Below, piece by piece: positions 1 to 64,000 of a stretch of 64,000 bases of DNA (its first letter is position 1; every line of letters starts with the position of its first letter). The translations under genes were made by a program, and so were the position numbers. Location of the stretch: assembly GCA_030657355.1 (NCBI GenBank), contig CP131057.1:579501-643500 (forward strand), written 5' to 3'. The stretch is from Radicibacter daui (GTDB taxonomy: Bacteria; Pseudomonadota; Alphaproteobacteria; Radicibacterales; Radicibacteraceae). Below the pieces are notes generated by a model. That model did no database searches, was not told the origin of the DNA, and saw only the letters and a program-made list of their open reading frames with translations.

Positions 1-676
1 ACTGGCCGTCGGCGGTCTGGCCGGTGCCGCGATGGGCGCCATAATCGCCTGGTTTGGCGCACATCCTATCCTTGCCTCCCTCGCGATGATGATTTTCCTG
101 AAAGGCATTGGCGAGTTCCTGACGCGGGGCGGCGACATTTCGGGCTTTCCGGAATTTGTAATGGGGCTGGGTCATGGCACCGTCGCCGGAATCCCGGTGC
201 CAATGCTGATTTTCATCGGCGCGGCCTTTCTCTGGCATCTACTGCTCGCCCGCACCCGCCACGGCTTTGCCGTGTCCATGATCGGCTCCAACCCGAAAGC
301 CAGTGAATATTCCGGCCTTCATGTCAAAAGGTCGATCACGCTGACTTATGCGCTGTCCGGCGTCATGTGCGCGCTGGCGGGGATCGTGATGCTGACCCGG
401 TTCAACTCGGTGCGGGTGGGTCACGGAGACGCCCTGCTTCTGGTGACCGTACTCGCGTGTTTTCTCGGCGGCGTTAACCCGTTCGGCGGTTTCGGCCGTG
501 TCGCTCCGGTGTTTCTGGCTCTGGTCATCCTTCAGACGCTCTCCTCCGGCCTCAACCTGGTGGGGGCAAACCAGCATCTTTCAACTGCTGTATGGGGGCT
601 ATTCCTGATCGCAGTAATGGTCCTGCGCTCGGGCACGCCGATGCTGCACGCCCTGCTGGCCAATATTAGGCGCTAG
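1..676 (+). CDS. Sugar ABC transporter permease, ribose/fructose type (5' end outside window)
   Basis: This is the C-terminal part of an inner-membrane permease of the RbsC/FrcC type (BPD_transp_2 family), which forms the channel of a binding-protein-dependent sugar importer. The frame is open from base 2, so the first part of the usual ~320-340 residues lies to the left, as do the expected binding protein and ATPase. The visible part has several hydrophobic segments around the family-typical cytoplasmic stretch SNPKASEYSGLHVKR. The kinase and the psicose epimerase follow on the same strand, so a rare ketose or fructose is the likely cargo. That substrate is an inference from the neighbours. 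Confidence 0.9.
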   Translation, partial: LAVGGLAGAAMGAIIAWFGAHPILASLAMMIFLKGIGEFLTRGGDISGFPEFVMGLGHGTVAGIPVPMLIFIGAAFLWHLLLARTRHGFAVSMIGSNPKASEYSGLHVKRSITLTYALSGVMCALAGIVMLTRFNSVRVGHGDALLLVTVLACFLGGVNPFGGFGRVAPVFLALVILQTLSSGLNLVGANQHLSTAVWGLFLIAVMVLRSGTPMLHALLANIRR

Positions 677-740
677 CCGCCAACCGGTCCGGGCAGGCGC
701 CATCGCCGCCCCCTCCCCCATTTCTTTCAGCAGCGACGCG

Positions 741-1415
741 ATGAACGACATTCTTGAGTTTGATGAGTTTGTCCGAGCAGTGAACGCACAAGGCACCGGC
801 CGGCGGATCATCGTCGCAATCGCCGGCGCTCCGGGCTCCGGCAAATCCACCTTTGCCGACCGGCTGGCCGATGCCTTGTGCGACCTCTCGCCTGCAAGCG
901 CCGCACTGCTGCCGATGGATGGATACCATTATGACGACAGCATCCTGAACGCGCGGGGCCTGCGAGCCCGCAAGGGCGCCCCGGAGACTTTCGATACCCC
1001 AGGCCTGTTTCACATGCTCGATCGCCTGCGGCGTAACGAGGAGGAGGAAGTCGCGGTCCCGGTCTTCGACCGCGATCTGGAAATTTCCCGTGCCGGCGCG
1101 CGCCTGATTCCGAGAGCGGCACGGGTCATCGTCGTGGAGGGCAACTACCTGCTGCTTGACCGGCTTCCGTGGTCCCTGCTGCATCCGTTTTTCGACATCA
1201 CGGTTTTTATCGACCTGCCGGAAAACATCCTGCGCGCGCGGCTCGTGGCCCGGTGGACCGGCTATGGCCTCCAGCCGGCAGAGATCGACGCCAAAGTCGA
1301 TGGCAACGACATTCCCAACGGCCGCCAGGTCATCTCGCAGAGCCGGGCCACCGGGCTTGTTCTCACCGCCGATGGAAGACTGCGATCAAACAGGCCCCCG
1401 CGGGAAAAACCCTGA
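741..1415 (+). CDS. FrcK-like P-loop kinase (uridine/pantothenate-kinase fold)
   Basis: This 224-residue soluble kinase has a Walker A motif GAPGSGKST at residues 29-37. It also has the MDGYHYDD segment and a late VIVVEGNYLLL strand typical of the uridine kinase/PanK-like superfamily. Rhizobial homologues lie in sugar importer operons (frcBCAK) and are called fructose transport kinases, although their phosphate acceptor is poorly established. It starts 64 bases after the permease and is followed 34 bases later by the psicose epimerase, so the three probably form one transcript. Phosphorylation of the imported or epimerised sugar is the inferred role. A nucleoside or pantothenate-like substrate cannot be excluded. 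Confidence 0.85.
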   Translation: MNDILEFDEFVRAVNAQGTGRRIIVAIAGAPGSGKSTFADRLADALCDLSPASAALLPMDGYHYDDSILNARGLRARKGAPETFDTPGLFHMLDRLRRNEEEEVAVPVFDRDLEISRAGARLIPRAARVIVVEGNYLLLDRLPWSLLHPFFDITVFIDLPENILRARLVARWTGYGLQPAEIDAKVDGNDIPNGRQVISQSRATGLVLTADGRLRSNRPPREKP

Positions 1416-1449
1416 TGACGCTGAAAATCTCAAACATGGGGAAACGCAC

Positions 1450-2316
1450 ATGAAATTCGGAATCTACTATCCCTACTGGGAGCATGAATGGAGCGCGGAT
1501 TGCCTGAAATATGTGGAAAAGGCAGCCCGGCTCGGTTTTGACGTGCTGGAAATCGCGGCACACCACCTCAACAGCTACAGCGCCGCGCACATCGCCGAAA
1601 TTGCCCGCGCGGCCAGGGATAACGGCATCACGCTGACGTCGGGCGTCGGCCCTTCCCCTCAAAAAAACCTCTCCTCCGCTGACCCGGACATTCGCAAGGC
1701 AGGCCGGGCCTTTTTCGAGGAAACCCTGACCAACCTGGCAAAGCTGGACATCCGCATCATCGGGGGAGCGCTGCATTCCTACTGGCCGATCGACTATTCG
1801 CGACCGGTGGACAAACCCGGCGACCGGGCGCGCGGATTGGAGGGGATCGCCAGCCTCGCCGATTTCGCCGCAAATCTTGGGATCGACCTGTGCCTCGAAG
1901 TGCTGAACCGGTTTGAAAACCACGTCCTCAACACGGCCGAAGAAGGGGTTGCCTTTGTTCGTGAGACCGGCAAGCCGAACGTCAAGGTGATGCTGGACAC
2001 CTTCCACATGAACATCGAGGAGAACAGCTTCGCCGAAGCGATCCGGACAGCGGGGCCGTTGCTCGGCCATTTTCATACCGGCGAAAACAACCGTCGTGTC
2101 CCCGGCTCCGGTCGGCTGCCCTGGCATGAAATCGGCGCGGCCCTGCGGGAGGTTGGCTACAAGGGTGCCGTGGTTATGGAACCGTTCGTGAAGATGGGCG
2201 GCGGCATCGGCAGCGACATCAAGGTCTGGCGCGATCTCAGCAACAATGCCGATGAAGAGCAGATGGACGAAGCCGCCAGGCAATCCCTTGCTTTCTCGAG
2301 GTTTGTTCTCGGGTAA
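1450..2316 (+). CDS. dpe: D-psicose (D-allulose) 3-epimerase
   Basis: This cytoplasmic TIM-barrel enzyme interconverts D-psicose and D-fructose at C3 using a divalent metal. The start MKFGIYYPYWEHEWSA and the 288-residue length match the Agrobacterium enzyme. The expected metal ligands fall at E150, D183 (in VMLDTFHMN), H209 (in GHFHTGE) and E244 (in VVMEPF), which is the same numbering as in that enzyme. An ATG further upstream in the same frame would add a 98-residue extension inside the kinase gene, so it was rejected. It ends the importer-kinase-epimerase unit. With the permease and kinase it would bring a rare ketohexose into fructose metabolism. Confidence 0.96.
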   Translation: MKFGIYYPYWEHEWSADCLKYVEKAARLGFDVLEIAAHHLNSYSAAHIAEIARAARDNGITLTSGVGPSPQKNLSSADPDIRKAGRAFFEETLTNLAKLDIRIIGGALHSYWPIDYSRPVDKPGDRARGLEGIASLADFAANLGIDLCLEVLNRFENHVLNTAEEGVAFVRETGKPNVKVMLDTFHMNIEENSFAEAIRTAGPLLGHFHTGENNRRVPGSGRLPWHEIGAALREVGYKGAVVMEPFVKMGGGIGSDIKVWRDLSNNADEEQMDEAARQSLAFSRFVLG

Positions 2317-2349
2317 ACCGGCAAGAATGCGGCCCAGTGTTCCTGCGGA

Positions 2350-3408
2350 TCACCGCGGCCGCCACGAACTGGTTGACCCCCGCACCACCAGCTCGACCGG
2401 CATGACGATATCGAGGCCCGAGAGGGCTTCGCCCTCGATGGTGCGGATCAGCACGTCCATGGCCTTCGCCCCCATCTCCGCCCGCGGCTGGCGCACCGTC
2501 GTCAGCGGCGGATCGGAGATTTCGGCGAGCTGGATATCGTCAAATCCGATGACGGAGAGGTCCTCCGGCACCCGCAGCCCCTTGTCCCGCGCGGCACGCA
2601 GCGCGCCCATGGCGCTTTCGTCATTGGCGCAGAAAAGCGCGGTCGGGGGCTCCGGCAAGTCCAGCAGGCGGCGGGCGGCAGCGCGGCCGCCCTTGAAGGT
2701 GAAGTCCGCCGCCACGACCAGCGCCGGATCATAGGGTATCTGTACCGCCTCCAGCGCCTGCCGGTACCCGGCATGGCGCTCCGGGCTCAGGATGCGGCCC
2801 GGTGGGCCGGCGACATGGCCGATACGCCGATGGCCGAGATCGATGAGATAACGCACCGCCATTTCGGCGGCCGCCGGATTGTCGATGCGCACCAGCGGCA
2901 CCTCGCAGCCCGGCAGGTCCTCGGAGACAAACACGATGGGGGGCCGGGCCGGGCCATCGGCGGGGCAGCCTTCCGGCAGCCGGCCTGACAGCAGCAAAAG
3001 CCCGTCCGCACGCCGATCAAGCAGCAGGCGCATATAGGAGCGTTCACGCTCGGGATCGGACTCGGTATTGCCCATCAGCACGGCATAATCGCTGGCACTG
3101 GCCCGCCGCTCCATGCCCCGCACGATCTCGGTATAGAACGGGTTGCCGAAATCCGGCACCAGCACGATGACGGCCTGTGCCGCCCGGGTACGCAGGGCGC
3201 GGGCCAGTGCGTTGGGGCGGTAGCCCGTGCTCTCCACCACCTCCATCACCCGCCGGCGCGTTTCCTCTGACACCAGCTCCGGCCGGGCGAGCGTGCGGGA
3301 GACCGTGGCGGTGGAAACATTGGCGATGCGGGCAACATCATCGATGGTGGCCCTTGCACCGGGCTCGACAAGCCCGTCTGCCTCCCGGATTTCTTCTTCC
3401 TGACGCAC
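2350..3408 (-). CDS. LacI-family transcriptional repressor
   Basis: This sugar-responsive repressor has a helix-turn-helix at about residues 21-46 (ATIDDVARIANVSTATVSR) and a hinge ending NALARALR. A periplasmic-binding-protein-like effector domain follows, with the family signature VIGFDDIQLAEISDPPLTTV near the end. The chosen start is a GTG at 3408, preceded by AGAAGGA at good spacing, giving 352 residues. An ATG at 3495 is in frame but would place the start codon four bases from the upstream operator and would add residues unlike the family. It is divergent from the CUT1 importer operon and very likely represses it through the paired ATCGAT sites between them. Confidence 0.93.
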   Translation of the reverse strand: MRQEEEIREADGLVEPGARATIDDVARIANVSTATVSRTLARPELVSEETRRRVMEVVESTGYRPNALARALRTRAAQAVIVLVPDFGNPFYTEIVRGMERRASASDYAVLMGNTESDPERERSYMRLLLDRRADGLLLLSGRLPEGCPADGPARPPIVFVSEDLPGCEVPLVRIDNPAAAEMAVRYLIDLGHRRIGHVAGPPGRILSPERHAGYRQALEAVQIPYDPALVVAADFTFKGGRAAARRLLDLPEPPTALFCANDESAMGALRAARDKGLRVPEDLSVIGFDDIQLAEISDPPLTTVRQPRAEMGAKAMDVLIRTIEGEALSGLDIVMPVELVVRGSTSSWRPR

Positions 3409-3498
3409 TGGTCCTTCTTTCTTCGCCTGCCCTGCGGCCTTCCTGGCCGCCGGGTTTACGGCATTATGCCCAACGCAAGCGAGCTGTGAAAGCACTCT

Positions 3499-3543
3499 TG
3501 TAATCGATTGCAGGCCGCAGTATGGTAAAAGAAATCGATTACA
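3499..3543. promoter_or_regulatory. Paired LacI-type operators
   Basis: Two near-palindromes centred on ATCGAT lie between the divergent lacI-type gene and the importer operon: TGTAATCGATTGCA (3499-3512) and AGAAATCGATTACA (3530-3543). Both are centred on CG, as LacI/GalR operators usually are. Their centres are 31 bp apart, about three helical turns, so two dimers would sit on one face of the DNA. Assignment to the adjacent regulator is an inference. Confidence 0.65.
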
Positions 3544-3602
3544 TAAAAATCAGCCGCACCAAGGGAACAACCATGGGCGGCATTAACCGGGAGGAAATAC
3601 TC

Positions 3603-4847
3603 ATGAAAAAAATCGCCTCGTGGCTCGTCACGAGCACCATCCTCGTCGCCGCTGCCGCCCCGGCTGCGGCCGATCCGCTGAAGGCGGAGGTCATGCACTG
3701 GTGGACCTCCGGCGGCGAAAGCGCGGCCGTGAAGGTCTTCGCCGACAGCTTCGACAAGGCCGGCGGCCAGTGGATCGACAGCGCTGTTGCCGGTGGCGAA
3801 GCCGCCCGCGCGGCAGAAATGAGCCGCGTTGTCGGCGGCAATCCGCCGGCTGCCATGCAGTTCAACTACGGCAAGCAGTTTGCCGAGCTGGTGAACAACG
3901 GTTACCTGCGTGACCTGACCGCCATCGCCAAGGAAGAAAACTGGGCGAAGATCATGCCGCCCGCCGTCATCAAGGCCATCACCTTCGATGGCAAGGTCTA
4001 TGCGGTCCCGGTCAATGTCCATGCCAACAACTGGGCCTGGATTTCCACCGACGCTTTCAAAAAAGCCGGCACGGAATGGCCGAAGAGCTGGGATGACTTC
4101 TTCCCCACTCTCGACAAGCTGAAGGCAGCCGGCGTCACCCCGCTGGCGCTTGGCGCCCAGGCCTGGCAGGAGCGTATCCTTTTCGAATTCATCCTCAACT
4201 CTGAGGGCGGTGCCGACACCTACCGCAAGGTGTTCGTCGACCATGACGTCGACACCATCAAGGGGCCGAAATTCAAGGCCGCCGTCGCGACCATGGGCAA
4301 ACTGCGCGCCTATGTCGATGATGGTTCCGCCGGGCGGAACTGGAACGACACCACCGCCCTCGTCATCAGTGGCAAGGCCGGTTTCCAGGTGATGGGCGAC
4401 TGGTCAAAGGGCGAATTCCGCGCCGCCGGCAAAAAGCATGGCACGGACTATACCTGCCAGACCGGGGTCGGCGATGCCGGCGGTTACATCTATGCCGGTG
4501 ACGTCTTCGTGCTACCGAAAAATGATGGCGCGGAAGTTGCCAAGGCACAGGACCTGCTGGTCAAGACCATGCTCTCGCCTGATGTGCAGGTGGCCTTCAA
4601 TGCCATCAAGGGCTCCATCCCCGTGCGTAACGACGTCGACACGTCCAAGGTCGACCCCTGCGGCCAGATCGGTCTTGCCCTGCTGAAGCAGCCCGAAAAG
4701 CAGCTGCCGGCCCCTACCTTCACCATCACGCCGGATACCGACGGCGTGCTGAATGACGCCCTTGCCGCCTTCTGGGCCGACAAGAACGCCGATGAAGGGG
4801 CCTTCATCCAGCAGTTCGCCGACGCAATCGCCGCCGACGGCCAGTAA
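3603..4847 (+). CDS. CUT1 sugar ABC transporter substrate-binding protein
   Basis: This periplasmic binding protein (family 1, MalE-like) has 414 residues. It has a classical signal peptide starting MKKIASWLVTSTILVAAAA, with cleavage expected after AAA near residue 23, and a mature start around DPLKAEVMHWWTSGGE, a typical CUT1 opening. The start at 3603 has GGGAGGAAA just upstream. A longer in-frame ATG at 3522 lies between the two operators and is unlikely. It is the first gene of the LacI-controlled operon and captures the unknown sugar for the two permeases and ATPase that follow. A strong hairpin after its stop probably lets it be made in excess. Confidence 0.95.
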   Translation: MKKIASWLVTSTILVAAAAPAAADPLKAEVMHWWTSGGESAAVKVFADSFDKAGGQWIDSAVAGGEAARAAEMSRVVGGNPPAAMQFNYGKQFAELVNNGYLRDLTAIAKEENWAKIMPPAVIKAITFDGKVYAVPVNVHANNWAWISTDAFKKAGTEWPKSWDDFFPTLDKLKAAGVTPLALGAQAWQERILFEFILNSEGGADTYRKVFVDHDVDTIKGPKFKAAVATMGKLRAYVDDGSAGRNWNDTTALVISGKAGFQVMGDWSKGEFRAAGKKHGTDYTCQTGVGDAGGYIYAGDVFVLPKNDGAEVAKAQDLLVKTMLSPDVQVAFNAIKGSIPVRNDVDTSKVDPCGQIGLALLKQPEKQLPAPTFTITPDTDGVLNDALAAFWADKNADEGAFIQQFADAIAADGQ

Positions 4848-4855
4848 GCCTGCAG

Positions 4856-4889
4856 CACCCGGCCGGGCCTTCCCTGACCCGGCCGGGTG
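4856..4889 (+). terminator. Hairpin after binding-protein gene (partial terminator or mRNA stabiliser)
   Basis: A perfect 12-bp stem, CACCCGGCCGGG (4856-4867) with CCCGGCCGGGTG (4878-4889), has a 10-base loop and is followed by TCTTT. It separates the binding-protein gene from the first permease gene. This is the usual place for an attenuating or 3'-end-protecting hairpin. Confidence 0.7.
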
Positions 4890-4958
4890 TCTTTGCCGCC
4901 GCCCTTACCGATCCGTGCCAAGCGCCCTCTCGCCCGCCACGCCAGGGAGAATATCCTC

Positions 4959-5849
4959 ATGACTGAGCCCCGCCGGCTGAGGAACATTGCTGCCCAGATC
5001 GCGCTGACACCCGCTTGGCTCATCGTGGCCTTTGCCTATGTCGGCACGGTGGTCTGGACCATCGTGATTTCCTTCACCAGCTCCAAGTCCATCCCCTCCT
5101 ACAACTTCGTGGGCTGGGCCCAGTACGCCCGTCTGTTCTCCACGGACCGCTGGTATATCTCCATCAACAACATCATCATTTTCGGTGTGCTGTTCCTCAC
5201 GATCTGTCTCGTTATCGGCTTCCTGCTCGCCGTGGCGCTCGACCAGAAGATCATGTTCGAGAACAGCTACCGCACCGTCATCCTCTACCCCTACGCCATG
5301 TCCTTCGTGGTCACCGGCCTTATCTGGCAATGGATGCTGAACCCGGCGCTCGGCATCGAGAAAACGGTGCAGGCGCTCGGTTTCCCCAACTTCAGTTTTG
5401 ACTGGATCATCCGCACCGACATGGCGATCTACACGCTGGTGATCGCGGGGGTCTGGCAAGCCTCCGGCCTTGTGATGGCGCTGATGCTGGCGGGCCTGCG
5501 CGGGGTGGACGGGGAGATCTGGAAGGCCGCACGTGTCGACGGCATCCCCGCCTGGCGCGTCTACCTCTTCATCATCGTGCCGATCCTCAGGCCCATGATC
5601 GTGACGGCCGTCGTCCTGCTCTCCATCGGCGTGGTCAAGGCCTTCGATCTCGTTGTCGCGCTGACCAAGGGCGGCCCCGGCCTTTCCACCGAGGTGCCAG
5701 CCAAGTTCGTCATGGATAACCTTTTCCTGCGCGCCAATATCGGCCTTGCCACTGCCGCCTCCACCGTCATGCTGGTGACCGTGCTCGCCGTGCTGGTGCC
5801 GTGGTTCTACACCGAATATGCGCGCCGCAACCGCGGAGGACATGCCTGA
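4959..5849 (+). CDS. CUT1 sugar ABC transporter permease, MalF type
   Basis: This 296-residue inner-membrane permease has about six transmembrane segments. It carries the EAA-type coupling loop near the C-terminal half (GEIWKAARVDGIPAWRVYLF), which docks on the ATPase. The start at 4959 follows CAGGGAGAATATCCTC, and the longer upstream reading frame overlaps the hairpin and looks non-coding. The stop TGA shares its last base with the ATG of the second permease, so the two are translationally coupled. It pairs with that permease as a heterodimeric channel for the sugar delivered by the binding protein at 3603-4847. Confidence 0.94.
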   Translation: MTEPRRLRNIAAQIALTPAWLIVAFAYVGTVVWTIVISFTSSKSIPSYNFVGWAQYARLFSTDRWYISINNIIIFGVLFLTICLVIGFLLAVALDQKIMFENSYRTVILYPYAMSFVVTGLIWQWMLNPALGIEKTVQALGFPNFSFDWIIRTDMAIYTLVIAGVWQASGLVMALMLAGLRGVDGEIWKAARVDGIPAWRVYLFIIVPILRPMIVTAVVLLSIGVVKAFDLVVALTKGGPGLSTEVPAKFVMDNLFLRANIGLATAASTVMLVTVLAVLVPWFYTEYARRNRGGHA

Positions 5850-6759
5850 TGTCCAGCATCGCCTCCCCCGCCGCCGGCAGCCGCGTGGTTGTCGCCCGCG
5901 GCCCCAGACCGCAGAGCCTTACCGCCGGCCGGATCGGGCTCTACTGCTTCATCCTCGTCACCGCGGTTTATTTCCTGGCACCGCTCTATGTGATGCTGAT
6001 GACCTCGTTCAAATCGATGGACGAGATCCGCCTCGGCAACATCTTCAACCTGCCGCAGCATTTTACCCTCCAGCCGTGGATCGACGCCTGGCTGCATGCC
6101 TGCACCGGCCTCAACTGCACCGGCATCTCCGTCGGCTTCACCAATTCGGTGATCATCACGGTGCCGAGTGTCATCCTTTCCATCGCGGCCGGCGCCATCA
6201 ATGGCTACGCGCTCTCCTTCTGGAAGCCGCGCGGCGCCAACGTACTATTCGCCATCCTGCTGCTGGGCGCCTTCGTGCCCTACCAGGCCTTCCTCTACCC
6301 GCTGGTGCGCGTTTACTCGACACTCGGCCTCTTCAACACCCTCACCAACATCATCACCGTCCACATCATCTTCGGCCTGCCCGTGATGACGCTGCTCTTC
6401 CGCAATTTCTACGCCGGCATTCCCATGGAGCTGTTCAAGGCCGCCCGCGTGGACGGCGCCGGGTTCTGGCGCACCTTCTTCTCGGTCATGCTGCCGATGT
6501 CGACGCCGATCATCATTGTCGCCGTCATCCTGCAGGCGACCAATATCTGGAACGACTTCCTCTTCGGTCTTGTTTTTGCCGGGCGCGAAAACCTGCCAAT
6601 GACCGTCCAGCTCAACAACATCGTCAATTCGACCCAGGGCGAGCGTGCCTACAATGTGGACATGGCGGCGACCATCCTCACCGCCCTTGTCCCGCTCGCC
6701 ATCTACTTCTTCTCCGGCCGCTGGTTCGTCCGCGGCATCGCTGCGGGAGCCGTCAAGGG

Positions 6760-6763
<4 letters not shown>
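5849..6763 (+). CDS. CUT1 sugar ABC transporter permease, MalG type
   Basis: This second channel subunit has 304 residues. A cytoplasmic N-terminal tail of about 30 residues precedes the first membrane segment, and the EAA loop reads MELFKAARVDGAGFWRTFF. It starts on the last base of the upstream stop (TGATG) and ends in an ATGA overlap with the ATPase gene, which indicates tight operon coupling. Several cysteines occur in the first periplasmic loop (HACTGLNCTGISV), a feature I have seen in other CUT1 MalG-type permeases. Substrate specificity cannot be read from the sequence. Confidence 0.94.
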
Positions 6764-7938
<1,175 letters not shown>

Positions 7939-7995
7939 CGCCGCGCGCACCTGCCCGCCTTTAAAAAAGATAACACCCGGAGGAAAGCCCCCAAG

Positions 7996-8754
7996 ATGGC
8001 ACTCAAGCATGCCCTGTCGTTCCAGATGTATTCGGCGCGCAAGTTCCCGCCGGTCAATGCACAGCTGGAACTGCTGAAATCGCTCGGCTACACGAATGTC
8101 GAGCCTTATGGCGATCTCTACACCGACGCCCGCGGCTTCAAGGCCGAACTTGACCGGGTTGGCCTTACTGCCGACAGCGGCCATTTTGCTCTCACCCTGC
8201 TGGAGCAGGAGACGGCAAAGGCGCTCGACATCCTGCGCACGCTCGGCACCACCATCGCCATTGCGCCCTATCTGATGCCCGAAGACCGGCCAAAGGACGC
8301 CGCCGGCTGGCAGGCCTTGGGCAAACGCCTTGCTGCCGTTGCCGCACGCCTGCGCGACGAAGGCATTACCTTCGCATGGCACAATCACGATTTCGAATTC
8401 GTTGCCCTGCCCGACGGCTCGTTGCCCATCGAACATCTGCTGGCGGATGATCTGGTGCAGCTGGAACTCGATGTTGCCTGGGTGGTGCGCGCGGGCGCCG
8501 ATCCGGCCAAATGGATCGAGCATTTCTCCGGCCGCCTCATCGCTGCCCACGTCAAGGACATCGCGCCGGCGGGCGAGAAGGCTGACGAGGATGGCTGGGC
8601 CGATGTTGGCACCGGCACCGTGCCGTGGAAGAGCCTGTGGCCGAAGCTGGTTTCCGCCGGCGCCCGGCTGATGGTCGCCGAGCATGATAACCCCAACGAT
8701 CTGAAGCGCTTTGCCGCCACCAGCGCCAAGGCCATGGCCGCGCTTGCCGGCTAA
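7996..8754 (+). CDS. TIM-barrel sugar isomerase/epimerase/lyase-like protein (first copy)
   Basis: This 252-residue protein is of the AP-endonuclease-2/xylose-isomerase-like TIM-barrel superfamily. Likely metal ligands are E134 (in HNHDFEF), D159 (in LELDVAW), H185 (in AAHVKD) and E229 (in MVAEHDN). It has no signal peptide and is cytoplasmic. It begins 57 bases after the ATPase, with CCCGGAGGAAAG upstream, and is followed 16 bases later by an oxidoreductase. In the levoglucosan pathway, proteins of this type eliminate or hydrate 3-keto sugars. Here that role is an inference from the presence of two such barrels and two oxidoreductases. A simple keto-sugar epimerase is the alternative. Confidence 0.88.
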   Translation: MALKHALSFQMYSARKFPPVNAQLELLKSLGYTNVEPYGDLYTDARGFKAELDRVGLTADSGHFALTLLEQETAKALDILRTLGTTIAIAPYLMPEDRPKDAAGWQALGKRLAAVAARLRDEGITFAWHNHDFEFVALPDGSLPIEHLLADDLVQLELDVAWVVRAGADPAKWIEHFSGRLIAAHVKDIAPAGEKADEDGWADVGTGTVPWKSLWPKLVSAGARLMVAEHDNPNDLKRFAATSAKAMAALAG

Positions 8755-8770
8755 AGGAGCACTCCGGAAA

Positions 8771-9901
8771 ATGACCCTTCGTATCGGCCTTGTCGGCTGC
8801 GGCAACATCTCCGACATCTACCTGACCAATGCCGCGCTCTTCAAAGACGTGGTCTTTACCGCCTGCGCCGACCTGCGGCCCGAAGCAGCTACCGCGCAGG
8901 GCGCCAAATACGGCATTCCCGCCATCACCCCGGCCGAGCTCCTTGGCCGCGACGATGTCGATCTGGTGCTGAACCTCACCATCCCGGCCGCTCATGCCGA
9001 AATTTCGCTCGCCGCCATCGCCGCCGGCAAACATGTCTATACCGAAAAGCCGCTGGCGACCTCACTCGAGGATGGCCGCAAGATCATGGGGGCGGCAAAG
9101 GCCAAGGGCGTGCGTGTTGGCTCTTCGCCCGACACCATCCTGGGGCCAGGCGTGCAGACGGCCCGCCACTTGCTGGCCGACGGCACCGTCGGCGAAGTGG
9201 TGACGGGCACCGCCTCGGTGATGGGACATGGCATGGAGCACTGGCATCCCAACCCCACCTTCTTCTTCAAGCCGGGCGGCGGACCCGTGCTCGATATGGG
9301 CCCCTATTATATCTCCGCCCTCGTGCACATGCTGGGCCCGGTCAAGGCCGTGCGCGCCACCGGCAAGATGGGCTTCAAGGAGCGCCTTGTTACCGCCGAA
9401 GGCCCGATGAAGGGCGAGAAGATCAAGGTGGAGACGCTGACCACGGTCAACGCCCTGCTCAGCTTCCAAAGCGGCGCCGAAATCGTGTTCCTCGCCAGCT
9501 GGGATGTGTTTGCCCACAATTTGCTGCCGCTGGAACTGCACGGCACCAAGGCCTCGATGCGCGTGCCCGATCCCAACTTCTTCGGCGGAAAGCTGGAGCT
9601 GGCGGGCCTCGACAAGGTCTGGAGCCCGGTTGGCACGGCGGACAAGCCCTTTGGCGCGCTGAACTGGCCGGTGGCCGGGCCCGAGCATGCCAATTATCGC
9701 GGCCTCGGCATTGCCGACATGGCCTCCGCCATCAAGGGCAACCGCCCGCATGTGGCTTCCGGCGATGTCGCGCTCCATGTGCTCTCGGTCATGCTGGGCG
9801 CGCTGGAAGCAGCGGATACCGGCCGTGTGGTCGAGATTGCCGAGCAGTGCGAACGTCCGGCAGCCTTCGAGCCGGGCAAAATCCTGCTGGCTGCGGGCTG
9901 A
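8771..9901 (+). CDS. Gfo/Idh/MocA-family oxidoreductase (first copy)
   Basis: This NAD(P)-dependent sugar oxidoreductase has 376 residues. Its Rossmann fingerprint is GLVGCGNISDIYL (residues 6-18) and the conserved catalytic-loop EKP is at 92-94. The long C-terminal alpha/beta domain contains the GGGPVLDMGPYYI substrate stretch typical of glycoside or inositol dehydrogenase relatives. It starts 16 bases after the TIM-barrel gene with AAAGGAGCACTCCGG upstream. With the second oxidoreductase of this operon it may form an oxidation/reduction pair acting on a sugar before and after bond cleavage. The substrate is unknown. Confidence 0.92.
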   Translation: MTLRIGLVGCGNISDIYLTNAALFKDVVFTACADLRPEAATAQGAKYGIPAITPAELLGRDDVDLVLNLTIPAAHAEISLAAIAAGKHVYTEKPLATSLEDGRKIMGAAKAKGVRVGSSPDTILGPGVQTARHLLADGTVGEVVTGTASVMGHGMEHWHPNPTFFFKPGGGPVLDMGPYYISALVHMLGPVKAVRATGKMGFKERLVTAEGPMKGEKIKVETLTTVNALLSFQSGAEIVFLASWDVFAHNLLPLELHGTKASMRVPDPNFFGGKLELAGLDKVWSPVGTADKPFGALNWPVAGPEHANYRGLGIADMASAIKGNRPHVASGDVALHVLSVMLGALEAADTGRVVEIAEQCERPAAFEPGKILLAAG

Positions 9902-9911
9902 AGAGAAAAGC

Positions 9912-9950
9912 CCCCTCATCCGTCGGTAAAAGCAGCCAGCGGATGAGGGG
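9912..9950. other. Intergenic hairpin within operon
   Basis: An 11-bp perfect stem, CCCCTCATCCG (9912-9922) with CGGATGAGGGG (9940-9950), has a 17-base loop and no T-run on the plus side. It lies in the 154-base gap between the first oxidoreductase and the second TIM-barrel gene, and could protect or process the upstream transcript. The motif TATGGTAAAAGAAA follows at 9954-9967 and also occurs at 3521-3534 in the main operator region. Confidence 0.45.
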
Positions 9951-10055
9951 CGCTATGGTAAAAGAAAACCGGCCCGGGCACCGGCTAAAGCCCGCCTCAG
10001 GAAACAACAAGCCCCGGCAACAACAGGGGTATCGGGATCAGGGAAGGGAACACCT

Positions 10056-11114
10056 ATGCAGACCATCAAGGGACCCGCGATTTTCCTCGCCCAGTTTGCC
10101 GGCGATGCCGCGCCCTTCAACAGCTTCGACAGCATCTGCCGCTGGGCCGCTTCGCTCGGCTTCAAGGGCGTGCAGATCCCGAGCTGGGACGGGCGCCTTT
10201 TCGACCTCAAGAAGGCCTCGGAAAGCAAAACCTATTGCGACGATCTGAAGGGCGTCGCCGCCGGCCACGGCATTACCATCACCGAACTTTCAACCCATCT
10301 GCAGGGCCAGCTCGTCGCCGTGCATCCGGCCTATGACAGCGCTTTTGACGGTTTTGCCGCCCCGGAAGTGCGCGGCAACCCGGCCGCCCGTCAGGAATGG
10401 GCCGTTGACCAGTTGAAGCGCGCCGCCCGCGCCTCGGCCAATCTCGGCCTCAATGCCCACGCCACCTTCTCCGGCGCGCTGGCCTGGCCTTATGTCTATC
10501 CGTGGCCGCAGCGCCCGGCCGGCCTCGTGGAAGCGGCGTTCGATGAACTCGCCAAACGCTGGGTTCCCATCCTCAACGCCTTTGACGAGGCGGGCGTGGA
10601 TGTGTGTTACGAGATCCATCCGGGCGAGGATCTGCATGATGGCGTGACCTTCGAGATGTTCCTCGAGCGCACCGGCAATCATGCCCGCTGCAACATGCTC
10701 TACGACCCCTCGCACTATGTGCTGCAGGCGCTCGATTATCTCGAGCACATCGACATCTATCATGAACGCATCCGGATGTTTCATGTGAAGGATGCCGAGT
10801 TCAACCCCACCGGTCGGCAGGGCGTTTATGGCGGTTACCAGTCCTGGGTCGACCGGGCCGGACGTTTCCGCTCGCTCGGGGATGGTCAGGTCGATTTCAG
10901 CGGCATCTTCTCCAAACTCACCCAGTATGACTTCAAGGGCTGGGCGGTGATGGAGTGGGAATGCTGCCTGAAACATCCGGAAGATGGCGCGCGCGAAGGT
11001 GCCGCCTTTATCCGCGACCACATCATCCGCGTGACCGAACACGCCTTTGACGATTTTGCCAGCGCCGGCACCGACGATGCCGCCAACCGCCGCATGCTGG
11101 GCATAGACCGCTGA
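10056..11114 (+). CDS. TIM-barrel sugar isomerase/lyase-like protein, long form (second copy)
   Basis: This 352-residue cytoplasmic protein is of the same superfamily as the first barrel but about 100 residues longer. Likely metal ligands are E186 (in CYEIHPGEDL), D217 (in LYDPSHY), H243 (in MFHVKDAEF) and E300 or E302 (in VMEWECC). A glycine-rich insert after H243 (GVYGGYQSWVDRAGRF) is typical of long forms found next to Gfo/Idh/MocA genes. The ATG follows AGGGAAGGGAACACCT. It is 38 bases upstream of the second oxidoreductase. The locus resembles a 3-keto-glycoside cleavage pathway more than simple isomerisation, but this is inference. Confidence 0.9.
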   Translation: MQTIKGPAIFLAQFAGDAAPFNSFDSICRWAASLGFKGVQIPSWDGRLFDLKKASESKTYCDDLKGVAAGHGITITELSTHLQGQLVAVHPAYDSAFDGFAAPEVRGNPAARQEWAVDQLKRAARASANLGLNAHATFSGALAWPYVYPWPQRPAGLVEAAFDELAKRWVPILNAFDEAGVDVCYEIHPGEDLHDGVTFEMFLERTGNHARCNMLYDPSHYVLQALDYLEHIDIYHERIRMFHVKDAEFNPTGRQGVYGGYQSWVDRAGRFRSLGDGQVDFSGIFSKLTQYDFKGWAVMEWECCLKHPEDGAREGAAFIRDHIIRVTEHAFDDFASAGTDDAANRRMLGIDR

Positions 11115-11152
11115 ATTAACCGGGCAGAAACAATAAAACCGGGGAGAAAATC

Positions 11153-12328
11153 ATGGCTATCGAAGGACGCAGCGAAGGCACCAGGGCCGGCGGCCCCATC
11201 CGTCTCGGCATGGTAGGTGGCGGCCAAGGGGCCTTCATCGGCGGCGTGCACCGTATGGCGGCACGGCTGGATGGCGAGTTCCAGCTTGTTGCCGGCGCCC
11301 TTTCCAGCGACCCGGAACGTGCCCGCCGTTCAGGCGAGGAACTCGGCCTTGCGAGCGAGCGCAACTACGGCTCCTTTGCCGAGATGGCGAAGACCGAAGC
11401 GGCACGGGGCGACGGCATCGAGGCTGTCGCCATCGTCACCCCCAACCACATGCACTATCCGGCCGCCAAGGCTTTTCTGGAGGCCGGCATCCATGTCATC
11501 TGCGACAAGCCGCTCACCTCCACGGTGGCGGATGCGGAGGCGTTGGCAGCAGCGGTGAGGGCAAGCGGCAAACTCTTCATCCTTACCCACAATTATACCG
11601 GCTACCCGATGATCCGTCAGGCCCGCGCCATGATTGCCGACGGCGTGCTCGGCAAGCTGCGCGTGGTGCAGGCGGAGTATCCGCAGGGCTGGCTTACCGA
11701 GAAAGTGGAGGATACCGGTGCCAAACAGGCTGTCTGGCGCACCGACCCCGCCCAGTCCGGCGCCGGCGGTTGCATCGGCGATATCGGCACCCACGCCTAT
11801 AATCTCGCCCGCTTCGTCACCGGCCTTGAGCTTGAAAGCCTTGCGGCCGAACTCACCAGCTTCGTGCCCGGCCGGCGCCTTGATGACAATGCGCAGATGA
11901 TGCTGCGTTTCAAGGGCGGGGCCCGCGGCATGCTGTGGGCAAGCCAGGTGGCGCCGGGCAATGAAAACAGCCTGCGTCTGCGTGTGTACGGAGAAAAGGG
12001 CGGGCTGGAGTGGTTCCAGGAAGACCCGAACTATCTCTGGTTCACCCCGCATGGTGCCTCGCGCCAGCGTATCACCCGCGGGGGTGAAGGCGCCGGCCCG
12101 GCCGCCGCCCGCGTGACCCGCGTGCCCTCCGGCCACCCGGAAGGGTATCTGGAAGGTTTTGCCACCATCTACGCCGAAGCTGCCCGTGCCATCCGCGCCG
12201 CCCGGGGTGGCGGCAAACCGGCTGCCGATGTCATCTATCCCACCATCGCCGACGGGGTGGAAGGCATGCGCTTTATCGATGCTGCCGTCCGCTCTTCCAG
12301 GGCCGGCGGCGCCTGGACCAGCCTCTGA
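11153..12328 (+). CDS. Gfo/Idh/MocA-family oxidoreductase (second copy)
   Basis: This 391-residue NAD(P)-dependent oxidoreductase has the nucleotide-binding motif GMVGGGQGAFIG at about residues 19-30 and the conserved loop CDKPLTS, where D replaces the more usual E before KP. A catalytic-region stretch GGCIGDIGTHAYNLARF follows. The N-terminal 14 residues are a short polar extension. It starts 38 bases after the long TIM-barrel gene with ACCGGGGAGAAAATC upstream. It may be the reductase that restores the 3-hydroxyl after cleavage, or may act on a different intermediate. The two oxidoreductases of this operon are clearly distinct paralogues rather than duplicates. Confidence 0.92.
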   Translation: MAIEGRSEGTRAGGPIRLGMVGGGQGAFIGGVHRMAARLDGEFQLVAGALSSDPERARRSGEELGLASERNYGSFAEMAKTEAARGDGIEAVAIVTPNHMHYPAAKAFLEAGIHVICDKPLTSTVADAEALAAAVRASGKLFILTHNYTGYPMIRQARAMIADGVLGKLRVVQAEYPQGWLTEKVEDTGAKQAVWRTDPAQSGAGGCIGDIGTHAYNLARFVTGLELESLAAELTSFVPGRRLDDNAQMMLRFKGGARGMLWASQVAPGNENSLRLRVYGEKGGLEWFQEDPNYLWFTPHGASRQRITRGGEGAGPAAARVTRVPSGHPEGYLEGFATIYAEAARAIRAARGGGKPAADVIYPTIADGVEGMRFIDAAVRSSRAGGAWTSL

Positions 12329-12345
12329 CCCTGGAGACTTCCGGT

Positions 12346-12376
12346 GGCCGGTTCCGGCCGGTCATCGGGATTTTTT
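12346..12376 (+). terminator. Weak hairpin plus T-run before beta-mannosidase gene
   Basis: GGCCGG (12346-12351) faces CCGGCC (12354-12359) across a very short loop, and a run of six T occurs at 12371-12376. It may attenuate transcription before the glycosidase gene. The stem is short and the T-run is displaced from it, so the call is weak. Confidence 0.3.
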
Positions 12377-12413
12377 AAAGGGAAACATCGCCCCCGACCG
12401 ACAGAGGTCTTTC

Positions 12414-14897
12414 ATGGATCCGGCTTTCCTCGCTCCGCCCCGCACCGATACCGGTTTCAGGTCCTTCGATCTCGGTGGAAGCTGGCGGGCCAGCGCGCCG
12501 GAAAAGGGCATCTCCCTGCCCGTTTCCCTGCCCGGCGACCTGCACAGCGCCCTGATGGCGGCAGGCCACATTCCCGATCCTTATTTCGGCCGCAACGAAC
12601 TCGAGATCCAGTGGGTCGCCCATACGTCCTGGGTGTTCGAGCGGAGTTTCGAGCTGCCCTCGGCTGATGCCGGTGCCCTCTGGACGCTGAGCTTCGAGAC
12701 TGTCGATTGCCTTGCCACCCTCACACTCAATGGCAAGCCGGTCGGCGAGATGCAGAACCAGTTTCGCCGTTACCGCTTTGAGGTCGGGCATCTGCTGGTG
12801 CCGGGCACGAACTACCTGCGGCTGGAGTTCACCCCGGCGCCGGAAGAAGCCAACCGCCGCGCAGCCGCCTTTCCGTTCGAAGTGCCCTATGCAGCCATGA
12901 ACATGTATCCCGTCCGGCTCAATTTCCTGCGCAAGGTGCAGTGCCATGCCGGCTGGGACTGGAACCTCTGTCTGATGCCGCTTGGCGTCTATGGCGCCAT
13001 CACCCTGACCCGCAGCCCGCTCGCCCGCATCGAGCATGTGGAAACCCGCCAGCGGCATGATGCGGGCGGGTCGATCACCGTCACCGCGCTGGTCGAACTT
13101 CATGCCGCCCGTGATGGCGAGGCTCATCTCGGCATCAGCCTTGAGGATGAAGGCATCTCCCGCCCCGTCACGCTCAGGGCCGGCATCAACCATCTCTCCC
13201 ACAGCTTTACCCTCGACCGCCCGCGCCTGTGGTGGCCGGCAGGGCAAGGCGACCAGCCACTTTACGATCTGACCGTCACGCTTGACGGCGAGCGTGTCAC
13301 TCGCCGCCTTGGCCTGCGCACCATGGCGCTCGTCACTGAAAAGGATGAGGTCGGCGAGACGATGAAGCTCCGGGTCAATGGCCGGGATGTCTTCGCCAAG
13401 GGCGCCAACTGGATACCGGGCGATGCCCTGCCCGGCCGCATCACACCGGAAAACCTGCTGCCGCTGCTGCGCTCGGCCGTCGATGCCAACATGAACATGC
13501 TGCGGGTCTGGGGCGGCGGCCAGTTTGAGCCGGACTGGTTCTACGAAGCTTGTGACGAGCTTGGCCTCATGATCTGGCACGACTTCATGTTCTCCTGCAT
13601 GCACTACCCGGCCGACCGGGCCTTTTTGCAGGAAGTGCGGGCTGAGGCGGAATATCAGGTACGCCGCCTCGCCCACCATCCTTCCATCGCTCTCTGGTGC
13701 GGGGATAACGAGGTAGTCGGCGCCCTTGGCTGGTACGAGGCAACACGCAAGAACCGCGACCGTTATCTGGTGCTCTATGACCGGCTGAACCGCACGCTGG
13801 AAGAAGTGGTGGAGGATCACGATCCCGAGCGGCGCTTCTGGCCCTCCTCCCCCTCGCTCGGGCCGCTCAATTTCGACGATGGCTGGCATGGCGACACCAG
13901 CGGGGACCTGCATTTCTGGGAAGTCTGGCACAGCGCCAAACCCTTCGAGTTTTACCGCACCATCAAGCCGCGTTTCTGCTCCGAGTTCGGTTTCCAGTCC
14001 TTTCCCTCCATGCCGGTGATCGAGAGTTTTGCCGCGCCGGAAGAGCGCAACATCTCCTCTCCGGTTATGGAGATCCACCAGCGCAACCAGGGCGGCAATG
14101 CCCGCATCGTAGAGACGATGACGCGCTATTTCCGCTTTCCGAAGGATTTCGAGGCGCTGGTTTACCTGAGCCAGATCCAGCAGGCCCTCGCCATCGGCAC
14201 CGCCGTCGATTACTGGCGCTCGCTGAAGCCGCGCTGCATGGGCACGCTCTACTGGCAGCTCAACGACACCTGGCCGGTCGCTTCCTGGTCGAGCCTCAAT
14301 TATGGCGGCAGCTGGAAGCTGCTGCACTACGCCGCCCGCCATTTCTACGCCCCGGTGCGAGTGGTCGCGATCCCGGATGACAACGACGGTGCCCGGGTGC
14401 ATCTGGTGGCCGTCAGCGACGATCCGGCGCCGGTAACCCTGACGGTCAGGCTGCGCTTCGTCAGCCTTGCCGGTGACATTCACGACGAAGCGCCGCTGGA
14501 AGTCTCCGTGCCGCCCGGCCGCAGCACACCCGTTGCCACCGTGCCGCTGAGCGCCCTGGGGAAGGAAAGTTTCCTTGCCATCAGCTGGCATTCGGCCGAT
14601 GGCCGCCATGCCGGCCGCAACGACTATTTCCCGCGCCCCTACAAGGACTATGTGCTGCCGCGTCCCGAGATCACCGCAGAGTGGCACCGGACAGCGGGCG
14701 GCAGGCTATTCCTCACCCTGTCATCCCCGGAGCCCGCCTTCTACGTCACTGCCGAAACCCGTGCCGCCGGCCGCTTCAGCGACAATGGCGTCACCCTGCT
14801 GCCGGGCGAGCCACTCGCTCTTGAGTGGCTGCCGGCAGACGCGGGAATGGACCCAAAGGACGATCTGGTGATCCGGCATCTGGCGCTTACGAGCTGA
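12414..14897 (+). CDS. Beta-mannosidase, glycoside hydrolase family 2
   Basis: This 827-residue enzyme hydrolyses terminal beta-mannosyl residues with retention of configuration. The order is an N-terminal jelly-roll domain (to about residue 190), immunoglobulin-like domains, a TIM barrel and C-terminal beta domains. The acid/base is E433 in WCGDNEVVG and the nucleophile is E524 in RFCSEFGFQS. The stretch NMLRVWGGG before them is diagnostic of beta-mannosidases. No signal peptide is present, so it acts in the cytoplasm on imported mannosides. It closes the LacI-controlled operon, and its last 11 bases overlap the convergent amidohydrolase gene. It makes a beta-mannoside the best guess for the importer's cargo. 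Confidence 0.95.
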   Translation: MDPAFLAPPRTDTGFRSFDLGGSWRASAPEKGISLPVSLPGDLHSALMAAGHIPDPYFGRNELEIQWVAHTSWVFERSFELPSADAGALWTLSFETVDCLATLTLNGKPVGEMQNQFRRYRFEVGHLLVPGTNYLRLEFTPAPEEANRRAAAFPFEVPYAAMNMYPVRLNFLRKVQCHAGWDWNLCLMPLGVYGAITLTRSPLARIEHVETRQRHDAGGSITVTALVELHAARDGEAHLGISLEDEGISRPVTLRAGINHLSHSFTLDRPRLWWPAGQGDQPLYDLTVTLDGERVTRRLGLRTMALVTEKDEVGETMKLRVNGRDVFAKGANWIPGDALPGRITPENLLPLLRSAVDANMNMLRVWGGGQFEPDWFYEACDELGLMIWHDFMFSCMHYPADRAFLQEVRAEAEYQVRRLAHHPSIALWCGDNEVVGALGWYEATRKNRDRYLVLYDRLNRTLEEVVEDHDPERRFWPSSPSLGPLNFDDGWHGDTSGDLHFWEVWHSAKPFEFYRTIKPRFCSEFGFQSFPSMPVIESFAAPEERNISSPVMEIHQRNQGGNARIVETMTRYFRFPKDFEALVYLSQIQQALAIGTAVDYWRSLKPRCMGTLYWQLNDTWPVASWSSLNYGGSWKLLHYAARHFYAPVRVVAIPDDNDGARVHLVAVSDDPAPVTLTVRLRFVSLAGDIHDEAPLEVSVPPGRSTPVATVPLSALGKESFLAISWHSADGRHAGRNDYFPRPYKDYVLPRPEITAEWHRTAGGRLFLTLSSPEPAFYVTAETRAAGRFSDNGVTLLPGEPLALEWLPADAGMDPKDDLVIRHLALTS

Positions 14898-16071
14898 GAT
14901 AACGCTCGGCAAGCCGCGCCCACATGGCGGCGCCCACCGTCAGGCTTTCGTCCGCAAAGTCATATTTCGGATTATGCAGGATTGCCGAGTTGACGCCGTT
15001 GCCAAGGCGCAGGAAGCAGCCCGGCTTGTGCTCGAGGAAATGCGCAAAATCCTCGCTGCCCGGAATGAGGTTGCAGGGACCAACCTTGTCCTCTCCGACC
15101 AGTTCGATGGCCACCTGCCGAGCGAACTCGGTTTCCGCTTCCGCATTCAGCACTACCGGATGGCCGTGGTCGTAATCGATCTCGACTTCTGCGCCATGCC
15201 CTTCTGCCGCTGCTGTGGCCAGCGCCCGGATCCGCGCTTCCAGCAACGTTCGCACCGCAGGGTCGAACGAGCGGATGCTGAGCACGATGCGTGCCGTCTC
15301 GGGGATGACATTGGCGGCATCGCCGCTGTGGATGGCGCCCACCGTCACCACCGCCGTTTGCGTCGGGTCGATGCTGCGCGAGACAACCGTCTGCAGGCTC
15401 ATGACCAGCGAGCAGGCAATCACGATGGGATCGATGGTGAGGTGCGGGCGGGAAGCGTGGCCGCCCTTGCCGTGAATGGTGATGATTGCCGTATCGGAGG
15501 CAGCCATCAAGGGCCCGGAGCGGAAAAGCCAGGTCCCTTCCGGTGCGCCGGGATGGTTGTGCAGCCCGAAGATTGCGTCGAAAGGAAAACGATCGAAGAG
15601 CCCGTCGGCGATCATCGCCTGGGCCCCGCTCTGTTTTCCCGCCTCTTCGGCCGGCTGGAAGATCAGGGTGAGAGTGCCGCTGAAACGACGCGTGCGCGCC
15701 AGATAGTCGGCCGCCCCCAGAAGCATGGTCGTGTGGCCATCATGCCCGCAGGCATGCATGACGCCCGGTACCGTGCTTGCATAGTCTTTACCGGTTTGCT
15801 CGGCGATGGGCAGGGCATCCATGTCGGCGCGGATGGCAATGCTCTTGCTGCCGCTGCCGGCCGTCAGGCGCGCGACCACACCATGGCCGCCAACATTGCG
15901 CGTCACCTCATATCCCCAGCTCTCCAGCTTTTCTGCAACCATCGCCGCAGTCTTCGCTTCCTTGAAGGAAAGCTCGGGGTTGGCGTGAAGGTGGCGGCGG
16001 ATGGCGGTGAGTTCGCCCTTCATGGGCGCAAAATCATCCAGGCCGGCATAGTCGTTCTTGAGGGTCATCAC
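14887..16071 (-). CDS. M20-family amidohydrolase (N-acyl-amino-acid/hippurate hydrolase type)
   Basis: This 394-residue metal-dependent hydrolase releases an amino acid from an N-acyl or peptide-like conjugate. Metal-site motifs are MHACGHDGHT and FQPAEEAG, with the preceding IRADMDALP strand. The lid/dimerisation domain contains GKGGHASRPH, and a late PGSEDFAHF supplies another ligand. There is no signal peptide. It is the last gene of the amino-acid importer operon, 110 bases after the ATPase, so it probably processes what that system imports. The 3' end overlaps the convergent beta-mannosidase gene by 11 bases. The exact acyl group is not readable. Confidence 0.93.
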   Translation of the reverse strand: MMTLKNDYAGLDDFAPMKGELTAIRRHLHANPELSFKEAKTAAMVAEKLESWGYEVTRNVGGHGVVARLTAGSGSKSIAIRADMDALPIAEQTGKDYASTVPGVMHACGHDGHTTMLLGAADYLARTRRFSGTLTLIFQPAEEAGKQSGAQAMIADGLFDRFPFDAIFGLHNHPGAPEGTWLFRSGPLMAASDTAIITIHGKGGHASRPHLTIDPIVIACSLVMSLQTVVSRSIDPTQTAVVTVGAIHSGDAANVIPETARIVLSIRSFDPAVRTLLEARIRALATAAAEGHGAEVEIDYDHGHPVVLNAEAETEFARQVAIELVGEDKVGPCNLIPGSEDFAHFLEHKPGCFLRLGNGVNSAILHNPKYDFADESLTVGAAMWARLAERYLSS

Positions 16072-16147
16072 GAAACTTCCGGTTCGGGCAAAAGGGTGCC
16101 CACCACCAGCTCCCCTCCCCCCGGGAGGAGGACGCTGGCGGCGGGCA

Positions 16148-16175
16148 ATCGCTGCCGGGCTGGCGTGGCAGCGAT
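16148..16175. other. Intergenic hairpin
   Basis: A 9-bp perfect stem, ATCGCTGCC (16148-16156) with GGCAGCGAT (16167-16175), has a 10-base loop in the gap between the importer ATPase and the M20 hydrolase genes. There is no T-run on either side, so it looks like a processing or stabilising element rather than a terminator. Confidence 0.4.
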
Positions 16176-16181
16176 ATCGGG

Positions 16182-16961
16182 TCAGATGAAGCGCGAGAGG
16201 AAGGTGCGCGTTCGCGGGTGCTGCGGATTGCCAATCACGGCTTCCGGCGGCCCTTCCTCCACCACCTTGCCGCCATCCATGAAGACGACACGGTCCGCCG
16301 CCTCGCGGGCAAACCCGATCTCATGGGTGACGACGATCATGGTGAGGCCCTGGCTAGCCAGATCGCGCATGGTCGCCAGCACTTCGCCGACGAGTTCCGG
16401 ATCGAGCGCAGAGGTTGGCTCGTCGAACAGCATGAGCCTCGGCTTGATTGCCAGCGCCCGGGCAATCGCTACACGTTGCTGCTGCCCACCGGAGAGCTGG
16501 CGCGGGTAAGCATGAGCCTTCTCGGAAAGCCCCACCTTCTCCAGCAGCGTCATCGCATAGTCGGTCGCTTCCTTTCGACTCACGCCGTGAATCCCAACCG
16601 GCGCCTCGATGATGTTCTGCAGGGCCGTCATATGCGGATAGAGGTTGAACTGCTGGAAGACCATGCCGATCTTGCGCCGCTGGAGCGCGATGGCATGGGC
16701 CGAGAGCTGGATCAGCTTTCCCTTGTGGAGACGGTAGCCGATCTGCTCGCCATCGACTTCAATGGAGCCGCTGTTGATGCTCTCCAGATGGTTGATGCAG
16801 CGCAGGAAGGTGGACTTGCCGGACCCTGACGGCCCCAGGATCACCACCACCTCGCCGGGCGTGACTTCAAGGTCGATGCCCTTCAGCACTTCCAGATGGT
16901 CGAAGGATTTGTGGACGTTGCGGGCCCGTACCAGCGGTGCCGGGGATGTTGCCTGCGTCAT
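16182..16961 (-). CDS. Polar amino-acid ABC transporter ATP-binding protein (GlnQ/HisP type)
   Basis: This 259-residue ATPase of the PAAT family has Walker A GPSGSGKST, signature LSGGQQQRVAIARAL and Walker B LMLFDEPTSALDPE. The conserved histidine lies in VVTHEIGFA. The protein has an insert after the first beta strands (DGEQIGYRLHKGKLIQLSAH), as in many rhizobial PAAT ATPases. Its start codon overlaps the permease stop (ATGA), so it is co-translated with the channel subunit. It energises uptake of an amino acid or amino-acid conjugate captured by the binding protein at 17899-18789. Confidence 0.95.
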   Translation of the reverse strand: MTQATSPAPLVRARNVHKSFDHLEVLKGIDLEVTPGEVVVILGPSGSGKSTFLRCINHLESINSGSIEVDGEQIGYRLHKGKLIQLSAHAIALQRRKIGMVFQQFNLYPHMTALQNIIEAPVGIHGVSRKEATDYAMTLLEKVGLSEKAHAYPRQLSGGQQQRVAIARALAIKPRLMLFDEPTSALDPELVGEVLATMRDLASQGLTMIVVTHEIGFAREAADRVVFMDGGKVVEEGPPEAVIGNPQHPRTRTFLSRFI

Positions 16962-17902
16962 CTTGCGGCCTCCTCGACTTGCGTCGTGGCATCCGCTGCG
17001 ACGGCGTTCCGGACCGGTCCGGAACGCCTGTCACCGCGGGCGTAATAGCGTTCGACATATCCCTGGCCGACATTCAGCAGCGAGGTGATGAAGAGGTACC
17101 AGATGACCGCCACCAGCAGCATGGGCACGACTTCGAAGGTGCGGTTGTAGATCGACTGCACCGAATAGAGCAGATCGGCCATGGCGATGACGCTGACCAG
17201 CGAAGTAGCCTTGATCATGCTGATGAGCTGGTTGCCCGTCGGCGGCACGATGGAACGCATGGCTTGCGGAATGATGATGCGGCGCAGGGCCCGGGCGCGG
17301 GTCATGCCAAAGGCCTCCGCCGTCTCGAACTGGCCCTTGTCGACCGAGAGCAAACCGCCGCGGATGATTTCGGCCATGTAGGCCGCTTCATTGAGGGCAA
17401 GGCCGCAGATCGCCGCCGTCATTGGCGTGATGACGGAATTTGTATCCCAGCTGGCAAAGGTCGGCCCGAACACCGGGATGCCGATGGAAAGCTCCGGGAA
17501 CAGCGTCGAGAGATTGTACCAGAAGATCAGCTGCACCAAGAGCGGCGTGCCGCGGAAGAACCAGATGAAGAGCGAGGCCAGCGTTTTTGCCAGCCCGTCC
17601 TTCGACAGGCGCGCGATCGCCAGCAGCAAGCCAAGCACGATGCCAAGCGCCATGGCGACGACGGTCAGGCCCAGCGATACACCAAGGCCGCGGATCACCA
17701 CCGGGTCGAAGAAATACCGGGCAACAACCGGCCAGCCGAAATTTTCGTTATGCGCAACCGACCAGGCAAAGCTGGCCGCAAGGGCGAGCACGATCACCCA
17801 GGCGGCAAGGCGCCCCGCCGGAAACGGCTTGTGCGCCTGTGCCACATCGCGCAAATCCGCATCGCCGGCAGGCGATGCGGGATTTACGACGGATTTGCTC
17901 AT
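16958..17902 (-). CDS. Polar amino-acid ABC transporter permease (HisM/GlnP type)
   Basis: This 314-residue inner-membrane protein has an N-terminal polar tail of about 30 residues, a first membrane helix and then the conserved core (RGLGVSLGLTVVAMALG). The motif WFFRGTPLLVQLIFWYN is typical of the HisM family, and the coupling loop reads FGMTRARALRRIIIPQAM. Only one permease gene is present, so the channel is probably a homodimer. The start overlaps the binding-protein stop by four bases (ATGA) and the end overlaps the ATPase start in the same way. Confidence 0.94.
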   Translation of the reverse strand: MSKSVVNPASPAGDADLRDVAQAHKPFPAGRLAAWVIVLALAASFAWSVAHNENFGWPVVARYFFDPVVIRGLGVSLGLTVVAMALGIVLGLLLAIARLSKDGLAKTLASLFIWFFRGTPLLVQLIFWYNLSTLFPELSIGIPVFGPTFASWDTNSVITPMTAAICGLALNEAAYMAEIIRGGLLSVDKGQFETAEAFGMTRARALRRIIIPQAMRSIVPPTGNQLISMIKATSLVSVIAMADLLYSVQSIYNRTFEVVPMLLVAVIWYLFITSLLNVGQGYVERYYARGDRRSGPVRNAVAADATTQVEEAAR

Positions 17903-18789
17903 TTGGGCAGGACCCCACCGAGATTGATGCCGGGCTCCTTGATCATGTTGTTCTCAAGGCCCCACTTTTTCATGATCGCGCCGTAGGTGCCGTTGTCCAT
18001 GAGAAGCTTGACGGCATCCATCAGCACTGGCCCAAGCGACGACCCCTTGGGCACCACGGCGCCCTGAAACAGGTCCTGGAAACCGTTCTTCTGGCCGACA
18101 CCGGTCAGCTCAAGCTGGCCGTTTGCCTGCTGCACGAAGTAGGTAAGCGGCGCCTGCGACGAGAAAAACGCGTCGGACCGCTTCGAGCGCACCGCGAGGA
18201 TAGAGCTCGGCTGATCGGTGAAGGACTGCACCTCGATCGGAGCCTTGCCGTCCGTCTTGCACTTCTCGGCCTGGACCTGGATCACCTTCTCGGCGGAACC
18301 GCCGGCCATCACCGCGATACGATTGCCGCAGGCGGTATCGAGCGAGGTGATGCCCTTGGGATTGCCCTTCTGCACGGCAAACACGACGAACTCCTGCACC
18401 CAGTCGACGAAGTCATTGGCTTCTTCGCGGGTCTTGAAATCACCGACCGGGCCGAAGGCAAACTGGTACCGGCCGGAATTGACGCCGGCGAGCAAGGCCG
18501 GCAGACCACTGACGGATTCATGCTCGATCTTGACGCCCAGCACCTGCCCGATGGCGTCGGTCATGTCGGCGCTGGCACCGGTCATCTCGGTACCGGTCAC
18601 AATCTCGTAGGGCGGGAAGGAACCGTTATTGACGGAAACCATCTTGCCGGAGGTGCGGAATTCTTCCGGCAGCCGGGCACGAAGCTCTTCATTGACGCCG
18701 AGCTTGGGCAGGCTGGCATCCTCGGCCATGGCTGCGCTGGAAATCAGCGTCGCGGCCATGGCAAGCAGGGTCATCTTGAGTGCTGACAT
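17899..18789 (-). CDS. Polar amino-acid ABC transporter substrate-binding protein
   Basis: This 296-residue periplasmic protein of family 3 has a signal peptide (MSALKMTLLAMAATLISSAAMAED, cleaved near AMA-ED). Typical motifs are NNGSFPPYEIV and GASADMTDAIG near the N-terminus. The AGVNSGRYQFAFGPV segment is characteristic of cluster-3 binding proteins for polar amino acids or opine-like compounds. The start codon is preceded by GGAGATAAC. It is separated by 33 bases from the upstream decarboxylase-like gene and overlaps the permease start. The ligand is unknown, but the M20 hydrolase in the same operon suggests an N-acylated amino acid. Confidence 0.94.
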   Translation of the reverse strand: MSALKMTLLAMAATLISSAAMAEDASLPKLGVNEELRARLPEEFRTSGKMVSVNNGSFPPYEIVTGTEMTGASADMTDAIGQVLGVKIEHESVSGLPALLAGVNSGRYQFAFGPVGDFKTREEANDFVDWVQEFVVFAVQKGNPKGITSLDTACGNRIAVMAGGSAEKVIQVQAEKCKTDGKAPIEVQSFTDQPSSILAVRSKRSDAFFSSQAPLTYFVQQANGQLELTGVGQKNGFQDLFQGAVVPKGSSLGPVLMDAVKLLMDNGTYGAIMKKWGLENNMIKEPGINLGGVLPK

Positions 18790-18822
18790 TCTGTTATCTC
18801 CTCTGGAGCATGAAGCCGGTTT

Positions 18823-19851
18823 TTAGTTATTGGCGGCGGTCCGCGCGATAGCGCTGCCGTCGCTGTCGAAATCGAAAAGCTCTTCCGGGCTCATCAGGCG
18901 CGGCAGGATCCCCTGCTCATGCAGCTCGGTGGCAAAATCGGCGATCATGTGCCGGTTGACGGCAAAACCGCTGGCATCCCACCCCTCCGGCAGGCCGGCA
19001 GCGGATTTCAGCAGCTCGTCCAGCATCCACGGGGTGGTGTCGGCATATTTGCGGCGCTTTTGCAGCCACAGGCGCTGTGACTGGTCGATGAGGTCGCTGA
19101 GCTCGGCGATCACCCAAGGATGCTCGGCCACGATATCGGCCTTGATGCCAACAAGATGCATGCCCGGCACATACCCGACCGCGGCAAAATAGCTGGCCTC
19201 CGCCGCACGGAAGTCCGGCAGCACCTGCCGAAAGGGCGCTGTGCCGCCAAAATAGCCGTCCGGCATGAAGGGGGTGAAGATAGCGTCAAGCCAGCCGTCG
19301 GCCAGAGCCTCCACCATCGGCCGCTCGCCGGGCATCGCCTCGATGCGGCCGGGGCGGCCAAAACCATCCAGCCGGTCCGTGACCGGATGCGCCCCGGTCA
19401 GGCGGCCGGCATACCAGAAGGCATCTTCCACCCCCACCCCTTCACGGCGCAGCGCGGCACGCGTCCAGGTGTTGCCGGAATCCCGCCAGCCGGTCACGCC
19501 GATGCGCTTGCCCTTGAGGTCGGCAAGGCGGGTAACGGGGCTGTCCTTGCGGGTGATAACGCAGCGGTGGCGGAAGCCGCGCATGATGAAGTTGGGAATG
19601 CCCACCACCGTGCGGTCGCCATCGATGCGCAGCTGGGTGTAACGGCTGAAGGACATTTCCGCCGCATCATAGGCGTCGCTCCTGCCGACATGGCCGACAA
19701 GCGTGCCCACCCTGTCCACCTTGATATCCAGCTTCGGGGAAGAAACATCGCCGAGCACCAGCGGGGTCATATAGTCCCAGTCTCGAAGGGCAAGGCGCAG
19801 GGTAAGCGGCATCTGGAAAGCACTCGCGAAAAACTTGGCCTTCCCCGTCAT
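18823..19851 (-). CDS. Periplasmic-binding-protein-fold protein without signal peptide (4,5-dihydroxyphthalate decarboxylase-like)
   Basis: This 342-residue protein resembles the NMT1/THI5 binding-protein fold and specifically the family that includes 4,5-dihydroxyphthalate decarboxylase (LADLKGKRIGVTGWRDSGNTW is the recognisable core). No signal peptide is present, so it should be cytoplasmic and may be an enzyme rather than a transport component. It is the first gene of the operon read toward the amino-acid importer and is divergent from the MocR regulator. The start may instead be the ATG at 19812, because the operator arm begins right at the 19851 start codon. A decarboxylase role is an inference from the family. 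Confidence 0.75.
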   Translation of the reverse strand: MTGKAKFFASAFQMPLTLRLALRDWDYMTPLVLGDVSSPKLDIKVDRVGTLVGHVGRSDAYDAAEMSFSRYTQLRIDGDRTVVGIPNFIMRGFRHRCVITRKDSPVTRLADLKGKRIGVTGWRDSGNTWTRAALRREGVGVEDAFWYAGRLTGAHPVTDRLDGFGRPGRIEAMPGERPMVEALADGWLDAIFTPFMPDGYFGGTAPFRQVLPDFRAAEASYFAAVGYVPGMHLVGIKADIVAEHPWVIAELSDLIDQSQRLWLQKRRKYADTTPWMLDELLKSAAGLPEGWDASGFAVNRHMIADFATELHEQGILPRLMSPEELFDFDSDGSAIARTAANN

Positions 19852-19902
19852 TAAATGTTCAAAATATGCCGCTCAAATGTTATTACGTTATTGAACATTT
19901 AA
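19851..19902. promoter_or_regulatory. Inverted-repeat operator between MocR gene and its divergent operon
   Basis: A perfect 12-bp inverted repeat, TTAAATGTTCAA (19851-19862) and TTGAACATTTAA (19891-19902), has centres 40 bp apart. A third partial copy, AAATGTT at 19875-19881, lies between the arms. The location in the short divergent gap suggests a MocR binding region controlling both promoters. Confidence 0.6.
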
Positions 19903-19915
19903 ACATGGCGTAAAA

Positions 19916-21244
19916 ATGAGCGACACGAGAGACGCGAACTGGTTCGCCGAAAAAATAAGCGATCGCAGCATTCGGGGAATTGCCATTGAAACCAGCGCGT
20001 TGATCCGTGCCGGCGCACTGCCGGTGGGAACGAAGCTGCCGCCCATCCGCGACCTTGCCTTTGCCCTCGGCATCAGTCCGGCCACCCTCTCCGAAGCCTG
20101 GTCGGAGTTGCGGCGGCAGAAAATCATCACCGGACGGGGCCGCAACGGCACCTGGGTCAGCGGCGACCGGTTCATTGCCAAACCCCAGCGCCTTGCCAGT
20201 GTCGGCAATTATGGCGAGGGCGTGCTGGACCTGACCGCCGCCGTACCCGATGTCGCCCTGCTGCCCCCGCTGGCAAGCGCCATGGCCTATGGCGCCTCGG
20301 CACAGAACCTCAACAGCTATGAGCGCAGCCGCATCCTGCCGGAGCTTGAGGCAGCCATCCGGCCGTTCTGGCCCTATGAGCCAGAAGCCTTTCTTGCCAC
20401 CAATGGCGGTTACAATGCCGTCTACACGCTGATCCACGCCCTGGTGATGCCCGGCGCCACCGTGGCGCTGGAAGACCCGACCGGCATGCGCCTGCTCGAT
20501 ATTCTGGAAGACCGCGGCGCCCGCATTGTGCCGGTCCAATGCGATGGCGAGGGACCAATCCCGGCCTCGCTGGAAGAGGCGATGAAATACCGGCCCGTCG
20601 CCTTCATCTTCCAGCCGCGCCTGCACTCCGTCACCGGCCAGCATGTAAGCCCTGCCCGCCTTTCGGCTCTGGGGGACGTCCTTGCCGGTAGCGATACCCT
20701 GATCGTGGAAGATGACGGGCTCGGCGATGTTTCCGCTGCCCCGCGCCAATCGCTCGGCAGCCGCTATGCCGGGCGCACCATCCACATCCTGTCGCTGTCC
20801 AAGACACACGGGCCGGATCTGCGCCTGGCCGTTCTTTCCGGGCCTCGCCCTGTCGTCGACCAGATCCAGTCCTATCGCAGCTTCAGCGCCGGCTGGACGA
20901 GCCGCCTGTTACAGGGCGCCGCTGCCTGGCTCCTGCGCAACGAGGCTACCGGCAAGCGCATTGCCGAAGCCAGAGGCCTTTACCAGCAACGCCGCGACGG
21001 CCTGATCAGGGCTTTGCGGGAACGCGGCGTTACCGCCGCATGGGGCAGTGGCCTGTGCGCCTGGGTTCCCGTGGCGTCGGAACCCTTTGCCGTGGTCACA
21101 CTCGCCGCCCGCGGCATCGCCGCCCATCCGGGGACCAAATTCTCCATGCTGCAGAGCCAGCACCTGCGTGTCGCCACCGCCATCCTCACCGACCGCTGCG
21201 AAGAGGTGGCGGACGCCATCGCTCTGGCAGCGGCCGGGCACTGA
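19916..21244 (+). CDS. MocR-type transcriptional regulator (GntR HTH fused to PLP aminotransferase fold)
   Basis: This 442-residue fusion has a winged helix at about residues 10-85 (GTKLPPIRDLAFALGISPATLS, split here by the turn) followed by a fold-type-I aminotransferase domain. The PLP Schiff-base lysine is K296 in LSLSKTHGPDLRLAV. The PLP domain senses amines or amino acids rather than catalysing transamination in characterised MocR proteins. It is divergent from the operon with the binding-protein-fold enzyme, amino-acid importer and M20 hydrolase, which it probably controls through the inverted repeat at 19851-19902. Its intergenic region is unusually AT-rich. Confidence 0.92.
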   Translation: MSDTRDANWFAEKISDRSIRGIAIETSALIRAGALPVGTKLPPIRDLAFALGISPATLSEAWSELRRQKIITGRGRNGTWVSGDRFIAKPQRLASVGNYGEGVLDLTAAVPDVALLPPLASAMAYGASAQNLNSYERSRILPELEAAIRPFWPYEPEAFLATNGGYNAVYTLIHALVMPGATVALEDPTGMRLLDILEDRGARIVPVQCDGEGPIPASLEEAMKYRPVAFIFQPRLHSVTGQHVSPARLSALGDVLAGSDTLIVEDDGLGDVSAAPRQSLGSRYAGRTIHILSLSKTHGPDLRLAVLSGPRPVVDQIQSYRSFSAGWTSRLLQGAAAWLLRNEATGKRIAEARGLYQQRRDGLIRALRERGVTAAWGSGLCAWVPVASEPFAVVTLAARGIAAHPGTKFSMLQSQHLRVATAILTDRCEEVADAIALAAAGH

Positions 21245-21309
21245 CAGGACCGCTCCGGCAATTGCGCCTGCTACCGCGAACCGGGACACAAAAACGGTTT
21301 CCCTCCGCG

Positions 21310-21942
21310 TTACCCGCCCAGACTGTCCGGCCATTGCAGATCACGCATCAGCGTATCCAGATCAGCGTGGTAATCGAAGCCCGCCGGTGCTGTCGCACGG
21401 TATGAGACCATCCAGCCCTGCCCGGCATAACAAAACAGGTCCGCCTCCGAGCGAAGCGGCTGGACAACCCCGTCAAAAGTCTCTGTGTAGCGGTATATCG
21501 CTCGCAAACCGCGGCCTTTGAACACGACCGACGGAGAGGCAACCTCTCCATCCGAAATCAGTTCGGCGCCCGGATGCACCCGAATGATCGTTTCCTTCAT
21601 CGCCTCCCAGAGCTGCCTGCAAAGATGATCCTTGGCTTCGGCAACCACCTTTGGCGGAGAACCCAGCGAAATGACAGGCGGTGCAGGCTTAACATAGATC
21701 GTGACAGCAAGGCTTTTATCGCCGGCATCCTTGTTGTACCCGGCGCTGATGTTCGTTTTTTCGGAATTATATTCAGTAATATCGCTGCGTATGAACGCCC
21801 CCGGAGCGACGGGGAAGATAAAGCCCGTCGCCTGATGCACATAAGGTCCTGTCGGATTGAACGTCGCTGGCCGATCGGATGACTGCATCTGCGGCACACA
21901 CCCCGCAAGCAGGGCGGCCACTGTTACGACGCTCCACTTCAT
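21310..21942 (-). CDS. Hypothetical lipoprotein
   Basis: I do not recognise a family. The 210-residue product begins MKWSVVTVAALLAGC, a short lipoprotein signal peptide with lipobox LAGC and lipidated C15. The mature protein is Gly/Pro rich at first, then mixed alpha/beta with one further pair of cysteines (DHLCRQLW and LFCYAGQGW). The ATG at 21942 is chosen because it directly precedes the signal peptide. A longer in-frame start would bury the signal peptide. It lies downstream of a second lipoprotein gene on the same strand, in a region of lower GC than the flanks, and is convergent with the MocR gene. Confidence 0.75.
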   Translation of the reverse strand: MKWSVVTVAALLAGCVPQMQSSDRPATFNPTGPYVHQATGFIFPVAPGAFIRSDITEYNSEKTNISAGYNKDAGDKSLAVTIYVKPAPPVISLGSPPKVVAEAKDHLCRQLWEAMKETIIRVHPGAELISDGEVASPSVVFKGRGLRAIYRYTETFDGVVQPLRSEADLFCYAGQGWMVSYRATAPAGFDYHADLDTLMRDLQWPDSLGG

Positions 21943-22101
21943 GCTTTCACGGTCCTTCACTTGAAGATTGATGTACCACGTACCGGGGCTCACATCTCCC
22001 CGCCCCAACCAAGTAGCGAGCGGGCCCGACGTCAACACCCTCCCTGACCCTGAGATCCCTGTCGAGATGCAACTCTACCGGGCCGGTGCGCAAGGGAACC
22101 C

Positions 22102-22788
22102 TCACATGTGGCTCGTTATGTTGGTCATGATCGTTCTCACGGCGGTGCGCCAGCCCTCTTCTATCAATTGCGGGTTTGCCCGCAATTCATCCGGCGTCTT
22201 TCCGTCAACCGGGTTTCCCGCCGGCTGGACATAGTCTTTGGCGCTCCAGATAACCTTTCCATCGGGGCCGGTCAGGGTACATACGATCGTGACGATGGGG
22301 ACCAGTGTGGAGCTAAAGGCATGCGGCATGGCAAACCCATAAACCAGAGCTTTAACCCTTAATGTGGGAGTATTATTGCCCTGCCCGTCCGTCAGATTGA
22401 GTTTGCCTGACTGTTCAAAGGCCTTTCTCGCTTCATCAAGCAGAATCTGGTCAAAGTGAATATTATTGGCTTCGGCAAATTTTTTGAACTTTTCTCCGGG
22501 CGCCCGATTTGCCTCATAGGCAATCGCCGCCCCAATAGCGCCGAAAGCGAACCCGAACTCGCTCCCCGGCCCCATATAATGCATTTCGTCCGGAATAGTG
22601 ACCGCGGGGTCTAAACGTACCTCACCAAGGTTAGGAGCATTCAGCTTGGGCGTTGTGGCACACCCGGTCAATATCAGGCAGGCCGCCGCGAAGAGCGACA
22701 GTCCCAAGCCTCTCCCGGATTGGAACAGGCTGCGGTCGCGACCAGCTGTTTTTTTCGGCGTTGCGGAGATGTGTTTGAAAAAAAGCAT
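22102..22788 (-). CDS. Hypothetical lipoprotein
   Basis: This 228-residue product has a long signal region ending LFAAACLILTGC, with a lipobox LTGC and lipidated C43. A start later than 22788 would shorten the rather long N-terminal region. After the lipidation site comes a proline-rich linker, then a glycine-rich hydrophobic patch (GFAFGAIGAAIAYEAN) and a C-terminal domain with TLTGPDGKVIWSAKDYV, reminiscent of small outer-membrane-associated lipoproteins. I cannot assign a function. It is the upstream partner of the lipoprotein at 21310-21942 on the same strand, with 159 bases between them. Confidence 0.75.
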   Translation of the reverse strand: MLFFKHISATPKKTAGRDRSLFQSGRGLGLSLFAAACLILTGCATTPKLNAPNLGEVRLDPAVTIPDEMHYMGPGSEFGFAFGAIGAAIAYEANRAPGEKFKKFAEANNIHFDQILLDEARKAFEQSGKLNLTDGQGNNTPTLRVKALVYGFAMPHAFSSTLVPIVTIVCTLTGPDGKVIWSAKDYVQPAGNPVDGKTPDELRANPQLIEEGWRTAVRTIMTNITSHM

Positions 22789-23109
22789 TTACGGGTCTGC
22801 AGTTATGTCGCGAATAGGCCTCAGACACCCGCCATTAAATTCAGCCCCTGTCAATCAATTCTTGTTTTATTTGCACCCCCGTCCACGCCACAGCCAATCG
22901 TCATAAAACATACCAGCAGTGCATGCTTGAGCAGCAATATGCATCGCCCTGAAACCGGACTGGAGGGGTAATTGCAAAGCACTTAAACGACAGTTTTAAA
23001 TCAAAGTGCCCTATGTTCAATTACTGCTCCGCATGACGAGCCTCATAATTGAAGAATTTCGGCGCCCCTCAGTCGACAAAGAGAACCTGGCGCCCAAGGG
23101 TATCTAAAT
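22789..23109. other. Intergenic, no gene seen
   Basis: This 321-base AT-richer stretch lies between divergent lipoprotein genes. I see no convincing open frame, RNA gene or strong hairpin. It should contain the two divergent promoters. Confidence 0.5.
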
Positions 23110-23527
23110 ATGCAAATCAAACCCCCTCTTCTCGGCAGTCTGCTGATATTGGCAGCCTTGCTTGGCGCGTGCAGAAGCGGAGAAGTCTTTATGTCCCCAC
23201 CGCTCACCGCCTCGGTAGTCGATGCCCAGACAGGCGCCCCTGTCGAGCGGGCAATCGTCACCATGTGGTCAACGGCAGACACCAGCGTTCGCGTCGGCGG
23301 CAGATCTGACGGCGACGGTCGCATCAACCTTCCCCGCCTTGTTGGGCGTAAAGCCATCATGTTTCCGTTTGTTGCTGATCCGCGGCCTTCAGCAACGATT
23401 GTACGCTTTGAGAAGGCTGGCTACGTGCCAAAGGAGATTAACGACGAGGCCGATATGGTCTACTTCACCGGTCAAAAATTCGTCGAACTGACCCCCTACC
23501 TTAGGCAAACTGGCAACTTTCCGGACT

Positions 23528-25145
<1,618 letters not shown>

Positions 25146-25153
<8 letters not shown>

Positions 25154-26078
25154 TCTTGCGGCCTCCCATTTCAAGGCGCCAGCGCTGCACGGGGTCGAGG
25201 GCGATGCGCATCCAGTTGGACAGCAGGTTGAGCGACAGGGTGGTGAGGATGATGGCTAGGCCAGGCCAGAAGGAAAGCCACCAGGCCGTGGTCAGGTAAC
25301 TGCGCCCCTGCGCGATCATCAGGCCCCAGGTGATATCCGGCGGCTGGATGCCGATGCCGAGGAAGGAGAGCGAACTTTCCGCCAGCATGACGAAGGCGAA
25401 GTCGAGCGTCGCGATCGTCATCAGCGTCGGCAGCACCACCGGCAGGATGTGACGGAAGACGATGCGCCGGGAGGAAGCTCCCATCACCCGCGCGGCGGAG
25501 ACGAACATGCGCTCGCGCACCTCTAGCACCTCGGCGCGCGTGGTGCGCAGATAGACGGGGATACGGGTGATCGCCAGCACCAGCACGAGGTTAAGCACCG
25601 ATGGCCCGGCCATATAGAGCACCACCACCGCCAGCAGCAGCGAGGGGAAGGACATGATGACGTCGGCAAGGCGCATGATGACCTGGCTGACGCCCGGTTT
25701 GGCATAGCCCGCAACAAGCCCCAGCAGCGAGCCCATGATGGAGGAGAAGAACACGGCGCCGGCCGCCACCAGCATGGTGTTCTGCATGGCAACGATGATG
25801 CGCGGCAGGAGCGGCCGGCCGAGCGCATCGGCGCCCAGCACACCCATCCAGCCATTGGCAAAACCGAAGGGCGGCGCGTTGCGCATGCGCAGGTTCTGCT
25901 TCTGCGCGGCGGCATCCAGCAGATGCGGCCCGATGATGGCGAGCACAACGACGACCAGCAGGAAGAGAGCGGCGCACAGGGCGAACTTGTCGGCCCACAG
26001 CATGCGTAGCAGGCGCCGCGCCGCACTCTGCATCTCGGGCAGATCGTCTTCGGCGGTGGAGAGCGAAGTCTCGGTCAT
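25146..26078 (-). CDS. Dipeptide-type ABC transporter permease, DppC type
   Basis: This 310-residue inner-membrane permease starts with an acidic cytoplasmic tail (TAEDDLPEMQSAARRLLRML). It continues with the OppC/DppC N-terminal helix and a core of about five membrane segments. The coupling loop appears near AARVMGASSRRIVFRHILP, and the C-terminal FLGIGIQPPDITWGLMI is diagnostic of the DppC family. It starts 11 bases after the DppB gene and overlaps the ATPase gene by eight bases. It forms the channel with the DppB-type protein. Confidence 0.94.
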
Positions 26079-26089
26079 ATCGCGCTCCT

Positions 26090-27004
26090 TCAGTTCCGGA
26101 TGCGGGGATCGAGCAGCGAATAGGCCAGGTCGATCAGCAGGTTCATGATGAAGATGGCAAGGGCGGTCACCATGATGGCGGCCAGCACCACGTTGAAATC
26201 GCGCTGCAGGATGCTGTCGATCATCAGCTTGCCCACACCGGGAAAACCGAAGATCGTCTCTACCACCACGGCGCCGTTGAGCAGCGCCGCCGCCTGATCA
26301 CCGATCACGGTAATCACCGGCAGCAGCGCGTTGCGCAACGCGTGTACGAAGATGATGGGCCGGGTGCGCACACCCTTGGCGCGCGCGGTCTTCACGTAGG
26401 CGGAGGAAAGCGCGGTGATCATCGAGCCGCGTACCACCTGCACGATGAGCCCGAAGGGCCGGATGAACAGCACGGCAATCGGCAGGATCCAGTGCAGCGG
26501 CGTGCCGGTGCCCGAGGTCGGCACCCAGCCGAGCGAGACGGCAAACACCACGATGCCGACGATGGCGATCCAGAAATCCGGCGCCGAGGCACCGATCAGC
26601 GAGACGAAGGAGGCAAACCGGTCAAAGAAGCCGCCGGCCTTGAAGGCGGCCAGTGAGCCGACCACCACGGCCGCCCCCGTCACCAGAACCATGGTGATGA
26701 CGGCGAGCTGGAAGGTCCAGAGAAAGCCCTCCAGCACCACATCGATGGCAGGCCGGGCCTTGCGGATGCTTTCTCCGAAATTGAGATGGGCGAGATCGAC
26801 GATGTAGTGCCAGAACTGCACCAGCAGCGGATCGTTGAGCCCATGAATTTCACGGAACTGCTCGCGCATTGCATCGGTCGCATCGATCGGCAGGAACAGG
26901 GCCGCCGGATCGCCGGTAAGACGCGAGAGGAAGAAGACAAGCACCACCAGACCCACCAGCGATATGAGGCTGGTCAAAGCGCGCTTTTGAATGAAGCTGG
27001 TCAT
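26090..27004 (-). CDS. Dipeptide-type ABC transporter permease, DppB type
   Basis: This 304-residue inner-membrane permease has the DppB hallmark opening (one membrane helix, then RLTGDPAALFLP) and about six membrane segments in all. The coupling loop reads YVKTARAKGVRTRPIIFVHAL, and the C-terminus LAYSLLDPRIRN is typical of the family. It lies 199 bases downstream of the binding-protein gene, with a strong hairpin in that gap. It pairs with the DppC-type subunit. Confidence 0.94.
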   Translation of the reverse strand: MTSFIQKRALTSLISLVGLVVLVFFLSRLTGDPAALFLPIDATDAMREQFREIHGLNDPLLVQFWHYIVDLAHLNFGESIRKARPAIDVVLEGFLWTFQLAVITMVLVTGAAVVVGSLAAFKAGGFFDRFASFVSLIGASAPDFWIAIVGIVVFAVSLGWVPTSGTGTPLHWILPIAVLFIRPFGLIVQVVRGSMITALSSAYVKTARAKGVRTRPIIFVHALRNALLPVITVIGDQAAALLNGAVVVETIFGFPGVGKLMIDSILQRDFNVVLAAIMVTALAIFIMNLLIDLAYSLLDPRIRN

Positions 27005-27124
27005 GGGGGTAATTGCCTGTATCTGATTTCCATGATGCCCGTTAGGGCACCCGCAGACGCCTTTGACAAGGGTAAGGCTCCAGAGCGCCGGGAACAGAAG
27101 TTTTTCCCTCTGTCTTGAGGGAAA

Positions 27125-27150
27125 CAGGGGAGCCCTGCGGGGCTCCCCTG
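27125..27150. terminator. Hairpin between binding-protein and permease genes
   Basis: A perfect 11-bp stem, CAGGGGAGCCC (27125-27135) with GGGCTCCCCTG (27140-27150), has a four-base loop. On the minus strand, in which the operon is read, the hairpin is followed only by a weak T-rich stretch. It should act as a 3'-end stabiliser or partial terminator for the binding-protein message. Confidence 0.7.
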
Positions 27151-27203
27151 TCCTTTTTGAAAAGGCGGCAACACCGGCTGCCGCCCTTTTTTACCTTTTG
27201 CCC

Positions 27204-28706
27204 TTACTTGAAGCTGATGCTGGAGAGCTGCAGCTGGGCGTTGGTGGCGATGGAGGGCGTGAAGTCCACACGCGGTCCCACACGGGCGAAATCGACCATG
27301 TGGAACAGCAGAACGTCCGCCCAGATATCGTCATGCAGGTACTTGACGAGCTGGGACCACAGCTGGGCACGGGAGTCGCCGGTCGCCTCGGATGCCGCCG
27401 AGATCAGATCGTCGACCTTCGGGTCCTTGAGGCCGGACTGGCGGCCGTCGCTGGCATATTTGAAGAACATGGAGAAGACCGGGTCACCCTTGCTGTTGTC
27501 ATGCATGGCGGTGACAAGCTGCGGCCCCATGTCGGTCGGGTAGGGCTTGGAGTACATCTTCTCGAACTCGGCAACCTCATAGAACTTGAGGTCGACATTG
27601 AAGCCCACTTCCTGCAGCTGCTGCTGGATGGCTTCCATCACTTCGGTGACGTTCGGGAAGTTGGCGGTACGGGCAACCAGCGTCAGCTTGGTGTCAACCG
27701 GCACGCCATCAGCCTTGGCCGCGGCCAGCAGCTTCTTGGCTTCCGCCGGATCATAGGGCGGTACCTTGACGTCCGGGTTCCAGCCGAGCGTCGAGGGCGG
27801 GAACATGGCGACGGCCAGTTCGGTGCCCTTGGGCACCAGCGTGCCGACGAAGGCCTGACGATCGATGGCCAGATTCAGCGCCTTGCGCACCCGCACATCG
27901 TTGATCGGCGCCATCGACTGGTCGAGGCGGATATAGACCGTCTCGGAATTGAGGAAGGAGACGTCCATCTTGGGATCGTCCGCCACGTCGGCAGAGATGG
28001 ACGGAGCGATATCGGCTTCGCCCGTCTTCACCATGGCGGCACGCACGGCCGGGTCCTGGCGGAACACATAGGTCGCCTTGTCGACCTGCGGCTTGTCGCC
28101 CCAGTAATCGTCGCGGCGGGAGAGCACGATCTGCTGGCCCGGCGTCCAGTCCGTCACCTTGTAGGGGCCGGTGCCGACAGGCTGGCGCACGAACTTCACC
28201 GGCGTTTCGGACGGCACGATGGTAACGAGCGACATCAAGAGCGGCAGGATTGGCTGCACCGGGTCGGTCACGAAATCGACGGTGTAGGGATCGACCACCG
28301 AGGCCTGGATGGTCATGTCGCCGAAATAACGCGGCGTTTCGCAGGTGATGGATTTGTCCATCGCGCGGTCGAAGGACGCCTTGACATCGGTGGCATCAAA
28401 ATCGCTGCCATCGGAGAACTTGACGCCCTTGCGCAGGTGGAAGCGCCACTCATTCGGGCTGGTCTGCTCCCAGCTTTCGGCAAGACGCGGCATCAGGCCC
28501 TTCTTGCCGCGCACGTCAAGCTCGGTCAGCGTCTCGTTGACGTTCTCCAGGATGATGCGACCGATGTTGGAGCGGGTCGCCATGCAGGGCTCGAGCAGAT
28601 CGGCCTCTTCATTGAGCACGATCTTGACCGAATGGTCCTGGGCAAGCGCCGGGGCGGCACTTGCCACCAGCGCCAGCGCTCCCAGGAGCAAGGATTTTTT
28701 CAACAT
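27204..28706 (-). CDS. Dipeptide-type ABC transporter substrate-binding protein (SBP family 5)
   Basis: This 500-residue periplasmic protein has a signal peptide (MLKKSLLLGALALVASAAPA, cleaved near ALA-QD). Family-5 features include the FHLRKGVKFSDGSDFDATDV stretch and GTGPYKVTDWTPGQQIVL. The RBS GGGAGGAAA lies just upstream. It starts 53 bases after the DMT transporter gene and heads the importer proper. Members bind peptides, nickel-chelates, sialic acid or plant sugars, so the ligand must be deduced from the neighbours. The divergent Asp-box protein and sugar-acid enzymes suggest a carbohydrate rather than a peptide. Confidence 0.94.
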   Translation of the reverse strand: MLKKSLLLGALALVASAAPALAQDHSVKIVLNEEADLLEPCMATRSNIGRIILENVNETLTELDVRGKKGLMPRLAESWEQTSPNEWRFHLRKGVKFSDGSDFDATDVKASFDRAMDKSITCETPRYFGDMTIQASVVDPYTVDFVTDPVQPILPLLMSLVTIVPSETPVKFVRQPVGTGPYKVTDWTPGQQIVLSRRDDYWGDKPQVDKATYVFRQDPAVRAAMVKTGEADIAPSISADVADDPKMDVSFLNSETVYIRLDQSMAPINDVRVRKALNLAIDRQAFVGTLVPKGTELAVAMFPPSTLGWNPDVKVPPYDPAEAKKLLAAAKADGVPVDTKLTLVARTANFPNVTEVMEAIQQQLQEVGFNVDLKFYEVAEFEKMYSKPYPTDMGPQLVTAMHDNSKGDPVFSMFFKYASDGRQSGLKDPKVDDLISAASEATGDSRAQLWSQLVKYLHDDIWADVLLFHMVDFARVGPRVDFTPSIATNAQLQLSSISFK

Positions 28707-28759
28707 TTGTTTCCTCCCGTTTTTCTGGTTTCAGACTGTTGGAACAAGACGGGACAACA

Positions 28760-29638
28760 TCAGCCTGCCGGCTGACGCCCTCCCGACCGGCTGGCGAGCA
28801 TCGTGGCAAGGCACACGATGGCAGCGCCGGCCCAGGTAGAAGGCGAGGCTGTTTCGCCGAACATCAGCCACGCCATGACGGCAACAAAAGGCAGGCGGAG
28901 AAAATCGAAGGGCGCGACGACCGAGGCATCGGCGAGGCTCATCGCCCGCGTCATCACCACCATGCACAGGGCTCCCAGTGCGCCTTGCAGGGCGAGCAGC
29001 CCAAGCTCGTGCGGGCTGGGAGTGGTCCAGAAGAAAAGCGCCAGCACGAGGGCGATTGGCGTGGTCAAAAGCAGGTTCCACACCACCAGCGTGTCCGGCC
29101 GATCCCCGGCTGACATCGACTTCAGCATCAGCTGGATCAATGCCGTCATCGCGGCGCCGAACAGCGCGAGCCCTGCCGCCGCCGAAATACCGCCCGCTGC
29201 CGGCTTGATGATGATGACCGCCCCGGCAAAACCGGCAACCAGCGCCAGTATCTTGCGCAGCGTCATCACCTCCCCCAGCATCGCCCACGCCCCGAGCCCG
29301 ACGAAGATCGGCGAGGTGAAGGCAATCGCCATGACATCGGTCAGGCGGCCGAGGCCAAGCGCCGCAAACAGCGCCACAAGCGCCAGCAGCTTGAGCCCGG
29401 CCCGCAGCGCGTGCTGGGTCAGCGGAAAATTCGTCTTCAGCACCTCCGGCCGCAGGATTACCCACGGCAGGATGGCCATCGCCCCGAAGGCGGCCCGGAA
29501 AAACCCGATCACGAAAGAATGCACATTGCCGGCAAGCAGCCGCACGATGACGGCATCGCAGGCACCCAGCGCCGCCGCCAGGACGACCAGCGCCAGCGCT
29601 TTCGCCATCGGCTGTGAATTGCCACCCACAAGGGCCAT
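28760..29638 (-). CDS. EamA/DMT-superfamily transporter
   Basis: This 292-residue inner-membrane protein has ten hydrophobic segments in two EamA repeats. It opens with MALVGGNSQPMAKALALVVL and has the repeat signature (FRAAFGAMAILPW, then FLRLPFVAVMAWLMFGE). The ATG at 29638 is preceded by CACGGGAGAGCGCAC, a good ribosome-binding site. It is the first gene of the minus-strand operon that continues into the dipeptide-type importer, and is divergent from the Asp-box gene. It probably exports a metabolite or toxic intermediate. The substrate is unknown. Confidence 0.9.
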   Translation of the reverse strand: MALVGGNSQPMAKALALVVLAAALGACDAVIVRLLAGNVHSFVIGFFRAAFGAMAILPWVILRPEVLKTNFPLTQHALRAGLKLLALVALFAALGLGRLTDVMAIAFTSPIFVGLGAWAMLGEVMTLRKILALVAGFAGAVIIIKPAAGGISAAAGLALFGAAMTALIQLMLKSMSAGDRPDTLVVWNLLLTTPIALVLALFFWTTPSPHELGLLALQGALGALCMVVMTRAMSLADASVVAPFDFLRLPFVAVMAWLMFGETASPSTWAGAAIVCLATMLASRSGGRQPAG

Positions 29639-29692
29639 GTGCGCTCTCCCGTGCCGCCTGTTATTTCCGGCTGGCATGACGGACCATGCGAC

Positions 29693-29721
29693 TTGACACA
29701 TAATCTTGTCAACATTTGTTT
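29693..29721. promoter_or_regulatory. Candidate GntR operator near the DMT/importer promoter
   Basis: TTGAC (29693-29697) and GTCAA (29708-29712) form an inverted repeat with a 10-base spacer. The longer motif CTTGTCAACATTTGTTT (29705-29721) recurs with two mismatches at 29826-29842. The two copies flank the divergent gap. Binding by the FadR-type GntR protein at 34175-34936 is inferred. Confidence 0.5.
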
Positions 29722-29825
29722 AGATCAGGAAACCGAAACCACCGTTGGTGAAATTTATATCATTGATATTAAACATATTTTTTTACCATTTGAGAAAATT
29801 TTGCCAAATTTATCGCCAACATCAA

Positions 29826-29842
29826 CTTGACAACATTTCTTT
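29826..29842. promoter_or_regulatory. Candidate GntR operator near the Asp-box gene promoter
   Basis: CTTGACAACATTTCTTT matches the motif at 29705-29721 at 15 of 17 positions. It lies 51 bases before the Asp-box gene and includes a TTGACA that could be a -35 box. The intervening ~100 bases are strongly AT-rich and otherwise unassigned. Confidence 0.5.
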
Positions 29843-29892
29843 TTCGGCAAAGCTGCGGCATAAGGTTCCCAGAAGTTCTCTCGGAGATAAAA

Positions 29893-31077
29893 ATGACACC
29901 GGAGGAAATTGCCCGCGCCATGACCGGGGTGCTCGCCACCCCGGCGCCGGGCCGCGTGGAAGCATTGCTGCCCTCGCCCAAGGTGCAGAACCATGCGGCT
30001 TTCCTGCATCGCCTGCCGAACGGCGCGCTGGCCTGCGCCTGGTTTGGCGGCACGCTGGAAGGCAAATCGGACATTTCCGTCTATGCATCCGTCCTGTTGC
30101 CGGGCGCTGCCAGTTGGGGCCCCGCTTGCCAGCTGAGCTTTGACGCCGCCCGTTCGGAACAGAATCCGGTACTGTTCACTGCGCCGGACGGCCAGCTCTG
30201 GCTTTTCCATACCGCCCAGCCTTCCGGCAACCAGGACGAATGCCAGATCCGCATGGCGCCGCTGGCCATCGATCCGGCGGATGCGACACGGCTCATTTCC
30301 GGCGAAGGTCACTTTCTTGACCTGCCGCGTGGCTGCTTTATCCGGGCGCCGCTGGTGGTGCGGGAAGATGGCGCCTGGCTGCTGCCGATCTTCCGCTGCG
30401 TTCCCCGCCCCGGCCAGCGCTGGAACGGCAGCCACGATATTGCGGCCGTCGGCGTTAGCCGGGATGGCGGGCGCAGCTGGTCGCTCGAGCCGGTGCCGGA
30501 CTCAACGGGCTCGGTGCATATGAGCCCCGTCACCCTCGGCAATGGCCGTTATGCCGCCTTCTACCGGCGCCGCCAGGCCGATTTTGTCCACCGCTCGGAA
30601 AGCACCGATGGCGGCCGCAGCTGGTCCGCCCCCGCCGCAACCGACATTCCCAACAACAACTCTTCCATCGCCGCCATCCGCCTTAATGACGGGCGGGTTG
30701 CCGTGCTGTGCAACCCGGCCTCGGCCGCAACCTCCGCCTCGCGCCGCCAGTCGCTCTATGACGAACTGGGTGAGGAAGATGGCCGCCCGGATGCCGATCC
30801 GGAAGGCGGCTGCTCGCCCATCTGGGGCGTCGAGCGTGCGCCGGTGGCGCTCTGCCTTTCGAGCGACGGCGGCAACACCTTCCCCGAGCGGCTTGTCATT
30901 GAGGACGGGCCGGGCACCTGCACCTCGAATGACTCGACGGACGGGCGCAACAAGGAAATGTCCTACCCCTGGCTGCTGCAGGATGCCGACGGCACGCTGC
31001 ATCTCGCCTACACCTACCATCGGCGCGGCATCAAATATGTGCGCCTTGCCGCGGACCGGATTCCGCCGGCAGCCTGA
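29893..31077 (+). CDS. Sialidase-like Asp-box (BNR) protein, cytoplasmic
   Basis: This 394-residue beta-propeller protein has three Asp-box motifs, [16 protein letters not shown] and SSDGGNTF, at regular intervals. Sialidases and related exo-glycosidases share this fold. No signal peptide is visible ([20 protein letters not shown]), so it should act on imported material. The ATG at 29893 has CGGAGATAAA upstream, whereas an earlier in-frame ATG lies over the operator. It is followed 17 bases later by the PdxA2-like dehydrogenase. A glycosidase or a lyase/isomerase of the same propeller fold are the alternatives. The substrate is unknown. Confidence 0.85.
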
Positions 31078-31094
31078 CTGGAGAAAGCACCCCC

Positions 31095-32039
31095 ATGAGC
31101 AAGATCATTGGCATTACCATGGGCGATCCGGCCGGCGTCGGCCCCGAGATCTGCATCCGCGCCCTTGCCGAAATGAGCGCCGAGGACCGCGCCAATACCC
31201 GCATCTATGGCAACCTGCCGACGCTTGAAGCCGCCCGCGCGGCACTTGGCCTCGATGTCGATCTCACCGGCGCCGTGGTTGACCTGCCCATCGTGGGCGC
31301 GCCGCTGCCCTGGGGCAAACTGAGCCCGGTTGCCGGCGATGCCGCCTTCCGCTTCATCGAAAAGGCCGTGCGCGATTCCGAGGCCGGCGCCATCGGCTGC
31401 ATCGTGACCGCTCCCATCAACAAGGAGGCGCTCAATTCCGCCGGCCATCATTATGACGGCCATACCGGCATGCTGCGCTCCCTTACCGGGGCCGAGGCGG
31501 CTTTCATGCTGCTGGCGTCGGAGAAGCTGAAGGTCATCCACGTCTCGACCCACGTGTCCCTCAGCGATGCCATCAAGCGCGCGACGACCCAGCGCATCCT
31601 CGACACCATCCGTGCCGGCCATCGCCACCTGCAACGCATCGGTTTTGCCGCGCCGCGCATCGCCGTTGCCGGCATCAATCCGCATTGCGGCGAACATGGC
31701 CTTTTCGGCACCGAGGATGAGGACCAGATCGCGCCGGCGGTGGAGCTGGCCCGGGCAGAGGGCATCGACGTCCAGGGCCCGATCTCGGCCGACACCGTCT
31801 ATTACCGCGCTTTCTCCGGCGCCTTCGATCTCGTGGTCGCCCAGTACCACGATCAGGGTCACATCCCCATCAAGCTGGTGGCCTTCGACACCACGGTGAA
31901 TGTCTCGGTCGAACTGCCGATCGACCGCACCTCCGTCGACCACGGCACCGCCTTCGACATCGCCGGCAAGGGCATTGCCAACCACGTCAACCTGAATGCC
32001 GCGATCGCCTACGCGCGCAACCTGGTGGCGGGCAAATAA
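31095..32039 (+). CDS. pdxA2: PdxA2-like four-carbon acid sugar 4-phosphate dehydrogenase
   Basis: This 314-residue member of the PdxA family oxidises and decarboxylates 4-phospho-threonate/erythronate-like acids to dihydroxyacetone phosphate. Visible motifs are [11 protein letters not shown] at the N-terminus, the metal histidines in [10 protein letters not shown] and [11 protein letters not shown], and [13 protein letters not shown]. Pairing with a DUF1537 kinase (34933-35991) in the same locus distinguishes the catabolic PdxA2 from the vitamin B6 enzyme. The ATG follows GGAGAAAGCACCCCC and lies 17 bases after the Asp-box gene. It should act on the phosphorylated product of the DUF1537 kinase. 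Confidence 0.88.
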
Positions 32040-32077
32040 GCCCTTCGTCGCGAACGATATTTCAAGGAAACGCATCC

Positions 32078-32986
32078 ATGAGTTTTGCCATCGAGGGCGT
32101 CTATTGCGCCGCCGCCACCCCCTTGCAGGAAAATGGCACGCCCGACCTGCCGCTGTTCGGTGAACATTGCCGCGCGCTGCTGGCGGAAGGGTGCCACGGC
32201 GTGGCCCTGCTCGGCAGCACCGGCGAGGCCAGTTCCTTCGGAGTGAAGGAACGTATGGATCTGCTGGAGGCCGCGATGAAAGCCGGCGTGCCGGCAACCG
32301 CCCTGCTGCCCGGCACCTCTGTGCCCGCCATCACCGACACCGTGACCCTGACGCGCCATGCCGTGGAAGCCGGGGTCAAGGGCGTGGTGATGCTGCCGCC
32401 CTTCTATTACAAGGCCTTCAGCGACGAAGGGCTCTTCCGCTTTTATGCCAGCGTGATCGAGAAGGTGGCCGACAGCCGTCTCAAGATCGTGCTCTATCAC
32501 ATCCCCATGCTGACGGGCGTTCCCATCAGCCACGGCCTCATCGCCCTCTTGCGCAAGGCGTTTCCGGATACCGTCGTCGGCATCAAGGACAGCGACGGCA
32601 AGATCGAGAACATGCACCAGATGTCGGCGAATTTTGCCGGCCTTGGTGTGCTGGCCGGCGCCGATCCGCTGCTGCTGCCGGTGCTCGAAGGCGGCGGCGC
32701 AGGCTGCATCACCGCTTCCTCCAACCTCGTCGCCCCCGACCTGCGCTTCGTCTACGACAACTGGCAGAACCCGGCCAGGGCTGCCGAGGTCAAGGCGGCG
32801 CAGGAACGCATCGTCGCCTGGCGCACCCTCACCAACGCCTATGTGCAGCTTCCCACGGTCAAGACCATGATCGCGCGCCGGCGCGGCAATATGGGCTGGC
32901 TCAATGTTCACCCGCCTTTCGTCCCGCTCGACCCGGCGGAGCGCGAAAAGGTCTGGGCCGAGATGGCCCGGCTTGAAGCGCTCTGA
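32078..32986 (+). CDS. DapA-family (dihydrodipicolinate synthase/N-acetylneuraminate lyase-like) aldolase or dehydratase
   Basis: This 302-residue TIM-barrel enzyme has a Schiff-base lysine K170 in VVGIKDSDG, a catalytic tyrosine Y140 in LYHIP and the GSTGE substrate loop at 46-50. The family cleaves or dehydrates 2-keto acids. In this locus a 2-keto-3-deoxy sugar acid aldolase or dehydratase is more likely than lysine biosynthesis. It lies 38 bases after the PdxA2 gene, with AAGGAAACGCATCC upstream, and 24 bases before the alcohol dehydrogenase. The exact substrate cannot be read from sequence. Confidence 0.9.
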   Translation: MSFAIEGVYCAAATPLQENGTPDLPLFGEHCRALLAEGCHGVALLGSTGEASSFGVKERMDLLEAAMKAGVPATALLPGTSVPAITDTVTLTRHAVEAGVKGVVMLPPFYYKAFSDEGLFRFYASVIEKVADSRLKIVLYHIPMLTGVPISHGLIALLRKAFPDTVVGIKDSDGKIENMHQMSANFAGLGVLAGADPLLLPVLEGGGAGCITASSNLVAPDLRFVYDNWQNPARAAEVKAAQERIVAWRTLTNAYVQLPTVKTMIARRRGNMGWLNVHPPFVPLDPAEREKVWAEMARLEAL

Positions 32987-33010
32987 AGCAAAAAGGGGAG
33001 GAGAATTCCC

Positions 33011-34147
33011 ATGAGCAGCATGACTGGCAGCATGGCCCGCATCATCACCCTGCATCAGCCCCGCCGGCTTGAGATCGGCGAAAATGCCGCTGCCCGCCTT
33101 GGCGACTGGGCAGCGGATTTCTCGCGCATCTTCGTGCTGGCAACCCCGCATACGGCCGGCTTCGTCGGCAAGCTGGGCCTCAAGGGCACGGTCAGCCTGT
33201 TCGATGCCATTCCCGGCGAGCCGGATATCGCCACCTTCGAAGCCGCGCTGGAAGCCGCCCGCAAGGCCAGACCCGATCTCGTGATCGGCCTTGGTGGCGG
33301 TTCGGTTCTGGATGTTGCCAAACTGGTGGCCGCGCTCTGGGATGGCGAGCAAACCCTGTTTGACGTTGCCGGCCCCAACAAGGTGGCCGGCCGCCGCACC
33401 GCGCTGGCCCAGGTGGCAACCACTGCGGGCACCGGGTCGGAGGCTGGCATCCGCTCGCTCATCACCGACCCGGAAAAGGGCAACAAGATCGCGGTCGAGA
33501 GCCCGTATCTGATTGCGGATATCGCCATCCTCGATCCGGTGCTGACCTATACCGTGCCGCCCGCCGTCACCGCCGCCACCGGCATCGACGCCATGGCGCA
33601 CTGCGTGGAAGCCTTCACCAACATCAAGGCACATCCGGTGATCGACGGTTATGCCCGCATGGGCATTGACCTTGTCGGCCGCTATCTCGCCCGTGCCGTG
33701 CGCGACGGGGCGGATACCGAAGCGCGCGAAGGCATGATGCTCGCCTCCTTCTATGGCGGCATCTGCCTCGGGCCGGTCAACACGGCCGCCGGCCACGCCC
33801 TGGCCTATCCGCTTGGCACGCGCCTCAGCCTGCCGCACGGGCTCGCCAACGCCATCATCTTCCCGCATGTGCTGGCCTATAACCAGCCGGTGGCAAGCGC
33901 CAAGACGGCCGAAATCGTCGCCGCGCTTGGCCTTGACGCACGCGCAAAGGATGAAGGGTTGCTGAAGGCGGCCTGCGGCTTCTGCGCCGATCTTGGGGTG
34001 GAAATGCGCCTCTCGGCCCACAAGGCGCGGGAAGACCAGCTTTCCGGCTTTGCGGAGGAAGCGCACGCTATCCGCCGCCTGATGGACAACAACCCGCGCG
34101 ACATGAGCGTTGCGGATGTGCGGGCGATCTATCAGGCCGCCTACTGA
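33011..34147 (+). CDS. Iron-containing alcohol dehydrogenase
   Basis: This 378-residue NAD(P)-dependent dehydrogenase of the group III family has an N-terminal nucleotide domain with VIGLGGGSVLDVAKL. The metal-binding helices follow, with ATGIDAMAHCVEAF and LSLPHGLANAI supplying ligands. The strong RBS GGGGAGGAG lies a few bases upstream. It may reduce or oxidise an aldehyde or tartronate-semialdehyde-like intermediate of the sugar-acid pathway. It ends the plus-strand operon, and its stop faces the GntR gene across a hairpin. Confidence 0.9.
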   Translation: MSSMTGSMARIITLHQPRRLEIGENAAARLGDWAADFSRIFVLATPHTAGFVGKLGLKGTVSLFDAIPGEPDIATFEAALEAARKARPDLVIGLGGGSVLDVAKLVAALWDGEQTLFDVAGPNKVAGRRTALAQVATTAGTGSEAGIRSLITDPEKGNKIAVESPYLIADIAILDPVLTYTVPPAVTAATGIDAMAHCVEAFTNIKAHPVIDGYARMGIDLVGRYLARAVRDGADTEAREGMMLASFYGGICLGPVNTAAGHALAYPLGTRLSLPHGLANAIIFPHVLAYNQPVASAKTAEIVAALGLDARAKDEGLLKAACGFCADLGVEMRLSAHKAREDQLSGFAEEAHAIRRLMDNNPRDMSVADVRAIYQAAY

Positions 34148-34159
34148 CGAATAAACCGG

Positions 34160-34192
34160 ATACCGGCCGGGGGCTCAGGCCTCCGCCGGTAT
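34160..34192. terminator. Hairpin between convergent genes
   Basis: ATACCGGC (34160-34167) pairs with GCCGGTAT (34185-34192). Inside, GGGGGC pairs with GCCTCC through one wobble, giving a long stem with one bulge and a TCAG loop. It lies at the junction of the convergent alcohol dehydrogenase and GntR genes and could stop transcription from both sides, although no T-run follows. Confidence 0.5.
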
Positions 34193-34936
34193 GGCAACCT
34201 CGTCGATGATGGTGCCATCCGGCCGCCGGCGCTCAAACAGGCGCTCGCGCGAACCGATAAGGTGGTTTTTCATCCGCTCGCGCGCAATATCCGGCTGGCG
34301 CTCGCGGATCGCCTCGAAGATTGCGGCATGCTCGCCAAAAACGCGGGTGAGGCCACTGGCCTCGCGTTTTACCGAGGCGCCGTGAAAGCGCATGCCGACG
34401 GCGATATGGTCCTTGAGCGCTTCCATGGCGGTGGAGAAGTAGGTGTTCTCCGAGGCATTGGCGATGGAGAGATGGAACTGGAAGTCGGCATCCTCGCGAT
34501 GCGACAGCCGGTTGGTGGCATCGCGCAGCAGATCGAGCGCGGCGCTGATGCCGGCCAGCGTCTCCGGCCGATGCCGTTCGGCCGCCAGCGCGGCCGCTTC
34601 CGGCTCCACCGTCAGGCGAAATTCGTAGCAGCTGAGCAGATCGGACACATTTTCCAGCTGGCCGAACCCCAGCGGCTGGCGCAGGCCGAGCTGACGTACG
34701 AAGCTGCCGGCGCCCTGGCGGGAATAAATCAGTCCCTGATCGCGCAGCCGCTTCAGCGCCTCCCGCACCACCGGGCGCGACACCTCGAACTCGGCAGCCA
34801 GTTCATGCTCCGTCGGCAGCCGCTCATCCGGGCGGTAGGAGCCTGATTTGATGGCGCGTTGCATCCGGTCGAAGACAAGATCTGCAAGGCTTTTGCGGCC
34901 ACTGCTGTTTGCTGCTGCCCGTGCCATCTCCCTCAC
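34175..34936 (-). CDS. GntR-family regulator, FadR/FCD type
   Basis: This 253-residue regulator has an N-terminal winged helix at about residues 15-80 (RLPTEHELAAEFEVSRPVVR) and an all-helical FCD ligand domain. Metal-ligand-type residues lie in DADFQFHLSIANAS and GEHAAIFEAIRE. The GTG start at 34936 overlaps the kinase stop (GTGA). An ATG at 34927 is the alternative but lies too close to its ribosome-binding site. It is the obvious controller of this sugar-acid locus and probably binds the repeated CTTGwCAACATTT motifs in the 29.7-29.85 kb divergent region. Confidence 0.9.
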   Translation of the reverse strand: MREMARAAANSSGRKSLADLVFDRMQRAIKSGSYRPDERLPTEHELAAEFEVSRPVVREALKRLRDQGLIYSRQGAGSFVRQLGLRQPLGFGQLENVSDLLSCYEFRLTVEPEAAALAAERHRPETLAGISAALDLLRDATNRLSHREDADFQFHLSIANASENTYFSTAMEALKDHIAVGMRFHGASVKREASGLTRVFGEHAAIFEAIRERQPDIARERMKNHLIGSRERLFERRRPDGTIIDEVAIPAEA

Positions 34937-35991
34937 CCCGCTGCACCGATCATGTCTGCGACCTGCGTCAGTGTTTCCACGCCGCCGAAACCGCCCGATT
35001 TTGCGACAATCGTCAAGGTCTTCCCGTCCGCCTGACGCGCCACCGCAACCGGCAGGCCCGGCAGGCAGTCGCCCAGAAGCCGCAGGCGGTGGATGCCCAT
35101 GGCCATCAGCACCGCTTCCGCCGTCGCGCCGCCGGTCATCAGCACCGTGTCATAGCGGCTCGTAAAAGCCGGATGCAGCCCGGAAGCAAGCCGCTCGCCC
35201 ACTTCAGCCCCCGTCGATTTCCCGGCGCCCGGCAACGCCTGAACCAGCGCCAGATCGCCAGTGCCCGGCGCCCCCTCGATAACCCCGTCCGGCGCCGGTA
35301 CGAACTGAAGGCCGGGCCGGCTTTGCCGCAGATGCGCCACCTGCGCCAACGTGATGGGATCGCGCGAACCGATCAGCATCAGCCCGCGCGGGCCGGCAAG
35401 GGCCGGTGCGGTCGCAACGTCCCTGCCCGTCATCTGCCGCGCCAGCACTTCGGCAAGGCCGCGCGCCCCGATCAGCAGCCCATCCTCTCCAAAGGCAGCA
35501 AGCGCCGCCGCCATTTCGGCATCGCTCGCCACTTCCGGTATCGTGCAGCGATCCGCAAATTCTCCGAGTTGTCCCGCCACCGGGATAGGCGTCTCGACAC
35601 CGAAGCCCGTCACCGCCCCGCCCCGCACGATCCGCCCGAAATCCGGAATGGCCGGCGCCACCAGGGCACGGGTGAAGGAAAGTGCCGACAGCTCCGCCGG
35701 GATATGTCCCTTGAGGCGGGAATCCACCTTCTTGAACAGGCGCACACCCGCCGGCAGCTGCGCGACCGCTGCCGCGACAGCAGCCTTCGCCGCTTCCGGC
35801 GTTATTTCGCGCGAGCAGGTGCTGACCGTCACCACCTCCGCCCCGCTGACCACGGCATCCGCTACCGCCTCCGGCCTCAGCGCCACCTCGACCCGAAGAC
35901 CCCGCCCGGCAAACCCCGCCGACGCATCGAGTGCACCGGTCAGATCGTCGGCGATGATGGCAAGGCGCAAGGGCGAGAAAACAGGGGACAT
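34933..35991 (-). CDS. Four-carbon acid sugar kinase (DUF1537 family)
   Basis: This 352-residue kinase phosphorylates C4 acid sugars such as threonate or erythronate. Signature motifs are IIADDLTGALDASAGFA near the N-terminus (ADDLTGALD), KVDSRLKGHIPAE and the C-terminal nucleotide site TGGATAEAVLMAM. It is shorter than the ~400-430 residues common in the family. It is the first gene on its transcript and is followed by the GntR gene with a four-base overlap. It should feed the PdxA2-like dehydrogenase on the opposite strand. It is immediately next to the AT-rich island. Confidence 0.9.
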   Translation of the reverse strand: MSPVFSPLRLAIIADDLTGALDASAGFAGRGLRVEVALRPEAVADAVVSGAEVVTVSTCSREITPEAAKAAVAAAVAQLPAGVRLFKKVDSRLKGHIPAELSALSFTRALVAPAIPDFGRIVRGGAVTGFGVETPIPVAGQLGEFADRCTIPEVASDAEMAAALAAFGEDGLLIGARGLAEVLARQMTGRDVATAPALAGPRGLMLIGSRDPITLAQVAHLRQSRPGLQFVPAPDGVIEGAPGTGDLALVQALPGAGKSTGAEVGERLASGLHPAFTSRYDTVLMTGGATAEAVLMAMGIHRLRLLGDCLPGLPVAVARQADGKTLTIVAKSGGFGGVETLTQVADMIGAAG

Positions 35992-36518
35992 TCCAAAACC
36001 GCGAGAAGAATGAAGGGCTTGTCAGAACCAGAGCGCAGAACCGCCCCAGCTTCCACAAAAATTGTTATTTCATTCTTATAAGCAGATGAATTTTAAGTCA
36101 AAAGCGCTTTACAAGATATTTAACAACCGTGCCATCGAAGGCTATGCAAGAATCCTTAGCTTTGCAGAAAATTGTATCGCCCCGTTCTCCGACGGAATGA
36201 ATTGTGCTCCACCACGGTTAGCGCCGCTTCGGGTCATATTGCTCCGACAGCCACGAAGGCAGCAGCCTTCAATCCCCTTCGAAAGCCCATCGCGCTGAAC
36301 TGAAGCTATATCTGTTCAAGGTGGGGGCCGGAGACGAAACCGCGTCAGGTCCAAGACAGAAGCAAGCTGCTTTTAGCCTCGTCTGGAAGCATCGACCGCC
36401 CTCAGGAGGGGTAGTTTCAGCCAACTCAGCAACCCAAATTCACTCTTGGATTCCCGACCCGGGCCCATTACGCTCGAAATCGGATTCCATGCCATCCAAA
36501 ATTGAACAGGCCGCGACC
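35992..36518. other. AT-rich left flank of the ParA/cyclase island, no gene recognised
   Basis: These 527 bases separate the kinase start from the ParA-like gene. GC falls sharply from about 36060. A short open frame at 36062-36298 has no recognisable domain and poor coding character. The kinase promoter should be at the left end and the ParA promoter at the right. I found no direct repeats, tRNA or integrase that would define the island edge. Confidence 0.5.
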
Positions 36519-37529
36519 ATGAAAGAGAGAAAAGTTTTTACACTCTATAATCACAAAGGTGGCGTATCAAAAACAACAACCAATTTTAACCTCGCAGTTT
36601 TCCTATCTCAGCGCCTCAATAAAAAAGTATTACTAGTCGATGCAGATCCACAAAGTAATTTGACAGAGACTTTTTTTGCTTCGGCAGATACCGACACCCT
36701 CCCTGGAACATCAATCTATGAGACTCTACGACCTCGCTTTGAGGGAAATGCGTCTCGTATTGACGTTAAAAATTTGGTTTTACCTGACCACCCAGTTTAC
36801 AAAAACCTTTATATTTTACGCGGGGATTGGAATTTCAGCCTAGCGGAGAGATTTCTATCGAATGCTCTGTCTCTTGCAATAACCGAGAGCGTGCATGAAA
36901 AACAAACTTATAATGTATTTTACAATTTATTTAATGATTTGATTAAAGAGCATAATTTTGACTATATTTTGCTCGACCTCGGGCCATCGAGCGGCGCGAT
37001 TACGAATCTTGCACTCTTGAGCTGTGATGGTTACTTCATTCCTGTTACTCCTGACCGCTTTTGCGCCCAAGCCGTCACCGCCCTCGCGAATCTTATTAAG
37101 ACTTGGATTGAACGGCATCGAAAGGTCATAGCAACCTTCGAGCCGTTCGGACTCTCATCATTCCCCGGCGAACCAGTCTTCTACGGCGGCATTAGCCAGA
37201 ATTTCAAGGCGTATGCGGGTCGCACCCGAAAGCCATACCAGTATTGGGAGGCTGAAATTCTTAAGATTATACGCGAAAAAATTGTCAGTGAACTGCCGTC
37301 CCAGAAGACAGCTTCGGAATATGTTGCAAGCATACGTGATTTCGGAGGATTGGCGCCAGTTTCTCAACTCGTTGGCAAGGCGATCTTTGATCTCAATAAG
37401 AGCGATACGCAATTTGCATCGGAAAAGGGCGCGGCATGGCAGGGGGTAGCACTCGAAAGCTGGATGGATCGGGCCGAAGAATACGGCAATGAAATAGAAA
37501 AAATTGCAGGAGCCATAATAAATGGCTGA
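36519..37529 (+). CDS. ParA/MinD-like ATPase (SIMIBI class) of a two-gene island
   Basis: This 336-residue ATPase has a deviant Walker A KGGVSKTT at residues 13-20 with the signature lysine. It also has VDADPQSN (D41 and D43, switch I) and a Walker B-like YILLDLGPSSGAITN. An insert between about residues 60 and 130 (rich in Asn/Leu, including RGDWNFSLAERFLSNAL) is larger than in plasmid ParA. The start at 36519 begins right before the ATPase core, and an in-frame ATG at 36489 is possible. Codon use is AT-rich, unlike the neighbours. No ParB, replication gene or centromere-like repeat is present. Its stop overlaps the cyclase-like gene by eight bases. Confidence 0.88.
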   Translation: MKERKVFTLYNHKGGVSKTTTNFNLAVFLSQRLNKKVLLVDADPQSNLTETFFASADTDTLPGTSIYETLRPRFEGNASRIDVKNLVLPDHPVYKNLYILRGDWNFSLAERFLSNALSLAITESVHEKQTYNVFYNLFNDLIKEHNFDYILLDLGPSSGAITNLALLSCDGYFIPVTPDRFCAQAVTALANLIKTWIERHRKVIATFEPFGLSSFPGEPVFYGGISQNFKAYAGRTRKPYQYWEAEILKIIREKIVSELPSQKTASEYVASIRDFGGLAPVSQLVGKAIFDLNKSDTQFASEKGAAWQGVALESWMDRAEEYGNEIEKIAGAIING

Positions 37530-38232
37530 TTATTCTTACGTGGCATTCCTAGATATTTTAGGATACAAGAACCTTCTCGATACTGATATTAAGAATGGAA
37601 ATCAGGCATTTAAAGAAAAAATGATAACTGCGTTTCACGTCTTTGATGATGTAAACGGAGCCCACTTTTCTCATCAAGCAATTTCGGATTCCATTTTTAT
37701 TACTTGTGCCGATAGAAATCTTATATTCGATTTAATCAACATATTGGGCAAGGTCTTTTGCAGCTTCCTAGAACAGGGGTTGCTTATTCGAGGAGGCGTC
37801 TCGTATGGAGAGCACTTCCACAATCAAACAATCACCTACAGTCCGGCTTTAACAAAATCTTATATGCTCGAGTCAACTTTGGCCGATTTTCCGAGAATTA
37901 TGGTCGATAACAACATACATGAAATGTTTCCGGACGCCTATGAACGCAAATTAATATTAAAGTCCGGGCCAAACTGGTTTCTTAATGTTATTAACGAGAA
38001 CAATCACCAATCCATTTGGGACAGTGCGAAGGCAATATTCGATGAATCTTCAGAGGAAATTCTCTCATCTGAACGAGTTCGCGCAAAACACCGATGGCTT
38101 CAAGACTACATTATAGAGGCCTGCCAATATATTGGCGTAAACCATTTGGAGAAAACGCCATATTTGCCCGTATTCGACTCATATTTAGCCCCGCACAATG
38201 ATCGCGCCCCTGCAGACGCTGACCACATCTGA
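37522..38232 (+). CDS. Class III nucleotidyl cyclase-like protein partnered with ParA-like ATPase
   Basis: The 236-residue product has the layout of the class III cyclase catalytic fold. The first metal aspartate is D11 in FLDILGY, the second D56 in AISDSIFI, then comes the hairpin LLIRGGVSYGE (R90-E97) and a following helix SPALTKSYMLES (107-118). In active cyclases that helix carries an Asn and an Arg. Here the aligned positions are T111 and M115, so cyclase activity is doubtful. No transmembrane or receptor domain is visible. The ATG overlaps the ParA-like stop (ATGGCTGA), implying translational coupling. Codon use is AT-rich. Function unknown; a nucleotide-binding partner or effector of the ATPase is plausible. 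Confidence 0.75.
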   Translation: MADYSYVAFLDILGYKNLLDTDIKNGNQAFKEKMITAFHVFDDVNGAHFSHQAISDSIFITCADRNLIFDLINILGKVFCSFLEQGLLIRGGVSYGEHFHNQTITYSPALTKSYMLESTLADFPRIMVDNNIHEMFPDAYERKLILKSGPNWFLNVINENNHQSIWDSAKAIFDESSEEILSSERVRAKHRWLQDYIIEACQYIGVNHLEKTPYLPVFDSYLAPHNDRAPADADHI

Positions 38233-38484
38233 CATGCCATTTGCTAAATTGATCTACCCCCTTGAATGTACTCGATATGATTCAGAGACCGTCCACTTCT
38301 GAAGGACTAACGACTGAAACGCAGACAGTTCAGACAAGAACATATTGTTGCTGCCGTAAATTAGGTAAAAGTTTAGCTGACTAAACGCCGGCGCCCCTTC
38401 TGTTCAGATCCCTTCCAAGAGCAGACAGAATTAAGTGCATTGTGACCGCAGCCCGATGTCCTAACCCCCTTTCCTGAAAGCTAT
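38233..38484. other. Right flank of island, no gene seen
   Basis: This AT-richer stretch separates the cyclase-like gene from the convergent iolB gene. No open frame, repeat or strong terminator hairpin was recognised. Confidence 0.45.
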
Positions 38485-39285
38485 TTACTTCTTCAGCATC
38501 CACTCATGCGCCGGATCATTGTGGAACTTCCACACCCGGTGCGGGCCGGCCATGACGTTGAGGTAATAGAGGTCATAGCCATGGGCGGCGCCGACGGGGT
38601 GATAACCGCGCGGCACCAGCACCACATCGCCGTCGCTCACCGCCATCGTCTCGTCCAGCGAACGGTCGTCGGTATAGACACGCTGGAAGGCAAAACCCTG
38701 CGACGGGTTCAGGCGGTGATAATAGGTCTCCTCCAGGAAGGATTCCCGCGGCAGGTCGTCCTGGTCGTGTTTGTGCGGCGGATAGGAGGACCAGTTGCCG
38801 GCAGGCGTCACCACTTCCACGACGAGAAGGCTGTCCGCCGGCTTGCCTTCCGGCAGGATGTTGTAGACGAGGCGGCGGTTGCTGCCCTGCCCGCGTTCCT
38901 CGAAACCCACATCGGCCGGGCCGATCAGGCGCACTTCATGATTGCCGGCACCGGGCGCGGAGCAGACCGCCACTTCCGCCGCCCCATGCGCCACCACCTC
39001 ATAGGCCTCGCCATTCGGCACATAGACGGAGCTGGTCGCCCCGTCGAACACCGTCTTGCGACCACCGATGCGCTCAAAACTCTGGCCGCCCGCCGTGACG
39101 CTGATGGTGCCGGTAACGGCGACGATGCAGATTTCCTTGTCGCCGGTCTCACCGCCGAAGCGCTGGCCGTCCGCCAGTTTGTGCAAGGCAAACCCCACAT
39201 AGGTCCATCCGGCGCTTTCGGGCGTCACCCGGGTGACGGTGCCGTTCGCATCGGGGCTTGCGGGTTTGACCAGCAGCTTCGACAT
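38485..39285 (-). CDS. iolB: 5-deoxy-glucuronate isomerase
   Basis: IolB converts 5-deoxy-D-glucuronate to 2-deoxy-5-keto-D-gluconate in myo-inositol catabolism. The 266-residue bicupin shows the metal-site region YPPHKHDQDDLPRESFLEE and the late GDVVLVPRGYHPVGAAHGYD, both typical. It starts with GAGGAAGTCACC upstream and is the last gene of the iolCDEB operon, 57 bases after iolE. The reaction follows IolD and supplies the IolC kinase. It borders the AT-rich ParA/cyclase island. Confidence 0.96.
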   Translation of the reverse strand: MSKLLVKPASPDANGTVTRVTPESAGWTYVGFALHKLADGQRFGGETGDKEICIVAVTGTISVTAGGQSFERIGGRKTVFDGATSSVYVPNGEAYEVVAHGAAEVAVCSAPGAGNHEVRLIGPADVGFEERGQGSNRRLVYNILPEGKPADSLLVVEVVTPAGNWSSYPPHKHDQDDLPRESFLEETYYHRLNPSQGFAFQRVYTDDRSLDETMAVSDGDVVLVPRGYHPVGAAHGYDLYYLNVMAGPHRVWKFHNDPAHEWMLKK

Positions 39286-39342
39286 GGTGACTTCCTCCTT
39301 AAAACCTGTTCCTTGCCCGGCCCTGATGGCCGGGTACTGGCC

Positions 39343-40242
39343 TCAACCGACGACGGTAAAACCGGCCTCGCGCGCGAAGCGGGCAAGGTTGTCATGGCCC
39401 ATCGTGGCGTATTTCAGCGGGTTGGCGATTTCCGGGTCCTGCTCGGCCTCAACCACCAGCCAGCCCTCATAACCGGCATCGGCGGCAACCTTCAGCACCG
39501 GCACATAATCCACCATGCCGTCGCCCGGCACGGTGAAGACGCCGGCGATAACGGCCTTGAGGAAGGAGAGATCCTGGTCCCTCGCCTTCGCCATCACGTC
39601 CTTGCGCACATCCTTGCAATGGATGTGGGTGATGCGGTCCTTGTAGCGCTTTGCCAGCGCCAGCGGATCGGCACCGCCGAAGGTGGCATGGCCGGTATCG
39701 AGCAGCAGGCCGGCTTCCGGGCCGGTGGCCGCCATATAGGCGTCAATCTCAGCGCCGCTCTCCACGATGGTGCCCATATGGTGGTGATAGGCGAATTTGA
39801 GGCCTTGAGAATTCACATAGGCGGCAACTTCCGTCACCCGCTCGCCAAAGCGTTTCATCTCGTCGGCGCTGATCACCGGGCTCTTTGAAAGCGGGGCGGT
39901 GATGTCGCCATGGATGGCATTGCTGGTTTCGGCAAAAATCAGCACCGAGCAGCCTTGCGAATTCAGCCGGTCGATATGGCTCTGGATCGCCTTCTTTTCC
40001 GCGGCGGCGTCCTGCACCAAGAGGCTGCCGGAATACCAGCCGGAGACGAGGCTGATGTCATGCGCGCCCAGAATTTTGGTGAGCGCGGCATTGTCGGTCG
40101 GGAACTTGTGGCCGAGCTCAATGCCGGTAAAGCCGGCCTTGCGCGCTTCGCTGAGGCACTGCTCCAGCGGAATATGCGCGCCCAGCGTGCGCACATCATC
40201 GTTGGACCAGGCAATCGGGTTGGTGCCGAGACGGATGCTCAT
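39343..40242 (-). CDS. iolE: Inosose (2-keto-myo-inositol) dehydratase
   Basis: IolE dehydrates 2-keto-myo-inositol to 3D-(3,5/4)-trihydroxycyclohexane-1,2-dione. The 299-residue TIM-barrel protein starts MSIRLGTNPIAWSNDD, the classical IolE opening. Metal-site stretches include YHHHMGTIVE, LLLDTGHATFGG, HIHCKDV and LVVEAEQDPE. It lies 42 bases after iolD and 57 before iolB on the same strand, as in other proteobacterial iol operons. Length and motif order agree with the family. Confidence 0.96.
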   Translation of the reverse strand: MSIRLGTNPIAWSNDDVRTLGAHIPLEQCLSEARKAGFTGIELGHKFPTDNAALTKILGAHDISLVSGWYSGSLLVQDAAAEKKAIQSHIDRLNSQGCSVLIFAETSNAIHGDITAPLSKSPVISADEMKRFGERVTEVAAYVNSQGLKFAYHHHMGTIVESGAEIDAYMAATGPEAGLLLDTGHATFGGADPLALAKRYKDRITHIHCKDVRKDVMAKARDQDLSFLKAVIAGVFTVPGDGMVDYVPVLKVAADAGYEGWLVVEAEQDPEIANPLKYATMGHDNLARFAREAGFTVVG

Positions 40243-40284
40243 GATGGATGGTCTGCTCTTGAGCGTTAGAGAAAGAAGGAAAAT

Positions 40285-42135
40285 TCAGTTGGCGAGGATC
40301 TGCCGGCGCCGGGCGGCGACATAGTTCTCGCGCGCCGTGCGCACGCTCTCGCGCGTGGAGACTTCCGGCACCGCTACATCCCACCAGTGCCCGCCGGTAT
40401 TGGTGGTGATGTAAGGGTCGGTATCGACCACCACGACTGTGGTGCGCGTATCGGCCTTGCCGGCCTCCAGCGCTGCTTCAAGCGCCGCAACGCCCGTTAC
40501 CTTGCGCGCCACGGCGCCAAGGCTCTCGGCATGTTTGGCGAAATCGACCTCCGGCAGCACTTCATGCCGCGTATCAGCCAGCAGATTGTTGAAGGGGGCG
40601 CCGCCGGTTGCCTTCTGCAGGCGGTTGATACAGCCATAACCGCGATTATCCAGCACGACGATGGTGAGCTTCAGGCCCAGCATCACGCTGGTGGCGATCT
40701 CGGAATTGAGCATCAGGTAACTGCCGTCACCCACCATGACCACCACATCGCGCTCCGGCCGCGCCATCTTGACGCCAAGGCCGCCGGCAATCTCATAGCC
40801 CATGCAGGAATAGCCATATTCCATGTGGTAACCATGCGGGCCACTGGCGCGCCAGAGCTTGTGCAGCTCACCCGGCAGGCCGCCCGCCGCACACACCGCA
40901 ATGGCGTCATGCCCCATGACCCGCGTTACCGCACCAATCACCTGCGCGTCGGACGGCAGGGCGGTTTCGCTCGCCGCCATCGCCGCGTCAGCGGCCTGGT
41001 TCCAATCGCCGATGCCGCGGCTGGCCTTCTGCGTCCAGTCGGCCGGCGCCGCATAAGCCCCGAGCGTGGCGGAGAGGGCATCAAGCCCGGCACGCGCGTC
41101 TGCCACCAGCGCCAGCGCGTGATGTTTGCCGGCATCGAACATCTGGGTGTTGAGCTGGATGAGCTTTCGCCCCGGCGCCTTGAAGAGTGCCCAAGAGCCG
41201 GTGGTGAAATCCTGCAGGCGGGTGCCGACGGCCAGAATGACATCCGCCTCCTCCGCCATCGCATTGGCGGCCGAGCTGCCGGTCACCCCAACGGAGCCGA
41301 GATTGAGCGGATGATCCCACGCCAGCGAGCTTTTGCCGGCCTGCGTCTCGGCCACCGGCACGCCATGCGCTTCGGCAAAGGCGGCAAGGGCGTGGCTGGC
41401 GGCGGAATAGAGCACACCGCCACCGGCAATGATCACCGGCTTCTTGGCTGCCTTGAGGGCAGCCGCCGCGTCGGCCAGTTCCAGAAGGTCCGGTTGCGGG
41501 CGGCGCCAGCGCCACAGGCGCTCGGCAAAGAATTCTTCCGGATAATCATAAGCTTCAGCCTGGGTGTCCTGGCACAGCGCCAGGGTCACCGGGCCGCATT
41601 CCGCCGGGTCGGTCAGCACGGCCATGGCGCGCGGCAGCGCCTGCAAAATCTGCTCGGGGCGCTGGATGCGGTCAAAGAAACGCGAAACAGGGCGGAAGCA
41701 GTCATTGGCGCTGACGGTGCCGTCGGCAAAACTCTCGATCTGCTGCAGCACCGGGTCCGGCTCGCGGCCGGCAAACACATCACCCGGCAGCAAGAGCAGC
41801 GGCAGGCGGTTGACATGCGCCAGTGCCGCCGCCGTCACCATATTGGTGGCGCCGGGGCCGATGGAGGTGGTGCAGGCCATCATGCGCCGGCGGCCGAGCG
41901 CCTTGGTATAGGCAATCGCCGCATGCGCCATCGCCTGTTCGTTATGGGCGCGATAGGTCGGCAGCCTGTCCTGGATGCCATAAAGCGCCTCGCCCATGCC
42001 GGCGACATTGCCATGGCCGAAGATGGCCCACACGCCGGCAAAAAGCGGCGCCCGGGTCCCGTCTTCCAGTTCCGTCATCTGCGCAGCAAGGTAGCGGACC
42101 ACGGCCTGTGCCATGGTAAGGCGAACCACTGCCAT
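40285..42135 (-). CDS. iolD: 3D-(3,5/4)-trihydroxycyclohexane-1,2-dione acylhydrolase (TPP-dependent)
   Basis: IolD opens the inositol-derived ring to 5-deoxy-glucuronate using thiamine diphosphate and Mg2+. The 616-residue protein has the three-domain acetolactate-synthase architecture. The N-terminal domain carries GVWAIFGHGNVAGMGEAL and the C-terminal domain has the TPP/Mg motif VVMVGDGSYLML followed by LDNRGYGCINRLQ. The ATG at 42135 is preceded by GGGAGGAAGAG, and an upstream in-frame ATG would add 42 unrelated residues. It is the second gene of the iolCDEB operon. Confidence 0.96.
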   Translation of the reverse strand: MAVVRLTMAQAVVRYLAAQMTELEDGTRAPLFAGVWAIFGHGNVAGMGEALYGIQDRLPTYRAHNEQAMAHAAIAYTKALGRRRMMACTTSIGPGATNMVTAAALAHVNRLPLLLLPGDVFAGREPDPVLQQIESFADGTVSANDCFRPVSRFFDRIQRPEQILQALPRAMAVLTDPAECGPVTLALCQDTQAEAYDYPEEFFAERLWRWRRPQPDLLELADAAAALKAAKKPVIIAGGGVLYSAASHALAAFAEAHGVPVAETQAGKSSLAWDHPLNLGSVGVTGSSAANAMAEEADVILAVGTRLQDFTTGSWALFKAPGRKLIQLNTQMFDAGKHHALALVADARAGLDALSATLGAYAAPADWTQKASRGIGDWNQAADAAMAASETALPSDAQVIGAVTRVMGHDAIAVCAAGGLPGELHKLWRASGPHGYHMEYGYSCMGYEIAGGLGVKMARPERDVVVMVGDGSYLMLNSEIATSVMLGLKLTIVVLDNRGYGCINRLQKATGGAPFNNLLADTRHEVLPEVDFAKHAESLGAVARKVTGVAALEAALEAGKADTRTTVVVVDTDPYITTNTGGHWWDVAVPEVSTRESVRTARENYVAARRRQILAN

Positions 42136-42278
42136 CTCTTCCTCCCTGGGGGCGGGGGTTTTTGCGTCCTTCACCGGTCTTTTTGCCGGTTGGCGCTTCC
42201 CGCACAATTTATCCGCGTCACATCCAGTATCGCCGTTCAGGGGCCTTAGCCCCCAAGGCATTTCAGGGGCATTTTGCC

Positions 42279-44210
42279 CTATCTCTTCCCGTCCGGGCCG
42301 CTTCCGTCCGGCCGCAGCTCCAGCCAGGCATCGGCCAGCGTACGGAAGCGCCCGGCCATCATCTCGATGGCGCCGGCATCGTCAATCTCACCCTTGAGCC
42401 AGGCGCGTGCCGGATCGCCAAAGATGGTACGGCCAACGGCAAAGCCTTTCACCATCGGCTCGCCGGCTGCCTGCCTGAAGGAAGCGATCAGCGTTGCTTC
42501 ATCGGCTTCAAGCCCCAGCACCACGATGCCCTGGCAATAAGGATCGTTCTCCTCGATCACCCCGGCAACGGCCCGCCAGGCAGCGCTGCTGGTCAGCGGC
42601 TCCAGCTTCCACCAGTCGGGGCTCACCCCCAGCTCATAGAAGCGGCGGATAACGCGCGCCGCGGTATCGTCCCGCATCGGCCCGGCCTTGGAGGAGATGA
42701 TCTCCAAGAGGAAATCATGCCCCGTGCGGCGGCAGGCATCGAAGAGGCGCAGCACTTCGCCTTCCTGCTCGGCGCGCAGTTCTGCCGGATCGTCCGGATG
42801 ATAGAAGACAAGACATTTGATGGTCTGCGTCAGCGGCCATTCGGTGAGGGCGCTGCCAAGGTCCGGCCCTTCCTCGAACCGTATGGGGCGGGAGCCCGGC
42901 ACCTCGATCGGCCGGCCGACCCAGAGGTCGCCCTCGCAGGCCGCATGCAGCGCATCGCGCCCCAGCCGCCCATCCACCAGCACACCAAAGCCGGGGCGCC
43001 CGGCAGCCACCTGCCGCGCGGCCTTCAGCGCCAGCTGCTTGAAATCGCCAATGCGCTCCATATCGGCGCCGGTCTCGCGCGCCATATCTTCCATCTGGGA
43101 GCGATGGTCAAAGGCAAGCGCGATCATGCGCTGATAGCGCACGGGCCGCGTCGTTGCCCAATGGATGCGGTTGAGATCGGGGTCGAGGCGCAGCGCCTTC
43201 TGCTTCACCCCGCGCTTCAGGAAAAACTCAAGCTCGGTCCAGGACGGCACGGCCGGCGCGCAGCCATGGCGGGAGACGGCAAAGGCACCGCAGGCATTGG
43301 CATAAGCGCAGCAGGTTTCATACGGCTCATCGCGCAGCCAGCCGCGCAGGAAGCCGCTCATGAAGGCGTCGCCCGCCCCCAGCACATTATAGACCTCGAC
43401 CGGGAAGCCCGGCCCGCGGATGCCCTCATCCAGCGTATCGGGGATGGCCCCGGTAAAGACGGAGCAGCCCATCGGCCCGCGCTTGCACACGATAACGGCA
43501 TCGCTCACCGCCCGCACCGCGCGGATGGCGGCGACAGTATCGGTGGTGCCGCCGGCAATGTGCAGCTCTTCCTCGGTGCCCACGATCAGGTCGCAGAGCG
43601 GCAGGATGGTTTGCAGATGCTTCGTCACGCTCTCATTGCTGACGAAGCGCTCTTCCCCGAGCCCGTGGCCGGTCAGGCCCCACAGCACCGGGCGGTAGTC
43701 GATATCGAACACCACCTTGCCGCCGCTCGCCTTCGCGAGCTCCATCACCCGGCGGGAGGTTGCGTCCACCCCGGCGGTGGAAAAGTGCGTGCCGGTCACC
43801 ACAACGGCTTTCGCCCGGGCGATGAAGGCGGGGTCGGCATCTTCCGGCGCTATCGCCATGTCGGCGCAATTTTCGCGGTAGAAGATGAGCGGGAAACTGT
43901 CCTCGCTGCGGATACCCAGCAGCACCAGCGCCGTCAGGCGTCTGGGGTCGGTTTTCAAAAGGCCGGTATCGACGCCTTCATGCTCCAGCGTCTCGCGGAT
44001 AAAGCGCCCCATATGCTCGTCGCCTACCCGGCTCATCAGCGCGGAGCGCAGGCCGAGTCTCGCGGTACCGACGGCAATGTTGGCGGGGCAGCCACCGATA
44101 TATTTGGCGAAGCTGCCCATATCTTCCAGCCGCCCGCCCACCTGCTGGCCATAAAGGTCAACAGAACAGCGGCCGACGGTGATGACGTCGAGATCCTTGG
44201 TCGCGCCCAT
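42279..44210 (-). CDS. iolC: Bifunctional 5-dehydro-2-deoxygluconokinase with C-terminal DUF2090 domain
   Basis: The first ~325 residues form a PfkB-type sugar kinase (IGGCPANIAVGTARLGL and the anion hole VYNVLGAGDAFMSGFLRG). It phosphorylates 2-deoxy-5-keto-gluconate. The remaining ~310 residues form a DUF2090 domain related to class I aldolases, a fusion common in proteobacterial iol operons. No separate iolJ aldolase is visible here, so DUF2090 may perform that step; this is inference. It is the first gene of the minus-strand iol operon and is divergent from iolG across 255 bases holding paired operator-like repeats. Confidence 0.95.
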   Translation of the reverse strand: MGATKDLDVITVGRCSVDLYGQQVGGRLEDMGSFAKYIGGCPANIAVGTARLGLRSALMSRVGDEHMGRFIRETLEHEGVDTGLLKTDPRRLTALVLLGIRSEDSFPLIFYRENCADMAIAPEDADPAFIARAKAVVVTGTHFSTAGVDATSRRVMELAKASGGKVVFDIDYRPVLWGLTGHGLGEERFVSNESVTKHLQTILPLCDLIVGTEEELHIAGGTTDTVAAIRAVRAVSDAVIVCKRGPMGCSVFTGAIPDTLDEGIRGPGFPVEVYNVLGAGDAFMSGFLRGWLRDEPYETCCAYANACGAFAVSRHGCAPAVPSWTELEFFLKRGVKQKALRLDPDLNRIHWATTRPVRYQRMIALAFDHRSQMEDMARETGADMERIGDFKQLALKAARQVAAGRPGFGVLVDGRLGRDALHAACEGDLWVGRPIEVPGSRPIRFEEGPDLGSALTEWPLTQTIKCLVFYHPDDPAELRAEQEGEVLRLFDACRRTGHDFLLEIISSKAGPMRDDTAARVIRRFYELGVSPDWWKLEPLTSSAAWRAVAGVIEENDPYCQGIVVLGLEADEATLIASFRQAAGEPMVKGFAVGRTIFGDPARAWLKGEIDDAGAIEMMAGRFRTLADAWLELRPDGSGPDGKR

Positions 44211-44304
44211 GGCGGAACATTCCCTACCCTACTCAGGTCTCGTTATCCCCTCCGTACCCGATCGGTAGGGCGGGTCGAAACCTCGATCTGTCGTTGGATC
44301 AAAA

Positions 44305-44350
44305 TGAAACAAAAATTCCATCTCGAGGTCAATCCAGAATTTGTGTTCTG
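44305..44350. promoter_or_regulatory. Paired inverted repeats resembling IolR (RpiR-family) sites
   Basis: Two inverted repeats with the same six-base spacer occur in the divergent iolC-iolG gap: TGAAA-N6-TTCCA (44305-44320, 4 of 5 pairs) and CAGAA-N6-TTCTG (44335-44350, perfect). Their centres are exactly 30 bp apart. The layout resembles the GGAA-N6-TTCC motif that I recall being proposed for the rhizobial inositol repressor IolR. No iolR gene lies in the window. Confidence 0.55.
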
Positions 44351-44465
44351 TTCAAAGCCGAAAGAGCGCGATAAAGTGCGCCCGGAACAACAGGGCTGCC
44401 GAAAGACGCACCCGCAAGGCAGTCTCATGGGGCCGTCTCAAGAAGAAATCTGGAGGAAATCAGGA

Positions 44466-45452
44466 ATGTTAGCCATTGCCGTGCTCGGGCTGGGTCGCAT
44501 CGGGCGCATTCATGCCGCAACCGTCGCCGCCAGCGCCAATGCGCGCCTTGTCGCCGTGGCCGACCCGATCGAGGCCGCCGCAAAGGAAGTGGCGGCCCGC
44601 ACCGGCGCCCGCATTTCCACCATCGACGATATCCTCGCCGCCAGCGATGTCGATGCAGTGCTGATCGCCACCCCCACCGATACCCATGCCGACCTCATCG
44701 AGCGCGCCGCCGCCGCCGGCAAGGCCGTGTTCTGCGAAAAGCCGGTCGATCTCAGCTCCGCGCGGGTGCGCGAGTGCCTTGCCAGGGTCTCCAAGGCCGG
44801 CACCGCCCTCTTCGTCGGCTTTAACCGCCGCTTCGATCCGCACTTTGCCACGCTGGAAAAGCGCATCCGCGCCGGCGAGATCGGCAAGGTCGAGCTGATG
44901 CAGATCACCAGCCGCGACCCGGCCCCGCCGCCCGTCGACTACATCAAGCGCTCCGGTGGCCTTTTCCGCGATATGATGATCCATGACCTCGACATGGCGC
45001 GTTTCCTTCTGGGGGAAGAGCCGGTGAGCGTGCAGGCTGCCGCTTCCTGCCTCGTCGATCCCGCCATCGGCGCTGCCGGCGATATCGATACTGCCGTCGT
45101 CACGCTCAAGACCGCTTCCGGCGCCATCTGCCAGATCAGCAATTCCCGCCGCGCCACCTATGGCTATGACCAGCGCGTGGAAGTGCATGGTTCGCTCGGC
45201 ATGCTGCAGATGGATAATCCTCTGCCCACCATGGTGCGCAGCGCCAGCGGCAAGGGTTATACCGGCGATGCGCTGATGCCCTTCTTCCTGGAGCGTTACC
45301 AGCAGGCCTATGCCCGCGAGCTGGAGCATTTCATCGCCTGCCTCAACGACGGCAAGGCCCCGACGCCCAATGGCATCGATGGCCTCAAGGCGCTGGAACT
45401 GGCCGATGCCGCCGAAAAGGCCGCCCGCACCGGCGAGACCGTAAAGCTGTAA
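44466..45452 (+). CDS. iolG: Inositol 2-dehydrogenase
   Basis: IolG oxidises myo-inositol to 2-keto-myo-inositol with NAD+, the first step of the pathway. The 328-residue Gfo/Idh/MocA protein begins MLAIAVLGLGRIGRIHA. It has the catalytic EKPVDL and the IolG-typical ITSRDPAPPPVDYIKRSGG, followed by FRDMMIHDLDMARF. The start follows TCTGGAGGAAATCAGG. It is divergent from iolCDEB and heads a second operon with another oxidoreductase, kdgK and eda. Confidence 0.95.
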   Translation: MLAIAVLGLGRIGRIHAATVAASANARLVAVADPIEAAAKEVAARTGARISTIDDILAASDVDAVLIATPTDTHADLIERAAAAGKAVFCEKPVDLSSARVRECLARVSKAGTALFVGFNRRFDPHFATLEKRIRAGEIGKVELMQITSRDPAPPPVDYIKRSGGLFRDMMIHDLDMARFLLGEEPVSVQAAASCLVDPAIGAAGDIDTAVVTLKTASGAICQISNSRRATYGYDQRVEVHGSLGMLQMDNPLPTMVRSASGKGYTGDALMPFFLERYQQAYARELEHFIACLNDGKAPTPNGIDGLKALELADAAEKAARTGETVKL

Positions 45453-45540
45453 AAAACCATTTCCGCATCAGCAAGGCGAACAGGTGGCGGGCCCTGCCCC
45501 GCCGCCTGTGGCGCCTGATCCTTTCGGGGACATACCCAAG

Positions 45541-46671
45541 ATGAAGAGTTTCGGTATCGGCGTTATCGGCACCGGCTATATGGGCAAGGCCCATGCCCTT
45601 GCCTTCCGCCAAGCCTTTGCCGCTTTCGGCAGCGAAATTCCCGAACCCCGGCTGGAGATGCTGTGCGATGCCGACCCGGCTCGGGCCGAGCAGCGGGCGC
45701 GCGAATGCGGCTTTGCCCGCTGGACCGGCGACTGGCGGGCGCTGATAACCGATCCGGCGGTGGATGTTGTCTCCATAACCACGCCCAATGGCATGCATCG
45801 CGACATGGCGATTGCCGCGGCTGAAGCCGGCAAACATGTCTATTGCGAAAAGCCGCTGGCGCTGACCCTTGCCGATGCCGAGGCGATGGCCGCTGCCGTG
45901 CGCAAGGCCGGCGTCGGCTCCCTTGCCGGCTACAATTACATCAAGAACCCCGCCGTGCTGCATGCCAAACGGCTGATCGAGGCAGGCCGTATCGGCCGGA
46001 TAATCCAGTTCCGCGGTGTGTGCGACGAAGATTATATGGCGGACGAGAGCCTGCCCTACACCTGGCGCTGCCGCATTGCCGATGCCGGCTCCGGCACACT
46101 CGGCGATCTTGCCGTGCATCTCATCAGTGTGGCGCGCTTCCTTGTGGGTGAGGTTGCCAGCGTTTCAGCCGATATCGCCACCGTGCACGTCGACCGGCCC
46201 GACCCCACCCGCCCCGGCGAAACCGGCCGGGTGGAGAATGAAGACCAGGCCAACGCCCTTATCCGCTTTGCCGGCGGGCAGATGGGCACGCTGCTGTCGA
46301 GCCGCGCCGCCTGGGGCCGCAAGAACCACCTCGCCTTCGAAATCCATGGCTCGAAGGGCATGATCACCTTCGATCAGGAGCGCATGAACGAGCTGCGCCT
46401 GTTTGAGGCGGCAGACCCCGCCGCCGAGCAGGGTTTCAAGACCATCCTCAGCGGCCCCGCCCATCCGCCCTATGACCGTTTCATGCCCTCCGCCGGCCAC
46501 TCGCTCGGCTTTAACGAGATGAAGACGGTGGAGGTCGCGCACCTTCTGGGCGGTCTTGCCGGCAACCATCCTCTCTACCCGGATTTTGAGGAAGCGCTGA
46601 AGATCGAACACATTGTCCATGCGATCCTCGCTTCGGCAAAATCGGGCGGCTGGCAACAGCTTTCAGCCTGA
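45541..46671 (+). CDS. Gfo/Idh/MocA-family oxidoreductase next to iolG
   Basis: This 376-residue NAD(P)-dependent oxidoreductase has the nucleotide-binding motif GVIGTGYMGKAHA and the catalytic loop CEKPLALT. The stretch AGYNYIKNPAVLHAKRLI is seen in relatives acting on inositol isomers or sugar lactone-like substrates. The ATG at 45541 has GGGGACATACCCAAG upstream, and an in-frame ATG 57 bases earlier gives an uncharacteristic proline-rich start. It lies 88 bases after iolG. A second inositol dehydrogenase (scyllo- or D-chiro-specific) is the likeliest role, given context. Confidence 0.9.
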   Translation: MKSFGIGVIGTGYMGKAHALAFRQAFAAFGSEIPEPRLEMLCDADPARAEQRARECGFARWTGDWRALITDPAVDVVSITTPNGMHRDMAIAAAEAGKHVYCEKPLALTLADAEAMAAAVRKAGVGSLAGYNYIKNPAVLHAKRLIEAGRIGRIIQFRGVCDEDYMADESLPYTWRCRIADAGSGTLGDLAVHLISVARFLVGEVASVSADIATVHVDRPDPTRPGETGRVENEDQANALIRFAGGQMGTLLSSRAAWGRKNHLAFEIHGSKGMITFDQERMNELRLFEAADPAAEQGFKTILSGPAHPPYDRFMPSAGHSLGFNEMKTVEVAHLLGGLAGNHPLYPDFEEALKIEHIVHAILASAKSGGWQQLSA

Positions 46672-46835
46672 CAAGACCTGCCGGAGGGCATCCATTTAGC
46701 CCTTGGGCCCGCTGAAAAAACGCGCTTATGATCCGGCCCGGAACGCAACAAGCCCCGGGCCGGCTTTCTTTTGCCGGCAGCAAAAAGAAGGTGCGGGCGC
46801 GTTTTTGGAAACGCAGTTCGGGATTTATCGAAGAC

Positions 46836-47771
46836 ATGACGAGCCCTGCCCCCGCCCCGCAAATCCTTTGCCTCGGCGAACCGCTTTATGAGCTGAACCA
46901 GCGTGCCGACGGCACCTTCCTGCCCGGCTTTGGCGGTGATACTTCCAACGTCGCCATCTCCGCTGCCCGCCAGGGCGCGCGGGTCGGCTACATCTCCCGC
47001 GTGGGCGCCGACAGCTTCGGCGATGCCTTCATCGATCTGTGGAATGCCGAGGGGGTGGATATCACCCATGTGGCGCGCGACCGTGCAGCGCCCACCGGTA
47101 TCTATTTCGTGACCCATGACGACAAGGGCCACCATTTCAGCTACCGCCGTGCCGGCTCTGCCGCCAGCAAGATGGTGCCGACCGATGTGCCGCTGGAGAC
47201 CATCCGCACCGCCCGCATCCTGCATGTAACCGGCATTTCGCAGGCCATCGGCGACGGGCCGGCCGATGCCGTCTTTGCCGCGATTGAAGCCGCGAAGGCT
47301 GCCGGCGTTACCGTTTCCTACGATACCAACCTGCGCCTCAATCTCTGGCCACTCGACCGGGCACGGGCTGTCATCCATGCTGCCATGAGCCGCTGCGATA
47401 TCGCGCGGCCGGGCATGGAAGATGCCGCCCACCTCACCGGCCTTACCGATCCCGACAAGGTGGCCGATTATTACCTGAAGCTCGGCGCCCGCATCGTGGC
47501 GCTGACGCTTGGCGGCGATGGCGCGCTGATCACCACGCCGGACGAGCGCCGCCGTGTCCGCGGGCAGAAGGTAAAGCCGGTGGATGCCACCGGCGCCGGT
47601 GACTGTTTCGGCGGTGCGTTCCTGGCCGAGCTTGCCGCCGGACGTGACCCCTGGGCCGCCGCTTATTACGCCAATGCCGCCGCTGCGCTTTCCACGCAGG
47701 GTTACGGCGCCATTGCCCCCATTCCGCGCCGCGCCGATGTGGAGGCCTTCATCGCCTCCGCCGCTGCCTGA
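46836..47771 (+). CDS. kdgK: 2-keto-3-deoxygluconate kinase (PfkB family)
   Basis: This 311-residue kinase phosphorylates 2-keto-3-deoxygluconate at O6. The PfkB signatures are GGDTSNVAISAARQGARV near the N-terminus and VDATGAGDCFGGAFLAEL near the C-terminus, where the catalytic aspartate lies. The start at 46836 directly precedes the conserved ILCLGEPL strand, and earlier in-frame starts give basic, uncharacteristic extensions. It is followed 39 bases later by eda, giving the last two steps to pyruvate and glyceraldehyde-3-phosphate. Presence in an iolG operon is unusual. Confidence 0.9.
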   Translation: MTSPAPAPQILCLGEPLYELNQRADGTFLPGFGGDTSNVAISAARQGARVGYISRVGADSFGDAFIDLWNAEGVDITHVARDRAAPTGIYFVTHDDKGHHFSYRRAGSAASKMVPTDVPLETIRTARILHVTGISQAIGDGPADAVFAAIEAAKAAGVTVSYDTNLRLNLWPLDRARAVIHAAMSRCDIARPGMEDAAHLTGLTDPDKVADYYLKLGARIVALTLGGDGALITTPDERRRVRGQKVKPVDATGAGDCFGGAFLAELAAGRDPWAAAYYANAAAALSTQGYGAIAPIPRRADVEAFIASAAA

Positions 47772-47810
47772 AGCCCCGCCGCGCCTTATCAGAACGAGAA
47801 GCGACAAAAA

Positions 47811-48455
47811 ATGCAGAGCAAGAGCTACACCCCCGCCCTTCGCCAGTGGATGCAGGCTGCCCCCGTCATCGCCGTGGTGGTGATCGACAAGGTGGAAGAT
47901 GCCGTGCCGATGGCCGAGGCGCTTGTGGCCGGCGGCGTGCCGGTGGTGGAAATCACCCTGCGCACCCCGGCCGCCCTCGGCGCGATAGAAGCCGTGCGCA
48001 AGAACGTACCGGGCGCCATCGTTGCCGCCGGCACCCTGCTGATGCCGGATGATCCGAAGAAGGCACTTGATGCCGGCGCCCAGTTCGGTGTTTCCCCCGG
48101 CAGCACCGAACAGCTGCTGGATGCCGTCGATGCCTGCGGCCTGCCCATGCTGCCGGCAGCCGCCACCGCCTCGGAAGCGATGCGCCTTGCCGAGCGTGGC
48201 CATGAGCTGATGAAGTTTTTCCCGGCGCGCGAGGCTGGCGGCGCTGCCTATCTCAAGTCGCTTTCCGGTCCGCTGCCGCATCTGGGCTGGTGCCCGACCG
48301 GCGGCATCAGCCTCTCCAGCGCTCCCGAATATCTCGCCCTCAAGAACATCCTGTGCGTTGGCGGCTCGTGGCTTGCCCCGCGCGAGGTGATTGCATCCAA
48401 AGATTGGGCAACCATCGAAAAGAATGCACGCGCCGCGGCGGCCCTGAAGGGTTGA
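47811..48455 (+). CDS. eda: 2-keto-3-deoxy-6-phosphogluconate aldolase
   Basis: This 214-residue class I aldolase splits KDPG to pyruvate and glyceraldehyde-3-phosphate. The Schiff-base lysine lies in ELMKFFPARE, and the catalytic glutamate region is GVPVVEITLRTP. The late GWCPTGGIS phosphate-binding motif is present. Length and motifs agree with the family. It directly follows kdgK, which makes its substrate. A weak hairpin and an AT-rich regulatory region follow before the chemoreceptor gene. Confidence 0.94.
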   Translation: MQSKSYTPALRQWMQAAPVIAVVVIDKVEDAVPMAEALVAGGVPVVEITLRTPAALGAIEAVRKNVPGAIVAAGTLLMPDDPKKALDAGAQFGVSPGSTEQLLDAVDACGLPMLPAAATASEAMRLAERGHELMKFFPAREAGGAAYLKSLSGPLPHLGWCPTGGISLSSAPEYLALKNILCVGGSWLAPREVIASKDWATIEKNARAAAALKG

Positions 48456-48506
48456 TTACAAAATTGCACGTAACAACAACGTGTTAGCGGATAATTTCAG
48501 CAAACG

Positions 48507-48539
48507 AACTATAGTTCAATTGGTTATATATACCGATTT
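48507..48539. promoter_or_regulatory. AT-rich palindromes before the chemoreceptor gene
   Basis: A perfect 12-bp palindrome GAACTATAGTTC (48507-48518) abuts an inverted repeat AATTGGT-TATATAT-ACCGATT (48519-48539, six of seven arm bases paired). They lie about 120-150 bases upstream of the chemoreceptor start within an AT-rich patch of otherwise GC-rich sequence. They look like regulator sites or promoter elements. The binding protein is unknown. Confidence 0.45.
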
Positions 48540-48656
48540 ATAGATGTATTTTGCGTAACCCCCCGTGATGTTGCCGGCATCCTTTTAAGGCGTTGCCGGC
48601 AGCATCCAGGCTTCTTCAGGCGGCGCCGCTCACTTTCTCGGGAACCGGAAAGTCCG

Positions 48657-50351
48657 ATGCGTCAGTCCCTGCAAAATCTCGGGCTCGTGCAGAAATTGCT
48701 CGTGCCGACCGTCCTTACCGTCCTGCTCTGCCTCGGGATTGTCAGCGCCGGTACCTATGCCCTTTCCAGTCTCAACCAGGCCTCCAACGTGGTCATCGAC
48801 CGCGATGCCGCCGGGCTGGTTGCCGTGCTGGAAATGCAGGAGGCGCTCTATTCCGCGGCCGACAAGGAAAAGGCCGCCATCCTCGCGGACGACGCCAAGA
48901 CGGTTGAAGAGGCCGGCGCCGCGCTGGAAGAAGAGCTGCAGACGGTCGATGAGTCGCTCGCCACCCTGCGCGGTCTCGCGATCAACGCGGAGGAGCGCAA
49001 GCTGATCGAGACGGCGGCGGAAGGTGCCGCCAACTACCGCAAGCTGGTCGGCGAGGTGATGAGCCTTGCCCATGAGCAGAAGGACAGCGAAGCGCTGACC
49101 CTGTCTCTCGGAGACGCCTTTGAGGCGCGCGACAGTGCCGACGGCACCGGCGATGATCTGCGCACCATCTATGAAACCGAGCTTTCCGCTGCCAAGGACA
49201 ACAACGCATCGCTCTACCACACCACGATCATCGCCCTTGTTGGCGGCTCGCTGGTGGGCGTCATCCTTGTTGCCGGCCTGCTGCTGTGGATCGGCGTCAT
49301 CCAGGTTGCCCGCCCGCTGCGTGGCATGACCCGCATCATGAACGAGCTTGCCGACGGCCATATCGAGATCGCCATTCCGGATACGGAGCGTCGTGACGAG
49401 GTCGGGCAGATCGCCGATGCCGTCCGTGTGTTCCGCGACAATGCCCGCAAGGTTGAAGAGCTGCAGCGCGCCAAGGCGGCAGAGGATGAAGCCGCCCGCG
49501 CCCGTCAGGCCGAACTCAACAGCCTTACCAAGCGCCTTGCCGAGAGCATCGGCGCCGTCGCCAGCCGCATCCTCACCGCCGCCTCGCGCATGAAGGACGC
49601 CTCCCAGGTCACCATCCGGGCGGCCCATGAAGCCGGCGAGCGCTCAGGCGCCGCATCCAGCGCTGCCCTTCAGGCCTCCGGCAACGTGCAGGCTGTAGCC
49701 GGCGCCGCTAACGAGCTCTCCGCCGCCATCAACAGCATCAGCCAGCAGGTCTCACATTCCAGCGCCGTGACCAGCCGCGCGGCAGAAGAGGCGGAGCGCA
49801 CGCGCTCGACCGCCGAAGGCCTCGCCGGGGCAGCACAGAAAATCGGCGACGTTGTTGAACTCATCAACGCCATCGCCGGCCAGACCAACCTCCTGGCGCT
49901 GAACGCCACCATCGAGGCCGCCCGCGCCGGTGAAGCCGGCAAGGGCTTTGCCGTCGTGGCCAGCGAGGTCAAGAACCTCGCCTCGCAGACCGCCCGGGCC
50001 ACCGAAGAAATCGGCGCCCATATCAGCGCCATCCAGCAGGCAACGGGCGGCGTGGTCGGTGCTATCGACGAGATCGGCACGGTGATCGGCGAGATGTCGC
50101 AGATCGCCGGGAACATCGCCGGCGCCGTCGAACAACAGGGCAGCGCGGTGGAAGAAGTCTCCCGCAATGTGCACGACGCCAGCCGCGACACCCGCGCTGC
50201 CAGCGACAGCATCGGCGCGATTGACCAGACCACCCGCCAGACCGGCGATGCTGCCCGCCAGATCGGCGAAATCAGCGCCGACCTCGCCAGGGACGCAGAG
50301 CTGCTGAGCAGCGAACTCAAGCAGTTCCTCGCCCGCTCGCAGGCCGCCTGA
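48657..50351 (+). CDS. Methyl-accepting chemotaxis protein
   Basis: This 564-residue chemoreceptor has a first membrane helix at about residues 14-36 and a helical periplasmic sensor of ~170 residues. A second membrane helix lies at about 207-233, followed by a HAMP domain ([19 protein letters not shown]). The cytoplasmic signalling hairpin contains the highly conserved tip [20 protein letters not shown]. No C-terminal CheR-tethering pentapeptide is visible. It is monocistronic, preceded by the AT-rich palindromes. The ligand is unknown. Confidence 0.95.
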
Positions 50352-50475
50352 TCAAGGCCGTTCTGTTCCGCCGGGTGGCCATTTCCGGCCCCCCGGCGCA
50401 CGGCTCAAGCACACCCTTTGCCGACGCCCCGCCGGCGCGGTATTCTGGGCGGGCAAATACGCTTGAGCTGCAAGA

Positions 50476-50892
50476 ATGAGATTACGTCTGGCCTATCTTG
50501 AAGCCGCCCTGGCCCTGGCAGTCGCCTGGGCCATGGTCTTCGTCGTGCCGGTACGCTGGACCCTGCCACTCTTCGGGACGGCGCGAAAAAGTGTGGACGA
50601 TGCGTCGTCTTCGCAGCCGCTCTCTCCTGCCGAAATGGCCCGGGCGCGGGGCGTCGCCGTGTTGCTGAACCGGATGGACAGGCGCCTGCCCTGGCACAAC
50701 ACCTGCCTCGTGCGGGCGCTTGCCGGACGGATGATGCTGGCCCGGCGAGGAATCCGGGGCGGAGTGGTCCGCTTCGGTGTCGGGTTTGAGGGCGGGAAGC
50801 TTGCTGCCCACGCCTGGCTGATACTGGCCGATGTTACGCTTTTGGGCGGCGCCGAAGCCGGCGATTTCAAACCGCTGGCGGATCTCACCTGA
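50476..50892 (+). CDS. Orphan lasso-peptide biosynthesis B2-like cysteine protease
   Basis: The 138-residue product matches the transglutaminase-like B2 protease family of lasso peptide pathways. It has a hydrophobic N-terminus (residues 8-30), then catalytic C77 in HNTCLVRALAGRMML, H112 in AAHAWL and D119 shortly after, with the family ending LLGGAEAGDFKPLADL. In lasso clusters B2 removes the leader peptide. I see no precursor, no PqqD-like B1 and no asparagine-synthetase-like cyclase nearby, so this is a stand-alone copy. It may trim another peptide. The acetyltransferase ten bases downstream is the only likely partner. Confidence 0.85.
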   Translation: MRLRLAYLEAALALAVAWAMVFVVPVRWTLPLFGTARKSVDDASSSQPLSPAEMARARGVAVLLNRMDRRLPWHNTCLVRALAGRMMLARRGIRGGVVRFGVGFEGGKLAAHAWLILADVTLLGGAEAGDFKPLADLT

Positions 50893-50901
50893 GGCTCCGG
50901 T

Positions 50902-51384
50902 TTGTCCCGATATCACCACCTGCGCTTTGAACCGCCCTCGAAGCTGGCAAGCGATCCCGTCTGGCCTTCCGGCTTCCGCCTCGCCCCGTTTACGCCGGAC
51001 CGCGCCCGGGAAATGCACTCCCTCTTTGCCGAAGCCTATCGTCATGGCGGGGGTTCGGTCGGCCCCTTCGAGGACTGGTGGCAAGCGACCCGCAGCGACA
51101 GCGAGTTCGACCCGGCTTTATGTTTTCTGGTGGAAGATGCCGATGCCCGGCTGGCCGCCGCTGCGCTCTGCTGGACCAGTGCCTTCGTAAAGGACATTGC
51201 GGTGCGCGAAGATTGCCGCCGCCACGGTCTTGGGCGAGCGCTGCTCACCCATATTGCAGCGACCTTTCACGCGCGCGGCTTCCACGCCATCGAGTTGAAG
51301 GTCGAGAAAGACAACCCCTCCGGCGCCGTCGCTTTCTATCAGCGGTTTGGCTTCATGCCGAAGGGCGAAGCCGGGTGGGATTGA
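50902..51384 (+). CDS. GNAT-family N-acetyltransferase
   Basis: This 160-residue acetyltransferase has the acetyl-CoA pyrophosphate loop CRRHGLGRALL preceded by strand AFVKDIAV, and a late AVAFYQRFGFMPKG. The start is a TTG at 50902, the only reasonable initiation codon that keeps the family's first strand. It begins ten bases after the B2-like gene, so they are co-transcribed and may act together, for example by modifying a peptide. The acceptor substrate is unknown. Confidence 0.85.
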   Translation: MSRYHHLRFEPPSKLASDPVWPSGFRLAPFTPDRAREMHSLFAEAYRHGGGSVGPFEDWWQATRSDSEFDPALCFLVEDADARLAAAALCWTSAFVKDIAVREDCRRHGLGRALLTHIAATFHARGFHAIELKVEKDNPSGAVAFYQRFGFMPKGEAGWD

Positions 51385-51488
51385 GGCAGTTGTTGCACGG
51401 GGCTTGACGGCACCGTGCTCCGGGGCGCAGGAAACCGCCAATTTCCGCCCGCTGTCCCAGGCAGCGGCGCCAGACCGGAGCTCTCCCT

Positions 51489-51956
51489 ATGTCCCATACC
51501 GACCTCACCGCGCACCTGACCCAGCTGGGCGGCGCCAGCAAGCTGCCGAACTCGCCGGAAGAAGCCGTGCTGGAACGCGTGCCGAACCCTAACCCCGGCA
51601 CGCCCTATCTCGTGCGCTTCGCCTGCCCGGAATTCACCTCGCTCTGCCCGGTGACCGGCCAGCCCGACTTCGCCCACATCGTCATCGATTATGTGCCGCG
51701 CAACTGGCTGGTTGAATCCAAGTCGCTGAAGCTCTTCATGGGCTCCTTCCGCAACCACGGTGCTTTCCATGAGGCCTGCACGGTGCAGATCGGCCTTCGC
51801 TTGCAACAGGAACTGGACCCGCTCTGGATCCGCATCGGCGGTTACTGGTATCCGCGCGGCGGCATTCCCATCGATGTTTTCTGGCAGTCGGGCGCCACAC
51901 CGGAAGGCATGTGGATCCCCGATCAGGGCGTGCCGCCCTATCGCGGACGCGGCTGA
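51489..51956 (+). CDS. queF: NADPH-dependent 7-cyano-7-deazaguanine (preQ0) reductase
   Basis: QueF reduces preQ0 to preQ1 in queuosine synthesis. The 155-residue type I enzyme shows catalytic C53 in [16 protein letters not shown], with D60 as the general acid. It also carries the QueF motif [16 protein letters not shown], which contacts NADPH. Length and motifs match the family. It is followed by a strong hairpin terminator. The 104 bases upstream contain no recognisable preQ1 riboswitch. The neighbouring genes are unrelated, so it is monocistronic or end-of-operon. Confidence 0.96.
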
Positions 51957-51986
51957 GACCGCAGCCGGATACAGGCTCCACTTTCA

Positions 51987-52020
51987 ACAATTCCCCGGGC
52001 TGCACGGTCCGGGGAATTGT
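51987..52020 (+). terminator. Terminator after queF
   Basis: A perfect 12-bp stem, ACAATTCCCCGG (51987-51998) with CCGGGGAATTGT (52009-52020), has a 10-base loop and is followed by CTTCTT. It separates queF from the TetR gene. Confidence 0.8.
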
Positions 52021-52031
52021 CTTCTTGATTT

Positions 52032-52047
52032 GGAAGAGATCACTTCC
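52032..52047. promoter_or_regulatory. TetR operator upstream of tetR-family gene
   Basis: GGAAG-AGATCA-CTTCC (52032-52047) is an inverted repeat with a six-base spacer, 37 bases before the TetR gene. The same architecture and half-sites recur at 52717-52734 before the hydrolase gene, so both look like binding sites of this regulator. Confidence 0.65.
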
Positions 52048-52083
52048 TATTATGGTCCCCGTCAGCGCCACTGGATATCGACC

Positions 52084-52701
52084 ATGCCATCCCGCCCCTC
52101 TTCCGCACCCGCTCGCAGCCCGGGCCGCCCGCGTGAGTTCGACACCGGGGCGGCGCTCGACGGCGCCATCCGCATCTTCACCCGCAACGGGTATCACGCC
52201 ACCTCGCTCAGCGAGCTCACCGCAGCGATGAACATCGCCGAAGGCAGCCTTTACAAGGCCTTTACCAACAAGCGCGGCGTCTTCGATGCCGCGCTCGACC
52301 GCTATATCCAGCTGCGTATCGACCGGCTTGCCGACGGCCTGGCGAAGGCCCGCAACGGGCATGAAAAGGTGGCGACCATCCTCTCGCTTTATGCCGACTA
52401 CAGCCAGGGCGAGGATGGACTTCTCGGTTGCCTTGTCGTTGGCAGCGCGGTCGATCTCGCAAGCTCCGAGCCCGACCTTGCAGCGCGGCTGAAAGCCGTC
52501 CTCGCCAGCCACGAGAAGCGGCTGCTGGAAAGCCTTGAGGAAGGCCAGGCCGATGGGTCCGTCGCCTCTGACATTGATGCCGGGGCAACGGCAAGGCTGC
52601 TGCTTTGCCTGATGCAGGGCATGAGGGTTCTCGGCAAAACCGGGCGCAGCCGCGCGGAGATGGCAAGCCTCGTGAGCGAGGCATTGCGGCTGCTGGATTA
52701 A
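52084..52701 (+). CDS. TetR-family transcriptional regulator
   Basis: This 205-residue repressor has an N-terminal helix-turn-helix at about residues 20-65 (TSLSELTAAMNIAEGSLYKAF). A helical ligand domain with a conserved C-terminal dimerisation region follows (ARLLLCLMQGMRVLGKTGRS). The ATG at 52084 lies 37 bases after one operator copy, and the next gene is preceded by another copy. It therefore probably represses its own gene and the epoxide-hydrolase-like gene 61 bases downstream. Similar regulators respond to electrophiles or fatty acyl compounds; the ligand here is unknown. Confidence 0.92.
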   Translation: MPSRPSSAPARSPGRPREFDTGAALDGAIRIFTRNGYHATSLSELTAAMNIAEGSLYKAFTNKRGVFDAALDRYIQLRIDRLADGLAKARNGHEKVATILSLYADYSQGEDGLLGCLVVGSAVDLASSEPDLAARLKAVLASHEKRLLESLEEGQADGSVASDIDAGATARLLLCLMQGMRVLGKTGRSRAEMASLVSEALRLLD

Positions 52702-52716
52702 TTTTTTTGCACAATT

Positions 52717-52734
52717 AGGAAGCATTCACTTCCT
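52717..52734. promoter_or_regulatory. TetR operator upstream of the hydrolase gene
   Basis: AGGAAGCATTCACTTCCT (52717-52734) has perfect six-base arms and a six-base spacer, ending 28 bases before the hydrolase start. It shares GGAAG-N6-CTTCC and the TCACTTCCT half with the site at 52032-52047. Confidence 0.7.
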
Positions 52735-52762
52735 TTCTTTTCCCAAAAAAGCAGGCTCTCCC

Positions 52763-53701
52763 ATGACGCACATGACCATTCCGACCGGCTCCGCCGACAG
52801 CTCCCAGCCATGGCAACCCGGCCCCTTCTGGAAGATTTTTTCCCGCCGCAGCGTCCGTCTTCCGGACGTCCACCTGAATTTCGTCGAAGGCGGCGCGGGC
52901 GAGCCACTGCTGCTCATCCCGGGCTGGCCACAGAGCTGGTACACATGGCGACACGTGATGCCGTTGCTGGCCCAGGCCGGGCGCCGTGTGATCGCACTCG
53001 ACCCCCGCGGGCTTGGAGATTCTTCCCGCCCGGCAGGCGGCTACGACCTTGGCACCGTCGCCGGCGATATCCGGCAGTTCATGACCGCTCTCGGGATCGA
53101 CGGGGCTGGTCCGGTAGATGTCGCGGGCCACGATATCGGCGCCTGGATCGGCTATGCGCTGGCAGCGGAGCATCCGGATGCAGTGCGCCGGCTGGCCGTC
53201 TTCGATTCCGCGCTTCCCGGCATCTCCGAGCCGCCGCCTCCCGGCATTCCGGCGCAGGACGCGAATGTGAAGACCTGGCATTTCGGCTTCAACCGCCTGG
53301 ACGACCTGCCTGAAATCCTGCTTGCCGGCCGCGAACGCGAGTTCCTGTCCTGGCTCTTCGCCGCCAAGGCCACCCGACGAGAGGCGATCGCGCCCGACGA
53401 TCTTGCCGAGTATGTGCGTGTCAACTCGCTGCCCGGGGCCATCCGGTCAGCGATGGCCTATTATCGCGCGGCGCTGAGCGCTGAAGGTCTGGCGGCGAAC
53501 CGCCAGCGGGGAACCCGCAAGCTCGCCATTCCCGTTCTGGCCTTCGGGGCCGACAACGGAGTGGGGCTTGCGCTTCTGAACACCATGAAACTGGTTGCCG
53601 ATAACGTGTCTGGCGGCGTTTTCACCTCCTGCGGCCACTACATGCCGGAAGAGGCACCCCGTGCTGTCGCAGAACAGCTGCTGGGCTTCATGCCGACCTG
53701 A
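52763..53701 (+). CDS. Alpha/beta hydrolase, epoxide-hydrolase/dehalogenase type
   Basis: This 312-residue hydrolase has a nucleophile elbow VAGHDIGAW with D124, as in epoxide hydrolases and haloalkane dehalogenases rather than serine esterases. The general base is H292 in SCGHYMPEE, and a likely charge-relay acid is D264 in LAFGADNG. The oxyanion region LIPGWPQSWYTWR lies at 51-63. Tyrosines Y233 and Y234 in the cap could activate an epoxide. It is controlled by the neighbouring TetR protein through the operator just upstream. It resembles detoxification enzymes for epoxides. Confidence 0.88.
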   Translation: MTHMTIPTGSADSSQPWQPGPFWKIFSRRSVRLPDVHLNFVEGGAGEPLLLIPGWPQSWYTWRHVMPLLAQAGRRVIALDPRGLGDSSRPAGGYDLGTVAGDIRQFMTALGIDGAGPVDVAGHDIGAWIGYALAAEHPDAVRRLAVFDSALPGISEPPPPGIPAQDANVKTWHFGFNRLDDLPEILLAGREREFLSWLFAAKATRREAIAPDDLAEYVRVNSLPGAIRSAMAYYRAALSAEGLAANRQRGTRKLAIPVLAFGADNGVGLALLNTMKLVADNVSGGVFTSCGHYMPEEAPRAVAEQLLGFMPT

Positions 53702-53724
53702 GTTTCGCCAAGGCCCCCTGGAAG

Positions 53725-53761
53725 AACAGCCGGCACGGATACCACCGTGCCGGCTGTTTTT
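53725..53761 (+). terminator. Strong terminator after the hydrolase gene
   Basis: A perfect 14-bp stem, AACAGCCGGCACGG (53725-53738) with CCGTGCCGGCTGTT (53745-53758), has a six-base loop and a T-run extending to 53761. It faces the convergent creatininase gene. Confidence 0.88.
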
Positions 53762-53813
53762 GCGCTCAATCCCGGCGGCGGAACGGATGGCCGAGGCTGG
53801 AACCAGCCCCGGC

Positions 53814-54611
53814 TTATCCCTGCCAGAGTCGCTTCAGGTCGAACTTCGCCATGTCCTGGCAAAGCTCGATGAAGTTCTTCGCTTCCAGATCGATCACCGC
53901 CTTGCCCTTTTCGGCTGTGGCGATGCTGGCGTCACCGACGGTGCCGGCGAGGTTCAGGTCCTGCGCCTGCCAGCCGATGGGCACGGTGCCATGGGCGCGC
54001 AGATGTTTGAAATCGCGGATGAAGTCGCTCTGCGTCGATTTGAAGTCGATGGCGTGTTCCAGCTTCACCAGATCCGGCCGGAAATGCAGCATCATCGAGG
54101 TTTCGATGTCACCGCCATGGATGCCGACCCGCAGCTCCTCTTCCGAGAACATGCCTTCCGGCAGGCCAAGGCGCGTCCAGGCTGTTGGCACCACCATCAT
54201 GCCGTGGCGTACACGCAGCTCGCGCGCCACCACATCAAGGATCGGCACATTGCCGCCGTGGGAATTGATGAGGATGAGTTTTTTGACGCCGGCGCGATAG
54301 ACACTTTCCCCCAGTTCGATCAGCAGCTGCGTCAGCGTCTGCCAGGAAAGGGTAAGCGTGCCCGGAGAGGCAATATGCTCATTGGATTTGCCCACCGCCT
54401 GATCGGGCAGGAAGGTCACCGGCAGGTCCGCGGGCAGCAGCTCCAGCACGCGGCTTACCATGCCACGGGCAATGCAGGTGTCGGTATAGACCGGCAAATG
54501 CGGCCCGTGCTGCTCGATGGCGCACACCGGCAGCACGGCAATCCAGCCGCTGGTGTCATTATCCGCGAAGTCCCGCGTGGTCATTTCGTGCCAGTAGCGC
54601 TTGGGCAGCAT
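53814..54611 (-). CDS. Creatininase-family amidohydrolase
   Basis: This 265-residue metal-dependent amidohydrolase has the two metal-site segments VCAIEQHGPHLPVYTD and LILINSHGGN, with the further ligand E175 in HGGDIETSMM. The family opens cyclic amides such as creatinine or formylated pyrimidines. It is convergent with the hydrolase terminator and lies downstream of the RidA gene, 45 bases apart on the same strand. It forms a divergent partner of the cytosine-deaminase importer operon and probably opens a ring or formamide formed there. Confidence 0.9.
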   Translation of the reverse strand: MLPKRYWHEMTTRDFADNDTSGWIAVLPVCAIEQHGPHLPVYTDTCIARGMVSRVLELLPADLPVTFLPDQAVGKSNEHIASPGTLTLSWQTLTQLLIELGESVYRAGVKKLILINSHGGNVPILDVVARELRVRHGMMVVPTAWTRLGLPEGMFSEEELRVGIHGGDIETSMMLHFRPDLVKLEHAIDFKSTQSDFIRDFKHLRAHGTVPIGWQAQDLNLAGTVGDASIATAEKGKAVIDLEAKNFIELCQDMAKFDLKRLWQG

Positions 54612-54656
54612 CGGCTCGTTCCTGTCCTGCTGTTCGGTTTGTCTTTTGGAAAATCT

Positions 54657-55055
54657 TTATGCGCCCGCCAGCGGCGGGGCGGCGGCCAGCACTTCCACCT
54701 CGACCAGAAATTCCGGCCGGGTAAAGCCGGTGACGATCATCAGTGTGGAGGCTGGCGGCGGGCTGCCGGTAAAGCGGTCACGCGCCGCCATATACCCTTT
54801 CATATGCTCGCGCGCCGTCACATAGGCATTGATGCGCACCATGTCGCCGAGCCCCATGCCAGCGGATTTCAGCACCGCCTCGACATTGCGGAAACACAGC
54901 TCCGTCTGCGCCTCAACCCCTTCGGGGATCTGATCTTCCGGCGAAATGGCAAGCTGGCCCGAACAGAGCAGCATTCGCCAGCCGGGCGGAACTTCAACGC
55001 CATAGCTGTAGCGGCCAAAGGGCGGGCGGATATCGGGCGGGGTCAGATGGCGCAT
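54657..55055 (-). CDS. RidA-family enamine/imine deaminase
   Basis: This 132-residue protein is of the YjgF/YER057c/UK114 (RidA) family, which hydrolyses reactive enamines or imines or acts within pyrimidine catabolism (RutC). It shows the family's VRINAYVTAREH strand, with the arginine that binds carboxylates. The late FLVEVEVLAA contributes to the active-site cleft of the trimer. The ATG at 55055 is chosen over a longer start at 55148 because it gives the usual length. It is followed by the creatininase-family gene. The upstream region is shared with the sigma-54 promoter. Confidence 0.85.
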   Translation of the reverse strand: MRHLTPPDIRPPFGRYSYGVEVPPGWRMLLCSGQLAISPEDQIPEGVEAQTELCFRNVEAVLKSAGMGLGDMVRINAYVTAREHMKGYMAARDRFTGSPPPASTLMIVTGFTRPEFLVEVEVLAAAPPLAGA

Positions 55056-55411
55056 GGCGGCTCGTACCGGCGGCGAGGATTTGGATTTGCCAGACACTAG
55101 GCCCGGCTTCCGACCGCTTGCAAGCGCCTCTGGCGGACTTTTGGGCACTGCCGCTTCCCGCGCCAGCAGGTGCCCATTTTTTATTCATGACTAGACAAAT
55201 AGGACGAGTGTCCATAGCGGGATTCAATGCCGTTCTGCGGGCCATGCCGCGACGCAGCATCTGGCACACCTCTTGCGCCTCATGACGTCTGTTGACCTTG
55301 CCGGGAGGGGGCATCCTGCCCGCCGGCGCATCCATCGCAAGCAGCCCCGGGGCCGGCTGAAACCGGCCAGACAGAAACGAGGGCTCGAACAGTCAAGAGG
55401 CGGAGAAAAAC
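55056..55411. other. Divergent regulatory region for the heterocycle locus
   Basis: These 356 bases separate the RidA gene from the THI5-like importer. Apart from the sigma-54 promoter and an AT-rich stretch near 55180, I see no gene. An activator site and a promoter for the RidA-creatininase side should also be here but were not recognised. Confidence 0.55.
55262..55276 (+). promoter_or_regulatory. Sigma-54 (RpoN) promoter
   Basis: TGGCAC (55262-55267), five bases, then TTGC (55273-55276) match the sigma-54 consensus TGGCACG-N4-TTGC in sequence and spacing. The -24 GG and -12 GC are separated by exactly ten bases. It points to the importer gene at 55412, giving a leader of about 124 bases. 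Confidence 0.72.
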
Positions 55412-56446
55412 ATGAAATTGTTGAAGCCCGTTTCCGGTCAACCGCTCGTGAGCAAGCCCGTTATCGCCGCGCTCATCAGCGCCGTGGTGACCGCGGGCAT
55501 GGCCATGCCTGCCCTGGCGCTGGACAAGGTCAAGTTCGGCACCAACTGGCTCGCCGAGCCGGAGCATGGCGGTTATTACCAGGCCGTGGCCGATGGCACC
55601 TACGCCAAGTACGGGCTCGATGTGACCATCGTGCCGGGCGGCCCGCAGGCGGCCAACCGCCAGCTGCTGCTCGCCGACCAGATCGACTTCTATATGGCGG
55701 GTGACCTGCTCGGCTCCCTCTCCGCGCTGGAGCAGGACATTCCGGTGGTCGAGGTTGCGGCGATCTTCCAGAAAGATCCGCAGATGCTGATGGCCCACCC
55801 GGATACCGGCATCGAGAAATTCACCGACCTTATCAAGGTGCCGTCGATCTTCATGGGCAAGGACGGTTATGCCTCCTACTTCCAGTGGATGAAGGCGGCC
55901 TTCCCGGGCTTCAGCGATGCGCAGTACAAGCCCTATACCTTCAACGTCGCCCCCTTCCTGGCCGACAAGAACTCGGTCCAGCAGGGTTACGTGACCTCCG
56001 AGCCGTTTGCGGTTGAAACCCAGGGCGGCTTCAAGCCCAAGATCTTCCTGCTCGCCGACCAGGGCTGGGGCACCTATTCCACCCTCATCGAGGCCAAGCT
56101 GCCCTTCGTGCAGCAGAAGCCCGAGCTGGTGCAGCGCTTCGTCGATGCCTCCATCATCGGCTGGTACAACTACCTCCATGGCGACAACAAGGCCGCCAAC
56201 GAAGCGATCAAGAAAGACAATCCGGACATGACGGATGAGCAGATCGCCTTCTCGCTCAAGACGATGAAGGAATTCGGTCTGGTTGAATCCGGCGATGCGC
56301 TGAAGGGCGGCATCGGCTGCATGACCGACGAACACGTCAAGACCTTCTACGACCAGATGGTCACCGCCGGCGTCATCAAGGCGGGCGGCGATTACAAGAA
56401 GGTCTTCACCAGCCAGTTCGTCTGCAAGGGCGTCGGCATGAAGTAA
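55412..56446 (+). CDS. ABC transporter substrate-binding protein, NMT1/THI5-like
   Basis: This 344-residue periplasmic protein has a signal peptide (cleaved near residue 36 in MAMPALALDKVKFG) and the NMT1/THI5 fold that binds pyrimidines, nitrate-like or aromatic nitrogen compounds. Typical stretches are LAEPEHGGYYQAVADGTY near the start and LLLADQIDFYMAGDLLG. The ATG follows AGAGGCGGAGAAAAAC and a sigma-54 promoter. It is the first gene of the importer with the ATPase and permease that follow. A pyrimidine-like ligand is inferred from the cytosine-deaminase-type hydrolase downstream. Confidence 0.93.
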   Translation: MKLLKPVSGQPLVSKPVIAALISAVVTAGMAMPALALDKVKFGTNWLAEPEHGGYYQAVADGTYAKYGLDVTIVPGGPQAANRQLLLADQIDFYMAGDLLGSLSALEQDIPVVEVAAIFQKDPQMLMAHPDTGIEKFTDLIKVPSIFMGKDGYASYFQWMKAAFPGFSDAQYKPYTFNVAPFLADKNSVQQGYVTSEPFAVETQGGFKPKIFLLADQGWGTYSTLIEAKLPFVQQKPELVQRFVDASIIGWYNYLHGDNKAANEAIKKDNPDMTDEQIAFSLKTMKEFGLVESGDALKGGIGCMTDEHVKTFYDQMVTAGVIKAGGDYKKVFTSQFVCKGVGMK

Positions 56447-56461
56447 CGACCTTCCGGGGCA

Positions 56462-56522
56462 CCCCGCCCGGTACGGCACGAGCGCCCTTGAGAGCGCGGC
56501 ATCGGCCGGGCGGGGATTTTTT
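56462..56522 (+). terminator. Hairpin with T-run after the binding-protein gene
   Basis: CCCCGCCCGG (56462-56471) pairs with CCGGGCGGGG (56506-56515) over a loop that can fold internally, followed by a run of T to 56522. It is a partial terminator between the binding-protein and ATPase genes. Confidence 0.72.
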
Positions 56523-56582
56523 CCGGGAGCCTTCCTCCCGGGACATTTTCAAGGTTCCCTTACGAGATCGGGTCTCAAGGAC

Positions 56583-57401
56583 GTGACATTCACCGCCTCC
56601 CCCGCCGGCATGCCGGCGCCGGCCCGGCCGCTGGTTTCCCTGCGGTCAGTCTCCAAAACCTTCTCCAACGGCACGCTTGCCCTCGAGCACATGTCGCTCG
56701 ATATCGGGCAGGGAGAGTTCGTCAGCCTGCTCGGGCCCTCGGGCTGCGGCAAATCCACGGCGCTGCGCATCATCGCCGGCCTCGGCGCCCCCTCCTCCGG
56801 CAGCCTCGACTGGCCGACCAGCATGCATGACGCCACCGGCAAGGCCGAGCCGGAGGTGAGCTTCGTTTTCCAGGAACCCACCCTGATGCCGTGGGCAACG
56901 GTTTACGAAAATGTCTGGCTGCCGCTGCGCCTGCGAGGCATCAGCAAGAAGGCTGCCGCCTCCGACGTGCGCGAGGCGCTTGCCATGGTGGGCCTCGAAA
57001 AATTCGAGACCGCCTATCCGCGTGAGCTTTCCGGCGGCATGAAGATGCGCGTTTCCATCGCCCGCGCCCTCGTCACCCGGCCGCGCCTCCTGCTGATGGA
57101 CGAGCCTTTTGCCGCGCTTGACGAGATCACCCGCTTCAAGCTCAACAACGACCTTCTTACCTTGTGGGAGAAGTTCGGCTGGACGGTCATCTTCGTCACC
57201 CATTCGGTGTTCGAGAGCGTCTATCTCTCAAGCCGCATCGTGGTGATGGCCGCAAGGCCCGGCCGCGTTTTCACCGACATGGGGGTGGAGGCACCCTATC
57301 CGCGCGGCGATGAATTCCGCACCAGCACCGTTTATAATGATTGCTGCCGCCAGGCATCCGACGCGCTGGATGCGGCCATGAACGCGAGTGTTCCGGCATG
57401 A
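56583..57401 (+). CDS. ABC transporter ATP-binding protein (nitrate/pyrimidine type)
   Basis: This 272-residue ATPase has Walker A GPSGCGKST, signature LSGGMKMRVSIARAL and Walker B LLLMDEPFAALDE, characteristic of the SsuB/TauB/ThiZ group. The GTG start at 56583 is 61 bases after the T-run of the hairpin. It overlaps the permease gene by four bases (ATGA). It energises uptake of the ligand of the THI5-like binding protein. Residues around FVFQEPTLMPWATVYENV are the typical Q-loop region. Confidence 0.94.
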   Translation: MTFTASPAGMPAPARPLVSLRSVSKTFSNGTLALEHMSLDIGQGEFVSLLGPSGCGKSTALRIIAGLGAPSSGSLDWPTSMHDATGKAEPEVSFVFQEPTLMPWATVYENVWLPLRLRGISKKAAASDVREALAMVGLEKFETAYPRELSGGMKMRVSIARALVTRPRLLLMDEPFAALDEITRFKLNNDLLTLWEKFGWTVIFVTHSVFESVYLSSRIVVMAARPGRVFTDMGVEAPYPRGDEFRTSTVYNDCCRQASDALDAAMNASVPA

Positions 57402-58261
57402 GCGAGATCCTGCCCGCCCCCGCCAGCAGTGCGACCTCCTCCGGCAGCGGTTTCCGCCGCGCGCTCGGCCTCGTCTTTTCGCCCACGCTGGTGCGCATCC
57501 TCGTGCCGGTTTTGATGCTCTTCCTGCTGCTGGCGGTCTGGCAGTGGTATGTCGTCGCCCACAAGGTGCCGCCCTATATCCTGCCCTCGCCCGTTCTGGT
57601 GGCGAATGCGCTGGTGAAGGACTGGCCGATCCTGGGCGCCGCGCTGGTCGTCACGCTCAAAATCACCTTCACCGCCCTTATCCTGGCGCTGGTGGGCGGT
57701 GTGGCGCTTGCCATCCTTATCTCCCAGTCGAAATGGGTGGAGCTGGCGATCTACCCCTATGCCGTTATCCTTCAGGTCACGCCCATCGTCGCCATCTCGC
57801 CGCTCATCATCATCTATACGCCCAGCACGCAGGTAGCCCTGCTCATCTGCGCCTGGATCGTCGCCTTTTTCCCTGTGCTCTCCAACACGGCGCAGGGGCT
57901 TAAATCGACCGACCACAATCTGCTCAATCTCTTTGAGCTTTATCGTGCCAGCCGCTGGCAGACCCTGTTCTGGCTCAGGATCCCGGCGGCCCTGCCCTAT
58001 TTCCTTGCCGGCCTGCGCATTGCCGGCGGCCTTGCGCTGATCGCCGCGGTGGTAGCCGAGTTTGCCGCCGGGTCCGCCGGCTCCGGCTCGGGCCTCGCCT
58101 TCCGCCTGCTGGAAGCGCAGTTCCGCCTCAATATCCCGCGCCTCTTCGCTGCCCTTATCCTGCTGTCGGTCACGGGCGTGCTGATCTTCTTTGCCACCAG
58201 CCTCGTTTCCCATTTGCTGCTCCGCAAATGGCATGAAAGCGCCCTGCGCCGGGAGAATTAA
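57398..58261 (+). CDS. ABC transporter permease (SsuC/ThiX type)
   Basis: This 287-residue inner-membrane permease of the nitrate/sulfonate/taurine/pyrimidine group has about six membrane segments. The coupling loop reads LYRASRWQTLFWLRIPAALP, and GLRIAGGLALIAAVVAEFAA is typical of the family. The ATG overlaps the ATPase stop (ATGA). The following hydrolase gene begins five bases after its stop. A single permease gene implies a homodimeric channel. Confidence 0.93.
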   Translation: MSEILPAPASSATSSGSGFRRALGLVFSPTLVRILVPVLMLFLLLAVWQWYVVAHKVPPYILPSPVLVANALVKDWPILGAALVVTLKITFTALILALVGGVALAILISQSKWVELAIYPYAVILQVTPIVAISPLIIIYTPSTQVALLICAWIVAFFPVLSNTAQGLKSTDHNLLNLFELYRASRWQTLFWLRIPAALPYFLAGLRIAGGLALIAAVVAEFAAGSAGSGSGLAFRLLEAQFRLNIPRLFAALILLSVTGVLIFFATSLVSHLLLRKWHESALRREN

Positions 58262-58266
58262 GACAA

Positions 58267-59589
58267 GTGATTGATTTTGTGCGCATTCCCGACGCAAGAC
58301 GCTACCGCCTTGCCAATGCCACCGCCCCGGCCTCCTGCCTTCCCGCCGCCCTTGCCACCTCTGGCGGCGCCGGCGGGCTGACGGGCATCGACCTTATCGT
58401 CGATGGTGCGATGATAGAACGCATCACCCCGGCGGGCGGTACGGCCTCGGAAGACCTGCCGACGGTCGATCTTGATCGTGGCATGGTGTGGCCGGCCTTC
58501 GTCGACATGCACACCCATATCGACAAGGGCCATATCTGGCCGCGCAAACCCAACCCGGATGGCAGTTTTGAGGGGGCGCTGAACGCGGTAGGTGCGGACC
58601 GCGAGGCACGCTGGAGCGCCAGCGATGTTGCCCGCCGCATGGATTTTTCCCTGCGCTGCGCCTGGGCCCATGGCACCCGCCTGCTGCGCACGCATCTGGA
58701 CAGCCTTGCCCCGCAGCACGGCATTTCCTGGCCGGTTTTCTCGGAAATGCGCTCGCAGTGGAAAGGCCGGGTCGATCTGCAGGCCGCCTGCCTCGTTCCC
58801 ATCCATTTCATGGTCGATGATGCCTTCTTTGCCGACATTCTCGGCACGGTAAAGCGCCATGCCGGCGTGCTGGGCGCCGTCACCTTCATGGTGCCGGAGC
58901 TGGATGCCGGGCTCGACCGCATGATGAAGGCCGCCACCGAAGCCGGTCTCGATCTCGATTTCCATGTCGACGAGACGCGCGACCCCTCGGCCCGCTCGCT
59001 GCGCCATATTGCCGATGCGGCACTGCGCAACCATTTCACCGGGCATATCACTGTCGGCCATTGTTGCTCGCTTGCCATGCAGGGCGAGATGGAGGCCGAG
59101 CGCACGATGGATCTGGTGGCCAAGGCCGGCATCTCCGTCGTCTCCCTGCCCATGTGCAACATGTATCTGCAGGACCGCGTGGCCGGCCGCACCCCGCGCT
59201 GGCGCGGCATTACCCTGCTGCATGAACTGAAGCAGCGCGGCGTTACCGTTGCCGTTGCCTCCGACAATACACGCGACCCGTTCTACGCCTATGGCGACCT
59301 CGACATGGTCGAGGTTTTCCGCGAAGCAGTGCGCATCTGCCATCTCGACCACCCCTTTGGCGACTGGCCCTCCATCGTTACCGCCAATCCTGCCATCATG
59401 ATGCGCCGGCCCGATTGCGGCCGCCTGCGCCCGGGCGCCGGGGCCGACCTTGTGCTGTTCCGCGCCCGCGGCTGGTCCGAACTGCTGGCCCGCCCGCAGG
59501 CCGATCGCGTGGTGGTGCGCGAAGGCCGCGCCATTGACCGTACCCTGCCCGATTACCGGGAACTCGACGATCTGATGGATGTCGCGTGA
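58267..59589 (+). CDS. codA: Cytosine-deaminase-like amidohydrolase
   Basis: This 440-residue amidohydrolase of the CodA type has metal-site residues H82 and H84 in VDMHTHIDKG, H233 in DFHVDETRDP with the catalytic E236, H265 in TVGHCCSLAM and D333 in VAVASDNTRDPF. These are the cytosine deaminase positions, although other N-heterocycles are possible. The start is a GTG at 58267 just after the permease stop. It ends in a one-base overlap with the FAD oxidase gene. It deaminates the imported heterocycle and probably feeds the FAD oxidase. Confidence 0.88.
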   Translation: MIDFVRIPDARRYRLANATAPASCLPAALATSGGAGGLTGIDLIVDGAMIERITPAGGTASEDLPTVDLDRGMVWPAFVDMHTHIDKGHIWPRKPNPDGSFEGALNAVGADREARWSASDVARRMDFSLRCAWAHGTRLLRTHLDSLAPQHGISWPVFSEMRSQWKGRVDLQAACLVPIHFMVDDAFFADILGTVKRHAGVLGAVTFMVPELDAGLDRMMKAATEAGLDLDFHVDETRDPSARSLRHIADAALRNHFTGHITVGHCCSLAMQGEMEAERTMDLVAKAGISVVSLPMCNMYLQDRVAGRTPRWRGITLLHELKQRGVTVAVASDNTRDPFYAYGDLDMVEVFREAVRICHLDHPFGDWPSIVTANPAIMMRRPDCGRLRPGAGADLVLFRARGWSELLARPQADRVVVREGRAIDRTLPDYRELDDLMDVA

Positions 59590-60995
59590 TGACTGACCTG
59601 ACCGCCCTCAAGGCCGCTCTCGATGGCATCGAGATGGAGGATAACCCCCGCCTCGTGAAGCAGAAGAGCCGCGACTTCTTCTGGTATTCCCCCATCCTTA
59701 AAGAGCAGCTCGACCATGTGAGCGGCGAGCTGCTGGTGACCCCGCGCACCGAGGCCGAGGTTATCCGCGTGCTGAAGGCCTGCTTCGAGCTTGGTGTGCC
59801 GGTTACCCCGCGCGGCTCCGGCACCGGCAATTACGGGCAGGCCATGCCGCTGTCGGGCGGCGTGGTGCTCAGCCTGTCGGCGATGAACGCCGTCAAGGAA
59901 ATCGCCCCCGGTCGCGTGCTGGTGGAAGCGGGCGCCCTGCTCTCCAAGATCGATATCGCCACCCGCGCCCATTCCGGTCAGGAGCTGCGCCTGCACCCTT
60001 CCACCTACAAGACCTCCACCGCCGCCGGTTTTGTCGCCGGCGGCTCGGGCGGTGTCGGCTCCATCCGCTGGGGGGGCCTGCGCGATCTTGGCAATGTGCT
60101 GAAGCTGCGCATCGTCACCATGGAAGCCGAGCCGCAGATCATCGAACTGACCGGCGAGGAGGTACAGAAGGCTGCCCATGCCTATGGCACCAACGGCATC
60201 ATCACCGAGGTCGAGCTGCCGCTGACCGCTGCCTATGACTGGCAGGACGTGCTGATCGGCTTTGACAATTTCGAGGCTGCCGCCCGGTTCGGCGATGCGC
60301 TCGGCAATCAGGACGGCATGCTCCTCAAGGAGATCGCCCCCATCGCCGCGCCGGTGCCGCATGATTATTTCCTGAAGCACCAGCGCTTCATCCGCCGCGA
60401 CCAGTCCGTCGTCATCGTGATCGTCGCGCCGCATTCCATGGATGCGCTGATGGCCTTCACCCGCCGCCACAAGGGCGAGGTGCTTTTCCGCACCGATACG
60501 GCAACGGCGGAGGAAAAGCGTGGGTTGCCGCCGGCCTATGAGCTGGCCTGGAACCACACCACGCTGCTCGGCCTGCGTGTCGATCCCACCATCACCTATC
60601 TCCAGGTGCTCTACCCGTTCCCGAACCAGATCGAGCGGGCGATGAAGATGGTGAAGATCTTCGGCGACGAGGTGCCGGCCCATCTCGAATTCGTGCGCTT
60701 TGACGGCAACATCACCTGCTTCGGCCTGCCCATCGTGCGTTACACCACCCCCGGGCGGCTGGAGGAGATCATCCGCATCCACGAGGATAATGGCTGCCCG
60801 ATCTTTAACCCGCACCGCTACACGCTGGAAGAAGGCGGCATGAAGCAGACCGACGAGGTGCAGTTGGCCTTCAAGCGCCAGGCGGACCCCAAGGGCCTGC
60901 TTAATCCGGGCAAAATGATCGGCTGGGAAAATCCCGATTTCGATTTTTCGAGCCAGACGACCTATCTCTTCCCCGGCCTCAAGGCGGCGGGCTGA
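59589..60995 (+). CDS. FAD-binding oxidase, glycolate/D-lactate oxidase (GlcD) type
   Basis: This 468-residue flavoprotein has a PCMH-type FAD domain. The conserved PRGSGTGNYGQAMPLSGG lies at about residues 78-95, STAAGFVAGGSGGVGSIRWG follows, and a C-terminal cap domain ends NPGKMIG. The ATG at 59589 overlaps the last base of the deaminase stop (TGATG). It is translationally coupled to the deaminase, so it probably oxidises the deaminated product or an intermediate. The electron acceptor and substrate are unknown. The flavodoxin-fold gene follows after 41 bases. Confidence 0.88.
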   Translation: MTDLTALKAALDGIEMEDNPRLVKQKSRDFFWYSPILKEQLDHVSGELLVTPRTEAEVIRVLKACFELGVPVTPRGSGTGNYGQAMPLSGGVVLSLSAMNAVKEIAPGRVLVEAGALLSKIDIATRAHSGQELRLHPSTYKTSTAAGFVAGGSGGVGSIRWGGLRDLGNVLKLRIVTMEAEPQIIELTGEEVQKAAHAYGTNGIITEVELPLTAAYDWQDVLIGFDNFEAAARFGDALGNQDGMLLKEIAPIAAPVPHDYFLKHQRFIRRDQSVVIVIVAPHSMDALMAFTRRHKGEVLFRTDTATAEEKRGLPPAYELAWNHTTLLGLRVDPTITYLQVLYPFPNQIERAMKMVKIFGDEVPAHLEFVRFDGNITCFGLPIVRYTTPGRLEEIIRIHEDNGCPIFNPHRYTLEEGGMKQTDEVQLAFKRQADPKGLLNPGKMIGWENPDFDFSSQTTYLFPGLKAAG

Positions 60996-61036
60996 CCCGG
61001 AAATCCGGCAAAGGGCGAAGGAGACGGAGGCAGCAG

Positions 61037-61618
61037 ATGCGTGTTCTGGTGATCTTCGCCCATCCGGTGGCTGAAAGTTTCGGCGGTGCGCTTCACCGCA
61101 CGGTGGTGGAAGCGCTGACAGCTGCCGGCCACGAGGTCGATGACTGCGACCTTTATGCCGAGGATTTCCAGCCGGTGCTGACCCGGCAGGAACGGCTCGA
61201 CTATCACAATCTCGCGGCCAACCGGCAGCCGGTGGAAAGTTACGTGCAGCGGCTGGAGCGTGCCGAGGCGCTGGTGCTTGTGCACCCGGTCTGGAACTAC
61301 GGCTTCCCGGCCATCCTCAAGGGCTATTTCGACCGGGTGTTTCTGCCCGGTGTTTCCTTCAAACTGGAGAACGGCGCCGTCTCGCCCAATCTCCAGCACA
61401 TCACAAAACTGGCCGCTATCGTCACTTACGGCGGCACCCGCTGGCGCACCTTCCTGATGGGCAACCCGCCCCGGCGCCTTTTCATGCGCATGCTGCGCGC
61501 GCTGGTAAAACCCTTCGCCCCGGTAAAATTTCTGGCGCTCTATGACATGAACAATGTGGGCGAAGGGCAGCGGCAGGCTTTTCTGGAACAGGTGCGCAGG
61601 CAAATGGCAAACTTCTGA
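61037..61618 (+). CDS. Flavodoxin-fold NAD(P)H dehydrogenase (quinone) family protein
   Basis: This 193-residue protein starts with the flavodoxin-fold strand MRVLVIFAHPVAESFGG, with the FMN/FAD phosphate loop after the first strand. It contains LVHPVWNYGFPAILKGYFDRVF, typical of NQO1/KefF-like quinone reductases. The ATG follows GGAGACGGAGGCAGC. It lies 41 bases after the FAD oxidase and is probably part of the same transcript. It may recycle the acceptor of the oxidase. The sigma-54-driven operon therefore contains import, deamination, oxidation and electron-transfer functions. Confidence 0.88.
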   Translation: MRVLVIFAHPVAESFGGALHRTVVEALTAAGHEVDDCDLYAEDFQPVLTRQERLDYHNLAANRQPVESYVQRLERAEALVLVHPVWNYGFPAILKGYFDRVFLPGVSFKLENGAVSPNLQHITKLAAIVTYGGTRWRTFLMGNPPRRLFMRMLRALVKPFAPVKFLALYDMNNVGEGQRQAFLEQVRRQMANF

Positions 61619-61654
61619 GAGGCAGATGCCGCAAGCCGCCCAGAGGGTTCCAGC

Positions 61655-62161
61655 GTGCCGACACTTGTTTCTTTTTCGGGGCTTCCTGGGACCGGAAAAA
61701 GCACAATAGCCCGCCAGCTTTCGGCAAGGACGGGGGCCGTCTATCTGCGGATCGACGAAATAGAGGTCGCCATTCTGGCACTTAACCCCGGGCAGGAGGC
61801 GGGGCCGGAGAGTTATCAGATCGCGGCTGCGCTTGCCGCCTCCAATCTGGAGCTGGGGCACACCACCATCATCGACTGCGTAAACCCGTGGGACGTTACG
61901 CGCGAGCTTTTCACTTCTGCCGCCACACGAGCGGGCACCCATTTGCTGCGCGTGGAAATCCTCTGCTCCGACACGCGGGAGCACCGGCGCCGTGTTGAAA
62001 GCCGGGAAGCCGATATCCCCGGCCTGATCCAGCCCGACTGGCAAAAAGTGCTCAACCGCAGTTACTCCCCCTGGCTTGAGGCAGAGCTGAGGATTGATAC
62101 GGCATCCACATCGGCAGACCACGCCGTTGCCGCCATCGCAGCGCGCTTGGGAGACTGGTGA
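61655..62161 (+). CDS. P-loop kinase, AAA_33/zeta-toxin-like
   Basis: This 168-residue P-loop phosphotransferase has Walker A GLPGTGKST at about residues 7-15. The motif AVYLRIDEIEVAI and an Arg-rich lid (REHRRRVESRE) are typical of small-molecule kinases of the AAA_33/zeta family. The start is a GTG at 61655 preceded by CAGAGGGTTCCAGC. It is 36 bases after the flavodoxin-fold gene and may belong to the same transcript. There is no partner antitoxin gene, so a toxin role is unlikely. The substrate is unknown. Confidence 0.82.
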   Translation: MPTLVSFSGLPGTGKSTIARQLSARTGAVYLRIDEIEVAILALNPGQEAGPESYQIAAALAASNLELGHTTIIDCVNPWDVTRELFTSAATRAGTHLLRVEILCSDTREHRRRVESREADIPGLIQPDWQKVLNRSYSPWLEAELRIDTASTSADHAVAAIAARLGDW

Positions 62162-62203
62162 TACCGGCTGTCCGGCCTTCCTGATCTTCTGCCCATCAAG
62201 ATA

Positions 62204-62242
62204 GTTGACTAGGAAACAATATGTGATAGTTTCCTAGTCAAC
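62204..62242. promoter_or_regulatory. MarR operator
   Basis: A perfect 14-bp inverted repeat, GTTGACTAGGAAAC (62204-62217) and GTTTCCTAGTCAAC (62229-62242), has an 11-base spacer and lies just upstream of the MarR gene. The left arm contains TTGACT, a plausible -35 box, so the regulator could repress its own promoter directly. Confidence 0.75.
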
Positions 62243-62257
62243 AAACAGGATCGTTCC

Positions 62258-62716
62258 ATGCCCGATACTCCCCTCTCCGCCCTTGAGACCCATCTCGGCT
62301 ACTGGCTGCGCATGGTCTCCAATCAGGTCTCACACCGCTTCGCCCTCAAGGTGGAGGCAATGGAGGTGACGGTGGCCGAGTGGGTGATGCTGCGCGAACT
62401 TTACGAAGTGCCCGCCATGGTGCCGAGCCAGCTGGCCGGGAAGCTGGATTTGACCCGCGGCGCCATCTCCAAACTGGCCGACCGGCTGGAAAACAAGGGC
62501 CTCGTCACCCGCACCGCCGATGAGACGGACAAACGCTCTCACACCCTCGCCATCACCGGCGCCGGGCGGGAACTGGTGCCGCAGCTGGCGGCACTGGCCG
62601 ATGAAAATGATGCTCTCTTCTTCGGCCACCTGAGCGCCGGGGAACGCCAGACCTTGCTGGACATCCTCGGAAAAATCACCCGGCAGACCGGCATCCGCAC
62701 GCCGCCGACCGGATAA
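62258..62716 (+). CDS. MarR-family transcriptional regulator
   Basis: This 152-residue winged-helix dimer has its DNA-binding core at about residues 40-105 (LAGKLDLTRGAISKLADRLE), with the wing TADETDKRSHTLAIT. The strong inverted repeat 16 bases upstream suggests autoregulation. It heads a short row of plus-strand genes (DUF1398, VOC), which it may control. The ligand is unknown. Confidence 0.93.
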   Translation: MPDTPLSALETHLGYWLRMVSNQVSHRFALKVEAMEVTVAEWVMLRELYEVPAMVPSQLAGKLDLTRGAISKLADRLENKGLVTRTADETDKRSHTLAITGAGRELVPQLAALADENDALFFGHLSAGERQTLLDILGKITRQTGIRTPPTG

Positions 62717-62811
62717 GCCGCACGTCCATCCTCCCGATGAACCCTGACCACACCGCCTGCCGATGCAGGCGGCAATGCCGCCCTGTGGCCAGACAATGGA
62801 GCCCGAACGAG

Positions 62812-63234
62812 ATGAACACCCACATCCCCGCCCTGCCCGAAGCCGCCCGCGCCGCGATACACGCCTGCACCACAGGATCGGACGAAGAACGCCTGAGCTT
62901 TCCCGAAGTCATCGGACAGCTGAGAGCTGCCGGGGTCGAGCGTTATCACGCCGATCTGATGCGGAATGAAAAGACCTATTATCTGCCGGATGGCACCAGC
63001 CTCACACTCGCTTGCCATCCGCTTGCAAGCCCGGTGGCTCGGCAGTTTTCAGCTGCCGGCGTCGAGGCGGCCGTACGCTCTGTGCAGGCCGGGCTGATCA
63101 AATATCGCGCTTTCTGCACCCTTATCGCCGAGGCCGGCTGCGCCGGATATCTGGTCTCCCTCAGCGGCCGCCGGGCGGTCTATTATGGCCGCCGCGCCGA
63201 AATGCATGTCGAACTTTTCCCGCCGGCGCCCTGA
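62812..63234 (+). CDS. DUF1398-family protein
   Basis: This 140-residue protein is of the DUF1398 family (E. coli YbcV relatives), recognised by the pattern RYHADLMRNEKTYYLPDG and the late IKYRAFCTLIAEAGCAGY, then GRRAVYYGRRAEMHVE. The function of the family is unknown. It is soluble, with no signal peptide. The ATG at 62812 is chosen because earlier in-frame starts give a cysteine/arginine-rich leader. It lies 95 bases after the MarR gene, with CGAACGAG upstream, and 55 bases before the VOC gene. Confidence 0.85.
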   Translation: MNTHIPALPEAARAAIHACTTGSDEERLSFPEVIGQLRAAGVERYHADLMRNEKTYYLPDGTSLTLACHPLASPVARQFSAAGVEAAVRSVQAGLIKYRAFCTLIAEAGCAGYLVSLSGRRAVYYGRRAEMHVELFPPAP

Positions 63235-63289
63235 TCTCTCCCGCACTGCCCCGATCAGCCCCGGAACCTGAAGACAGAAGGAAATCACC

Positions 63290-63655
63290 ATGCTGGACCA
63301 TATCGGCCTGCGCACCCGTCAGCCCGCCGCGATGATGAGTTTCTACGACAAGGCGCTGGCGCCGCTGGGATACGCCAAACAGATGGATTTTGGCGACGTG
63401 GCCGGCTACGGCACGCCGCAGCACCCGGCGCTGTGGATCGGCGCCGCCGATGAGGCAACATCCCCGCTGCATATTGCGCTGGCGGCAGAAACCCGTGCCG
63501 CGGTGGATGCTTTTTATGCTGCCGCTCTTGCCGCCGGGGCGAAGGATAACGGGGCGCCGGGGCTGCGCCCCGACTATCACCCCAACTATTACGGCGCCTT
63601 CGTCATCGATCCCGACGGGCACAATCTGGAAGCGGTCTGCCACCTGCCCGAATAA
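63290..63655 (+). CDS. VOC-family (glyoxalase-fold) protein
   Basis: This 121-residue protein has the glyoxalase/bleomycin-resistance fold in a single module. The N-terminal strand MLDHIGLRTRQPAAMMSFY and the late VIDPDGHNLEAVCHLPE are diagnostic and supply metal-ligand positions H4 and E115. The ATG follows AAGACAGAAGGAAATCACC. It may detoxify or bind a small metabolite and could belong to the MarR regulon. The exact substrate cannot be read. Confidence 0.9.
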   Translation: MLDHIGLRTRQPAAMMSFYDKALAPLGYAKQMDFGDVAGYGTPQHPALWIGAADEATSPLHIALAAETRAAVDAFYAAALAAGAKDNGAPGLRPDYHPNYYGAFVIDPDGHNLEAVCHLPE

Positions 63656-63679
63656 GCGACGCCTCGCGGTCCGCCATCC

Positions 63680-64000
63680 TCAGTTGGCCACCACCCAGCC
63701 ATCCGAGGCTTTCAGCATCTTCACATTGCTGGTGGTGGCCGTATGGCCGGGCAGCGCCACGGTCACCACCACGATGTAGGAGCCATCGGGCTGCCCGGTC
63801 TTCTTGCCGACACCGATGACGGCGGCGTCGAGCGTCTTTTGCGTCTCGGCCTCTACCTCACCCTTGCCGCCGCCCTGGCCGGTGAGGGTGTGGAAGAAGG
63901 AGAGCACCGTCTTTTCCCCGCGCACCTGGCTGGCAAGGTCTGCCCGCACTGCCTTTTCGACATCGCTGTCGCTCGGTGCGCAGGCCGCAAGCAACAGGGC
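63680..64000 (-). CDS. Hypothetical lipoprotein (start outside window)
   Basis: The frame is open to the right edge. The visible N-terminal part reads LLLAACAPSDSD, a lipobox (LAAC), so the start codon and most of the signal peptide lie beyond base 64000. About 100 mature residues remain visible, including a glycine-rich linker (GQGGGKGEVEAE) and a small beta-rich C-terminal domain ending SDGWVVAN. No family was recognised. It converges on the VOC gene with 24 bases between stops. Confidence 0.7.
   Translation of the reverse strand, partial: ALLLAACAPSDSDVEKAVRADLASQVRGEKTVLSFFHTLTGQGGGKGEVEAETQKTLDAAVIGVGKKTGQPDGSYIVVVTVALPGHTATTSNVKMLKASDGWVVAN

Follow-up and report, generated by a model that had tools for sequence, protein, structure and literature searches.

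A sigma-54 promoter combined with an upstream NtrC site is a well known type of switch, and its use before an importer-deaminase operon, as described here, is a new case. Excerpts of one published account place hydrolases acting on C-N bonds, as well as urea and nitrate importers, under NtrC control (PMC5343134). A 2025 survey, also cited from excerpts, predicted sigma-54 control in the Proteobacteria for COG0715/COG0600/COG1116 importers and COG0402 deaminases; in these excerpts such importers are described as nitrate transport, and the operon and NtrC site reported here are not treated (PMC12316311). No description of the present operon was found among the literature matches listed. In Sinorhizobium, an NtrC motif of the form TGC-N11-GCA with an A/T-rich centre was defined by EMSA and footprinting. 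According to excerpts of the same source, such an NtrC site is present in glnII promoters and in that of S. meliloti nfeR1, where NtrC acts as a repressor and no sigma-54 element is involved (PMC10746234). The site in the window (the whole 64-kb stretch of DNA that was analysed) resembles this motif, but one of its half-sites is TCA and a sigma-54 element follows the box. In the same genome, the promoters of urtA, nirB and an nrtA-like gene (our label for an NMT1_2 binding protein beside nirB) have an exact TGGCAC-N5-TTGC with a 17-bp A/T-rich palindrome upstream, as in the window. The glnB promoter shares the palindrome but has TGGCAC-N5-GTGC, and that of glnK differs from the window in having TGGCAC-N5-TTGA and weak NtrC matches. 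The NtrC promoters of this genome and of the class serve nitrogen genes, whereas the target in the window is an importer-deaminase operon, putatively for a heterocycle.

The features of the locus are collected in Table 1. The importer and deaminase genes presumably belong to COG0715/COG0600/COG1116 and COG0402, respectively. The Rid gene was taken to begin with the ATG at 55055; as listed, its frame extends to 55148. The hairpin between the first two genes of the operon has 10-base arms (56462-56471 and 56506-56515) and a predicted fold of -38.5 kcal/mol (z -1.38), which is only modestly better than shuffles, 17 of 200 being as good; it was not found in a simple search of 18 orthologues. With its T6 behind the first gene, it makes transcription through to the ATPase gene uncertain, and the genes beyond it may be expressed less than that of the binding protein.

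Table 1. Coordinates of genes and predicted regulatory features at the importer-deaminase locus
Feature	Position	Strand	Basis
Creatininase-family hydrolase	53814..54611	-	Pfam Creatininase
Divergent Rid-family gene	54657..55055	-	Pfam Ribonuc_L-PSP
Possible second, weak NtrC site TGGCGGACTTTTGGGCA (tentative)	55131..55147	.	8.8 bits, eighth best of window
Putative NtrC box (enhancer) TGCCCATTTTTTATTCA, centre 55179	55171..55187	.	Top matrix match in window, 20.8 bits
Sigma-54 -24/-12 promoter element TGGCACACCTCTTGC	55262..55276	+	Exact match, orthologue conservation, de novo recovery
Predicted transcription start	55288	+	Inferred from -12 position (12 bases past C of -12 element)
Importer periplasmic substrate-binding protein (NMT1/THI5-like)	55412..56446	+	Pfam NMT1 76.3 bits, cut-off 20.5
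Possible partial terminator: GC-rich hairpin then T6, in the gap between the genes for binding protein and ATPase	56462..56522	+	Sequence
ABC transporter ATPase	56583..57401	+	Pfam ABC_tran
ABC transporter permease (longest frame; later true start possible)	57341..58261	+	Pfam BPD_transp_1
Amidohydrolase, NCBIfam 'cytosine deaminase' PRK07583	58267..59589	+	670.7 bits, cut-off 403
FAD-binding oxidoreductase	59586..60995	+	Pfam FAD_binding_4
Flavodoxin-fold oxidoreductase	61037..61618	+	Pfam Flavodoxin_2

The sequence-only reading had placed an exact TGGCAC-N5-TTGC with -24/-12 spacing 135 bases before the importer gene, and this was confirmed. The element TGGCACACCTCTTGC has GG at 55263-55264 and GC at 55275-55276 with 10 bases between them, the importer ATG (55412) lies 135 bases beyond it, and it sits in the divergent intergenic region between the Rid and importer genes. 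Compared with the consensus TGGCACG-N4-TTGCW, taken from an excerpt of its source (PMC3538637), it shows two deviations, both at less conserved positions: A for G after TGGCAC, and G for W after TTGC. It is the only exact match in the window. Because 0.24 matches are expected by chance and at least one was present in 21 of 100 shuffles of the window, the element alone is not significant in 64 kb; the looser pattern TGGC-N7-TTGC is at chance level (5 observed, 5.36 expected). Its significance comes from the genome-wide excess of such sites, its intergenic position, its conservation in orthologues and the NtrC box at enhancer distance. Transcription from the predicted start would give a leader of 124 bases. 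An Rfam scan of 55000-55450 returned no family above cut-off, and thus no riboswitch match in the leader, and the leader fold was no better than that of shuffles.

Across the genome, which has a single copy of rpoN, TGGCAC-N5-TTGC was matched 22 times, against 6 times for the reversed control pattern. Twenty stretches were taken to cover the 21 other sites, of which an automatic reading assigned 14 to sequence not covered by a long reading frame and 7 to the interior of such a frame. One of these seven, at L115 before a gene of the 5-formyltetrahydrofolate (5-FTHF) cyclo-ligase family, lies outside the frame if a later ATG is the start. Genes downstream of or overlapping the sites in the 20 stretches scanned include urtA, nirB, the nrtA-like gene, pspA, flgB, flgE and flgH, a typical set of sigma-54 genes. 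Genes less obviously of this kind are found at other sites, among them rpe and those for a GGDEF protein, a radical-SAM protein, an agmatinase and a sugar permease.

Conservation was assessed at 109 orthologous loci. This genome was the only one found in searches of the genus, family and order, and relatives were therefore drawn from genome contigs (80 loci, the best 80 of 186 relatives) and from a class sample (29 loci besides that of this genome, listed from 81 matching genomes of 385 searched). The divergent gene belongs to the Rid family at 48 of the 109 loci. Within -300 to +60, TGGCAY-N5-TTGC was present at 43 of the 109, while both the reversed pattern and the same pattern on the minus strand were found at 0/109. 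Thirty-eight of the 43 loci belong to one clade, Mesorhizobium or near, and the other five to Roseibium, Faunimonas, Oricola (two) and one further genome, so that with the window only a few independent lineages carry the strict pattern. A graded score of at least 12.5, a threshold chosen after the scores were known, was reached at 44 of 48 divergent-Rid loci (6 of 10 outside Mesorhizobium), at 1 of 27 divergent-LysR loci (Rhizobium, Martelella and relatives) and at 10 of the 34 remaining loci, one of which (L054) had no valid upstream region; in 327 control sequences the 95th percentile was 11.9, the 99th 12.9 and the maximum 13.3. Sites at the loci with neither a Rid nor a LysR gene are mostly CGGCAY-N5-TTGCT, TGGTAY-N5-TTGC or GGGCAT-N5-TTGC. 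A de novo EM run of width 16 on 44 chosen upstream regions recovered tGGCAtggg..TTGCt with an LL of 109.3, against 47.8-53.8 in three shuffles. The distance from element to gene differs between lineages, which argues for selection on the element. Its conservation upstream of part of the orthologues and its de novo recovery support, at the level of sequence, the earlier proposal that it is a sigma-54 promoter.

No gene for an enhancer-binding protein (bEBP) was found within up to 8 kb of the operon at 80 loci (best 80 of 186 relatives), a search made with four of the six bEBP sequences of this genome as queries, several of the contigs being short. This points to a global activator, and an NtrC box was therefore derived from other genes. 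The source was the promoters of the PII genes nearest to the genome's own glnK in class genomes (30 loci listed, 205 of 289 genomes matching); of 31 such promoters 25 were used, two from this genome and four near-duplicates being left out. In palindromic runs, width 17 reached a likelihood of 141.8, against 89.4 and 99.0 for widths 16 and 18; the even-width palindromes were rejected, being other motifs that resemble pseudo-palindromes of the sigma-54 element. The resulting matrix is the 17-bp palindrome TGCcTAataatTAgGCA, which has the published TGC-N11-GCA form with an A/T-rich centre.

The sequence-only reading had suggested looking for an activator site upstream of the promoter, and the best match of this matrix in the whole 64-kb window is a putative NtrC box there, TGCCCATTTTTTATTCA, its 20.8 bits comparing with 12.3 for the runner-up and its centre lying 83 bp upstream of the -24 element. 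An A/T-rich stretch had been noticed by eye before the matrix was built; the training set excluded this genome. In nine of ten retrainings on random halves of the promoters the box ranked first; in the remaining one it was missed, the matrix having settled on a different motif that resembles the sigma-54 element. One half-site of the box is TCA, not GCA, so it does not fit the bare TGC-N11-GCA pattern, which occurs in the window at chance level (38 observed, 38.74 expected). The loose palindrome, with at most one mismatch, occurs at 42 places in the 5.06-Mb genome, TGCCCATTTTTTATTCA included, and its reversed pattern at 15. A possible second site, TGGCGGACTTTTGGGCA, lies 40 bp upstream of the first, and a spaced inverted repeat, TGGGCAC/GTGCCCA at 55142-55176, overlaps both matches. 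The enterobacterial NtrC dyad, GCAC-N7-GTGC, was rejected as a candidate, its best match upstream of the importer having 3 mismatches. In 23 chosen regions this dyad was not enriched (5 when up to one mismatch is allowed, against an expected 4.15); a variant with a gap of 10 was found 8 times against 3.25 expected, and urtA of this genome has one exact GCAC-N7-GTGC. A de novo run of width 12 found an A/T-rich motif whose best place in the window is the ribosome-binding region and not 55171.

Applied to other promoters of the genome, the matrix gave high scores for glnB (20.5), the nrtA-like gene (16.2), urtA (14.0, with two more NtrC sites) and nirB (13.5), and 21.4 for the ntr region. Scores did not exceed 4.9 at flgB, flgE, flgH, pspA, rpe, the GGDEF gene, an SsuA-like gene and most others. 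Intermediate values were obtained for an in-frame site at L120 (8.5), for an amidohydrolase gene (7.4), for the cyclo-ligase/importer operon at L115 (10.3) and for glnK, which at just 7.9 is the exception among the nitrogen promoters. The amidohydrolase gene (PRK12393) has an exact sigma-54 element upstream (L106:2016-2030), its NtrC match being weak. The SsuA-like binding-protein gene, which also has a sigma-54 element (L105:2077-2091), lies about 5 kb from the GAFTGA-type activator L095 and scores only 2.6 bits with the NtrC matrix, which suggests a local activator. A second NMT1-type importer operon of the genome (L192:1894-6232, G000:C1:3466293 onward) is headed by the cyclo-ligase-family gene; its element is TGGCACACGGTTTGC, and its NtrC-type match lies 90 bp upstream, almost the spacing in the window (91).

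Among 44 chosen importer upstream regions, 17 had an NtrC match beyond the 1% shuffle level, compared with 2 of 44 reversed sequences. The two boxes were then counted at 108 orthologous loci, L054 being skipped for too little upstream sequence, with an NtrC threshold of 9.2 (the 99th shuffle percentile, reached by 48 of 2160 shuffled regions). Both boxes were present at 43 of 48 Rid-type loci (38/38 of the Mesorhizobium type and 5/10 others), at none of 27 LysR-type loci and at 2 of 33 others, while an NtrC-type match was present at 46/48, 25/27 and 4/33, respectively; neither box was found at 22 of the 33 others. At all 45 loci with both, the NtrC box lies 60-138 bp upstream of the -24 element, as compared with 83 bp in the window. 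At the Rhizobium/Martelella loci (L010, L011, L013-L034, L036-L038) the divergent gene is a LysR regulator and a good sigma-54 element is absent in 26 of 27; at L016 the NtrC-type match is just upstream of the LysR start. When this LysR regulator was sought in the genome under study, the best match had 34% identity.

Some alphaproteobacterial NtrC proteins lack the GAFTGA loop and work with sigma-70, according to an excerpt of PMC10274813, and the NtrC of this genome was checked for this reason. It matches the TIGR01818 equivalog model with 741.8 bits (cut-off 558.6) and contains KGAFTGA, unlike the genome's NtrX, which has no GAFTGA. With the box at 83 bp upstream of the -24 element, this lends support to the NtrC-type activation first put forward from the promoter motif. 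We consider it about 88% probable that a working sigma-54 promoter drives the importer-deaminase operon under NtrC, a reading carried by the -24/-12 element and its conservation, the NtrC box, an NtrC with GAFTGA and one rpoN gene. Under nitrogen shortage, phosphorylated NtrC would bind the palindrome at 55171-55187, perhaps helped by the weak second site at 55131-55147, and would reach sigma-54 RNA polymerase at 55262-55276 by DNA looping. Its GAFTGA loop would open the promoter, transcription would begin near 55288, and the later genes would be co-transcribed past the hairpin. The encoded proteins would take up a small nitrogen heterocycle, probably an aminopyrimidine, and release ammonia from it by deamination; a ring-shaped nutrient is thus the probable source from which this bacterium scavenges nitrogen.

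The activator at the sigma-54 promoter could be a protein other than NtrC. The genome encodes six strong Sigma54_activat proteins, and two of them, L095 and L096, have GAFTGA/GAYTGA and match no equivalog above cut-off; either could serve the promoter, responding to the substrate or to some other signal, and the NtrC box would then be a coincidence or belong to the Rid gene. We regard this as unlikely, since all six activators are on another contig than the window, L095 lies about 5 kb from the SsuA-like gene, which carries a sigma-54 element itself, the four bEBP queries found no such gene next to the operon at the 80 loci searched, and the NtrC matrix has its best match in the window at 55171. 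A role for the box at the Rid gene is further opposed by the lack of a minus-strand TGGC-N7-TTGC near that gene. Somewhat less probable still is a mainly repressive role of NtrC, or its cooperation with a sigma-70 promoter, the sigma-54 element being weak or unused. Repression by NtrC at nfeR1 (PMC10746234, excerpt), the sigma-70-dependent NtrC proteins without GAFTGA (PMC10274813, excerpt) and the 25 of 27 LysR-type orthologues that keep an NtrC-type match without a good sigma-54 element would fit such an arrangement. However, the NtrC of this genome has GAFTGA, Rid-type orthologues have conserved the -24/-12 element, which is intact here, and a search for sigma-70-like promoters in 55000-61700 found 0 against 1.2 expected by chance.

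Being a 15-mer that fits a consensus of 10 fixed bases, TGGCACACCTCTTGC might be a chance match of the kind that the window shuffles yield; its conservation, its de novo recovery and an independently derived NtrC box at enhancer distance make this very improbable. Least credible is that the T-run at 55177-55182 is part of a terminator and not of an NtrC box. A short stem at 55160-55173 followed by T's was indeed flagged as terminator-like, one of 7 such in the region against 4.7 in shuffles, but the upstream Rid and creatininase genes are read in the other direction, which leaves no known transcript that would end there, and the 17-bp palindrome scores 20.8 bits. As far as the sequence can show, the activator is of the NtrC class.

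The nature of the substrate was approached through the proteins. The predicted structure of the binding protein has a mean pLDDT of 90.2 and is closest to 3ix1 (N-formyl-4-amino-5-aminomethyl-2-methylpyrimidine-binding protein), a thiamin-bound binding protein and Thi5. The best PDB folds for the model, the ThiY-type/Thi5 proteins 3ix1 and 4esx, have TM scores of 0.68 and 0.67 (query length) at 19% and 16% identity. These fold matches support a pyrimidine-class ligand without naming one, and unlike ThiY-type/Thi5 systems the operon in the window includes a deaminase and oxidoreductases. The designation 'heterocycle importer' is thus plausible, resting on the NMT1/THI5-like protein, the match of its model to ThiY-type proteins and the deaminase downstream. 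For the amidohydrolase, comparison was made with E. coli CodA, in which we take Gln156 and Asp314 to be substrate contacts, position 314 presumably being Asp in the wild type. In the alignment, the FPQEG stretch of CodA pairs with LVPIH of the window protein, so that Gln faces Pro, and Asn stands at position 314, where the CodA chain used has Ser. Neither contact is kept, a hint that the substrate may not be cytosine. The pterin deaminase Arad3529 (PMC9513972, excerpt) was considered as a possible counterpart of the amidohydrolase.

A tentative possibility, to which we give rather less than even odds, is that the locus represents an undescribed alphaproteobacterial nitrogen route, in which a ThiY-class aminopyrimidine, such as a thiamine breakdown product, would be imported and deaminated to supply nitrogen, instead of serving as a precursor of the vitamin. 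This route would be under NtrC/sigma-54 control in the Rid-type lineages, while in Rhizobium and Martelella a LysR gene would have taken the divergent position, the NtrC-type box being kept in most loci. Independently of the first motif, the analysis assigns the operon to the nitrogen-starvation regulon, which directs the search for its substrate to nitrogen sources. A usable alphaproteobacterial NtrC matrix was also obtained, which in this genome tells most nitrogen promoters apart from the other promoters of the sigma-54 type.
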